A DNA stretch of 64,000 nt from assembly GCF_022458985.1 (NCBI RefSeq), contig NC_061789.1, forward strand, positions 10,546,357 through 10,610,356, read 5' to 3'. The position numbers and the translations under genes are program-made. Within the stretch, counting starts at the first letter, position 1; every line of letters begins with the position of its first letter. Below are positions 1 to 64,000 of this stretch, piece after piece. The notes beneath the pieces are model-generated. The model saw only the letters and a list, made by a program, of their open reading frames with translations, did not search any database and was not told the DNA's origin. Source of the stretch: Mugil cephalus. Its lineage: Eukaryota; Chordata; Actinopteri; Mugiliformes; Mugilidae.

Positions 1-2611
1 TTCTTAAATGTGAGGCTGAGCCAGATATTACGAGCTGAAAAGTCAATGGAAACTGGCTCCCAGAAGTCTAGTTGGGCAAAACACACTCTGAAATATGGCC
101 GCACTCGCACCAAGTCTAATATCATCCAAAATTGTGGATATGATTATGTGTGTGTGTGTGTGTCTAGTAGAAATTCTCTACTCCCAGTGGGACATTTCGA
201 GGACACAATAAAGCGAGTTTGACAGATTTGACTGACATCTTTTCCAGCAATGCAAACCCATGTGACAGGTGTTAACTACTATTTTTAACCTGCCAAATCT
301 AGTAAATTTGCATACTGGAAGAGTCTTTGGTGCAAAAGGAAACGGAGAAGCGTGGCTGCACCTAAATAAGAAAGGCTTTTCATATTTGTTGAATGAGCTT
401 TTGGGAATCTGCGGCATCGAATCAAACACGTGAAAAGAGGGCGACACATCCTCGAGTGCTCATCGATGCACCTCGGAGCTTTTTATCCGGGGTGTGACCG
501 CACCGAGCGTTAGCCGTCTTATGCGGGGCACTACAGTGACCTCACCAACGAACAACGTGATGAACCGAAAGCACCGCTAGAAGAGACTAAACAGACCAGG
601 ACAATAAATTGACAACACTTCTAGTGACGGTCACAGTTTGAAGTTTGGACTTGTTTATTGTTCAGGAATGACATAATCACTAAGCAGTTTGTATCAGAAG
701 GACAATATTTGCACCGGGGCCGACCAACACAAATCTGATCACTGAGACCACATATGAAGGTGGTCCGTAATGAATGCAGCCACCGGAGTAATGTAATGCA
801 TCTCAGCCGTCGGGAAAGCTCACTGCATCAACTTTACAAGATGTCTCCACCGCAAAAGACTTCCTAAACATAGCTGATTTGTTGCTGCCAAACAATTCTG
901 ACTATGTTTAAATGACTGTATCCAAGTTAAGGTATCGAGTGGCCACCACAATCCTCCCCAGCGTGACGGAGCACAAATACATTCAGCATGTGTTTGTGTC
1001 TTTAGCAGCCGTCCCAGCTCCACGGTTTCCCAAATATTTTCGGAATTTCCAAATAGAAATAACACATAGCAGAAGTTTTCCTTGAAGGAACGGTTTGGGA
1101 AAATATGCTTATTGGCTTCATTAAGAGTTAGATCAAGTGGCAGCCTCACTTCTGTATGATAACTACTGTACGTAGATAGTTTAACACCTAACCCTCAGCT
1201 CACGCTTGAACACAACAGACACAAAGACATAGATCAGGCAGAATGTTTTTAATCACTGTAGCGTTGTCTAGTTTACATGCTAAGCTAACTGGTTGTAGAC
1301 TTCTATATCTTAGGTCTTCAACGTTTATCAGGCCAAGGGCCCCCAAACTGATGGAGAGATTATATGTTGTATATTAAACTCAGCCTAATGCTATTTAGAA
1401 ATCTACATTATTATTATAATTTTGCATTCAATATTAAGCTATTATACAACCAGTAGTTCCGACCGAGCAATCTGATTGGTCAATAAGACATTTTAAATGT
1501 GCTCAAATCAGCATTACAGCACAGCTAACTCATCACTTAAAATATTGCTCCGCCAAGTCTGTGGCAACATTGCGTCCGTCTCCATGGCAACACTGTAACT
1601 GTCGGAGCTGGAGCAGGAAACGGCTGAAAAATACGCTACAAAACGGATCGGTTCGTTGTTAATTTCCATCAACAGTAATATATATTTAATCACACGCTTT
1701 ATTTTGTTGGTAATTGTTGCATAAGTGACATATTAATATTGCATAATTTAAACATTGCACGGGTTCAAATTTTTATTTCAAACATGTGGAACAGTAGGGT
1801 GGCCGTGCAACTGCCTTTGGGAAAATTAAAAAATATATATATAAAAAAATGTCTATTCAACCAAAGGTTTTGGGGCGCCCCCTGCAGGACCCCCTGTTGA
1901 CGACCTATGTTATATATCATATAGAATCACTAGCATTAGCTTCATATATTAGCCTGGACATTAACCCTAGACTTCACCACTGACAGGTCTTTTTTTTTTT
2001 GGAAACTGCAATTTTTTTTAAACATACAAGGATGTAGGAGGAGGATCACTTGTTTACGTCCGAACTACTAAAAACAAAAAAACATTTTTCCAGTAACTAT
2101 GAAGCATCGGACACAAATAATTCATAGTGTTGTCCTACAAAAGCAATCTGGACCCAACACTTCAAACAGAGTTGAAAAAAAATGACACGACTGGAATTAT
2201 TACTGCACAGTTCACGCCTCTAACCGCTGTTTAGCACATTAAGCACACTTATGGAAATCATCACGTCCGGTGTAGTCATTACCTGACACCATTACAAAGC
2301 CCCTTACACGACACGGCCTGCTCTCAAATGTCCCCTTCGCAAAGGAGCAAACGCCGGCTGCCGGCTCTAGAGCACTGAAGTGGAGGGGGTTAATATTTTA
2401 TAAGCGCTATCTAGCCAGCATAAAATCACAAATGAATATTTTATTGGTAATGTTGAGGAGTGGCTGAAGAGAGGCAACCAAACACCATCACCCAGCGCGC
2501 GCATAGCCTTACTACCTGGCCAATACCCATCATCTAAACCCACGTACATGTCGTCCCATTAGGAAGATACCTTTCTACCATCCCTCTCTGGTGACCCTTC
2601 CAACAAACACC

Positions 2612-2643
2612 GTCGTCATCGTCATCATCATCATCATCATCAT
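2612..2643. repeat. (ATC)n microsatellite
   Basis: About ten ATC/GTC triplets ending CATCATCATCATAACC. It accounts for a poly-Met stretch in a chance ORF. Confidence 0.85.
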
Positions 2644-3599
2644 AACCATCTCAGATATGCTGAGCTTGGATATCCCCGCAGCCAAATTAGACCATGGATG
2701 ACTGAACATTGGTGAGGACAGGAGTAAGCAGAGGTAAAGAAAAACTGTGGCAAGCACAGCCACTGGTTTAAACGCGCTGCACATTAAAAGGTGGAGCTTA
2801 TCAAATAGTTTCTGAGATGCAGTATCTGCTTATTGTCACTTTTTCCACCCCTTTCTCTCCCCTTTCTATCCATCCCTCCCTTCCTTCCAGCTTTCCCCCC
2901 CTATGTTGTGGGCTGGAGTGGCAGTTATAGTGGAAGTAACAGTATCTGTAGGAAAGCTTTAAATAGACGGCACAGAGGGGAGGAGGAAGGATGGAAGAAG
3001 AAAAAGAGGAAACGTACGGGAGGCGAAGCCCGAGCTGCAGAGAGAGGAGGAGAGACTCCGCGAAGCTAGCTAACGCGAGCGGAGAGCGTCAGTCAAGAGG
3101 ACATGTGTCAGCTGCCAGCTGTAAGAAACGTGTAAAAGCATGATTGTTAAAAAAAGAGTGAAGAGGAAAAAAAAAAGTGTCTGGTTTTTAAAGTGTAAAC
3201 CCACTCTGAACTACAGTAAACTGTGCGCTGCTCCCTGCGGGTTAGCGACGTCTGACAGCTGGTGTCACAGCCACTAGATATCAAAGACAAAAAAATCTCA
3301 CATGAGAGACACAAAGGATGTTTGTTTTTTTTGTTTAAAAAAGAAAAAACAGAAAAAAAAAGTAAATGAGAATAAACAAACGGGCTATGCCTTTTGGATG
3401 ATCTTATTCCCCAAATGCATACTATTGATCTGTTTCACTTTGAGGGGAATGTGATATACCTATGAGCTGCTTTCCATTATAGCAGCCAATCATTCCTCTG
3501 CAACGTACACTATTACACTAGTGCTTCTCCCAGCTCCTACACCTGTATTCATCTGACCGTCCACTGACAGAGCCACACCATGTATTGATCCTGCACACT

Positions 3600-3760
3600 A
3601 TTCAGTATGGAAATATGGAGGAGAGTGTGGAGGGGGGACAAACAGTGTCATCATTCCCTGATTGGCCCAGATTTATAGGGGAAAGGTCGCTACGCTCACT
3701 GGCTGGGATCCCATTGGTCCACCACACCCTTAAGTAACCGGGCCACCGTGAGCATTAAGG
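3600..3760. promoter_or_regulatory. Candidate regulatory element with paired CCAAT boxes
   Basis: Two NF-Y type sites on the minus strand, GGGCCAATCAG (about 3659-3669) and GGACCAATGGG (about 3710-3720), lie about 50 bp apart in otherwise non-repetitive sequence of intron 2. NF-Y consensus sites in pairs are typical of promoters and enhancers. A similar pair occurs at 16219-16269. Function is inferred only. Confidence 0.3.
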
Positions 3761-4029
3761 TGCAAGGGTGACGGCTCGGATGCATCTGCAAATACTCTCA
3801 AATATAAATATAAAATGGATTTTATATTTTTTGTATGGATAATTAAAAAAAAAGTCTTTGTTATATTCTTTGATAATGCACGATGTGTATATGCAGTTTA
3901 TTTTATATTTAAAACACATCCTTAATCATTTCACTACTCTTTACATTATTTTAATATATATATATATTTGTATTATTATTATTATTATTTCTTACTTGGA
4001 TTTTGTTTGTTGCACCAAACTCTGAGGCA

Positions 4030-4090
4030 CATTACTTGCATGTGTGTGCATAAGTGGCAATAAATACAATTTTGATAGTGATTCTGATTT
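4030..4090 (+). repeat. LINE-like 3' tail remnant
   Basis: The sequence TACTTGCATGTG... followed by GGCAATAAATACAATTTTGA resembles the 3' tails of fish LINE copies, which end in a polyadenylation-like AATAAA and a short simple repeat. No coding part of an element is visible beside it. Confidence 0.35.
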
Positions 4091-6197
4091 TTTTGTATTA
4101 TTATTATTATCTTTGCTTTTAGGGCTTAGTATAAGAGAAAAAATAAAGTGAAGAACATAACAGAAAAATATGTTACACAGTATTACAGCCTATAGTAAGG
4201 ACATAAAATAAATAAAACTGCTTATGTATTTTATTTATTCCCTTACTGTTATATTAGGCTATCTAATATTACTTTAATGTTGTTTGAGAGTAGAATACGT
4301 TGTAGTTCCGTCTTTTCCAGGTAGCAGAGCTACGGAAACAAGAACACGTATGAGAGAAGCGAGAAGTGAACATGGCGTGGTCGACATGTTGAAGGGAAGA
4401 GGGAGGCCGCAGTTCTGGAATTCATTTAGGTTTTAAAAAAGAAAAGGGGGGGCAGGGTAAAAAAAAAAAAAGAAAAGAAAGAAAAAGAGGAGCGGGTGCA
4501 GCAGCGGTAGGCTACGGGTCAAAGTTCAGGCTCTGTTCTCCTCTCTGACCCCGCCTGCTGCTCCTGCGACACGGGCTTCCATTTTGGAGAGGCCAGGGTC
4601 TCCATTTTGAGAAGGTGGAACTGAGCGAGCGTCGGTAGTTGAAATATTTTCATTGTTTCAACCAAAAAAAAAGAAAAGGAAGAAGAAGAAGAAAGGAAGT
4701 AAAATAAACAACCCTGCCTACACGCCACGTTCTCGCACCATGTGTCAAGTCGTATAATTTAGAAGAAGAACTGGGTCTGACAACTCACGTCTTAACTGAC
4801 TTAAATGCTATTATCGCTTGTTAAATTCCTGGAAACGTAATCCTCACACGTGAACATTTTTTTTTTTAAACTGATGGAGGTTTGCTCACCAACTTCACCG
4901 GTTCTTCCCTCAGCTGTGTTGCGCCTCCTCCTCCTGCTCTCCCCCCCTCTCTGCTCGCCATTTTGTGTTCCTATAGCCATTTCATGTTACGGACACAGTG
5001 CTGAGCGGGGGGACGGCAGGCCCACCGCCAGGCTGGCTGCACATTCAACCTATGGTTCTCATTAAAAACAAAAAAAAAAACGGAACTTACGGAATCCTGA
5101 ATATATCTCCATGTGATAAAGCATAACTACCAGCACATTTCTACAACTCTCGACTCGCGCGTAAGCTTCAATTTTTAATTGGTGAACTTGAAACACGCTC
5201 AATTGCAGATTTCCCCCACATATAAGTCGTGGTCTTACGCGTCGTGCTGGAAAACGCCGAGGACAGGAGCTGAAATGTGAACGCGGAGGAAAAGAGCAGC
5301 GCCTCTAATGAGCAACATTGTTTCAACGTGGAGTGTAACATAAACAATTAATGAAGAGTGAGTGTTGTAAAGGAAGAAGACCGGCAAAGCTGTTACTGGC
5401 TATCTGGTCAACTATTTAATGAGGCTGTTTGGCTGTTAGCGTACGCCTTAATATTTATTTTTCAACCACAGTGACGGAGAAGCCTCCATTCGGGGAGGTG
5501 GTTTTCAACCAGATGTTGGCCGCGTCCTTGAGATGGATGTGTTACTTCACATATATGAATACGGTCGAGCTTTTCAGATTCGCTATAAGTAACCCCCCTC
5601 TAGGTCTCTCTTTCTCTCATAAAGTACATCCAGAGCCTACATGTGTGAGCCAGTCATCATGTCCAAGGCAACGCCCATTTACTACAATGAGGTCACATGA
5701 CAGCGGAGAATTCACCAGAAGACCCCCAGACAACGGGGCTCAAATGGAGTCGTTGCGCGCTACTAAATTACCATTCTCCATATAATACTTCTGCTTCTGT
5801 GCTTATTAAATCTCCGGTGCTTATTACATGGGAGTCAAATCCGCTGGAAACAATGCCACACCTCCTTTCATGCGCGCGCGCAGACACGCGCATCACGTAC
5901 AACCCCTCCCCCGCCCCCCTCGCATCCCCCCAATACAGAAAGAGATACACCACAATAGAGACAGTCGGAGAAAAAAGAAACGATACTATAAAGTGCACGT
6001 TCCCGATAGAAAATATTATTTTGGTAATCGCGTTGAGGGCGCGCGCACGCTCTTCCTGCTTCTCTCATCGCGAGCCGGCGCACGAGCGCGCCCCTCCATT
6101 CATAAAGTGCATTAAAAAAAAAAAAAAAAAACTACTCGGGAGTTACTACAGCGGCGCAGCAGAGGGGATGGGCTGACCGCGTACCGCACAGCTCAGC

Positions 6198-6230
6198 GAG
6201 GAGAGGAGAGGAGAGGAGAGGAGAGGAGAG
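6198..6230. repeat. (GGAGA)n minisatellite
   Basis: Six to seven GAGGA units inside a GA-rich tract that continues to about 6257. Confidence 0.85.
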
Positions 6231-8609
6231 GGGGAGGCAAAAGAGAGGAGGGGGAGGTTATAGCTATAGAATGTGTGCCTTCAGTGCTCACGCCTGGGGG
6301 TTTTAGGTGTAGTATGACAGAGAGCAGGGGAGAAACGCAGCATTTCCTTTCTGCTTTGAGTGAAAAGTGTCAGGGGTTTGCTCGTTTTAAGCAACAGGCA
6401 GCCCCGGTTTATTTCCCCCGAAGCTTTCCGCTTTCGGCAGGTAAAACAGTAAAGGTTACTTTTTTAAAAAAAATTATTTTAGAACAATTAACTATTAACA
6501 CTGAAAGCCCGGCGTTGTTCAAGGAACACAACCATTGTTTCTAATTTGCGAGCTCACAAAGCTGTTGAATAAAACTAAGAGAGAAGAGGGGGGGTCGCGT
6601 AAAAAAAGAGATTAAAAACAAAAGCAGTGCCACGTCGTCGAGTTAAATTTGAGGGCTAATTATCTTGGCAGCTTAGACGTGTTTCCAAATTAAACGTTTA
6701 ACCTCGGCTGTAATAAAAGAATATGAGCTAAAAAAAAAAAAAAAAAAAAGTGGAATGGACCCACCGCCAGTCAGATTACTGTACTGTAACATGTAACATG
6801 GCGGCTGAGGTGCCACAGCAGCGTTCATTCCTAGATTTCCTAGAAGTTATAATACGGCAGTCAGATCATCACGTGACGCGTTTAAGAACAAGACAAATAT
6901 GCGAAGGCAAATCCAGATTCTTGTTGCGTTTCAAAACCGGTTTCCAATCCAGATTAAAGCAACAAGACGAAGCAGCAAGAATCACCGAGAAGAAACATTA
7001 ACATCTATACGTAATCAAGATTAAAATAAGGAACTAGTTTAATCGTTTGAATGATTAAGTCTTATTAAATTACGCTCTGTATTTTTTTGTTTAGAATAAC
7101 CTTCCAAATATTACCTTTCTTTCTTTTTAAATTTGAATCCCCCATTTTTTTACACGTTGAAAGACAACTCAAAGCTCAATCAAAAGCAAGAAAAAGGTAA
7201 AGAAAAGACGTATTGTTTGAAAGAAATAACACAAATATACACCCCAGAGAAGCAAGTAACTAAGAAATGAAAAACTAAATGAAAGCCATGCACACCAAAA
7301 GAGTACTGCAAGTTTAATCCAGAAACCCCTCCTCTATTAATTCCCTTCCGATCCTTTCACCACATGAAGCAATAAAACAACGTCCATGGTAACTGATAAA
7401 TAAATGATTTACACTAAAAGTCGTCTTGGTGGTGAGAAGTTTAGTTTTGAGGTTTTAAAGTAGGAAACTCAGATTCAAACGTCTGTCGTCCATTCGAATG
7501 AAACATTGGTTTTCATTTTGCTTTTTCGGATATTGTTATTTTTTAACAGCTCAAATGTTAACGGTTAGTTTGCCAGCTGATTTTAGACAAATGCAAAGTT
7601 AAAAAATGAGACATTTAAAATAGACGCTAACGAATAAAGCAAATGATGATTAAAGAAATTCAAACCTCAACTTTTTTTCCTAACTGGCCTCATGAAAGCA
7701 GTGAAGATGTGTGGTTTTTATAACAGATTTAACTACATTACTCATTTTAATGAGATGGAATCATTATTTCCACACAGATATTAATTGTTCTCTCATTATT
7801 TACTCGTTTAAAGGCTGAAAACGAGTCCCGGGAATTGAAACTCACTCGATCTTCTTGAAGCTGAAGAAGAAGCAGCAGGAAACTAAAGGAAACTGGTGAG
7901 AAATGTATTTTTAACGTGGCAGCTTGTTTTACCCTCCTGTGACAGGGTCAGAGCTCAAAGAGGAAGCTTTTTCCGTAGATTTGGATTTGTAGAGAGGAAT
8001 ATTTTGGGACTGATATGTAAAAGTGGCTTTGATTTTTGATAGATTTTTCTCATCAAGGAAGCATAGGAGTTACTAACCGGTCTGTGGGGTGATTTATTTA
8101 TTTTTTTTTTGCAAGTTTTACATGAGTAAATGATTTGAGCCGAGTCAAATGAGCACTTTAATGATCCTCCTCACCCTCTTTTAACACCATAGAGCCAAAT
8201 TGTGCAGGGTGAAAATTGTTTCTTTTGGCAGCTCAATTTCATCCGTTATGGATTTGCTTTTTGTTAAAAAAAATCAAAAAAATCAAAAAAAATCTTTCTT
8301 TAAGGACAAACTTGTGTTGGATTTGTTCAACAGACACAAAATCCATTCGCTTCCTTGAGACAATATCGAAAAGCTCTGTCAAAACAAAGCCTGTGTCAAA
8401 ATATTTGAAAAAAGAAACAAAGGTTTGAGTTTTTTTTATAATGATTTCTGAAGATTTCTTCTCTTTTTTTTCCTTCTCTGAACCGAGCGAATGGAAAGTG
8501 GGCAGAGGGGCCGGCCCTCGCCGTCCCCCCTCCTCTTTAAAAACAAAATGGGGGAGAAAGAGGAAGACGCAAGGGAAGGAGGGAGTTCCTGCTTTGTCTA
8601 AATGAGATG

Positions 8610-8611
<2 letters not shown>

Positions 8612-8654
<43 letters not shown>
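8612..8654. repeat. (GT)n microsatellite
   Basis: About 21 uninterrupted GT units. An opposite-phase (CA)n run lies 120 bp downstream (8774-8798), so the pair could fold back on itself. Confidence 0.9.
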
Positions 8655-8658
<4 letters not shown>

Positions 8659-8767
8659 AGTGACGTCAGCCCCTGCTTTGTTTTGAATTGGCGAGGAGCA
8701 GGGTGGGACCGACAGCAGCCTATAGAAAAGCAGCTAGGAAAGGGGCCCGTCTCCTCGCCTCCCTCTA

Positions 8768-8773
<6 letters not shown>

Positions 8774-8798
<25 letters not shown>
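8774..8798. repeat. (CA)n microsatellite
   Basis: Twelve CA units, the inverted partner of the GT run at 8612-8654. Confidence 0.9.
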
Positions 8799-11574
8799 TA
8801 CACTCGCCTCCTTGGATTTCACTCCCTCGGTTGCAGCTCTGAACAGCAGAGGGCCGACTGAGTCGCTGTGCTCCTCTCAGCTCTGCTGCTGTTCAGACCT
8901 GAACACACACAGAGCTGCTGCAGCGTTACCAAATGCTCCGTTTTAAAAGGTGCAATTAACGTCGATGTGAAAATATTAACTTCAATTAACGGAGCTCGCC
9001 CCTTTTAGCTGAAGAAACCAGAGGAGGGGAAGAAAAAATAAATAAAGATTAATCATGAATATCAATTTAAAAGCAATTTCTGTGATTATTTGCGCAGTTT
9101 ATCTACGTAACATATAATAAAAACACATTATGACTTAAAATGTTAATGGATTAAGTGGATTAGAGTTTATGAATCCTCATATTGTTCTTTTGTGGGTTTC
9201 AACAACCTCTATTATCTCAGTTTTTCAGCTCTGTCTCTTCGTCTTTTGGTGTAAACTTTTTTTTTTTAATCAGACTACATCATTTTCTAGTAATAAAAAC
9301 ACAGCTTTGTTTCTCTCATTAAGGGACCACACCTGCGACGTGCCCGTTAAATTTAAAGAGTCGCTCTTTAGCTTACAAATATTTGTTAAATTGAGAAATC
9401 CTCTCCTGACACGTTTTAAAGTTTAAATAAAAATATATATTTTTTAACACTGTTGCCTAACTTCTGCCTCATTATTCAATTATTTAATAGAGACAACATG
9501 ATGTAATCTTTTATGCATTTAAGGCTTCTTCATTTCACCAGCTGCCAACTGAACCTTGATTGACTCCAGGTTTCTTTTATCTTAAAATTCTGCTCGTGGC
9601 TTATTTCACACAACCTAAACACAATGCATCCTTGTTAGGATTTTTTTTTTTTTTGTCCAAACTTTTGCAGCTGAGGATCATCATGTCATATGACATTTCC
9701 TCCCTCAGCGTTAACGGGAAATCACGTCTGCGGCGACAGAACTTTGCCCTGATTGTCGATTGTCTAAAGGTTTTACTGACCCACATGACGAATGTTGTCA
9801 CTGGAAGAACTTTGGATCCATTATCTTCCCTCCTTCCCAAAGGGGATGCAATTTATTCCCTCCTTCTGGCTTAATTCAACCCCCACCAAACTCACCAAAA
9901 CCATATGGGCACAATACGTAGGTTAAAGTTTTAATTTCTGGCAACAAATGAGCCGTTTAGTTCAGTTTGTTGTTATTGTAAAAGATATGACGGCATTTTG
10001 CTTTTGTAGGTCAAACATTTAATACCTTAAATATGTTAAAAGTTATTCCATGTCTAATTTCCCCCTTTTTTCTTAAGTCTAATGTGACGTCCCCGTTTAA
10101 AACACTCATTAAAAAGCCCAAACAGATATTGAATATTCCTAATATAATATAAGACTAGTCAGCAACATGACAATCAATTTGGGAAATTTGTCCATCTGTA
10201 TCAAAGCAGCAGGTTACCTGATGCAGAACAACTTAACAGCTGTTTTGTTTGTTTTTTCTTTTCCTTATTTTTTTATTTTAAATAGTGTTAACCTCAATGC
10301 GTAAGCTGAAACTGCGTACACACCACTAACTATGTTGTGCTGAAACATTTTCAGGCCATACACAAGTCTTAGGTCACACATACAATTAAATCCAAGTCAT
10401 GTTTCATGAAAACGATCGGGGAAATGTTGTTTAGTTGTGGTTTCGTCGTGTTCTTTCTGCACAAAAACGTGGATTATCATTTTCATCTGACGCAAGAAGG
10501 CTAATGTTGCAGCACATACTGAGTGGTGCTGGAGGAAGTCGGATGTGTCCCGCTTGATTGCGGTCGTTTTTTTCTACACAGGAAAATGAATGCAACAGGT
10601 ATTAGGACTTTCAATATATAAATGTTAACACAAAGAAACGTCAATTGTTTGGCTAATGACAAAATGAAATAATTTGTGTTAACAGCGGGATCCTTTTAAA
10701 TTTGTAAATATTCATTAAAATGACAGTGTACTTGTATTTACTAGATTAATATATAAACTGCAACTCATGAACTGAACTCCGTTAGACAGAAGCTAATTTT
10801 CTTTAACTGGTTAAAACTAGCAAAGAAAAGAAAACATGGTAGTAGTTAAAAAAAACTGTCAAAAAAGATGCAAAAACCAGAAAATGTATCAACATCATTC
10901 ACATTTTAAACAATTTAGAACAAAATCATATCTAACCTCAACAAGAGTGAACATTTCTGAGCAAAACAAAACAAAAAAATCCACTTAATTAGGACGAGAA
11001 CAAATAAATGTAAGTTAATATCTATAAAATGCACACAAGTACATTTTTCATTGTCAATGACATTTAAATGTTGTGACAGGAAACGCTATTTTCAGCAGCA
11101 AGTGGGGACCAGATGATGGGAGGAATGAGACAGGCAGCGCCCGAAACGAGGGCAGCTTCATCCTGTCTTCCAGGAAAGCCTGGAAGGGAGGCAGGTACAC
11201 GAGGCACCTCGATGGCGCAGTGATACGCTGCGAATCTGGGACTTAAAGGTTCGGCAGTGGCCTCAGAAACACAAACGAGCTGCCACTCGTTCCGTCGGAG
11301 TGGGTGTCCTTTGTTTCCCTCCCTCCCGGAATAATGAATCTTTTAATAACGAGCCTCTTATTTTCATACACGTCAAACTCTCGCACGGTGTTTTCTCCCA
11401 CACGACATCACAGTGTCCGACCGCTGCGACACCTCCCTCCACACGCACACATCCCTCCGCACCACGTGAGCCGGTGCAGTGGATGTGATATGGCACACCC
11501 CCGGTTTGCACACACCCACTTAGGAGAAGGGAGGGGGGAGGGAGGTGTAACACACATTACCGCTGGGGGGGGAG

Positions 11575-11640
11575 GGGACTTCTCTCCCTCTCTCTCTCTC
11601 TCTGCCTCTTCTTCTTCTTCCTCCTCCTCCTCCTCCTCCC
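11575..11640. repeat. CT/CTT/CCT polypyrimidine tract
   Basis: A near-pure pyrimidine strand of about 65 bp followed by alternating purine-pyrimidine sequence (GCGCGTGTGCATGCGTGCAT), a layout that can adopt non-B structures. It creates spurious Ser-rich and Glu-rich ORFs. Confidence 0.8.
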
Positions 11641-14130
11641 GCTGCAGCTCATACATGTATGCGCGTGTGCATGCGTGCATATGCATGCGCGCGGCCGCAG
11701 CACATGCCTGTGACTCAGACATGTGACTAGCATGCACAGCCTCCATTTTAACTCTTTGAGAATCCCAGCGTGAAGGAGAGGGAAGAGAAGCTCGGGAGGA
11801 CGGTCGATGGGAAGCGAGCAGACCGAGCTGCACGACATCTTTTCCCTCAACGCACACCAGCATCTTCAACGTGGACCTTTCATTTTATTTTTTAATGCTA
11901 ATTATGGCATTTAAGTCAGCAAACATTAACGTTATAAGTGCATTTTTATCAAAAGTTCCCCCCCAAAAAAAAAAACTGGCGTCCAGAAATGTTCTTAAGC
12001 TGAAGAAACGCTGACGCTTCAAAAGCATGATGACCTAAAGTCCCTCTCCATCGGCCCGTCAGCTGAACAGATGAACACAGAAAACACTTATTGCTAAATG
12101 ACAAATAATCAGCTCTGCAGCAGGAGTTCATGAACCTGTCGAGCAGAAACACCCTCCGGAGTTTTGATTTCTAGGAAAAGTATCTGCACATTTACTTGAG
12201 CAAATAGTGCTAACTACTGCTTAGCTGCATTTAAATCCACACCTTTATGACCCTCCACCCACAGCAATCCAACGTATTTCACACAGTTTTGTTGTAGTTC
12301 TTTGAGGGAAGTTCTCTTATTTGAGCAACTCATTCCAGAGACGGCTAAAGCCCCTTAGCATAACTACAAATACATCAACTGAATACTACACGAACACGCA
12401 GACAGTTTTCATGCTGCACATGTTCTCATACTGGTTTAAGCTCACGACGTAAACATGCAACCCGCAGAGCTCTATACTACACTCAAGCACCAGAAGACGA
12501 CTTCCTCTCGGTGGATAACACGTTTTTCGCACTCCTCTTTTCACCTATAGATCTGAAGCCGGTGAAACCGCGTGTTCGAGCGGTGCAGACGAGCCGGAGA
12601 CGAGCTGCAGACAGGCAGCCACGGCGAAACCATGTTGGATCAGTCAGTGAGTCATCTGAAAAAACGCTGGCCTTCGTGCTGGAGGCCCACGAACGCCACA
12701 TATCCATTTTGGAATGAAAAACACATTATTCTCTAGTCCCCCAGAGTCTAAATATAGAGCATCTAGTCTGTCAGAGCATTTCGTTGACTCAAGGGCAATG
12801 GCCACCTCCCCTACGTTCACTCGGCAGGAGCTTCTCTCCGTGAAGAATAGTTTTTTTTTTACGTGTAGAAGACCCCGCGTGGACAAGAAGAAGCCGGGGA
12901 TCCTTCTGGACAACTACTACTACTAATAATACAAATAAATCTACTGCAGAGCAGCGCACAAAAAGAAAAGGCCTCAACATGCTTCTAAAAAGGACGACGT
13001 CAGAGCAGGTCACACTGAAAAACCTTTTCTAAGACCACAGTTATGATAATGCGTCCAAGCTGGACTGGATTTCTTTTTGGTTAGTCATTTACATGCACTG
13101 AGGGTGTTGCACCAACGAGGGACTTCGGATCTCTATATCTTCCATCACATCATAGTTTGTGTGAGATCTTAATCAACAAACTGGCGTCAACAGTTGGACG
13201 CGGGTGAGGAGCTCACGTCCAATGAAACGAAACGGACTGATTATAAATCTACGAGCTACTGTTGGAGTACCTAACGAAGCCTTCAGGACTTCAGCGGCGT
13301 TGTAAGATCTCGCTCTACCCCCTTTCCAACCGTGTTCCCCACGTGGACCCAACCTTTTCATTTTCTTTTAACAACGCCAAGCAGCCCTGACTGCATAATT
13401 GTTAGATGTCAAGAAGCCTTTGTATATGCATGTACACACGTACACGTACATATCTGTGCACCCAAACAAGGGCTGGATGTGGGTCCATGTCACCATTTGT
13501 GCTCCGGTGCAACCTAAACTCAGGTGGTTTATTTTAATTTTTTAATTCTTTACTTCACTCCGTGCTCACGTAGACAAATTCCCAATAAAGCCGTTCTCAT
13601 TTCCATATTTTTTCCCAGACATAGGATCGAGTATGAAATAGTGACTGAAACGGGGCCCATTACCGGCGCTCACGCAGCAACCGCTGCTCTACATGTCAAA
13701 AAAAATAAAAAATAAAATAAAAATCCCTCTTTAACAACCGGGACGTCGCCTGATAAAACCACCTTAAGGCTGCTGATGTGATCTCAGCTGTGTTTACACG
13801 TAAAAAAAACCATCGTGCGCGACGTCTTTCTCTCACACACTCATTCAATCAGCCGAGTGTGCTGCTCCTCTACCGCCGCTCTGTGAACAAAGTAGACGTC
13901 TTCTTCCTGAAAGGGGCGTGGGCTGCAGCCACTGAAGCAGCTCGTTCAGAACAGGGCTGGAGCCACGGGCTGTGGAGAAGTGGTGTTTTGAGCTGAATAA
14001 ATGAAATAGTCTGCACGGTTTTGGTAGGAGCCTGGCTAACATTAACTAGTTTATTAATAGGTGTCATGTTTGAGCTTTAAAAGAACAACATTTAATGAAA
14101 AAATTGAAGTTTTGCCTTGAATTACAGTGG

Positions 14131-14176
14131 TTTTGTTATTTCCCCACCGTGGGATAAATAAAGGATTATCTTATAC
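14131..14176 (+). repeat. LINE-like 3' tail (TTTCCCC..GGGATAAATAAAGGA)
   Basis: The short hairpin-like TTATTTCCCCACCGTGGGAT followed by AAATAAAGGATTATCTTAT is a pattern I know from the ends of CR1/L2-type retroposons and their SINE partners in fish. Only the end is present, as expected for 5'-truncated copies. Confidence 0.5.
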
Positions 14177-14974
14177 TTGTTAAGCGGGTTCTCTTATCTC
14201 CTTTTCAAACTAAACAGTCAACTCTGAAGGCTTCAGATTTAAGGTTAAAAAAATAAATGACAGCACGACACTTTGTGGCAATTTCTCGTCTATTCGTGCA
14301 TTGTAAGATATTAAGAGATGTAGTAAAAATCAGTAATAATTGGCATTTTAAACACACATAATCTTGCAGTGATGCTGCGAACAAAGCAGTCATTTGGAGT
14401 TATTTTGGTCACCAGGCAGGGGTTCACCACGACATGTGATTTTAAGACTTTTATGCCCTGGATTTCCCCTCTCGGACTTATTCAAGTGGCAGCTCATCTG
14501 TTTTACACAATGAGATCTGTTTAGCTGTTAGCTCAGCTCGGCCTCAAGAGATAGGATCCGGCATTTTTCCAACTGGACGGTACAGTTTTTTTTTATTACT
14601 ATTATTATTATTATTATGCAAACATACTCTTTCTTACGTTCTTCTTCCTACTGTGACCCAGAAACTGTTCACCCCTCCACCATCGTGGCCAATCTTTTCG
14701 ATCCCTTAAAGTCGAGGAAGCGAGGGGAAGCTTCCGGTGTTTGAGGAAACACAGATGAATCCTACGCGAAGTCCGATTAAGTAAATACTGTGCAGCCACC
14801 TTTGCGCCGTCATGTTTAAGACTGTGCGGCTAACACAACAGAGCACAGTTTGACGGTCACATGCATACGATGCACCAAGTGTGTGACAACCTTCAGAATC
14901 TCAATATATCAGATTATTTCATCCTAGTACTGCACTAAACCCTTCCCTTCACGCCTGCCGTGCAGTTTGTCTTA

Positions 14975-15245
14975 AAGCACCATCTGAAAGGTGGTAATTC
15001 AGTTTTGGAGGATGTAGTTTGTGGTGCAGCTAAACTGTTTGAATATTGAATTAAACACAAAGGCTTTTCTGTACACAAAACATGTGTCGGTGCAACACAA
15101 TACAATTCAATAGTCCTGCAAACCACAGCCTCCAAAATGAAAACACAGCTCCGTCCTTCATGTAGCTAGGATTGAGAGCAGGGCTGTTACATTAGAGTTG
15201 CATTCATTTTTCACCAGTGTACCCAACGAGTGCATGTGCAGATAA
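14975..15245. mobile_element. Probable MITE remnant, TTAGGTACAC family
   Basis: GGAGGATGTAGTTTGTG at 15007 is shared with the complete copy at 34350-34699, and ACCACAGCCTCCAAAATGAA near 15121 is its inverted counterpart. The right side (TTCACCAGTGTACCCAACG near 15210) resembles a decayed terminal repeat. The left end is not clear. Confidence 0.4.
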
Positions 15246-16184
15246 TGATAACGCCGGCTGATGAATAGCCCCGACTGCTCCCAGCAATATAATGCAGATC
15301 TGGACACGAATGAGAGGAATTAAACGGAAAAAATAAATGATGACGTCCGTTTGACACAGATAATCTACGTAAACGAATACGGGCTTCTGTTTATTGAAGA
15401 TTATCAAGTATAATCTTCAAATCTTCGACAAACGATACATAAGGTTTTAAAGATTTTATTAAATAAAAGGTAGAGGAGTTGAAGGAGTTTCCCCTTCACA
15501 TCCAGAGACACAAGCAAGGGGAGACGTTAGAATAATAAAAATCACCCTTTACTTTCATTGATTTTTTTTTTGTTTTTATCTGCACCGTCAAAATTTCCTT
15601 TAAAAAAAAAAAGTGCAATGCAAACTCATAAAGTGAAAAATGGAAATTCAGAATATAGACGCACGAATAAGGTGAAAATTTTAATCCTTTTAAAAGACTT
15701 GTGCAAAATATGAATATTGGTGTGTTTTTTAGTAAGGAATGGAGATAAATGTGAATATCCGTTGTTATCCCAACACATATCACTGCTTCTACAGTTTTAG
15801 GTGCAATTATTTGTTTTTAAAACAGCTGACAGATACTTTGAAAATAGATTTAAAGAGTGGCCCTTCTGGATGCACTTTACTGGTCTGTTAATTCTCAGTG
15901 AGTAGGTAGTGGAATTTTTTTGACGATACATTCAGATTTTTTTTTTCCCCCATGCATAAGAAAAAGAAGAAAAAAAAAACTTAAACCTTGGGTCCTACCA
16001 AACTTTAAAAAAAAAAAAAAAAAAAACTCAGGATGACGTTGTCTGCAGAGAGGGGACACACTAATAACCTCCAAGACACCGAAAACTAAAATAAACAAAG
16101 GCGATCTGGGTCACACAGGAGGCTGACAGTTTGCACACACACACACGCACGCATGCAGACGAACCAGGAAAACGGCTGCACAGT

Positions 16185-16320
16185 AAGTTCTATATGTGAA
16201 AGAGCAACTATAGAAACTCCTCCCAGCCAATGGGAGCCCGGCGTGAAAGACCCCCTGGCCAATCAGGAGGCACGGCTACTCTATAGGCTCCTTAATCTCC
16301 AGTTTCTTTCTCATTACTGC
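16185..16320. promoter_or_regulatory. Candidate regulatory element with paired CCAAT boxes
   Basis: The plus strand carries CAGCCAATGGGAG near 16218 and GGCCAATCAGGAGG near 16258, about 40 bp apart, inside a complex, non-repetitive block with CTATAG motifs on both sides. Both are full NF-Y core matches. It could be a CCAAT promoter of an alternative first exon or an intronic enhancer. Confidence 0.3.
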
Positions 16321-19300
16321 TGAAAAAATGTCAAGAATTTAGGTCCAACGGGCAATGCCTTCACCCCACCCTCCGTCTCTCTCTCTCTTTTTTTCTCTCT
16401 CACACACACTAACACACACACACACACACACACACCTATCCCACAGGCAAAAGTGTTTTGGTGGCCTGTCGTACTGAGGTAAAAGGGTGTAAGGTCATAA
16501 AAAATGAAGCTGAACAAGAACGAGACAAATAAGAAACTACAAGAACTAGAAGCAGCCTTTAAACGGATCACAGTTCAGATTAGAAAACAGTTTTCCAACA
16601 TCTCCTAATTCTCAATTCCACAATATTTGCTTCAAGGATATGCTCGGTGCGCACAACAACTACGGCCCCAAAAAGTTGCGCGCAAAAAGCAAATGATGAT
16701 ATACGTCCACTTTGTTTTGTTCGTGCAAAATCCACTTTGGTGCGCAGATTAAGCGTAGCTTTGTCCTCTTTGTCTGACGGTTTGTACAAGAGGCCTGTTG
16801 TTCTCTGAAAAACAGAAGCGGAAGTGGAGGAGCTGAAGGAAAATGTCTGCAATCCGTTCAGCTCGGTTTTACTTCCATCAGCGGAGGGGAACGAGAGAAA
16901 GGAAGTGCGTGAACGTGGAGTTCAGACGTCCACATAAATACACAGCGGGTCGCAACTTCAGCAAAAACATGTTTTAATTGGTGGATTATTATTATTATTA
17001 ATATTATTTTGAAGGGGCAGTTACTTTTCCTCACATGAAAGCTCTTTAACCTAAAACTAACTTTTTTTTTAGTGGACACAGAAATGTGGGACAACACATT
17101 CCTTTAAATAAAGACAAGTCAAAAACCATTTAGATTTTTAAACTGCAAAATTTTAATTTAAGAGGAGATTTTTGTAGAGTTTCTATATGGAATTAGCCCC
17201 CACCTCCACCCCCCCTTCACTGCTTGTTCTGCTGACAACGAAGTTTTGAATCAGTACAACAGCTGTATAAAATACCATGATTCACCCGTCAGTCGCCTAA
17301 TATCTGTGCCTGCGCTCAGTCTACACACACATTCACACACACACACACACACAAATGTCCACTTTGTGTCCACGACAAATGTGTTTGTTTTGTTTATTTT
17401 TCTTCTTAAATATGATATAAATGATCTATGCCCAGACGCTTAAAGTTTTGTCTTTTTCTGGAGCGGAATTAATAGATTTCACAAGATAAAGGATTCAGGT
17501 TTGTTTCAGAGACGTAAGACGGATCAAATGGAATCAAATTGAATTGAATGGTTTGATTAAATGACTGCACACCACAGTCCGGGGGTTTAATTGTGAGCAC
17601 GTCTTCAAGCCTGGACTGGTTAGAGAAAGAAAAAAAAAAAGAAAAGAAAAAAAATTTCCACTTAAAACTTGTGTAAAACAGATGAGGTTTGAAACATATG
17701 GTTGACTTCCTGTTTCCAACAGGCGGCGCTCTGAAAATAAGTCACACACACACACTTAAACTGAAAATGTACCAACAATTCCCTGTTTAATAGCTATAAA
17801 AGAATTGTTGCCGTAGGAAAAGAGACGTGGAAACAGCACGGATTAATTCTGGAGGAAATCCATCACGGTGGAGGAGTAGATTCAAAATGGCTGACTTCCT
17901 GTGGGACCTGGGGTTCAGCTCCAGTTACGTTTTTTTGAACACGATACACATGGTTTCCAAATTTGTTTTATCAAAGTGTAAGAGGTACAGCCGTGATATT
18001 GTGTAGAAGATGCAATGAAGCCATATTTCCATACATAATAATAATAATAATAAATTCTAGTTCTCCAGGACTGAGTCTGACGGCTGTTATGAAACAAAAC
18101 CTCCTTATCACATTCTGATCAGACTAAGAGCAATAGACCACCCAACAATTCCTCAAAATTATGCAGCAAACTGCCAACACCAACCGGTGAAGGTGTTAAA
18201 TTCGCCTTCAGCTCATCCCGAGCAAACTCATGAACAAAACTGTTCACTCGCAAAAAAAAAAAAAGCACTGCAAACCCTAAAAACCATCTCACACAATCAA
18301 AAGCTCTTAAAAATTTTTTTGTCGACCGACCAGAGAGTGATTCTTTTTTTTTTTTAACGCCCCAATTACAATTATGCACAGTAACGGCTCGCGCCTCGGT
18401 TCCTCGTCACACGTTGACTGTCTCAGTGTAGATAAGACGCAGACCTTGAAGACAGATCTCACCAAGTCTGCTCGTTTTCCCTTCAGACCTCGTGCATGAC
18501 CAGTGTGCGTGAAAGCAGGAGGAGTCCATGCTTTCAGATTCTCAGGACGATAACTGTGATACTAGAGTTTCTGTGAAATGAGGGAATTTGATGCTACGTT
18601 TGTAAAAACACGGCTCCTCTGATGTACTGAAGGTCCTTTACATCGTTTTCTAGTTTTTGCAGGAATATTTTTCTTTCTTTAACAAGTTAAACGCTTTTTT
18701 TTTTTTTATCATGAATCTAACCATTTGTTTTGACCAAAATAAGAAAATTGATACAGAATCCAGCACTATAAGCTTTTTGGCGTTTACATAAGTTTGGGTT
18801 AAAATAAATAATGTTTTTGCAAAATGAAACAACCTGTTTAAATTGAAACAATTAGCACAAAAGATTACAATCGTGTTTTATACTTAATCTAACAAATGGC
18901 AGATTCATACTTTAATCCCAATATAATATGAATGATATTAATTCACATTTTGCTTTTCAAAATAAGAGAAACATGGAAACAGATTTAAGTGTAACCACTC
19001 TGGGAGGAAACCACTTCATATAATGAAAATGTGATTAAACTAAGTTTTTCTGAAATTGACTAAATCCCTCTGAACCATTCAAGAGTCGTGATGATGGACA
19101 GAATGCTTTCTACACTTTAGTCTGTTTAATAGTAATAGTAACTACTGGGGCTGTGTGGTACATTTGTCAGGTGTAGAAAAAAATTGAGCTCTAAAAAGTT
19201 TTTATTGTGGTGCAGCCTTGGACATGATTAAACGCAGGACAGAATAAAACCGCACAGACGGAAAAAGCAGGAAAGTATCTGAATCCCAGCCTGGACAGAC

Positions 19301-19695
19301 TCGTAAAAGAGGAGAAGGATTCTGATATCCAGCATCAGCTAAACAAAAATTTGGTTTTTCGTGGCTACGAGAAAAACGCACAAAAAAAAAAAACAGCACA
19401 AAACACACACACACACGTGTCCTGGACGTCTCCCATTTGATGAAATGACCGGGGCATGGCTCATGTACATGCACACACGAGTGTAAGGGGGGGGGGCATC
19501 CACCACGAAAGGCCCGACCCCTGGGCCCCACTCTCCCCCCTCCTCCACGACAACCTCTCCCTGCCTTCTCCCCCCTTTCTTTCTTCCTTTCTTTCTCTCT
19601 CTTCATTTCTTGATCGTTCCTCCCGACCCACCCCCACCCATCCGCCGCTTGCAATTCATCGCCACTAGTATGTATGTATGTAGCATGCGTGCATC

Positions 19696-19723
<28 letters not shown>
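19696..19723. repeat. (TG)n microsatellite
   Basis: Fourteen TG units next to a GA-rich G-run region (19790-19970). Confidence 0.9.
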
Positions 19724-19726
<3 letters not shown>

Positions 19727-19794
19727 GTGGCGTGCGCGCACCCAGATGTGCGTGCATGTGTACAATTTATTTTTAGTGAGCGAAAGAGTGAGAG

Positions 19795-19975
19795 ATGGAG
19801 CCAGAATCGAGGAGGGGGGAGGGCGTGAGGGAGGGAGGGGGGAGAGAGGGAGGGGGGGGGGGTGCAAGAGACACAGAGGGAAAGAAAGAGAGAGGGAGGA
19901 CAGATGGTTTGAACCAGAGAGAAGAAACAATCAGAAAGATGGGGCGGAGGAGGTGGGAGGGGGAGGGGGGGTCTT
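19795..19975. repeat. GA/G-rich low-complexity region
   Basis: Purine-only runs with GGGGGAGGG and a G10 tract. It gives the 242-residue chance ORF on the minus strand its Pro/Ser-rich composition. G-quadruplex formation is possible on the plus strand. Confidence 0.75.
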
Positions 19976-20149
19976 CTTAAAGAGACAGAGCCCATTTACC
20001 CCTTCACCTACATAAAGCTCCCATGCATCTCCGCTATCCGCTTTCCCTTCACTTTCCTCTCATTTTTTCCACCCTCTCCTTCTCTTATTTTGGCTCGGGG
20101 GACAATGAGCCTTTGTCGTGCCATTCTGCCTCGAAAACCTTTACGTTCT

Positions 20150-20182
20150 TCTTTTTTTTTCTTCTTCTTCTTCTTCTTCTTT
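20150..20182. repeat. T-run and (CTT)n repeat
   Basis: A TTTTTTTTT run followed by seven CTT units, just before the candidate enhancer at 20180-20370. Confidence 0.85.
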
Positions 20183-20370
20183 GTGGCTATTAATTTTAAG
20201 CACCGGCTCCTTATTATCATGCTAAAAATAAATGCAAATGTAAAAGGACACCTCTGCTCCTGCAGCAGGAAGCGGAGATATCCTTTTATTCCCCGGCCTA
20301 AAAAAATCAGCGGGGGCCTACATTTCCCACAATGCAGCTGGGTTCGGTTTAGTTTAATGGACTCCATTAT
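20180..20370. promoter_or_regulatory. Candidate intronic enhancer: MEF2, octamer and ZNF143-like sites
   Basis: The block has a MEF2-type site CTAAAAATA (20222-20230) directly joined to a perfect POU octamer ATGCAAAT (20232-20239). About 80 bp on is CCTACATTTCCCACAATGC (20317-20335), close to the ZNF143 (SBS) consensus and containing TTCCCACA, an RBPJ-like core. Such motif density in non-repetitive DNA inside a developmental gene's long intron suggests an enhancer. No alignment was possible. Confidence 0.4.
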
Positions 20371-22304
20371 GAACGTCTTTAGGACCTTTTTTGAGGGCGT
20401 TTCTGCTAAAGAGGTGTAAAGCAGGACAGTCTTTAGTCTAAAGTTAGTCTCCTCCCGCTTTAGGCCGAGCTTCTACACATCAAACGCCCCCACATCTGCA
20501 GTAATCTCTTCCTGCTCACTGATTTAATTCATTAGATGAAAGGTTTGGTGATGTATATATATATGCAACAGCAGCAGAACTGACTGTAGCTTACAGAATA
20601 GAACAAGCGACGTGCAGGCGCTAAGGTCAGTCGCGAGCAGTGAACCTGAAACCGAGATGACTGGAGATAATAAACGCGTGAAATGAACCTGTTAAAAAGT
20701 TGATGCGGTAAGAGGAAAAAAAAGACATGAAACCAAAACCCCTTTCATTGATTGAGGTCGGATATTCTGCGCAAAGGTAAGCCCTTCCTCCCGTGAAAAC
20801 ATGATCCTAATGTGACTTCACTGCGAGAAAGAGAGGAGGAAATATACTCGGCCTAACAAAATCCATAAGGTCGGAGTGAGAGGCAGCGCTGGGAGAAGTT
20901 GCTCCAAAGTAGCAACACGGGATAAATGCTGCTCAGTGTGGACGCTGCTGCTGCTGCTTCCCAAACTGTAGCTGTGTGGAGTGTGACAGCAATGTATTAT
21001 AAATATATAAAACTATCCCTCTAAGATGATTACAACAGAGCTGGGAAACGCAGCTGTCTTCGACGCTGATTTGCAACCACTCCTGCGTCTCTCTGCTCAA
21101 GACAACTGATGGTTTAATGCAAATAGAGGACGCAAACCCAAACCACAGAATACATTCGTGGACCGCAGATGCTCCAGCAGACAAACAATGCATCGCAGCA
21201 GCAGCACCGGCAGCAGCAGCCCCTCGTCTAATCAGATCGCAGCCATCTCCCAAACTGTTTGTCCAGGGCGCTCTCTAGAAAAGCGGCGGAGCCGACAAAC
21301 AAAATGTGAAACACATGCAGCCGCCCCAGCGTCGCTCTGGTCCCTTCATCGGCCTGTCTGTGTGCTTTCCAACGCTCTGCCCTGGCTCGCCTGCTGAAAA
21401 AGGAGGGGAGGGGGTGGGGGGGGGGCAGGAGCGGCGCAGAGAACATGGCAACCCGCCAGGAGGGGAGAGCGAGGGAAGGGAAAACAAGAGAGAAAGAAAT
21501 GGACATACTGTACCGGAGAGGGGTGGAGGAAAATGAGAGAGAGTGGGAGAGACGGATAAAGTCAAAGCATGCGTGTGAGGCGGCGAGGGAGGGAGGGGAG
21601 GACCTATCGGGTCCTCTGGTCTCGGCGCCGGCGACCGCCCCCCCTCCTCACCACCTCCACCACCACCACCACCACCAACCCACCCTCACTCACTCACTCA
21701 CTCGCGCAGGTGCTGCTGCCAGACGATTGGTCGCACCCCCCTTGATCCCTCCGCCCACCGTCCCCTCCTCCTCCGACTCCTCGCCAGCCATGAGAGGGGA
21801 GGAAATCAAACCACAGCTCCTTCTCCAAGCCTCCTCTCTGCATGCGTGATACAGAGAGGAGGAATTCCAGATGAAAAATGTGACTCGACATGACCAGCTC
21901 GCCTTTAACGTGAATATCTCCCTCTATATATCCGTCTGCAAACTGCTGACTGATGCGTATCTGAAGCTAATCTCTTCTTCTCATATGAAGCGTGCACCTA
22001 CACTATGTTTGACGCGTGGAAATAGATGTTCCCCACTATTGTGTTTTAACCATTACAAAGTTTAAAAGCTGTTTTTTTGTTTGTTTTTTTCTTCTATCAG
22101 CTTGGATTTTATTCGGGATCCTGCAGACTCCTTGAGTCAGTCCGTACTCCGGTGGACTCTGACTTTCCTGCGTCACACGTAAGGATGGGGAACTTGTTCC
22201 ATCCTCAAGAGAATAGTGCAAAAAAAAATAAAAAATAAAATTCACTGGTACGTTCGCTGCTTTTTTCTGATCATAAGCGACAACTGATGGTTAACAAAGA
22301 AACT

Positions 22305-22373
22305 TCTTGTAAAGCGTCTCGACACGATTTGTATTGTTGTTGACGTCATATAAATAAAATTGACTTGTATTGA
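22305..22373 (+). repeat. LINE-like 3' tail (TGTAAAGCG..TATAAATAAAATTGA)
   Basis: CTTGTAAAGCGTCTCGACAC followed by CATATAAATAAAATTGACTT is the recurring tail found next to many fish non-LTR retroposon copies, a diverged form of TGTAAAGCGCTTTGAG...GCTATATAAATAAA. The element body is not recognisable. Confidence 0.5.
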
Positions 22374-25300
22374 AATAATTAAGCATTTAGCAAAGGGGAG
22401 GGGGGCAATATGAGAATCTGAAAGGCTGTTCAGAGCATGAGGGATGCATAAAATCAGGGTGTAACTTGTACGTTATGGGTGAATGCTTTTGTGACAAATA
22501 CAATATCACAGGAAGTTAGTGGAGCCTACAACAGAATTCACAATAACCTGATTCAATGTCTGTTTCATTCCACCATTTACATATTTGTGTGTAAATGTGT
22601 CAGCGTCACATATAAAGTATAACAGTTGATAATAGTTGATAATAGTTGATAATAGTGGCCCAGGGTGATTCTGAACATGAAACCATTAGGGCTAACAAAC
22701 AGCAGCCTGAGGCGGCGCAACGGATTTGCAGCATTTCCTCAAATTTATCAGATAACGTTTGTTGGGGCGGCGTTGTCAACGCAAACATTTAAACCGGTGC
22801 CAATCGTTGGGCACAGTGTAAAACATTATCCGTTTAATTTGACTAACTAAACAATATATCCTGGCTTGCGTTTTTTGTCGCCCCGTCCAGCTGCTGGTGC
22901 AAATGTTTCAAAACTAAAAAAAGCACAGCACAGCACGGAAACCGAGGGCGTCTGTCCACTGAGGCGCAGGAGGGCTTTTAATTTGAAATGCTTAAAGGAA
23001 GCGTTAGGTTTACACGAAAGAGCGAAAAGCGGAAACTTCAACGAGGCAAACGGGAGCAAACTGGAATAAGGCTTTTTACCAAAACACGACCAATCTTTTG
23101 TTGCACTTGTCAAACAGCAGACATGTGTCCTCTTTAAAAATAAATAAAGGCTTCTGCAGTAGCGGCGTTAGCTAATGGCTGGAAATCAAACCGTATTTCC
23201 TCAAAAGAAAAATATTATTTTACATTAAAAATACTCGAACGAGAACTCGAACGTACGTTTAAATGGACCTAGCCTATGTTAGCTAACGGCAACGCAAAAA
23301 GGCAATAACGCCTCACTGCGCCATTTCTTTTTAAGTAATCTACTCGCAGGTCGTGGCTGCAAGGCGACAAGGCTTCAGGGTTACATCAGAACACCTGTGC
23401 AGCATCAGTAAAGCCTTTTCCTGCCATATCAGCACATCTATAATACCCGGTTCTCTGCAGCAGTGATAAATGGAGAGGTTCTTAAGGAAGAGGAGCGGCG
23501 AGAGGCTTGCACTTCAAATAAAGGAGCGGAGGTTTTTTCGTCCTCAGCCACTATTTACCCAACTATACCTGTTCTACCTGGGGCTTCACTCACAGCTCAG
23601 ATCTGCTCGACGTAACCTATTTTCCTCTTATTGAGCGCGGTGCAATCAAGTCGAAATATTTAAAATTCTAGTGTGTATTACAGCGGCGCTACGTCCCTGT
23701 AATCTGACGGTGGCCATGAATGACTTTACGTTGCATTTACACTTAATATTTTACACGCTTGATAAAACAGTTGCTCAAATCTCAGGCATTTTAGGAAGGA
23801 CGGCAAGCCCGAAAGCATTGTGCATGACCTATTTGCTACATCATATGATGTACACTGAAGCTTCTGAGAGACTTCTCAAGCATGAAAATTCAGAATGAAT
23901 CATCTAAACAAGGCAAACTCCTCAGAGATGTAGTTGGAAGCTCATTGGACCTTTATTTTATTTTATTTTTTGTCAATCTGAAAGCCTTCTTCACAGTCAC
24001 ATGTGCAACAAACTAAAAACACATAATGCAACTAGGAAAATATATTTTAGATTTCCAGGCAAAAAAAAAAGAAGGAAAAAAACTGTAAAAATAAGAGGAT
24101 CACAGAGGAACCTCCTTAGACAGTTTGAACAGTTACACTGGAGTGTTATTAGGAGGAGATGTCCCACCCAGCGAGCGGAAATAATCTTCATCTCGTCCGC
24201 CATGATAGTTTTCACAATTCAACCCATACAAGAACCGTTTTAAAAAAAAAAAAAATGCTGCACTCAAGAAAGAAAGAAAAAAAAAGGATCCTCAAACAGT
24301 GAAGCAGTGATGACAGAGGATATGTTGACATGGCCCACATTTTAAAACTACAGGGAAAGGCGTGGTGGAAAGGAACGACCGGGCGTCGGGTGGTAGCATA
24401 GGTGACAAGGATGCGAGGTGAGGGTGGGGGGTTTGCGTTTGCATCTGAACGCACACATACACTCATGAGAAGCCTTCGTCTGCGTTGCAGTACAAACAAG
24501 TGTTTTTTTGTCTAAGTGCACTGGAAAGCATCGGGATCAGCAGAAGAGAAGATGCCGCCTGTTGCAAAGGTACCAGAATACAAAGCAACAAAAAAAAAAA
24601 AATACGTTTGACTGGTTTGTGTTTGTCGTTCTACTGCGGCCGTTTTTGACTGAAGTCAATGGCGGATGGTGAGCAAGTTCCTATGAGCCAAACAGAAGGT
24701 GAGCTTTGGTTTCGCCAAATACCACAGCTATTAAATCAGCAGGAAGACGGTTTGAAACAAGCCTTGTACAGCATTCACAGCCAAATCAAGACAACGGAGG
24801 ACTGTGCCCACCACACGTGGAGGCGAGCAGAACTCTTTCCCAGCAGCATGGGCGACAATTAGAAGGTACAACAAGAGGGTGTGGCGACCCCTTTCATTAA
24901 AAAAAAAAACAAATGTATCCTCCACCCATTCACACACAGTCAGAACAGCTCAACATCACATTCTACCATCTACCCACTTCTGTATTGTAAACACTCGCTC
25001 TGTACCAGAGATAGAGACGTTCAGGCCAGTTACACATCAACAGACTATTGTTCGTATCGTCTCAGAAGATTATCTGCAACAATTATTAACAGTCAACAGA
25101 TCGTTGAGGAGATTCTGATTTATCTCCGTGTCCGCTCTGTATGGAAATCATAACAGGTAAAACAGAAGCGTGGACATGAATGTTGCATGCATCGGGGAAA
25201 ATCTAACGCCTCGATTTCTTTCTCGGAGGCTGCAAAGCCGCATTGTTCTTAGAGCGAATGAGCTAAATCTGATCCAATTAGCAGCACTAGTTACATGTAA

Positions 25301-28300
25301 AAAAAAAAAAAAAAAAAAAATAGATTATGGTCCTGAAACTTATCACATTCAACGCGTTAACTGTCAACACACCCTCGTTAGCAGCGCGCTACCACACAGG
25401 GGAGAAGATCCTGAAACTCACAACATTGATGATTACGCAGACATGGCCGCAATCACAGCAGCTAATCACAGACAATTATCTGAATAAAGTCTTAAATGTA
25501 AAATGGGGTGCGTCTGATATTAAACTGCATGTAATACGGTTATTTTAACGCAATTATTTCGTGGAGTGTAATTTGCTCTAAAATTTTCCTCTGTGAAATA
25601 AAAACATGTGGACACTTCCATGTAAAGTTGTGCCCCTGAGTTAAAATATACTGACGCAGGATCCATCAATAAAGTTTGGAGAAAAAAAAAGGCATTACAC
25701 ATTTTTTACACGTTTTTATTACTATAAAGCTGATATGCCAAAATATATATTTTATTATCATTTTTTTTAGCTTCTCTCAGGTCAACCTGGTTCAAACATT
25801 ACAAGGAGCTGCCCAGGTGTAGACACAACCTTAATGTATGAGCACAAACTGTATGCATTACTTTTAATTGTCCAAATTAACACAAACGCACACCGATCTG
25901 AGCGACCCGCCACTCCTGCAACTAACCCAGGAGCCAAGTCACAGCACAAGAACACCTTTCAGCGTTGGGAAATTCAACAACAATATTCATATTCATCGAA
26001 AATATTTCCCTTATGAAATCAGAAGGCGCTCCGACGCGGCTGTAAAGAGTAACGCTCGCTTACCAGGTAACCAAGGCTGCCGCTGTGACGGTACACAAGA
26101 GTAAAACCTGAGCAAACAGCCACGAGCCCCTTAGTCATCCATATAAAACAAACTGCCTCCATCCAACATGTAACGTGGTGTGTTAAGTGTTGGAGAGGTT
26201 GACACTGCCTGGTCCAAATGTGGCTCTAATGCCGAGTTTAACACTTTGAAAATGACGTAAATGTGCGACTACTTTAGTTTGTCAAAGAAATGCGACAAAC
26301 TATTACGATATTTGAAATGTTTCAAACTGGATTATGGATGGAAATGGATTATTCTTAAATTCTCGGTTCCTACAGCCCGGTGTGAACTAGCAGACCGAGC
26401 GTGCAAGATTTTGATTTGACTTGATCATTGTTATTATTAATAAAGAATTCGAGATCCTCAAGGGCAAACACTTCCTTTCCTTCCCTGCCATTTAAATATT
26501 TATCTGTGGGCTATAAGTAGTCATTTTAATGGGACTTTGGGTGCGTATCGCTACTGTTTTGGGGATTCGCTTTACGCCCACAATGGCTATTCTATACATT
26601 TTTTCCACCCTCTCCAAAGACTGGTGGCTTGTTCCCTCTGAGCACCTCCACCCTACCCCCACCAACCCACACACAATTCAACCCCCCACACTCCCTTCTG
26701 ACTCCCTTCCCTCTCTTCCTCCACCGCCTTGGCTTCCACAAACACTCTGCAGCCTGACACACATTTTCAGCTCGCTTCCTGACCGTGATTATCTCAGAAA
26801 TGTAAAACGTGGCCATAGCCTCACACACACACACACACACATAACATACATGTCCACAACATGGTCAGGGTGGGGTGCAGTGACTGGGGAGGGGGGCAGC
26901 CGGGGTCGGCGCCCCCCTGCAGCTTTCTGCTTTCAGAGCTGACACTTGCAGAATACAAAAGAAGGAATCGAACCCCAGATCTTCTACTTACTGGGCTCTC
27001 TCTGTGTGAACACCCACCACTCCCACACAAACACCACCATTGACGGCCCGTTTCACAAACATCACTTTTAAGGTATTTAACCAGCAGCAGCAACTCTGTC
27101 TTTTTTTTAAAAAACAAAATCCTGCAAAGTACTCGTCTGACCACACCCCGCACACAGAGCAGCAACACACCTGCAAACTTTATGGTAGTTTACGACTAGT
27201 CACACTCACATTATTATAAAATAGGATCATCTTTTTAAGTTAAATACCTACATATAAATATATATGGGAATACATTTCTTTGCCTGTTTATTTTAAGTAA
27301 ATGCAAATCTCTTCAAAAACTCAAATTAGCATGCTTCTGGTGAGTTTTATACATTAACATAGATTTTAATAAAAAATTGATGCACAAACATCTAGCAAAC
27401 GTTTGACAAATATTTAACCACGATCGTTTTGGGGCATAATTTGGGATAATTGGTCAGGCAAGTATGTGAACGGCCATTTTAAAAGGTAGACGGGCGTCCA
27501 AAATTATTTTTTATACGTTAACCCTCTCCTGCAGCGTCCGTTTTAAACACGGACACGTAACGTGATGTGCCGGTACAGGGTGAACCAGCGGTGAAGAGAC
27601 CCGGAACGACGCAACAGTGGGAAAGGGGAGAAAGAAAAAAAACAGGGGGGAAGGAAGAAAAAAAAGCAGCAGCCTTACTGATTCATTCAGAGCTGCGCCA
27701 TTTTGCCCTCACTGCCTGACGTGGAGTGACTCCACTCTGCGTGGACGCACCACGTGTTATGGAGGCCTCCGCTCGCCCACGGTGGCTCCCCCATACTCAC
27801 AAATCACATTTATCTTTATGGCTCTTCAAGGTTATCATATATAAAAGGTCTGGGACACTATTCGCGCAAACCTGAGCGCCATCAGAATAATTCGCAGACC
27901 GCTCGGGAGATTGTAAGAAATTACAGACTGCTGCCATGTTGGGTTTCGTGATCGTTGCGAGTTGTGACAACAATTTGCGAGATTGTGCCCCAGCGCCTAT
28001 AACGCCATGCATGTGCAGAAAGACCACACCGCTGGTTGTATTTGTGCAACAGCCATGTTGCAACGTTTCCACTGCGCACTCCTGGTGCAGGGGCGTGCGT
28101 CCAAAAAAACGCTCTAATTCAAATATTTCGCCACGTTCACACGAAATCACCGTTAAAGTCGATCACACCAAATGGCTGTATTTATTTCGGACCAACGGCG
28201 TGCACGTAGGATGGAGTCTGCGCCGCCTGGTCATTTTGATCATGGGACGCGCACACACATGTGGGCAAATGGCGGAACATGAAGAAGTGTGCTCAGAGCT

Positions 28301-29537
28301 CGTATCTGTGCCAAAGGTTACTACAGCCATGCATGATGAGCTATAGGAGAATTCCATACTGCCGTATGAAGCAGGTCAAACCTGGTTCCCCCAAACACAA
28401 CTAATGAGCAATTTACGTCCTTACGTCCCTTTCTTTTTCTTTTTTTTTTTTTTTTTGTTAAGCCAAAGCTACAGGTACCACTGATTAAAGACTAATCCAG
28501 ACATGACACTATAAGCATTTTGTCGTGACTACATTTACAACAAAACCCCTTTTTAATTTTAACCCACACTTGACAACAAGGACGTTAAAATTGTGGAAAT
28601 TAAAATATCAAAACACACAAGCGTGTTTTCGCGAGAAATTAATGATTCACGTAAAAACTATTATTTTAATTTAACTGTTATGGGTTCCATTAAATGACAT
28701 AAATGACGTTTTTTTTTCTTGGAAGTATTTTATAAAGTCAGGTATACATTTAAAAATAATATGGGTTTAATATGGATACGTTCTAACCAATTAATTTTTT
28801 TTTTTTTTTTTGGTTAGATATTTGAAGTCACACACACGTGTAAACAAATAATTTAGCCAAAAGCTACGTGCATGGCAACAATGCGGAAATCAACATTAAT
28901 ACATATGGGCTAAGATTTAAAAAAGTTTTCTAGTATTAAATTATATATACATACATACACACACACACAGAGATACACCAGCCACCACACTTAGTTTACA
29001 GCAAACGTTACCAAGTGTATTTTTAAACAAAATTTATATGTATGCAATTATATATATTCACACACAGAGGACGTGCTTATTAGCATTTGTTTTGACTTCA
29101 CGAACAATGCAACCCCATACGTGCTCACTGGACTCGCTCAGCACCACTCAACCAACACCAGCCTTTCAAAAACGACCAGTAAAAATCTCCAGCAGCAGCC
29201 ACCTAAAGCTGACACAGCAATGGCCGACAAAGTTCAGGCTCCACACAGTCAGCCATACAACCGCCACCACCACCAGCAGCAGTAGCATCAAGATATTTAT
29301 TAAATAAAAGGAAACACCGCCAAACTAGCCACTGCTAGCATACAGATAGCCTTTTAAGCGCAACGAAGACGCACGGACGCGTCTCCATTTAACGCTCGTT
29401 AATCAGTGTTTTCAAATTGAACTCCGTGAGAGGCAAGAGGCCTTGTATCAAGGTGATGCAACACATGAAAGGGGTTTTAAGAGAGAAAGCTATATGAGGG
29501 GGAGGGGTGGTGGAAATGCCTGAATGCTGTTTTGTAC

Positions 29538-31500
<1,963 letters not shown>

Positions 31501-32281
31501 TGACGCGCCGCCCCTTCACCGACTCCAATTCACGTTTTTTTTCCTTTTTTTTTTTTTTTTGTTTGCAAAGAGGAAACCACGTGGTCTATTTGGAGTAGGT
31601 TAGAGAGAGGAGGAAGGGGAGGAGGCACCCCCTCTCATCCTAGGGTATTCACCAGATGAGTTTGTGTTCATGTGTGTGCGCGCGCGGGGGCACACAAGCC
31701 TCCTAATTCCTCGCTGTGTTCCCATCCGTACTGTACTCGCGCACGGCGCAGTTTTTTGGCTTTTACGCAACATGCGTAGCCTCGCGTACGCAGCTCGCTG
31801 CTCGTGCGGGCGAACATTGGGCTATACGGAGACGCGTAGCCAAGAGCGGACAACCTTGTAGGCGTCGAAGTGTTTTTATTGCTTCCACCCGTTTCGCCCA
31901 ACACCCCACGCCTCGCCAGCTGAACGCCTAAAACGTTGCACATTTACACAACAAGACGCCGCCACCTAATTCTACAGCAACCCCCCACGCCTGAGGCGTC
32001 CCCGCCCTCCGCATGAATATGATGAGTGGTAAAGAAGTTGGTTGACATGATGTAACATAAATGACCTGTAGTGAACCTCATGGCTGCTTGGAGCAGCAGA
32101 ACAAAAGGCCCAGGGCCCCAATTTTTGCTCCAGGGGCCTTGTGTGTGCTGCTACTGGAAACCGTGGTACGAGGTTCGTGCTCACTTTGCTGGGTTACACT
32201 GTTGCCTGCACGAGAGGGCCACGGACTGACACAATGTTTCTAAAATGGCGGCATCGGCGTCCGACTTGTAACCTATTACAA

Positions 32282-32516
32282 TACACTCACTCGCCATATC
32301 ATTAGGTACCTTACACAAGACGAATACACTCAAGTCCTACACCAAGTCCTCGTTAAATAGAGGCGTTTATTGGAAAAATAACTGAGAGAGCTCGTGTGTT
32401 TTCAACTAACTGGGGTTCACAGTGTCCTGTGTTGTCCTGACACTGACAAAAGTCACGAGGGGGCGGGGGGAGTCAGTAGTCAGTCAGTAGCTGTACCTAA
32501 TGAACTGGCAAGCACT
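32282..32516. mobile_element. Short MITE with TTAGGTAC terminal inverted repeats
   Basis: Left end TACACTCACTCGCCATATCA then TTAGGTACC. The right end on the minus strand reads GCTTGCCAGTTCATTAGGTA. The two ends pair over about 25 bp with a few mismatches and enclose about 180 bp with no ORF. It matches the widespread fish element whose ends read ACTCACTGGCCACTTTATTA then GGTAC. Non-autonomous and old. Confidence 0.6.
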
Positions 32517-33860
32517 TCTTGCACCATTTATTGAATCATTATCAACTCAAGTAACATAGTAAGCATTTCCGTGGATGTTTTAATGTTTTAATATAAGTTC
32601 ATCAACATCTTTTTCCTCATGCACCGTCCCCCTTTTTTTTTTGTCCATGTGGACACAAAAGAGATGTGATTACATGCAACACAACAAATGTGCTAATTTA
32701 ACAGACCAGGATTAAGTGGCTTGTGGCGCGCGACCAGGCGTGCCGCAGCACTAGCTCATAAACAGCAATAGCCTATTTAATAGAAAATGATTTCAGTACA
32801 ATATACTGTAGACATAAAAACAAAATAACAACAATAATCAATTGGACTTATATGAGTACTTGTCAAACAAAAGGCATGTGTAACATTTGCTAATGTAGCG
32901 TGCCTGGATTCAGTTTCTCTTTCAGTGCGATTGTATCACTTGTCCGTGTGTGCCAACAGTTTGTACTAGTTTATGTAACAAAAACAGTGTCAAATACAAC
33001 GTTGCAGGATGCTGCCAATATAAAAATACACTGGGTACATGGACCTGAGCCTGGACATGTTGGTCAGCCTGATAGAATAGCATCTCAGAAGCTAGCAGGA
33101 AAGTGCTAGCTTAGCCAAAACTGGGTTGCTGGTCACTGAGTCAGTCTGAATTCCTGCCATCCAAATAAAAGTACACCTGGTGTCCTAATAAAACACAGTC
33201 ATATGCTGTAGTGAATAAATTTCTTCTGTTTTTTGTTTGTTTGCTTTTCCACTTAACTACAGAGTTGATGGTGTTTTACAAAACCATGCATGGATCAAGG
33301 CAACTGGAACCAGGATCGTCTTCTCTTTGCAGCCCTTTTCGGAGGTATTTTAAAAATATATCTCTCTTAGTTTTTTGTTTTATATGGTCTATTTGCGGAG
33401 TAGCATTCATCATTGGGGTGAGGGGTACATTTTTCCCCTTGGGGCTTAAAATAATTCATCAGTGGCTGGGGATATATAGACGAGATGAAAGGAAATCCTC
33501 CTCCAGGCAATTTGCACCCAGGCCTGCAAAACAGTGTTAACACAGTCAAGGCTGTCGTAGCTATAGGTGATTCTGTAGCTCTATAGGCTGGCATTAAACT
33601 GCACCACCCCTCTGCTTTGAAGACCCTTTATGTCATACTAACCAGTATATGATAACCAAAGTACAACTTGAGCAGTGGGGCCACGCCCGAGCAGGCATGT
33701 TAGCGTCTGTTTCCTCCATTTTTAGCACGCATCTCCATGTGGAGCGCAGAGGAAATAGCACTATGGCGCAGTTGCTGTGCTACAGCGCCACGCGCCACAC
33801 ACACACCCCACTCAAAATGGAGGGCAGTGACTGATGCACGGGCCTCCTTTCCCTCCCCCT

Positions 33861-33970
33861 CCCCACCCCACCCCACCCCACCCCGCTCACAGAGTTTGGC
33901 CGTGGTTCACATTGGCACCGTGTGTGTGTGTGTGTGTGTGTGTGCGCGTGCGTGTGTGTGCGCGCGCGCG
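33861..33970. repeat. (CACCC)n, then (TG)n and (CG)n compound repeat
   Basis: Five CACCC units at 33861-33884, then (TG)n from 33920 and an uninterrupted CG run at 33961-33970. The alternating TG/CG stretch is a classic Z-DNA-prone sequence. Confidence 0.85.
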
Positions 33971-34349
33971 CCTGCCTGCCTATCTCACGCTTTCCTGTGT
34001 TGGTATGAATTTCCACAAGTCTGGAGTCGGCGTCTAATGGCCTTTGTTTCCTCCGCGCGAGAGGTCGTTGAGATTTTGTAGTCATACTGTACACCCCCAG
34101 AGGATACACGGGCACTGCTGTGCGCTCGCTCGCTTAGAAAATGGAAAATGGCTCCTGTGCACAGGAGCAGCCGTATAGTTGAATGATTCATGGGAGCAAA
34201 TTTTTTTGCAGAGTTTGGTTTGCGCGCCTGGGATTTGATGAAAGTCTCTAATTTTATTTGGTCATCAGTCACGTGGTTGTGCTTGTGTCCCACATGGGAG
34301 CCGACCTGTAGTTTAATCAGTGACGTGATAGATTTGGGGCGTGGTTAAA

Positions 34350-34699
34350 TGTAGGCACTGGCTTGTCAAAATATTAGGTACACTTGTGAAAACAAATGGA
34401 TTGTAATGAAGTAGACCTGAACTAAATCCCACTTTATGACAACTGGATGAACGTGTTGGAGGATGTAGTTTGTGCTGTTAAAACTGTACTTAAACATGTG
34501 TTTCTGTTATTTAGCCTAGCTCACTGAATTAAATGTCTAAATAAAAGAAACACATGTACAAGACATTATGTTAAAAAAAAACAACAAAAAAAACGCTGAA
34601 TATAATAATCGTCACAAAGCTAAGATTTACTTCAGGACTGTTGTGTTAAAATGAATTAATTTTCACCGGTGCGCCTGATAAACTGGCCAGTGAGTGTAT
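34350..34699. mobile_element. MITE with TTAGGTACAC terminal inverted repeats
   Basis: Left end GGCACTGGCTTGTCAAAATA then TTAGGTACAC. The right end on the minus strand reads ATACACTCACTGGCCAGTTT then ATCAGGCGCAC. The interior carries TTGGAGGATGTAGTTTGTG, also seen at about 15005. Length about 350 bp, no transposase. It belongs to the same family as 32282-32516. Confidence 0.6.
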
Positions 34700-36608
34700 T
34701 TTAATCTGTTCTGAGCCACAACCGTGTTCAGCATTAAACAGAAGTGTGAGGATGTAGAGTAACACTGTGTAATTATAGCAGCACAATACATTCCTGCTGT
34801 ACAGTCTGACGCCTTTTAGAACAACACGAGTTTTGATTGTCTCTTCAGTCGGCTACAGATTCCGTTTCCACACACACACACACACATGAGTGTTTCCTTG
34901 ACCTGATTTGTCTCAAACTGCTCTTCCCACCCACTTTCTGCTCAAAGGTTAGAGTCTCCAGGGCTCAAATAACCACGGGCAACATATTTTTGAGACCTCA
35001 GAACAAAAGGAGTGACCTTAATATTTTTTTTTTATTAGTTTTAAATATAAAAATAATATGAACTCTACGTGTGCTAACTTTTTTTTTCCTGTGTCCAGTT
35101 TTTCTTGATGAAGAGTAACATTAGTTTCTCATATCATGATCATCATCATTAAATAGTGAGGTTATAACCACTTATATATGCGTGAATCTAAGGACATTCA
35201 GTCCGTACTCTCTAATATCTGAAAATCAACTTTTAATTAGCTCAATTAACTTGTATTCACTAATTTTTTTCTTTAACTTTTAGGAAACCTGCCTGATGCT
35301 TATTTCTTCCTGGAGTATTTTATCCTGTGAGAATCTCTGTTTTTAAAGGTAGAGAACACTAAACATATTTTTATGCTTCATTATCCTACCTGAGTGTGAC
35401 AGTGTACTTTCAAACAGTGATTTTTTTTTTTATTCCAAAAGTATAAAAGTATTGTTTCCCCTTGAAAATGTAATGTAAACAAATGGTTTTAATAAGTAAA
35501 AAGTATTGGGAGCAAATGAAACGGTTAAGTTTGATACCGTAGCCCCACGTGAGTGTCGTAGTACCATAGTTAGACTATTACTGATTCACGTGAGAGCAGC
35601 ATAAATATCCAATTCTCTTAAGTAAAACCGTCCCACTTTCCTGCAGCGCTAATCGGTGCCTTCAAACGTCTTCAGTTTGTCCCAGTGAAAGCTTGAAGCC
35701 GGACTAATCTGAATGTTAAGACAAAGCTAAGTGGACGAATCGAATGAAAGGAACCGAAACCATCAAACGTTTGAAATATTTCCATTTTATTCGATGCTTT
35801 GACAGTGAAAGTCATTGAACGCAACATTCAGTTTGTAGATCAAATAAATGCAGCAAAATGCAATAACAAAAAGTACTTTGTTAGTTTTCCAGTAAAGACA
35901 TACACTCTTCCCCTGCATCCAAATATAGAATATTACTTCTTTTTTTTCTACTCACACTTCTTTAAAACAAGGCCTTTGTCTACCCAGCGGTCTTCCCTGT
36001 TTTTGTATGTTTGTGTGTACGGGCCGGGGGGGGGGGGGGCTGCCAGGCAGAGGTCAAACGCTGTGGAGAGACGGGGTGAATTGGGCGGGAATGCAGAAGG
36101 AGGAGACAAAGTGCCTCTGGAAACAACGAAGGGGTTAATGTTCACCTCCGCTTCAACCGTCCCCTGCCCTCCACACGTGTAACGTGAGCTCACTGCATTG
36201 CAGGTAACGTTATTAATCATGTTGTAACGTTTTGCTACTTGCTCATTTCACATCTTTCTTCTTCTTCTTCTTCTTCTTCTTTTTTTTTTAAAACCTAGGC
36301 CCAGACGTCGAGTTAACTGATGCCTCTGTACCTGCTGCTGATGGTTGCGTGTTCAGTTCCATCAGAGCCGAGCCGCCGGGGAGCCGCGGGCGCAAACCAT
36401 AAGAACTGGTAAAGCCGCACAGAAGAACCTGTGTGCAACTTGTAATTGAAAGATTAGAGGAATCGTGTTATGAACTGTTATTGACGGCACCTCTCCTGTT
36501 TACACTCCAGAGAGACAGCGCCTTAAAGGATTAGGTTAGCGATGCTCTGCGTTGTCATCAAATCCCAGGAGAGGACCGGCAGTATGTGTCTGAGCTTGAG
36601 ATCATCTC

Positions 36609-36634
36609 AAAAAAAAAAAAAAAAAAAAAAAAAA
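36609..36634. repeat. A26 homopolymer
   Basis: 26 consecutive A with no recognisable retroposon sequence on its 5' side. Confidence 0.9.
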
Positions 36635-37731
36635 TCAGCCCCCTCCCCAAACACAAACACATGCTACCGTTGAGCAAATCCACCATGTGGATTAGTCCGC
36701 CGCTAAAAATAGTCCCCTGCAGCTCAGAAAGAAACGACATATTTGTGTTTTAACCACGAGCTGAAAGGTTAGAGAAAAGTTAGGAAAAGGCACAAAAACT
36801 TTTTACTCTTTTTGTGGATTATTTTCTTAAAAATGTCCGCTTCATACGTTAGTTTTTAATCTCAAGAGCCTGTCGGGTGTTTAGAAGAAGGATTTTAGAA
36901 GCCAAATTGAAGCTTTTCAGTGTCCCAGTCTGACATAAAACGCATTTTTAGAGGATCAAAGTTCAAATATTTGCGCAGACGTGGCGTTGGAGAGAAAACA
37001 TCTCCTGCAGGAACAGTCCTCATTAGATACCGTGATGCTCAGGCAGAGACCTCGTTTAAAAGCCCAATAATGAGGTCCATACATGGATGTTTTTTTGTTT
37101 TTCACAATTATATTTTTCTAAAAAAACAAACTAAACATGCACATCATTTGCCGCTTGGGAAAGGTCTCCCGGCGTACTGTGACTTCGTGTATATGTGCCA
37201 TCCCTGATCACGTGGCTCCGGCTAAAACTTTCTTTAACGCGCTCGACAGAAGCGGCCACTTTCAGATCCTCTTTTCACGCCGCGCTGCGAGAGGACGACA
37301 CGCATGTCAGTCGTGTGCCGACGCTCTTCCTGTGTACGGTTGGAAAACGTGTTGATTACATGTATTCAAGCTGTTTCCATGAGCAGGGGAGCACAGGATG
37401 TATGCTGCTGCTGCTGCTGCTGGAGGACTAATGAGATCCACCATCAGCGTGCAGAGACGCATGGTCACAGCCTGCTAGTTCCTCCTCTTCATTTTACCTT
37501 TTTTTTTTCTCTCAATTATCCCTTCGCCCTCCTGCTCTCCTATCACATGACCTCAGGCACAGACCCTCGGCCGCCCCGACCACCTCCGCGTTAACTGTAA
37601 CCTTCCGAGTCTAGAAAATGGAAGTTGCGCGACCAGTCGGGCGAGTGACAGTTTGCACAAAAATTTACTTTATTCACGTGCGCGTACGTAATGTGTTAAG
37701 ACGGCCGCCTGCACGTGCTCTTCACCACCAC

Positions 37732-37762
37732 CAGCAGCAGCAGCAGCAGCAGAAGCAGCAGC
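37732..37762. repeat. (CAG)n trinucleotide repeat
   Basis: Nine or ten CAG units with one AAG interruption, in a GC-rich patch upstream of the igf2bp1 promoter. No gene frame supports it as coding. Confidence 0.85.
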
Positions 37763-38642
37763 GGAGCCGAGGCGGAGTTTCTCCGTGGAGTTACATCCAT
37801 AAAGGTGCCGGGAAGAACCTGTTTGGTTACACGCGTCCGCTTCCGTCACATTAACACCCCGTAAATCTCGGTTTCGGATGTAAACGTCTGCGGGCTTTCG
37901 GCTAATCGGTTTCATTTAAATGGGTTCGCAGATTAAAAAAAGAAATTTAACGACCGTTGGCGGGAAGAGAGGAGGAAAATTTGGAGGAGACTGACCTTTG
38001 GGTGTAGTTTGATGGCGCATGCTGTCAATCTGAATGACTGCTCAAGTCAAAAAGCTTAAGGTCAGCACCAAAAAAAATGTATCTATAGCTTTAATACTTG
38101 CAGACAGAATGAAATATATAAAACATAAAGGATTAAATGTTGCACTGGTGGCTTGGCTCTGTGTGTGTGTCATTTAAGATCCACGTGCAGCCTCCCATCC
38201 TTCAGTTACACTGGGAATGAAGCTGAAAAGTAATCCAAACACAATGTGAAACAAACAACAACACAATAACATTGGCAGAAAAAAACAATGACAAGGGAGA
38301 AATGTCACAAAAAATAAAAGAATCTTCTCAAGAGAGGATCAGTTTGTGGTGGAAGTTTATAGCCACAACTTGTGTGGAATAAACTGCATTAACTTTGTTT
38401 TTGTTAAAGACTGAATTGAAGATAAAATGGAGCAGCTACAACATCTTTTAAGTGTCCCTCTAGAAGAGATCTACATAAATGCTTTGAGTCTTTACATTTT
38501 TAGAAAAATCATTTAAAAAAATAAAAAATTAGTTGAGTACTGTTCAAATCTTTCTTTCCTCTGTGAATGAATGTGAAAACGAACCTTGCACAATGAGCCT
38601 GGTGCTGTGGGATTTGAAGTTCTTATGCAAAACTGGTATGAA

Positions 38643-38689
38643 GTCAAAGGAAAGAGGTCATTCACCCTGACTGACCTCTTTCCTTTGAC
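38643..38689. repeat. Perfect 18-bp inverted repeat (hairpin), 11-nt loop
   Basis: The arm GTCAAAGGAAAGAGGTCA (38643-38660) is followed after TTCACCCTGAC by its exact reverse complement (38672-38689). Pairing stops at once outside the arms. The inner ends form AGGTCA and TGACCT, nuclear-receptor half-sites in inverted orientation. It is isolated in intergenic DNA. Confidence 0.7.
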
Positions 38690-41689
38690 GTTCCCAGCAG
38701 GGTGAAAATGTTTTCTTCAGACTAAGGCACCAGGGCAGCCAGGGAGACTGGTGCGTTCACCATCCACCTCCAAACAGCATTTATTTATGATTAAATTAAA
38801 TGTACTTTTATGTTCTACGACTGTGGACGGTGAAAACAGTTTCAAAGTGTGGATCTTGATGTAATTTAAAACATGCTCTTAACGCGCAAATAGACAAAAA
38901 TCTAGCGAGTGTGACCCGACTGTCTGTTGGTTCTATTTAAGGTTAGAAGAAGAAGAAAAATCATGAATTTATTAATATCACAAGGAAGGTTTCTTCTTCT
39001 TTTTCATGAATAATCGAGGACAAATTCATGTTCTTCATTCACAAACCGGAGCTAAAGGGCTCAGTTTCTTCTTAAAGTCTTTAGTTTTAAACATTTGACT
39101 TCATATGTTCTATTACTAACAGAACACGTGCAAACTTTGGCTTCACCATTTCATTCGTTGTTTGATTTGCTTCTTTAGTAGCAGTTGGTTATAAATCCCG
39201 TCCACGCGCCTCCAGATCTATCGGGAAAAACTGGAAAAATGTTCCTTGCCATCTACTGAAAGCGCACAAACGAAAACATTCGGTAAAATGAACTGGAGGC
39301 CTAAAACTGAGATACGGAAACTTTTCCGGCCGTTTCACACCAGTCCCGGGAGCGAATGTTCACTTTCAATTGTTTTTACTTAAAAATGACTGATTGAAAT
39401 ACCTTGCCATGTGTGGGCCTCACTTCCTGTGTTGACAGCATGGAAACAGGATGTGCTTTCTGCAACTGGGTGAAGCGGTAAAGGATGATATTGTTATGTT
39501 AAAGCGAAAAATTCAGTTTTCACTTTAGATTAACTTTTCACATGGTGCAGTTGTTCTCTTATGTGATCAATGCATGAAATGTGTCTATGAAAGGCCACAA
39601 ACTGGTAAAAATACAACTGTGGGATGTAAAATAAAGTCACGCAATAGAAAGGTAATTAATGTTAAGATAAATGTACCTCAGGTAACATATATACAAATGA
39701 CAATATTATTATTATACATCTAAATTAATCTGACATGGTGCATACTTTGTTTGTTGAATCTCAATATGTTGAGAAGAAATTAGAACAGTAGAATAAAGTG
39801 AAATGAAACGTGTTAACGAAAAGATGAAGAGACTGTGGTAAAGTTTAACTTGTCAGAAGCTGGGAACTGCACAGCTGCACCAGATGATGGGAAATATTAG
39901 TTTTCGTTTATTTTTTTAATCTGAAGAGGTTTGGCTGGTGAGATGGTTTTCTGGAGAGCAGGTTTTATGAGCAGTTTATATATTTTTTTTCTCTTCAGAA
40001 AATCAAAGTTGAAACATTGCACAGAAGATTTAACAGAGGAGATAAACAAGAAATCCAAAGTTTGTACTTATATGTAGCACATATGAACTGAGTTTGCCTT
40101 TGTGCAATACCCAGATTAATTAAAGTAGTTTAAACATGATGTAAACAGATTCAGAATCAATACGGAATGGTAGAGGAATAAAATAATAATTCATTTAAAG
40201 GCTGTTTTTGTGCAAAACAATAAAATAAAATGCTGAAATCTAACATTTTTTTTAATTCTCCCAGGACCTCACTGATCGGTTCATCTAATAAACCATCTTC
40301 CACATGAAGCCTCCTGCTTGCAAACTCTTTCACTTTGATTTTTAATCGAGTTCATTTAAGATCCACACTCCCTCGTGCAGCCCGGAACTATGAGTCAAAC
40401 TGGATGTTTTCACTGATCAGGATTGGATGATTGAATTAAAAAGAAAAAAAAAAAAAACGAATAAAATAAATAAACACGCATGTCTGTGGGGGGAAGCAGG
40501 AGGAGGAGTCGTTAACCATTTGTGAATCGAACTCACCGATAGGAGCTCGATCAAAATAATACTCCGAAATCCCTCGTGTGGCGGCGGAGACTCGATGCGT
40601 TCAGCAAACACACAAAATGGAGAGAGAGAAGGGGGAGGAGATGGAGGGAGAGAGAGGGAGAGAGAGAGAGGAGGCACCTCTTAGAGGACCCCCATTTGAA
40701 GAAACAAACGAGAGACCATCTTGTGATGGGATCAAATCGGTGGCGACGGAACATGTTTCGATCCGTACTCGAACCCGACCCTCATTTGGATCTGAAACAC
40801 AAACAAGTTTACCAATTAATGCGCAGAGCAAATGCATCCAGGGACACTTAAACGCATCACAATCAATGCGTCGGCTCATCTGGATGAAAAAAAAACAAAA
40901 AAAAACATGAGAATGACATGAGAAGATATCTTTGTTTAATTGTTCATAGTTGGCCAGAGGCTTTTACACGCACCGACACTGTTCTTTTGTACATAATAAT
41001 AAAACAAACAAACAAATGTGACTTTTCTTCTAAATGTTTGGTTTATGACGTCTGCGTCATTTTGCAGTTAATTAAAAGACGAAAAGAAAGAAGCCCTTCG
41101 TGGGGAGGAACAATCACGGGTGGAGGCGGAACTAACAAACCCCCCACAACTGTGTTCATTTCTAAAGTCAACTTCCTTCACAAGTTTAGACACGAGGTGT
41201 CCACTTTCTCTTCGTTCTCTTTTATTTAGGGTTTGCACTCATTGGAGTAGTCCAACTAAAAAAGACTCAAATTTCCTAATTAATCAGGGATTTGCGTGTC
41301 CTGGTCTGAATCAGAGAAAACACATGTGTTATTTGTGATCGTGGGCTAACAGCAGTGACGTTGAGAATTTGATAAAATGGCAGATTTAAAGTAGCTAAAT
41401 ATAGGTGAATCAACAAGGCAAAATCAGGGTTTTTTTTTTTTGAAGGGAAAACTTTATTAGTTTAACCTCAGACATGGACGAATCAGTTTAAATTAAAAAG
41501 TACATTTTAAAATCAACGTGTTGCTAATAAAGTTCTTTAAAAGAAACTTTAGTTAGTTGCACGATGATGTGAAAATGCAGCACTTGGAAGCTTTGCGTTC
41601 ATTTTTTTTATTAGATTATCTGTCGCTTTACTCACGGAATTAAAAACCTAACGCATTTGCACTTTGTCAACGAAGCCTTAAACGCGATA

Positions 41690-42620
41690 AGCTGTTTATT
41701 CTGCTGCGGTCGGAGGTTGGATTATAAAGTAAAACAGACGACAGCAATTTTGACACTAAACGCTCCTTCTCTCGTCCCTTGTCCTGTCCCGGACTAATAC
41801 CGCCACCCAGCGGCCGACGCGGGCCGCTGCACACGGGCCTCGTCCTGCGCCGAGGGAGGGGAGGCCGGGGCCTCGGGCTGGGCTGGGACGGCCTGCTGAG
41901 GCGCAACAGCCTGGAAGAATTATTTTTAAAATATGAACCTTTTTTATTTCGAAACAAATTGCTTATAAATTATATATTTCCGTACGTACATGTTACGTAT
42001 TTGACTTTGCTTTAATCACTCCTATCAGATTGAATGTGTGCTCTCGTAAGTGTGGCTAAACTACGAAAAAATACAAAACAATTACGTTCACCCAAACATT
42101 TGTTTTCACTAAAATTGTCGCTTTTAATTAGTTTATTCGTAAATGACCATTAGAACTATACCTGTTTCCACCGAATAATGAAAGATAAATAGTTTCCGGG
42201 CTCCTTAAATGCATTAACACAGCTGCTGCTAATTAACCTCAGTCAGTTTTAGATAATTAGTTGTCAGGAATTCATTTGTAGCATTAGCTTCGGTTAACGT
42301 ATTAGAGGAAAAGGCAACCGGTTCGTCACGGGAGCTGGAGCCGCCGAGGGCCCGAAACGCCTCCCAAAAAAAAACGAAGAAAAAAAAAACAACCGAGCCC
42401 GGCCATCGAAAAGGCGAATGATTTCTAATCGATAACCAGAGCCCACGCAGAAACGACGCTCCGCCTGTCGGCGAGTGGATTTTAATTCACCTCGATACGC
42501 ACCGGAGAGTCACTCGTCCGAAAACTTCAAAGCCTTTAAATCGGCCCGACAAGAGCGCGTGGCCCAGCTCGCTCATTTATTTAGGAGACGGCTTTTAATG
42601 CGCGTTCCCGGAACGTGCGC
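41690..42620. other. GC/CpG-rich patch of unknown function
   Basis: Contrasts with the AT-rich surroundings. 41770-41910 is very GC-rich and 42300-42620 has many CG dinucleotides. No coding exon is recognisable on either strand. A CpG island of an unannotated noncoding RNA or a distal promoter is possible. Confidence 0.3.
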
Positions 42621-43860
42621 GCGGTTTCGAATATATGAATGAAATGCGATAAAAAATGACGACTCCTGTGGACCACGTACACAAGAAACAAAATCCTTTC
42701 AGCAGCTATATTATTATACCAAATTATTACTTTCATACTTACGATTCTGGTGTCATTCTGTGTGTGAAAGTGCATTCTCCGGCCTGATTTAAGTTTCCAG
42801 ACAACGTTTAAAAAGTAAAACAAATATATATATTATTAATATAATAACTTATTTTATGTAGTTCTCGTCCAGTCGTCGGGATCAAATTACATCATCCAGC
42901 AAAAAAGATGTCAACACAGTGGTTCAAGTTTCTCTAAATGCACCCTCTCGCCCTGATCAACACTAAAAAGGGTTGGATTATGATCAAATGGTTAAAAATC
43001 GTTAATTCTATGTAGATTTATTTATAGATTATAGATCGATTTAACACACAATATTAAAAAAAATGACCACATCCAAACGTTATCAGTCTGGGTGTGTCAT
43101 GTGGTGCCCTATAATTGTATCCTACCTTTATTGTTCTCTTTAATCGTTATTTATAAAGCTCCCATTAAATCCAGCGTGAGGCATCTCTGCTAAACACTGA
43201 AAAGTCCATTTCTAGTGGCAATGCACTGTAATGTTGCATTTTCCTGAACAGATTTAAATATGGACAGCTTGTTCGTTTTCCACATGTGGACACTCACCTT
43301 CCCCAGAGAAAACTGAGTTTGGAGGACGTATCGTCACATCTCACGTCTATGCAGGAGATGAACAAACCTGTGTGCTGCACGGTGGTGATCTAAAGTTCTC
43401 CGGGTTCCCAGGCACATATGCGTTTTAAAATAGTGAAATCTAGATAAAAGGGGGTCTAATGAAGGTTGTAGTGTATTGTTAATGGAAGGTAAGGTCTTCA
43501 TAGGTTTAAAGTGGTTGTTTTTCCAAAATAAAGTTAAATGTAGCCACCCAGGGGCCACGAACATTTACTTTCACATCATTACCTGCCACTTAATGTTGCT
43601 CCTGAACATCCTGTCACTGAAGCTTAGGCACCTCATCACAGAATATAAACCGTATAACTGCGGTACATCATGCACATGTCACCCTCTGGTGGATGTTTTC
43701 ATTCTTCATTTGGGAGAAATTTCCACACAAATGAAAAGACAGATGTGTTTAGAGGATACACTTCAACTGACACCAAATAAACCACTTACTCATGTCCTCG
43801 TTCTGGAGCTTTTTTCCTGGTTTCACATCATCTTATTCTGAAATGTTTTATTCTGAGCAT

Positions 43861-43889
43861 TTTATTTATTTATTTATTTATTTATTTTT
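43861..43889. repeat. (TTTA)n microsatellite
   Basis: Seven TTTA units. On the minus strand this is a run of AATAAA motifs downstream of the zinc-finger gene, so it could provide polyadenylation signals, though it lies 1.7 kb past the stop. Confidence 0.85.
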
Positions 43890-44048
43890 GACTTCTCCAC
43901 GCCGACTTCGGATTTGGGTCGTCCATTCTCGATCTTGACAACACCTGCCGACGCTTGAGCAAGAAAATATCTGCATTCTTCTTATGAATGAACAGTATCG
44001 TTAGCCTCCTCCGCGAGAAAAGCGGCACTGATGGTGATAATAATAAAA

Positions 44049-44095
44049 CATTTTATTTGTATAGCACTTTTCTAAATACTCAAAGACACTTTACA
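44049..44095 (-). repeat. LINE-like 3' tail, reverse orientation
   Basis: Read on the minus strand this is TGTAAAGTGTCTTTGAGTAT followed by TTAGAAAAGTGCTATACAAATAAAA, split here for length. It is a well-preserved version of the same fish retroposon tail as at 22305. It lies downstream of the zinc-finger gene. Confidence 0.5.
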
Positions 44096-45447
44096 AGGAG
44101 AGAGAAAGCAACAATAACAATGAAAACATGTCATGAATAAAAATAGAAACAACTTTAAAAAGAGAAAATACAATGTCAGTAGAATTGAGGGTATTTCAAT
44201 GAACACCGTGTTAGCGAGATAATCTAACAGAACTACATACTGGATCCATGAATTAACTGTCACTCCTCCCGACTGACCGCTTTACAAAATTCTTCAACGT
44301 GGCCGGCTGCGATCGGCTGGAGACCTGGGTGTTAAATAAAACCATCCTTCTTCCCCTACACGAAAAGAAACACTGGGAGGTGTAGCTGGGGTGGGTCCGG
44401 GGGCTGAAAATACACTGGATATTTTGGCCGCTGTAGCTTCCAGCTGTGGTTTCAGGTGTCGCGGGCTCAGACTAGGCCCAGTCACTGCTGCCGAGTCACT
44501 GGAGGTGGACGAGAGTGGTGGTAAGAGGAGGTGGGGGCTGATGTAAGGCTGATCTTACATCTTCATAGTGGACACAGCTCTGGGGGGAGGCGGTAATAAT
44601 TAAACAGCACTTGTCTTAAAGTGCTTTTAAGTGAGAGGAACACTGTAACAGTCAGTTTGAAACGAGAGGGATGAAGACTTTTCTCGACGACAGCAGATTC
44701 CCCGAAACTAAAATGACTTGAAACGACCTGATGAGAGTTTAAAAACAAAACAAAAAAAAGAGCTTAACGAAGGTGATGGGCGCCACACAGAGGCCAAACG
44801 GCCGCGTGCACGTTGAAATGTTTTGCAGAGGAGCTACCGGCCGAGGGGGGTCGGTCGTGGTCCTTGGAGATGAGGTGTGCGATCACACTGGAGGTAAAAA
44901 GGAATCAGCTTGAGTGACGCCTGCACAATATACACAAAGTTCGCTCTGTCGAAAGAGTTTGAGGTTTGATTCCTTATTAGATTTTAAAAAAAAAAAAAAA
45001 AAAAAGGTGGGTGTTATGTTCATAAACATATCGGACCGAGGAAGAATTTTTGTCACATTTACTTGGCGCCCGGGAATCCCTCGACGTTGGGGGCGGGGTG
45101 GGGGGAGTCTGGGTCACCCTTTGATAAAAATAGGCTTTCATTTAACATATGGAAAAAGGGTCGGGGAGGGGGGGAGAGACACTATTCATAATGGGAAGGA
45201 TAGATATTTTCATAACTAGGAGGATGGGAGAGATAAATTCTTAGTGAGAGGACAGATTAGAGGACAAACATTTTAACTTATATCCAGTACATGGCATAGA
45301 TCATACATGAGGGTCAAGGCAACACATTGTTTTAAACCTAACTACTCAGTAATCAATCTCAACTAGTTCATAATGGTGCCCGTCCCCATTCCCAAACACA
45401 ACGTTCCAAAGAAGGGGTGAGGGGACGAGGAAAGGGCGGGAGGAGGA

Positions 45448-45512
45448 GGGGGGGGGGGGGGGGGAGGGGGGAAGCGGGGGCGTCCGGCAGTCCTCCATCC
45501 ATCCATCCATCC
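45448..45512. repeat. G17 run and (CCAT)n in the zinc-finger gene 3'UTR region
   Basis: A run of 17 G at 45448-45464 followed by (CCAT)n at 45495-45512. In the transcript these are a poly-C tract and (AUGG)n, 130 to 190 nt past the stop codon. Confidence 0.8.
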
Positions 45513-45639
45513 TTGATGCTGGGTCTGAAAGGGGGTTTGGGGGGGTGTGGTTTGGAGGTCGTGTCGTAGGTGGTGGTGGACGTGAAGGTGGAGGGAGGGA
45601 GGGAGGGGGCAGGGGGAGGGTGCTCGGTTCCAGGCAGTC

Positions 45640-45807
45640 TCATTGATTGTAGAGGGACCGCTGCTCCCAGGGCATGGCCTGGATGGTGCGTGGCACGGGG
45701 GAAGGCTTGAGCGTGGGCGCTCCGTTCGGATGGAGGGAGTGGCCGATGGGGTTGATGGTGGTGAGGGGCCGCTGGGGGGCCAGAGAGAAAGTGTCCTGGT
45801 GCTTCGG
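45640..45807 (-). CDS. Zinc-finger gene last coding exon
   Basis: 168 nt including the TGA stop at 45642-45640. The acceptor is GACGCTCTCAG|CCGAAG, phase 0, fitting the exon 6 donor. It encodes PKHQDTFSLAPQRPLTTINP and ends PRTIQAMPWEQRSLYNQ. An overlapping 210-residue ORF in another frame is a shadow. The C-rich 3'UTR follows; no polyadenylation signal was chosen. Confidence 0.78.
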   Translation of the reverse strand, partial: PKHQDTFSLAPQRPLTTINPIGHSLHPNGAPTLKPSPVPRTIQAMPWEQRSLYNQ

Positions 45808-47310
45808 CTGAGAGCGTCGAGAAGAGACAGCGGGGGGGAGGGGCGGAGGGAGGAGAATGAGGGAGACCGTTAGACGTCGTCAATGGAGAGACTTTGCAGA
45901 ATAATAAATAATATATAAGTAAATGTTTGATGCATGAGAAGAATGCAAAAAGCAACAATGAAGGCAGAGGACGTGGAGCAAACAGCAAAACAACATTCAA
46001 ATCTTCACGTGTGGACTAAATAAACGTTCCTGAGAAGCTGCACTGTGTCCTCTTACATGTCAAGTCTTTTGATCGTGCACAGATCCCAGTGGGTTTTTGG
46101 ACTCTCAGTATTTGTGTTGTGGTCATTTTCTTCAGCTCTTTTAAACAACTAGTTAACGGGTCAGTTTAACGACTCATTTTTTTTTTTTTTTTTTTTAAAT
46201 GAGGAACCATTTAACTGTTAAACAGGTTATTATCACTAAATATTCTTACATTTTATTACACTACAGGGCAAAAATTTTGGAAGCAAGATCAAATTACATA
46301 TGTAATTGCTTAGATTTTGTTTTCCTCTTCCTCTAGTTTTAACAGCACGGCATATACGAGGCATTTGTTCCACAAGGGATAATTACATGCAAACTCTCAA
46401 ATGCTCAGAAGGATTAAAGTGAATAATGCAAAGTGTGATTTTTTTTTTACTTTTGCACTCAAGTGTTGACTCTTGCAAATCTTCTCGACCCCAAAACTAA
46501 GCCCTTCTTCTTTTCTTTTGCTGACATTTATTCAGCGATGTTCAGGTAACATTAATGTACACTTAAAGGTAAATTGAGGAAAATGGTTCATATCAATAAA
46601 AGCAAAGTGTGATCATCACTAGAACTCATGCTGGTTTTTAAGAAAGGCCTTGTGAACGGAAACTCCAAGTAGCTTCCAAACGTTTGCCCTGAAGTGAACA
46701 TACTTTACATAAGAATTGTTATTTTTATTTTTGTGTATTTATTTTTATATATTGCTGATATATATACTGAACTGTTCTTCCCTTAAAGAAACTCAAAGTG
46801 CAAAATGTTTTTGACTGCAAGTTGATTATTAAATTATTTCCTAATGGCAATAATCAGCTGAGCTCAAGAGAATCAACACAGGTTTTCTCTCGGCCTCTTG
46901 TTCATCTTATACCAGCAATCACTCAGTATGTTTATATGTGCATTGAAAAAACCTAAACTATCGCCTTAATCCGACTTTAACTGGACAACTTAAGTGCATG
47001 TTAACGCGTTACTCTCCCTAACCCAGATAATGAAACTGGAAATCAATTTTCTCTCTGAACTACTATTTATCAAGTTGTTGTTTGAAATGTCGGTCTGTAT
47101 TTATTAAATGACATAAGTCAGCCAGAAGGGGGGTCGTATTAACCCTCTGAAAAGACACATATCGCCACCTAGTGCGGAGGAGGAGGACATGTTCTCATCA
47201 GTTCTACGTTTTTCTCTGTTTCATGTAAACTGGGACAAGGAGCATATTCAGACAGTGGAAATATGAGCATAGCTCGATTAAGTTGTGCATGTAAACACAC
47301 TGAGTGTGAA

Positions 47311-47342
<32 letters not shown>

Positions 47343-50300
47343 AAGGTGTTTGTGTTGACTTTGGTGTTTTCACACGTGTGGTTGGAGCCTCAATAACGTG
47401 TTAAAACACTAACGTCACACAAAGCGAAGCCAGCATCTCCCACGTTCTACAAAGTAAAAACTCTTTATCGACACCAGTGACTTTGACATGTACTCTCTAA
47501 TTTCAAACTATTCAGATTTAGGGAGATGAACAGTGTTTCTGATGTCATTTAAAACGGATGTTGCAGATTCCAACCCGAAGACTTGAATAACCCAAATATT
47601 TAAAACAAACAAACAGAAAAAAAACAACTTGATGCATCTGTGAAGTCAAATGGCACGATTCATGTACAGCCCTCAGTGCAACAGTGAGATGTGAAGCAGG
47701 GAGAATGATTATCATGAGAGACGGATCAAGTTAGCAGCTCAGCCCCAGGTTAGTCGTGTTAGAGAGTCTCCTACCGCCAGAGGGGATCCACAGCTCACAG
47801 GAAACCAGATAACGACCTATAGATTTAGTCTGTTGTTTTTCTCAGAAGGCCACTGGGAGTATGAGCAGGGAAAAGTTACCATACTAGTCTAAACCCAGGT
47901 CAGTGGTTCTCTTAAAAAAAAAAAAAAAAAAACTCTTCATGCCTGAATGATAATTAGCATTAATAATAATAATAATAATAATACTACATGTTTTATCGTT
48001 TTAATTGCAGTTTTTGAGCCAGGATTGCTGATCAAATGGACATATTACACTAAACACTAACAGCTGACGGGTAAAGTTAAGATGAACCAGCTAACATTAG
48101 CTTTTTTGTTCAGTTTTTCAGTTCATATATATATATATATATTTAAAAATCACAATTACAAGTTTCAGAGTAAACGACCGGCGAGCTCCAAAATTAATAA
48201 GATTTCTCACATTTAAAGGACTCGTTAATGACTCAATTTTGTGGGGGAAAAAAAATGGTGATGATGCCCCTCGAAGGGCTACTAGATACTTTCTTCTAAA
48301 TACATAATTTTTCCCGAGTCCAAATTTCCTCAGAGTTGTTCACGACATGTTCACAGTCCCAAAATTAGATGAACCTGACCCAGGGACTGAGGTACAACAC
48401 CGGTCAAAAGTTTTAGAACAGCACGCAAGTATCCTCTGGTATAGTTGGGTCAGGGCCTCATCCTACAGCAAGATAATGACCCAAACCTTTAGTCCAAGCT
48501 AAGCTAAGGAAGGTAAGGAAGCTAAGGAAGCTAAGGAAGCATGGAGTGGACCATGGCCCAGTCTCTAGATATTAAACTCATGGACACAAGAGTGAAAGCA
48601 AAGCTACAAGTGCCGCACATTTCTGGGAACTTCTGCAATGAAACTGTGAGGAAAAATATTTGATTTCCGTTTTTAGAAAGAAAGAATGTCACATCAGCCA
48701 CAGAAGGTTATTTTGATGAGTTGACAGTTCAGAATATATTTTTAGATATATATATATTAACTTCTGTTGTTTATTTGGTCTATGCTTTTATTTCAGAGTA
48801 AAATGAGACATTAAACTGCACACATTTCAATAAAAAAAAGAAAGAAAATAATAGTGTTCTAAAACCTTTGACCGGTAGTGTAATTAATAGCAGCGTATAA
48901 ACATATTACTGCCCATTTTTATATTGTGTGTGCAGCAAAAGTCACTTCATTTAAAATTAGTTTTTAATATAAATTAATTAAAAAGACAAAAAAAATTACT
49001 GACGTTGTGTTTAATATTCAAACTGGAATTTAAACCATTACTTACAACCTCTATTATTTCTGTTGGTTTTCTCTTTGTTGTTTTGCTACGTTTCAACAAT
49101 CTACTTCCTATCTTCATCCTAAAAGCTGCCAAATTAATTGATTCATAATAGTTGCCTCCGTAATTATAAAATATCACTGTAATAATTACAGCGACATATG
49201 TTTCATCTCCAAATTGAAGGAGACCGTTACCAGGCGTCTACTGTTTCTCCTCTAATATTTCCCGTGTCAGCGGTGACTAAAGCCCTGCGCTGTTAGAAAG
49301 CATTAGCCCCCCTCTCCAGGTGTTAGTAGGTGGACAGGGAGAAGAGGCAGCTAGCCAGCAGATAGCGAACAGCGGGTGTTGTGTGTGGGGCGGTGCTCTC
49401 TCCTACCATGGGGTTGGCGCTCAGCCTAGTGTATCCCGAGCTCATCTCCTTTACCTCAGGCACCAGGGGCTGGAGCAGGGAGTAGGAGGAGGACGGGGTG
49501 GCGCTGGAGGAGGAGACGTGTTTGCTGGAGGACGAGCTCCTCATGCTCTGCTGGCTGCTCTGAGAGGACACTGAGCTTGGACGGCCCTGCTGGCGCACAC
49601 ACACACGCACAAATCTCAACACTCTTAATGCCAACCAGTAGAAGTTTATGTATTATTTTTTTTTTTTTTGCCTACCTGGTGGGGGTCAGGCACAGACTGG
49701 CTGGCCACGCCGCCGCCCGGCCCTCCCTGGGACATCGGTGAGACGCAGTGGGAGGGAAGAGGTTCCTGTTGGCCATGTCCTCCGTGTTGCGCTTGCATCA
49801 TGGAGCTAGCATTGTTCTGCTGTTGTTGCTGCTGCTGTTGTTGCTGCTGCTGCTGCTGTTGACGTCGAGCGTTGGAGAAATTGGAGCGGCGACCGCCAGA
49901 CTGGACGGAGAGAGACAAGGGAGACGAGGGAGTTAAAAACCCGTCCCCGTCGTCGCGGCTGCGCTTCATGCCAGTAACGCATGCTTGTAACTGAGATAAT
50001 ACAGATTTGAGGAGTGGTGACGGATGAAGGATGATACTGTAATCTTATAAATCTCCACACTCAAGTTTCCTTCTCGAAGCTCGGTGCTGCTCTGAGTTTA
50101 TGCGTCTCAGCTCTGCCTCACACTCGTCTCCTCCCACTGCCCTGTCCCTCTTTACGCCTGTCAATGTGAGCGGATGGAGTGGTCAACTTGCACGTACACG
50201 CACAAACAAGCAAACGAACAAATACACTCACACAGACATCGAGTAACAAACCTAGAGCCTACGACTAAATATAATCTGACAACTCGGATATAGTCGACTT

Positions 50301-53300
50301 CACAACTTTGGGGATTTTTGGACGACGTCAATTTAAATCTCAAGTTCAGAGACTAGACACAACGATCAGGCATAACATTATGACCACCTTCCTAACATAA
50401 AACAGTTGTGACTCATCAGAGAATAGACGTGGGCCTTCTGAGGGCGTCCTGTGGTGTCTGGTAACAGGAGGCATTTGGGTCCTATGGGTTGAGGGGAGGG
50501 GCCTAAAAGTTACAAATAATTAACGCTGTGGATATTTTGAGCAGTAAGTAGGCGCCTAGAGATCACCCTCCACTCAAAGGCTGCTTCTTTACTCGATTTT
50601 GAATTCAAGATGTCAGCGGCAGAGTCAAAAACACTCAGGAATCCCATAAAGATCACGTCTTTATTTACAGTCCTGGTGTTTTCACTCTCTAAACATTTAT
50701 GCTGCTGTTCTACGAGTGTACGGACAAAATCTGAGAAACTTTGTGGAACTGAATTATTCTTCTTATTCATTCCACATGTGCTTTTCTTGCAGGGGAAAAG
50801 TTACTGCATCTACATCACAGTATATCGGCATGAAAATAAATAAATAAGCGCCTTTAAAGGGGCCGTCCCAAATCCTGATGAACTGGAAATACGTGGCCTG
50901 TGGACAATGTCTAAGCCACATTTATATACTTGTCTAGAGCTCCGTTAATCACAACGCCACCATATTGGCAGGAAAGCGCGCTTCTCTGATGACTATTTGG
51001 TCGACAACTGCAAGCAACTGACTCATTAACGTGGGGCTTGTTGTGCCCCAGGACACCTGGACAGTCGGGGACAAGCGAAGAGGAAATCGTTTCCCAAAGA
51101 TCCCACGAGATGGCAGGTGTGAAAATGAAGCGGTGAGATCCCTGAACAAACAGGTTTTTCTTGTATAGCGATCGCTTTCTATCAGGGACAGAATCCAGCA
51201 TTTTCCAGGAGTAATGCCTTGTTTATTTAGTTTTTATCGCGATGTCCAGCAGATTTCTCTTCATAGAGGCAAATCAGGCTGATGTTTACAACATGGATTA
51301 CAGAGGAACGTTGCACATGCAGCATTAAAACTACTCACAATGACAGAGAAATTAGTTACTGCGATTACGTTACAGTGGATAATATCTACACGTAGATGAT
51401 AAATTAGACATTAATTTAAACTGGAAATGTCATGAAAGTTATAAGGCATATAACAGTGATTAGCTCGTTACATTATGCTGCCGCTATGACAGCGTAACAG
51501 TGACGAAGAGACTCTTTTTTTAAGCTACAAACTCCAAAACGGGGCGTTCATCTGGACGCCTCTAGTCTCTTGTTTGTTTTCAATTAAAGTTAATATATAT
51601 CCAGATACGACAGGTCAGGAACATTGTCACCGTTGGTGGTTTTAATGCTCAAAAAAAAAAAAAAGCACAGCTGGGGCACGATAAGAGTCTGTGATATATA
51701 ATATGTTCAGTTTTGCCTAGTACTGGTCATTTTGTATCTGTTCATAGTGATGTAAACTCTGACGGCCTGAAATCAGCGCTGCCAACATGGCGGCGTCAAC
51801 AAAAATGTCACGGAGCTCTATGGGCAACATGTTCGTCTGGGGTTGGCAGTAAAATTGAGCCTGAATTACGTCAAATTAAAACTTTTGTGTGTGGAATTTT
51901 AAATGTGATGGTCAGACACAGGCTCTTGCATTTGCTTTAAAGTTGAAACCAGACCAGTTACTGGGATTTTCCCCCCCGACCATCACATCCAAAACACCTG
52001 AACTAGTTGGCCCTTCCTCACAGCTCCACCTCAGTCTGCCTGACACACAACAACAACAACAACACACACACACACACAAGCGCGCACACACACGCTCACG
52101 CTCACACCAACCTGGTTTTTGGCCGCGGCGCTGCAGCGGTGCTGGGCCAGGTCCAGCATGGTTCGGTAGCTCTTAAAGCAGGACGGGCAGTTGAACCGGT
52201 TCTTATGAACCAACCCGACGCACACGCAAGACACACAAACACACACACATACACACACATATAAGTTTGGATTACTACACTTGTATGGAAAATCCGCTGA
52301 TTCGTATTCGTCCTGATATCTGAGCCCTGACCCTTTCCCTAAACTCAGCCTAACCCTGGTCTAACCCTAGCTGCACAGCTTTTACAACAGGAGGCCTGAC
52401 GAAAGGTCCTCCGGGTCACTAGTGGCTGGAAGGAGGACAGAGGGTCAAGGAAAAACATGCCACACTCGCGCAACATGCACACTTTTCATCAAACAATGCA
52501 ATAAAATCATCATCAACGCTCACACATCAGTATTTCTGCACAAATAACACGAAACCAATATAAATTTAAACCCTTTTAACTTCACGTACCCGCAACACAT
52601 TTCACACAACCAGTCGTTTGCTCGTCGCAAAAAGTGCTACTTACCCCGTGACACAAATGTGTGAAACAAATTGTTAAAATGTGCTAAAATTGGTACCAAC
52701 AGTTTACAACCTGTGTGTGTGTGTGTGTGTGTAGGTTCTGAAAGAAGGCAACACTTAGTGCCAGTTTGCGGTCTTTAATCGTTTACACGCTCTAGCGTGC
52801 GAAGTGAGACGTGGCATTAAGTGCGTCTGCGACGGTTGAATTATTAGTTTAATGCGACGGAAAGAGGCCGCGCGGCGCGAGAGGACGGCGTCTCTGACGC
52901 TCACGGTGAAAACTGGGCACAAAAACGTCGGTTGCAGCCATCGAAAGCACGGACGTCTTGTTCAAGCTTGTCCGTAATAACGTATTTTACACTTAATGAG
53001 CGCAGCCTGTCGCGTCGCTCCTCCTGAACTTCACGTTTACTCGCGGAGCGTTTTACTGCAGCGACAAACTGAAGCAAAACTAACACACTCGCGACATTAA
53101 AGCAGTTTCGCACGCGCAGCGTCGTGTGGTGTTGCTCTCCAAGAATCAGCTTGGGTTCCTGTGGTGTGCCAGATAAAAGGCATTTAGAGCGAGGAGGAAG
53201 TACACTCTACTCATTTGTATGTGTGTTTTTAATCTATAATTCTCCCAACTCTTGCTCAAATACGACTTTCACACAGATGATGATTCCAGCCAAACCTTAG

Positions 53301-56300
53301 TGCTGGAGGGAGGAGAGGTGTTATTTTACAACACGCCTTTTTTTCTAAAAAGACGCCGTTCACTTCAACTGTTCCTCTGAATAGTTCTGATGTAATAAAT
53401 CTGGTGATATGCGACGTCTGTGGTCGGTGATTCATTCTGTTCCACGAATACAAAACAGAAAGATTCACAAGAGGAGCCGACATATCTGCGCCAGGTTCGG
53501 AAGGTGCAAACTTGAAGGTGAGGTTTCTCGAAACAGCTTTCCAGGTCACGGAGTATCGTGTTTATTTAATTGTCGCAGCGTTGTACAATTAAATTTCACT
53601 GGCGCATTTAAGTCCGTCTGTGTTGTTTTGGACTCTATGACCCATTTTTCCGATCATGACAGTTTGAGGGTCGGTTCAGAGCCAGAGTCTAACATTTAAA
53701 ATACTCATAAACGTCACGTTCGACCTTCGTCGCATCGATGCAGAAGAGTCAGCAGCCGTGTTTGCAGCGTCACTTAATTGTAGTTGCTTCTGTCGTAAGC
53801 GTGCCGACATAAAAATGCAACTTTGAAATGCAGACGGTGGCTTTTTGCTGTGTCTGGCCCTGGCACTGCTGGTAAATGCATACAGATAAATACGCTGTTG
53901 TGGTTAGTGACTAATTCACATTGGTGCGAATGAGCCATCTGTGCCCTTATTTGGCTCTTTGACAAGGGTTTATGAAGAAACATCTGTCACTTTACGCCTT
54001 TAATTAAAGAGATCACATTTACTTAACGGTTCATGGAAAGTTGTGCTTCCACAACAGTTACTGAAGCAGTGGGATTAATGCTGGTGGTAATTTCAGTGGA
54101 GTTTCAACCAAATTTTCCACAAACTTTCTGAAAACAGCACGGAGGCGCTGGAGGAAGAAACGTGCCGAGGACATATTACAAGGATTAAAATATTGTATCA
54201 TCCAAAAACCGCAAAGATTTAAGTTAAAATCCTCTAGTAAAGAGTAAAGACTGAAAGTTTGTTTGAGGAGCTTCGCTGCATCTGTGGTACAGATTAGTGG
54301 ATATGTGCGACACAGCCTTTGTTGACAGCTTGAGCACCACTGTGTTAATTATCCCTTCCTAAAATAAAATTTTTGACTGTCACTAAGTGTATGTGTTCAT
54401 CCTGAAACGAAACACATCTAAAAAAAGGCCTTAAATTTACACATAACATTTTCCTCGAATATAAATCACGCAAGTACGTTTTTAACTCTCACAGTCAAAG
54501 AGACGTCCCACTGGCAACATGAATTAAGCCTACGCCATATCATCATCATCAGCATCGCCGCTCTCACACACAAACCTACCTGGTTGGATGCAGCAGCGGT
54601 GCAGCGGTGCTGAGCCAGCTCCAGCATGGTCCTATAGCTCTTGCAACAGGAGGGACAGTCGAAGCGGTTCGGCCCGTCGTCGTGAATCCTCTGGTGGTTG
54701 CGGAGGTACCGGGCCAGGCGGAAGGCTTTGCCGCACAGGTCGCACATGTAGCGCTTCTGACCGTGGATTCGCATGTGGTTGCGCAAGGACATGTAGTTGG
54801 TGTAGGGCTTGCTGCAAAAGTCGCACCTGGTGGCGAAAGTGTTTATTATGTAGAGTTTACCGAAAGACGTTTAACCTCAAATCGAAACGACAAAAGCCCC
54901 AGACCAGTACCTGAAGTCTCCAGTCTTGTGGGTGAGCTTGTGGTTGAGCAGGGAGCTGGCGTGCTTGTAGGCGCAGCTGCACAGGTCGCAGACGTACGGC
55001 CTCTCGTCCGACTCCATGTCGTCGGGCGCCGTCGTCGCCGGCTGCGGCGCCGGCGCCGGCGCTCGAGACTCCATGGAGAGACTCGAGCTGGAGAGTGACG
55101 CTGAGGAGAGGCTGGACGTGGAGAGGGCTGCCGAGGACGAGGGGAGCTGATCGCACCAGCTGATGGTCGAACTTGGCTGCGTCAGAGGAGAGGGAAACGT
55201 TAATGCAGACCGTGATGCGTGTAGAGAAGCAAATAACACTCTTACGACTTTTTTTTATATGATATGTACTTGTCCAAGAGATAGGAATTTGTATACGTGA
55301 AGTACTGGATAAAGAAGGAAAGGAAGCGGCTGCAGTCAGATCTTAGTTTGACATACAACTAAAACTGATACGACCATTTTTAAATGCCAAGTGTCTGCGC
55401 TTGACACAACCTGACACCCACAGCTTTTTATACATTTCATCAGTTCACTGACCTACTCAGTCTCCTCTACTCCTTTTACAACCATCACCTGACACTCAGC
55501 AACCTGCAGTTGATTGCCACAATTTGGGGATTAAATTAGAAAATAATCATTATGCTTTATGATGCCCACTGTGCAAAAACTGTCCAGGATTGTGTGTATG
55601 TATATATATATATATATATTATTACGGCATCCGGCTAAATACTCATGAATGCATTCTGATACAACAGTTCTACACTGAATCCCAGCTTTCAGGAAGGTGA
55701 TGATTCATCATTTGTTTAAAATAACAGCTGTGTTTTCATCTGGAAGCTGTGCTTGGTACAACAATTTAATCTAAATGCTTTGCAGACACATTTCTCGAAC
55801 CACAGACCACATCCTCCAAAGTGATCATAAGATTACATAAAGTCAACATTACAGGAAGTCACGAAAGCAGATTTGTTCCTGAAGTAAATCATATTATGAT
55901 GGCTCCGTTTCCACTAGTGCACCTAATGTACTGGTAAATTATTGTATGTATCTTCAGCAAAAGACTTATAATATATATATATATATATATATAAAAAAAG
56001 AAAACAGCAAGTGATCCTGGAAAGTGATTCTGACACCTGTCTCCCAATGATGACAGATTCAGCGACCCGTGTTGTTATTGCTAATAGCCCCACAAACTGC
56101 ACGTGTTTCCAACAGTGGAAGACAGGTAGCGGAAAATGTGTTTTTTTTTTTAAACATATAAATTGAATTGTGTTAGTGCCCGTGCAGATAATCTTTGGGC
56201 TGAGAGCGACCATGAATGAACCGCACAGTCTGGCATCACAAAGGGGTCTTTCAAAGTCCTCCGCGGGGCGTCTTCCGCTCCCGTTTCCTGCGGGGCAGCC

Positions 56301-57072
56301 CGGCCGTGTTTACTTTGCGCTGTTAAGCTAACAATATCGGAGGCCCCGTGCGTGCACTTGTGCTCAAATAAACCTTTTTTGTGGTTTGCTTCAGTGTACG
56401 CTGAACTTTATGAACCCAATATTGCACGCGGCTGTGTCTTCAGGTAAAACGTAAAATGTTTTTTCCTGTCGTTCCCCGTTCGACTGGAGCAGCGAGTGTA
56501 GCCTCAAGTTAGCTCTAACTCGGTGATGCTTGGCTGCTTTGACGCTATTTTCTTAATTATTCTCATTGCTTTGCGGCAAAGCAACACCACAGCACCGGAA
56601 GCAGCACGTCTAAATCCACCATTCCCCCTTTTAGAGGCATAATAAAAACAACACGAAGGATAAAACCCATTACTAGCCGCTTAGCTCGGCAGCTAAGTCA
56701 AACTAGGCCAGGATTCGCTCAGCATGACGATTAGCCGAATGCTAACGATGCTGTTCTGGAGCATATCCTGCAGCCTTGGACCACCCAGTGCTGCTAAACT
56801 GAATTGCCGACACACAATAACATTAAAAACAGATGCAACGCTGCGTGTTTAGCTGGTGAAATGTTGCTCCGTTAGCCGGACCGGGCTCGCTGGCTAACAG
56901 CGGTGGTGGTGGTGGTGGTGGCTGCTGGTTTTCTTACTCCGGTGTCGTTGGGGTCCTTTTTCCAGAACAATTGGGAGCAGTGGCCGAAAGACTCTGTCGA
57001 TGTCACATAGTTCACTCCGTTTCTATCTTGAAAGTCTCCATGCGTGCTGCCGGTATTTGTCCTGGCGTACAT
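45640..57072 (-). CDS. C2H2 zinc-finger protein with duplicated finger-tail exon and Gln tract
   Basis: A presumed nuclear DNA-binding protein, rebuilt as seven exons whose phases all agree: 57072..56938, 55176..54911, 54826..54580, 52201..52112, 49900..49676, 49586..49407 and 45807..45640. That gives 436 residues, or 406 if exon 4 is skipped. Exon 1 starts at an ATG preceded in frame by TGA. A Ser-rich stretch (about 55-78) and an Ala/Pro patch precede three canonical C2H2 fingers: C108-C111-H124-H128, C135-C138-H151-H155 and C162-C165-H178-H182. A fourth module (C191-C194...H207-R-C209) is truncated, and exon 4 repeats it (C221-C224...H237-R-C239). A 15-Gln tract (260-274), a Ser-rich segment and a short conserved-looking tail ending SLYNQ follow. 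Linkers are not TGEKP. I do not recognise the orthologue; ZNF646- or ZNF574-type multi-finger proteins have similar finger spacing, but this is not a firm match. Confidence 0.85.
46257..46702. mobile_element. MITE with ACTACAGGGCAAA terminal inverted repeats
   Basis: Left end TACACTACAGGGCAAAAATT then TTGGAAGCAA; right end on the minus strand CACTTCAGGGCAAACGTTTG then GAAGCTA. Ends pair over about 28 bp with a few mismatches, about 440 bp apart, near TA dinucleotides. This is typical of non-autonomous Tc1/mariner relatives. There is no ORF inside. Confidence 0.6.
46918..47308. mobile_element. MITE with CACTCAGTRTGTTTAYATG ends
   Basis: Left end CACTCAGTATGTTTATATGT; right end on the minus strand CACTCAGTGTGTTTACATGC. 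Near-perfect inverted ends enclose about 350 bp without an ORF. Elements whose ends read GTTTACATGCAC are common in vertebrate genomes; the superfamily (perhaps hAT-like) is not settled here. The right end abuts the CTG repeat. Confidence 0.6.
47311..47339. repeat. (CTG)n, CAG in transcript sense
   Basis: Nine to ten pure CTG units in intron 6 of the zinc-finger gene, touching the right end of the MITE at 46918-47308. Confidence 0.9.
48393..48884. mobile_element. Internally deleted Tc1-like element
   Basis: Left end TACAACACCGGTCAAAAGTT then TTAGAACA; right end on the minus strand TACACTACCGGTCAAAGGTT then TTAGAACAC. The ends match a fish Tc1-like family. Near the left end, CAGCAAGATAATGACCCAAA would encode QQDNDPK, the transposase motif containing the second catalytic Asp region. 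The rest of the transposase is deleted or decayed, so the element is dead. Confidence 0.7.
49407..49586 (-). CDS. Zinc-finger gene exon 6: Ser-rich exon
   Basis: 180 nt (60 codons), phase 0 to 0. The acceptor is a tandem CAGCAG, so a form three bases longer with an extra Gln is possible. The donor is CCCATG|GTAGGA. It encodes a Ser-rich region and a more complex end (LLQPLVPEVKEMSSGYTRLS). The intron before it is only 89 nt. Confidence 0.82.
49676..49900 (-). CDS. Zinc-finger gene exon 5: poly-Gln exon
   Basis: 225 nt (75 codons). The acceptor is CTCCGTCCAG|TCTGGC and the donor is CCCCACCAG|GTAGGC, phase 0 at both ends. It encodes SGGRRSNFSNARR, then 15 Gln from mixed CAG/CAA codons, then a Gln/Gly/Ser/Pro-rich stretch (NNASSMMQAQ...SVPDPHQ). 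The interrupted codon pattern argues for a selected Gln tract rather than a pure unstable repeat. Confidence 0.85.
50356..50500. mobile_element. Solo end of a Tc1-like element
   Basis: ATCAGGCATAACATTATGAC then CACCTT is the terminal repeat of a common fish DNA transposon, followed by about 120 bp that resemble its subterminal part (GGCGTCCTGTGGTGTCTGGT). The opposite end is absent nearby, so this is a truncated remnant in intron 4 of the zinc-finger gene. Confidence 0.5.
52047..52079. repeat. (CAA)n/(CA)n repeat beside duplicate exon 4
   Basis: In transcript sense a (GU)n followed by (GUU)n tract 33 nt or more downstream of the exon 4 donor. With the GU-rich stretch 52211-52262 on the upstream side it brackets the exon. 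Confidence 0.85.
52112..52201 (-). CDS. Zinc-finger gene exon 4: 30-codon duplicate of the exon 3 tail
   Basis: 90 nt, phase 0 to 0, acceptor TTCATAAG|AACCGG and donor AAAAACCAG|GTTGGT. It aligns without gaps to the last 30 codons of exon 3: 25 of 30 residues identical, 10 codons changed silently and 5 changing the residue (Asp to Asn, Cys to Phe, Glu to Asp, Thr to Ser, Ser to Lys). The Cys, His and final Cys positions are kept. Both splice sites are weaker than those of exon 3 and both flanks are UG-rich, suggesting a regulated cassette exon. Expression is not shown by the sequence. Confidence 0.65.
54580..54826 (-). CDS. Zinc-finger gene exon 3: fingers 2, 3 and module 4a
   Basis: 247 nt. 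The acceptor is CGCCACCAG|GTGCGAC and the donor is TCCAACCAG|GTAGGT, phase 0. It encodes finger 2 (CDFC...LRNHMRIH), finger 3 (CDLC...LRNHQRIH), a DDGP linker and CPSC...LAQHRC. That last module has His-x-Cys in place of a full zinc ligand pair. Its last 90 nt are the source of exon 4. Confidence 0.92.
54911..55176 (-). CDS. Zinc-finger gene exon 2: Ser-rich region and finger 1
   Basis: 266 nt. The acceptor is TCTGACGCAG|CCAAGT and the donor is GACTTCAG|GTACTGG, splitting an Arg codon. It encodes a Ser-rich run, an Ala/Pro patch, an acidic DDMESDE segment and finger 1 (YVCDLC...LLNHKLTH). Confidence 0.88.
55640..55930. mobile_element. Partial MITE, TTAGGTACAC family
   Basis: The right end CTAGTGCACCTAATGTACTG (55915-55934) is a diverged terminal repeat of the family at 34350, and CCACAGACCACATCCTCCAA (about 55800) matches its subterminal block. 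The left end is not identified. It sits in intron 1 of the zinc-finger gene. Confidence 0.4.
55970..55993. repeat. (AT)n microsatellite
   Basis: Twelve AT units in intron 1 of the zinc-finger gene. A second AT run lies at 55599-55619. Confidence 0.85.
56938..57072 (-). CDS. Zinc-finger gene coding exon 1
   Basis: 45 codons from MYARTNTGST to KKDPNDTG, with donor ACCGGA|GTAAGAA in phase 0. An in-frame TGA four codons before the ATG makes this the first possible start. The segment has no known domain. A (GGT)n run begins about 16 nt into the intron. Confidence 0.75.
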
Positions 57073-57260
57073 CGTCGGTTTTCAGATTCTTCGACTCTTT
57101 TTTTTATTAGTTGAAAAGAAACAGGGCCGCTTTGTCGGGATCTTCTTCCGAAAAGAAAAATATTACTTCTGTGAAATGAGCGTTTTGGCGGCGGACATAT
57201 TGATGCATGTGAGGCATTACCGCCGCCTGCTGGCCTGGAGTGTAACAACACATATGAATA
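57073..57260 (-). promoter_or_regulatory. Probable promoter/5'UTR of the zinc-finger gene
   Basis: Region directly upstream of the exon 1 ATG, with CCGCCGCC and AAAACGC motifs and a modest CG content that extends across exon 1 into intron 1 (to about 56250). There is no TATA box. Start site unknown. Confidence 0.35.
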
Positions 57261-57879
57261 AAATAATAAATAAATACATAAAAGTACCAAAACATAACAA
57301 AACATAACTCTGAGTCTGAATTTCAAGAATAGACTCAAGGAAAAAGTCATAATTCTGACTTTGTTCTCAAACTTTTGTTTATTATTCTAACAATAATGAC
57401 AAAGAATAGAGGAAAGTTTGAGGTCAAATGTCAGAAGACTTCGTAAAAGAATTAATAAATAAATTCACAATTATCACTTAATTCTCTTAAAAATGTCATA
57501 ATCCTTTAGCTTCTAACATCTGTAGTCGAGGTCACATTTCAGATGTCTAACAGCTCCACAAATGAATGATAGTTCTTCCATTTTTTTCTAAACATGTTTT
57601 GATTTCACTTACTGTTCCATTACCTTTCAAAAAATAAAGATTAAAGATGGAACTGAAAAAGGTTTTGCACATTTTTTTTTCTTCTTCTAACAGAGGGAGC
57701 CATTTCTTTAATTCTTATTTACTTCAGTATATTTCTATTTAGGATTTTCACTTGTAATGTGGGATTTTTGAATTTGTAATGACTGATATAAGGTGTTGGT
57801 TCCCATTTTTATAAAGGAGGTGTTTTCCACTAACTCAGGAACGGGGCAGAAAATCCATGAAACAAAAAGGCCATGGTTG

Positions 57880-57905
57880 TCATGCCAAAGCAAATGGATT
57901 TTATT
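57880..57905 (-). terminator. rab11fip4: Candidate rab11fip4 polyadenylation signal
   Basis: AATAAA on the minus strand (57905-57900) is followed about 40 nt downstream in transcript sense by the U-rich GGCCTTTTTGTTTCATGG, the usual arrangement of a cleavage/polyadenylation site. It would give a 2.5-kb 3'UTR and ends about 0.8 kb before the zinc-finger gene start. Other AATAAA copies exist, so the choice is tentative. Confidence 0.3.
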
Positions 57906-58254
57906 TACACATTTAGTCACCCATAGTTCTACTTAAGTGGTACACAAGTGAAAGAAATAAGCGTGTGTGAACTGTGACAAACTATATTTTTCTTCCACCG
58001 TGTTTAAAGTCTGTGTAAAGCAGTCACACCGGCCGAAGAATAACCTGGCGACGAACCGAAAGTGAAAATTAAATTAGGTTTCAAAAGTATCTCACAATCT
58101 TGATGTAAACATCAGTCAGTGGTCTTTGCTATATTGAATGTAGGTAAGGATTACCCTTGGAGGAATATATATTCTGGTATTAACCATTACTGGCGATAAA
58201 AAGGATGCTAGGCTACATGCTACGTAGTAGTTTATTTAGGAGAATGGACAAAGT

Positions 58255-58460
58255 TAGAGTGATAACATAAGGCAACTTACACTGTAAAACACCCACTGGT
58301 GGGTGTGAACTGCAGACATTGGCACTAGATATACTCTGAATGCTTCAGCATACCAAGAGATTCTGGACAATCCCATGCTCCAAACTTTGTGGGAACAGTT
58401 TGGGGATGTTCCATCTCCTTCCTGGTCCAACATGACCGTGAACCAGTGCAGAGTGTATGA
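58255..58460 (+). mobile_element. Tc1/mariner transposase fragment (decayed)
   Basis: TTTGTGGGAACAGTTTGGGG then ATGTTCC...TCCAACATGACCGTG is a recognisable piece of a fish Tc1-like transposase gene: the segment before the QHD-type catalytic motif, here changed to SNMTVNQ. It lies between the zinc-finger gene promoter and rab11fip4. No terminal repeats were found. It is a pseudogene fragment. Confidence 0.55.
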
Positions 58461-60453
58461 TGAAAGCACAGCTAGCTAGCAAACCAACGCTGTGGTAGCT
58501 TTCAATAAAACAGGAGCAACACAGACGCTAATGAACTTTAATGTCATATTATTAACAGGGGGGTAGTGTAATGTTATGTTGCTATAGCTGCATGATTTCA
58601 GACCCAGGTGAAAATTTCCGAAAACACAAAAGCCATGAAAGCCACTTTAATGTGGCAGTAATTTACTAACATGTATATAACATGTTGAGAAACCAATTCT
58701 GAATTTCCTTTACACAGACTTTAAAATGATTATTCCAGGTGAATACACTTTGGCTAAGACACAGGTGTGTTATATCTATATATGTATATATATATATTAT
58801 AATCTACACATATTTAGTGTCAAACCTCTCACAGAGGCTTTTTTAATAAGTGACTTGCACGTAAACAGTGTAACTATATTCTGTACAACATTTACAACGT
58901 ATGAAATACACAAATACAGTGTCAGAAAATAAAAATGAGTAGAAAATGAGTAGAAAATGTGCATAAACATAAACGTGGAAGAACCGAAAATAAATAAATA
59001 AATATGAAAATATGACTTTGTGAACATTTAGTGCAATGGAGCAAAACTAGTTTGATTTGCAACACGTCATCGTTCACTGTGACACACCTGTGGAGCACCT
59101 TTCTGGTTTCTAGCTTATCTAGGTGAGTGTGTGTGAAAAAAATATATATTTAAGGTTAATATTTAATTTGAAGTGTAACTAGTAAAGGGATTCTTTCAAT
59201 GGCCTCTGAATTCTGAGGTGGTTCTTTATACTAGAGATCAATAGCTACATTTACACGGGCAATACTTCCTTCAGCAGGTGGAAATTATTTTTGCTTTATT
59301 GATCAAATTAAATTTAATCAATATTCTCTCACTCTGTGGTGGAAGTAGCGTCCATGTGAGCGTAGCAACAGGGAAGTTTAATTATTTCATATGGATCGTT
59401 TTAAACGATCCTCATTAATACGTCCGTAAAATCTGATTCGAGACGTTTCTGTGAGTTTAATAGTTTGGGAAGCAAGTGAAGGACCAAGCTGCGTTCAAGG
59501 TGTAAACAAGTGTTTCATTTTTTTTTCACAACTCTTCAAATCCATTTCCAACAGATCCGTGCTCCTTTGTTGCATTCGCTTGATATGTACGTAAACCATT
59601 CAACTCAGTAGAGTGTGATAGCCTAAAGTGAACAATGCTTTTTTTTTTTTTGTTTACTCTCACTCATCAAATTCAAGTAGTTTCAAGTGTACAATGAAAA
59701 AACACCGGTGGATAGGTTCAAATATGGCACAGTAGCTCGACGGTGATCGACAGACGGACTTACAAACGGTAAATTCAGGTGAAATGTGGCGACTGGCTGC
59801 TGGAGGGGTGGAGATATACATTTGTGTGTGCGTCCACATGACTACATTTGTTAGCAACAGTTTCAGAGACATTCATTATTCGAGCTCTGGTTCAGAGTTG
59901 TAATCCTTAAGATTTTCATAATATCAAACCCTGGTATGCGTCATTTAAAAAAAAAAAAAAAGCCATTACACTCTGTGATCATAGCTTTATACAGTAGATA
60001 TTGTTTTGGCAGCCATTCCTGCACTGGATTCAAACAGCCTTCATACGTATTCGGAGGAATTCGGCGGAAGCTGAACATTAGCTGAACAGATCCGACAGTT
60101 TCTAGCTCATATTAAAAGCCTTCAACTGAAACACAGGGCAGCTTTTATTGTGAAGGAAAATGCAATGTGTAAGAGGTCGGCACACACTGCATTTTTGATG
60201 AGATATTTTGAGCGGCGACTACTTTCTCGTGAAGCAGAATGAAATTCAGTTACTCGTAGCACGATGGAAAACAGCCGCTGCCGACTTCCTCAAAGCGATG
60301 CACAAGCTGCAGCTCAGAGGCCAGAGACCAGAAACCAGAGACCAGGACGGGAATCTTAAGGATTACATCTTTAACACGTAGGCCAACGTTAAGATATTGG
60401 TAGATTGGCACAACTACACTAATACGAGAGAGTGTGGAGGGCGTGTGTGACGT

Positions 60454-60570
60454 CTAACTCTTGATCTCCAGGATGGAGGGGTTGTGGTCGAGAATGGCCA
60501 GAATGATTTTGTCCATGTACTGCCTCAGACGCAGGTTGATCTCCTCCTGCTCCTTCAGGGCGTCGACGAG
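60454..60570 (-). CDS. rab11fip4: rab11fip4 last coding exon: FIP Rab11-binding domain
   Basis: 117 nt including the TAG stop at 60456-60454, acceptor TTCTCTCAG|CTCGTC. It encodes LVDALKEQEEINLRLRQ then YMDKIILAILDHNPSILEIK and a final Ser. The Tyr-Met-Asp and NPSILE positions are the Rab11 contact and C-terminal hook of the FIP-RBD family. Human FIP4 ends in His instead of Ser, as I recall. Confidence 0.95.
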   Translation of the reverse strand, partial: LVDALKEQEEINLRLRQYMDKIILAILDHNPSILEIKS

Positions 60571-60615
60571 CTGAGAGAAGCAGGACGGAAGAGAAATAGA
60601 TTAGTGGTCGTATAA

Positions 60616-60646
<31 letters not shown>

Positions 60647-60897
60647 ATAGATTCATCCCCCAGTGAGAAGCTGACCTCATCTCTGGACGCATTGTCAATC
60701 TCGGCCGCCAGGCACTGGGCTTTGGTGTGACAAGAAAACAGACTTTTAGCCTCGTATAAACTCAGACTCAGAATCTGAGCGTTCAGGTCGTCGTTCTGAT
60801 CCCGTAGCTTGTGGTTCTCCTAAAGAAACAAAGAGGCGTCAAGTCCACGGGTTCTTTCTTCCACTGGATTCAGTGTTAATAAAGTAACAGTGAGAGT

Positions 60898-60942
<45 letters not shown>

Positions 60943-63832
60943 ACCTGTTTCAGTCTCTTGACTTCATGCTCCATTTCCATCTCCCTGGTCTTTGCGTTAT
61001 ACTCAGACAGCCCCTTTCCTTTTCCAGGATGCTCCATCTCCAGCTTAAACAGCTGCAGATACTCCAGCTCCCGGCGGAGATCATCGATCAACTACAGAAA
61101 AAAAAAAAGATTCGGTTAAACAGATGTCTGGAATATTTGCCATGTTGACGTTAATACAGATAGTAGTGCAGTGTCTAATATTATGCTAATTATTATAAGG
61201 AAGCTGTCTACAACAAGGGGACCCCACCTCCTGCATAGACTCTTTTTCCTTTTGGAATGCATTGCGATTGTGCCAGAGCTTCTCCATGATCTTCCTGTAC
61301 AGATCCATCTCATCTTTCAGCCTTAGACTGGTGTCCTCCAGCTTGTCAGTCATCCTCTGCTTCTCCTTCAGAGAAAAAAGAAAAGAAGCAAATCAAATTA
61401 TCACCACTTTCTCACACGACCCTTTATTTAATCACGAAACATCGCTGAGAATATTTTGTTGTGTCGTTGTGTAGTGTCATGGCAAAAAAATGTAAAGGCA
61501 ACAATGATGGAGACAAATAAAATAAAACACGAGCCAAAAAACAAACAAACAAAAAAACTTTACCTCATTCCAGACGGCACAGAACATAACTATTCGTACA
61601 CCTGTTACTTTTGTATATAAATAAAGGATCGATTTTAGGATAATTATAATACAGTATTTTAAAATAGGAGCAGCTGTCATCAAACTAAGGGACGATAAAA
61701 CAAGCCTCCGTTTAATCAGGACAGAGAAATGCTAAATATGGAGCCTAAAAGAAAAAGTTTGTAACAAATATTCATCAGTTTTATATTGATCTATTAAAAA
61801 TATGAGGGATTTTTTTGCTCCTTCTTAGAATTTGTCATAGGCGCATTGTAATAAATTATGATGTCATCTGCATAGTGGCACAAGGTAATTATTGACCAAT
61901 AGGATGTAAGTGAATACAGGGTGATAGTGGTCAAATTCTCAAATAATTGCCAATATTATATTGTGTGGTAGCCTTTCAGTGTGTACACTTCATTTTATAT
62001 TTAAATACTTCTTTAACAATTTGAGTTATGTATTTACTTATTTATTTGAGTTTTGGTCGCTGTCTGATCGGCTGCATATTTTGAATAATTCAATTAATGT
62101 TCCAAGACTTCAGCTCAACGACTATGATGTTTTTAATTCTCATAAGAGTAACAGCTGTAGCTACAAAAAAAAAGATCCAAGCTAAGGATGACTTCCACTC
62201 ACCTGGTCCAGTTTCTCTGTCTGAGACTTGAGTCTGCACACGTTTATCTTCATCTCTCCATTTTCTTCTTCCAACTGTTGAACCCTGCGGATGCAGAAAC
62301 ACACAAAGACAAATATTATTCTGTAAAAGTCTTGTTCCCAGTTTGGATTTAATGCATCGCGTGTGAGGAGCTGCGCTCTTCATGCCCTGATCAAACCATT
62401 ACTACGACTTATTTTCAGCGGGATATAATTGAGGTCTGACCAAAATAAAATCGTTCGTCCTTTTCATTTCTTTTTAAGACAAGGAGGGTGCAGATGTTGT
62501 CCAGGTGTTGGATTACTGTTGATCCCTCTCTTGGTGAGTTTACCTGTTACAGAGCAGGTCTCTCTCTGTGTTTCTGTCTCTCTCCATCTTGGTGTAAACC
62601 TCCCGGTGTCTCTTCATCTCCTCCTCCAGACTCTCTGCCGCCTTCGTCTCTGCATCCTTCACCTGCTCCTCCAGCTCGTGCACCCTGCAAACATGAACCG
62701 AGTGAGGAGAGAAAAAAAGAAAAAAGAAAAAGCATTACATGCAATGACTGACACAATGACCAGTAACATCGGCTTCAGACTCAGTTAGATGAGACAAAAT
62801 TACTTCCAGATAAGACGTCTTCATATATGGGAAATGAAGTTTTTCACATGCTAAACACAATTTGTAAAAAAAGCCACACTGAATAATCACATAAGAAAAC
62901 AAGTAAATGTGATACAGATGTGAGAAGGCATTTCATAAAACATAGTATAGAGTACAGGAATCACTGTGCACGTGTGGTTTCCTACCTGTGTACAAGATGT
63001 GTGTTCTCGTGTTTGAGTTTTGACTTGAGGTCACCGTTGGCCAGACTGTCGCTTTCCAACTCCGTCACCTTCTTCTCCAGGTAGCTGACCTGAGCGAGAC
63101 AACAGGAGTTTTGACTCACTGCATGCACAAGGCTATTCTTTACCATTGTTCCAAATATCTGATGTACATTACAAAATCATGAAGCTGCAGCTCAGTGCAT
63201 AAAAGCAGTATGTTCTGAATCCATAATAAATACAAAAATCACACCCAGTTTTCAGTTTATAGTTTCACAAATGAGAAAAAAATCTATGTGAAAGTGGAGT
63301 AAATTGTGGGAAAACACTTCTTCTGCTACAGCTTTTGAGCTTTAAGCACCTTCTAAGCTCATTATCTTTATTTACTACTACACTTTGTTTGTCCGGTTAA
63401 GTAGTTTTAATGGGATTAAGTCTAACTGACTTGCGGATCTTTTTGGCTAATCTAAGCTAATTCTGGTACAAACTCCATATTTACCGTACATACATACATG
63501 AAGATGATGTCAGTCTCACTTTTCTCAAAAGCAAAATGCTTCTTTAAAGCGTTATTCTGCACGGCTGTATCACGTCGAGTGCGAATTACTACGAGTTGAA
63601 TCTCATTTACCCGAGAGAAACCCGCAATAACTGGGCTACACATTTCAAAAACAGAGTCTTATGTCTCCAGAAAAAAGGTACAATGAGAGGATAGATTATT
63701 TGTATGCGTGCGCATCTTTGTACTTTTTCTGTGATGTCGAGGTCGCAGGAGTCGATGCTGTCTGTGAACAAATCCTCGGTGCTGCTGCCCTGACTGGAGC
63801 CGAACACGCTGTGGTTGGCCTGGAACAGCTGG
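60454..63832 (-). CDS. rab11fip4: rab11fip4 3' part: coiled coil and Rab11-binding domain
   Basis: Class II Rab11 family-interacting protein 4 binds active Rab11 (and Arf-type GTPases in the family) on recycling endosomes and works in endosome traffic and cytokinesis. Eight exons encode the last 326 residues: 63832..63724, 63089..62986, 62684..62544, 62284..62203, 61365..61228, 61091..60945, 60819..60676 and 60570..60454. All borders are GT-AG and all phases agree. The protein is heptad-rich coiled coil throughout, with family signatures CDLDITEK, LESDSLANGDLKSKLK, LKDEMDLYRK, DQNDDLNAQILSLSLYEAK and EIDNASRDE. The C-terminal FIP-RBD contains YMDKIILAILDHNPSILEIK. That sequence, with YMDK and AILDHN, fits FIP4 rather than FIP3 (YIDR, AIMETN). 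The N-terminal EF-hand region lies off the right edge. I cannot tell whether this is the a or b teleost copy. Confidence 0.93.
60614..60650. repeat. rab11fip4: (AAAT)n microsatellite in rab11fip4 intron
   Basis: Nine AAAT units within the 105-nt last intron of rab11fip4, filling a third of it. Confidence 0.9.
60676..60819 (-). CDS. rab11fip4: rab11fip4 exon (ENHKLRDQND...NASRDE)
   Basis: 144 nt (48 codons), phase 0, acceptor TTCTTTAG|GAGAAC, donor GATGAG|GTCAGC. It encodes DQNDDLNAQILSLSLYEAK and LAAEIDNASRDE, near-invariant in FIP3/FIP4. Confidence 0.94.
60897..60942. repeat. rab11fip4: (GT)n, (CA)n in transcript sense, at a rab11fip4 donor
   Basis: About 21 GT units ending directly at the splice donor of the exon 60945-61091. 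In the pre-mRNA the intron therefore begins GUCC followed by (AC)n. Confidence 0.92.
60945..61091 (-). CDS. rab11fip4: rab11fip4 exon (LIDDLRRELE...VKRLKQ)
   Basis: 147 nt (49 codons), phase 0. The acceptor is TTCTGTAG|TTGATC. The donor CTGAAACAG|GTCCAC departs from consensus at +3 and +4 and runs straight into a (CA)n tract in transcript sense. It encodes LEYLQLFKLEMEHPGKGKG and EHEVKRLKQ. Confidence 0.92.
61228..61365 (-). CDS. rab11fip4: rab11fip4 exon (EKQRMTDKLE...ESMQE)
   Basis: 138 nt (46 codons), phase 0 at both ends. The acceptor is TCTCTGAAG|GAGAAG and the donor is CAGGAG|GTGGGG. It contains the strongly conserved LEDTSLRLKDEMDLYRKIM segment of FIP3/FIP4. Confidence 0.93.
62203..62284 (-). 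CDS. rab11fip4: rab11fip4 exon (VQQLEEENGE...TEKLDQ)
   Basis: 82 nt, acceptor CATCCGCAG|GGTTCA, donor GGACCAG|GTGAGT. It encodes VQQLEEENGEMKINV and LKSQTEKLDQ, matching the FIP4 coiled coil. Too short to be found by ORF length. Confidence 0.92.
62544..62684 (-). CDS. rab11fip4: rab11fip4 exon (VHELEEQVKD...LLCNR)
   Basis: 141 nt, acceptor TGTTTGCAG|GGTGCA, donor TGTAACAG|GTAAAC, with split Arg codons at both ends. It is a highly charged coiled coil (EEEMKRHREVYTKMERDR). Confidence 0.92.
62986..63089 (-). CDS. rab11fip4: rab11fip4 exon (VSYLEKKVTE...LVHR)
   Basis: 104 nt, acceptor CTCGCTCAG|GTCAGC, donor GTACACAG|GTAGG, ending two bases into an Arg codon. It encodes coiled coil with the family motif NGDLKSKLKHENTHLVH. 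Confidence 0.92.
63724..63832 (-). CDS. rab11fip4: rab11fip4 exon (QLFQANHSVF...DITEK)
   Basis: 109 nt. The acceptor is CCTTGCAG|CCAGCTG, with its first base completing a codon from the exon outside the window. The donor ACAGAAAAA|GTACAAAG is weak, but its phase 0 joins perfectly to VSYLEKK of the next exon. It encodes an acidic Ser-rich linker leading into the coiled coil. Confidence 0.88.
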
Positions 63833-64000
63833 CTGCAAGGAGGAGAGGAAACGTCAGAAACCGACGGCTCAGACGGAGCACGTTTCCCGTTAGACGACAC
63901 GATGATGGATGGATGTTCAGCCTTTCATTTTAGTGCTAATAAATTCATATAACTCATTTGTGTGATGAATTCTGTACACGTCCCCCTTTTTGTAATGAAA

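Follow-up and report, generated by a model that had tools for sequence, protein, structure and literature searches.

A copied piece of a zinc-finger exon very probably works as a cassette exon in percomorph fishes

Exon duplication is well known to feed alternative splicing (PMC9741552). Going by the account in PMC2394523, the closest known case to the locus described here is the H2d exon of vertebrate COE/EBF genes. Like the fish exon, it arose in a transcription factor gene by tandem copying of an exon and is, in the model of its authors, a copy of part of an exon that puts both units in one protein, a new splice site restoring phase 0 (PMC2394523). The H2d exon acquired a new donor and is compulsorily included, whereas the fish exon kept its donor, acquired a new acceptor and is annotated in both isoforms; H2d also encodes a helix, whereas the fish cassette encodes a finger-like unit (PMC2394523). 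In piccolo b, zinc-finger-encoding exons were likewise duplicated in teleosts, percomorphs included, but what was amplified there, 8 to 16 times, is a whole single-finger exon, whereas the fish cassette is a piece of a multi-finger exon; the phrase ‘alternatively spliced’ is absent from the main text of that paper (PMC3484663). As in the fish gene, splicing of exons 4A and 4B of Drosophila serpent sets the number of zinc fingers, and an origin by exon duplication is presumed; the two serpent exons are mutually exclusive, however, and the alternate exon is described as poorly conserved and as carrying no known motif (PMC8844375). Tandem duplicated exon substitutions, as that survey presents them, resemble the fish exon in that most are ancient homologous exons whose changes are largely conservative, but they are mutually exclusive, whereas in the fishes both units occur together or the copy is skipped (PMC9741552). 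What sets the fish exon apart from these systems is a kept donor combined with a new acceptor, two isoforms that have both persisted, and inclusion in tandem. We consider it very probable that a percomorph zinc-finger gene uses the 90-nt block as a functional cassette exon, copied from the end of exon 3 together with its donor.

The window (the whole 64-kb stretch of DNA that was analysed) holds a coding model of seven pieces on its minus strand, the cassette block included:

56938..57072, minus strand: coding exon 1 (MYARTN...KKDPNDTG), ending in phase 0; placed by translation match to fish orthologues, its end set by the 45-residue N-terminus of orthologue P0001
54911..55176, minus strand: coding exon 2, first C2H2 finger; placed by frame, splice sites and orthologue match
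54580..54826, minus strand: coding exon 3, fingers 2 and 3 and a fourth, C2HC-like unit; donor CAG/GTAGGT
54580..54669, minus strand: parent block, the final 30 codons of exon 3 (NRFDCPSCCKSYRTMLELAQHRCTAAASNQ); placed by pairwise alignment with the copy
52112..52201, minus strand: 90-nt cassette exon copied from the parent block (NRFNCPSCFKSYRTMLDLAQHRCSAAAKNQ), phase 0-0
52112..52201, minus strand: splice sites of the cassette exon, acceptor ...CATAAG and donor CAG/GTTGGT
49676..49900, minus strand: coding exon 4 (SGGRRSNF..., Gln-rich), phase 0-0
49407..49586, minus strand: coding exon 5, long form
45640..45807, minus strand: last coding exon (PKHQDTFSLAPQ...SLYNQ, stop)

Joined from exon 2 onward, the exons are open throughout, with a single stop at the end. 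Exon 5 has a second donor at 49455 that gives a form 48 nt shorter, and both forms occur among fish isoforms; at the same exon (49407-49589) we also observed a CAGCAG acceptor, and differences between fish isoforms (VKEMSSGYTRLSANPM; one extra Gln) match the two donors and this acceptor. The top protein matches, at up to 94% identity over the whole query, come from fishes and are annotated as ‘zinc finger protein 646-like’ or similarly, a name that is the annotators' label. Pfam PF00096 finds three fingers, and in the form lacking the copy PF13894 picks up a fourth stretch too; it is with this fourth finger-like unit that exon 3 closes. On the same strand, upstream of the zinc-finger gene, the window has exons of a Rab11-FIP3-like gene (62200-63832; Pfam PF25450, E 1e-31).

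The preliminary description of this DNA had claimed a second copy of the last 30 codons of exon 3, a block of 90 nt bounded by AG and GT in phase 0-0, and a gapless alignment confirms it: as reverse complements, 52112-52201 and 54580-54669 align over 90 nt with 0 gaps and 19 mismatches. An AG directly precedes the copy and a GT directly follows it, copy and parent both ending in CAG/GT. The distance given as about 2.4 kb downstream of exon 3 measures 2,378 nt from the exon 3 donor to the copy. The codon counts were reproduced as well, with 15 codons differing, 10 of them silent and 5 replacement (D4N, C9F, E17D, T24S and S28K), and no stop in either copy or parent block; the CxxC, His and Cys positions said to be retained are indeed there, all four putative ligands being present in the copy. 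When the 90-mer was searched against the whole window by blastn, the parent was the sole convincing match (78.9%, E 3e-17) and the runner-up spanned 26 nt (E 0.08), while a degenerate pattern built from both copies had 2 matches in the window and 0 in 100 shuffles. The blastn and shuffle results rule out a chance match as the source of the likeness.

Comparison of the flanks shows that the likeness stops after one further base at the 5′ end of the block and extends 17 nt into the intron beyond the donor (54670-54563 against 52202-52095, 108 nt, 78.7%). This asymmetry suggests that genomic DNA was copied, the segment together with its donor, and the cassette acceptor would then seem to be new, or to have lain at the breakpoint already. 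Past the donor, 13 of the 17 intronic nucleotides match; both stretches are GT-rich, so this part of the match could be due to chance. The cassette acceptor has an unclear pyrimidine tract and an A at -3. By a crude count its pyrimidines (11 of 21) equal those of exons 3 and 5, for which reason a weak splice site as a sign of regulation was dropped. On the minus strand, GT-rich tracts flank the cassette exon at 52042-52111 and 52217-52260; they could be candidate binding sites for splicing regulators.

Substitutions between copy and parent are far from what neutral drift produces. By the Nei-Gojobori method, copy and parent differ by 12.5 synonymous and 6.5 non-synonymous changes (dS 1.53, dN 0.098), and dN/dS between the two 90-nt blocks, a check that had been proposed at the outset, is 0.064. 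When the copy alone drifted neutrally to 19 differences, five or fewer replacement codons were obtained in 0 of 20,000 simulations. Letting the parent take silent changes only and the copy change freely gave five or fewer in 0.225% of simulations, and the joint outcome of at most five replacements, no stop and at least 10 silent codons in 0.02%. The earlier argument that neutral decay would yield mostly replacements is thus upheld by simulation. Since 56-60% of the neutral runs were stop-free, missing stops alone are no evidence of selection. We conclude that the copy has been under purifying selection.

To count isoforms we used a sample of 205 distinct related proteins from three protein searches, two of which contributed the best 120 of 203 matches (7,988 candidates scored, many of them probably drawn in by the Gln-rich stretch) and the best 120 of 157. 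Among the matches listed, 48 of the 205 proteins carry the unit in frame between exons 3 and 4. They come from at least 43 named species and one further source, and the last residues are the usual ones in 44 of the 48 and differ in the other 4. P0045 (Menidia) belongs to the 48 despite a model that seems to run on into intron; P0123 (Scophthalmus), with a partial unit in an odd model, was left out. A skipping isoform also exists in at least 15 of the inclusion species among the matches listed, confirmed in 15 of 15, these species having been chosen because both kinds of protein were listed. A further 113 proteins have the parent and lack the copy, but they include genomic open reading frame fragments running into intron and so do not amount to 113 skipping isoforms. 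Many of the isoforms are automatic predictions in public annotation. P0121, by contrast with the window, where the same exons take more than 11 kb, is a 438-aa inclusion reading frame of exons 1-6 on a contig of 2,006 bp, which must derive from spliced RNA, assuming introns like those of the window. The source tag ‘lgn’ we infer to denote assemblies of public reads. P0057 and P0094 (Lycodopsis and Anarrhichthys) show extra residues, DTGVAGRPLHRS, between exons 3 and 4, as if a further acceptor lay upstream of exon 4.

That the copy is a used exon, as first proposed, is supported by its in-frame inclusion across these species, by the skipping isoforms and by the cDNA-like contig. The accompanying statement that the arrangement is undescribed stands in part: our literature searches found no title or abstract describing the cassette exon among the matches listed, but public annotation already contains such isoforms, ‘zinc finger protein 646-like isoform X2/X3’ among them.

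What the block encodes was at first taken for a second half-finger. This does not hold: with the spacing C-x2-C-x12-H-x-C the copy has a full set of four putative ligands and so amounts to a complete unit of the fourth-finger type. Classical C2H2 fingers space their ligands as C-x2-4-C-x12-H-x3-5-H/C, and the copy does not fit this spacing. On its own it also falls below the curated cut-offs of Pfam (15.3 against 25.2 bits for PF00096; 17.8 against 27 for PF13894). In an AlphaFold model of the whole protein, with an alignment of 50 of the 205 proteins, units 1-3 are predicted as ordinary fingers (ten-residue blocks mostly at 69-85 pLDDT), and the fourth unit and the copy as low-confidence helix with no classical finger. 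The copy alone, run as a single sequence, was predicted as one helix (mean pLDDT 79.9 in the best of five models, 51.7 in the worst). Structure as proof of a finger was abandoned, neither run being supportive; because AlphaFold gave no classical beta-beta-alpha fold, we call the unit finger-like and claim no zinc-finger fold.

The form C-x2-C-x12-H-x-C is not unique to this gene, given that P0146 and finger 1 of INSM1 (PDB 8jpy) have the same spacing. The INSM1 likeness is a sequence match alone and does not imply common descent; it scores 23 bits for the whole chain (E 3e-4) and is third in its list, behind the artificial multi-finger proteins 2i13 (E 1.5e-10) and 1mey (E 1.2e-6), which match via several weak repeats. 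P0146 and P0153, both relatives, contain four-unit modules whose last unit is of this form. P0146 has two of these modules, each with the terminal unit, and seems to run into intron at the place corresponding to exon 3.

The pattern behind the 48 proteins demands the ligand residues and an upstream H-x-C, and because of the former the search was repeated with an alignment score that demands no ligand. This search could be applied to 162 of the 205 proteins (41 had no anchor and 2 too little sequence after it). It returned the same 48 plus P0123, with a gap between scores of 29 and 78. In these 49 proteins C8, H21 and C23 are present in 49 of 49, and C5 in 48 of 48 where it is aligned. At position 4 the copy has N or S and the parent D, in 48 of 48 each; at position 9 the copy has F or L in 48 of 48, where the parent has C or S; at position 17 the parent has E in 48 of 48 and the copy D in 47 of 48, the exception being the E of the mudskipper protein P0103. 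If the unit folded as a finger, this Asp of the second unit, against the Glu of the parent, would presumably occupy helix position +3. The tail has a mean pairwise identity of 95.3% in the copy against 73.5% in the parent (907 of 1,128 pairs, those of equal length). For the core the means are 98.1% in the copy and 99.6% in the parent, values aided by the search pattern, as the tail values are not. Copy and parent units have kept separate identities, with P0138 (see below) as one exception.

This conservation bears on the reading of the exon as splicing noise, in which inclusion and skipping would make no functional difference and conservation would reflect inclusion that is merely tolerated. 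The two AlphaFold runs, in which the fold of the unit is unproven, lend it something, but noise would not maintain a near-invariant copy in 48 proteins with its copy-specific residues fixed, and we regard this reading as improbable.

Copied exons can also act as mutually exclusive ones, as the overview of such exons indicates (PMC9741552), so that here the copy would replace the parent unit in some transcripts. P0138 (Nothobranchius pienaari), in which the first half of the parent is joined to the second half of the copy, followed by exon 4, reads as if one unit had replaced the other; the candidate origins are an assembly or template-switch chimera, gene conversion, or a true substitution. 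Yet both units are present in 48 of 48 inclusion proteins, a count to be read knowing that the pattern (through its upstream H-x-C) and the looser check both demand the parent side, so that a protein with the copy alone would go uncounted. As exon 3 ends with the parent block, replacement would moreover need a donor inside that exon, and none was noticed in the proteins inspected except P0138. With 48 proteins carrying both units, a mutually exclusive exon is unsupported, and we hold it to be very improbable. That the block is a decaying relic, an unused tandem copy left to drift, is hardly credible, for although such relics are reported in mammals (in the account of PMC2718932) and the acceptor described above would suit one, its dN/dS and the simulations depart from the neutral substitution pattern, and the inclusion proteins of the named species and the contig of P0121 carry it in an open frame.

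A functional cassette exon is thus the reading we carry forward. The named species with inclusion are, we take it, all percomorphs. Lineage was checked for two of them, the toadfish Thalassophryne (Batrachoidaria) and the goby Eucyclogobius (Gobiaria). A search meant to trace the exon beyond percomorphs covered proteins of about 119-378 aa, as set by query length, and gave 86 matches among 121 candidates, the full set of matches being listed. Single predicted proteins of relatives in Gadus morhua, a non-percomorph whose model breaks inside the parent unit, and in Lucifuga dentata, a percomorph (Ophidiaria), lack the unit, but a predicted protein can miss an exon that the genome has; the Centroberyx relative is a piece that starts after the place of the cassette unit. 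In the ranked matches (best 120 of 157), the lowest score of a protein with both units is 131 bits (the odd model P0123 has 116), and proteins with one unit start at 89 bits. By this ranking, a non-percomorph inclusion protein (about 229-728 aa) would be expected above the line unless strongly diverged. We infer that the cassette exon arose at or near the base of the percomorphs, and since toadfish, gobies and many other percomorphs have it, the event can be dated.

The proposal of a cassette exon formed from part of exon 3 and its donor is supported by the alignment, the isoforms and the selection on the copy. In the course of events we propose, a segment with the last 30 codons of exon 3 and the donor was copied into the next intron, where the AG at the 5′ edge of the copy serves as acceptor. 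With donor and phase coming along with the copy, a 5′ acceptor alone was needed. As the exon 3 donor, the ends of the block and the exon 4 acceptor are all in phase 0, including or skipping the 90 nt leaves the reading frame intact. Inclusion places two near-identical finger-like units in tandem after three C2H2 fingers; less certainly, adding this fifth finger-like unit may alter the reach or the partners of the finger array. To the fuller picture, in which an exon piece cut at a finger-unit boundary became, with its own donor, a cassette at the percomorph base and a putative regulated switch by which a DNA-binding protein has either four or five finger-like units, the tail of the copy being held more tightly than that of the parent, we give about even chances.

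The locus offers a clean natural case of part of an exon turned into a new optional exon. Medaka and turquoise killifish each have an inclusion protein among the matches listed, and the existence of two isoforms makes the effect of a single added finger-like unit testable in either species.
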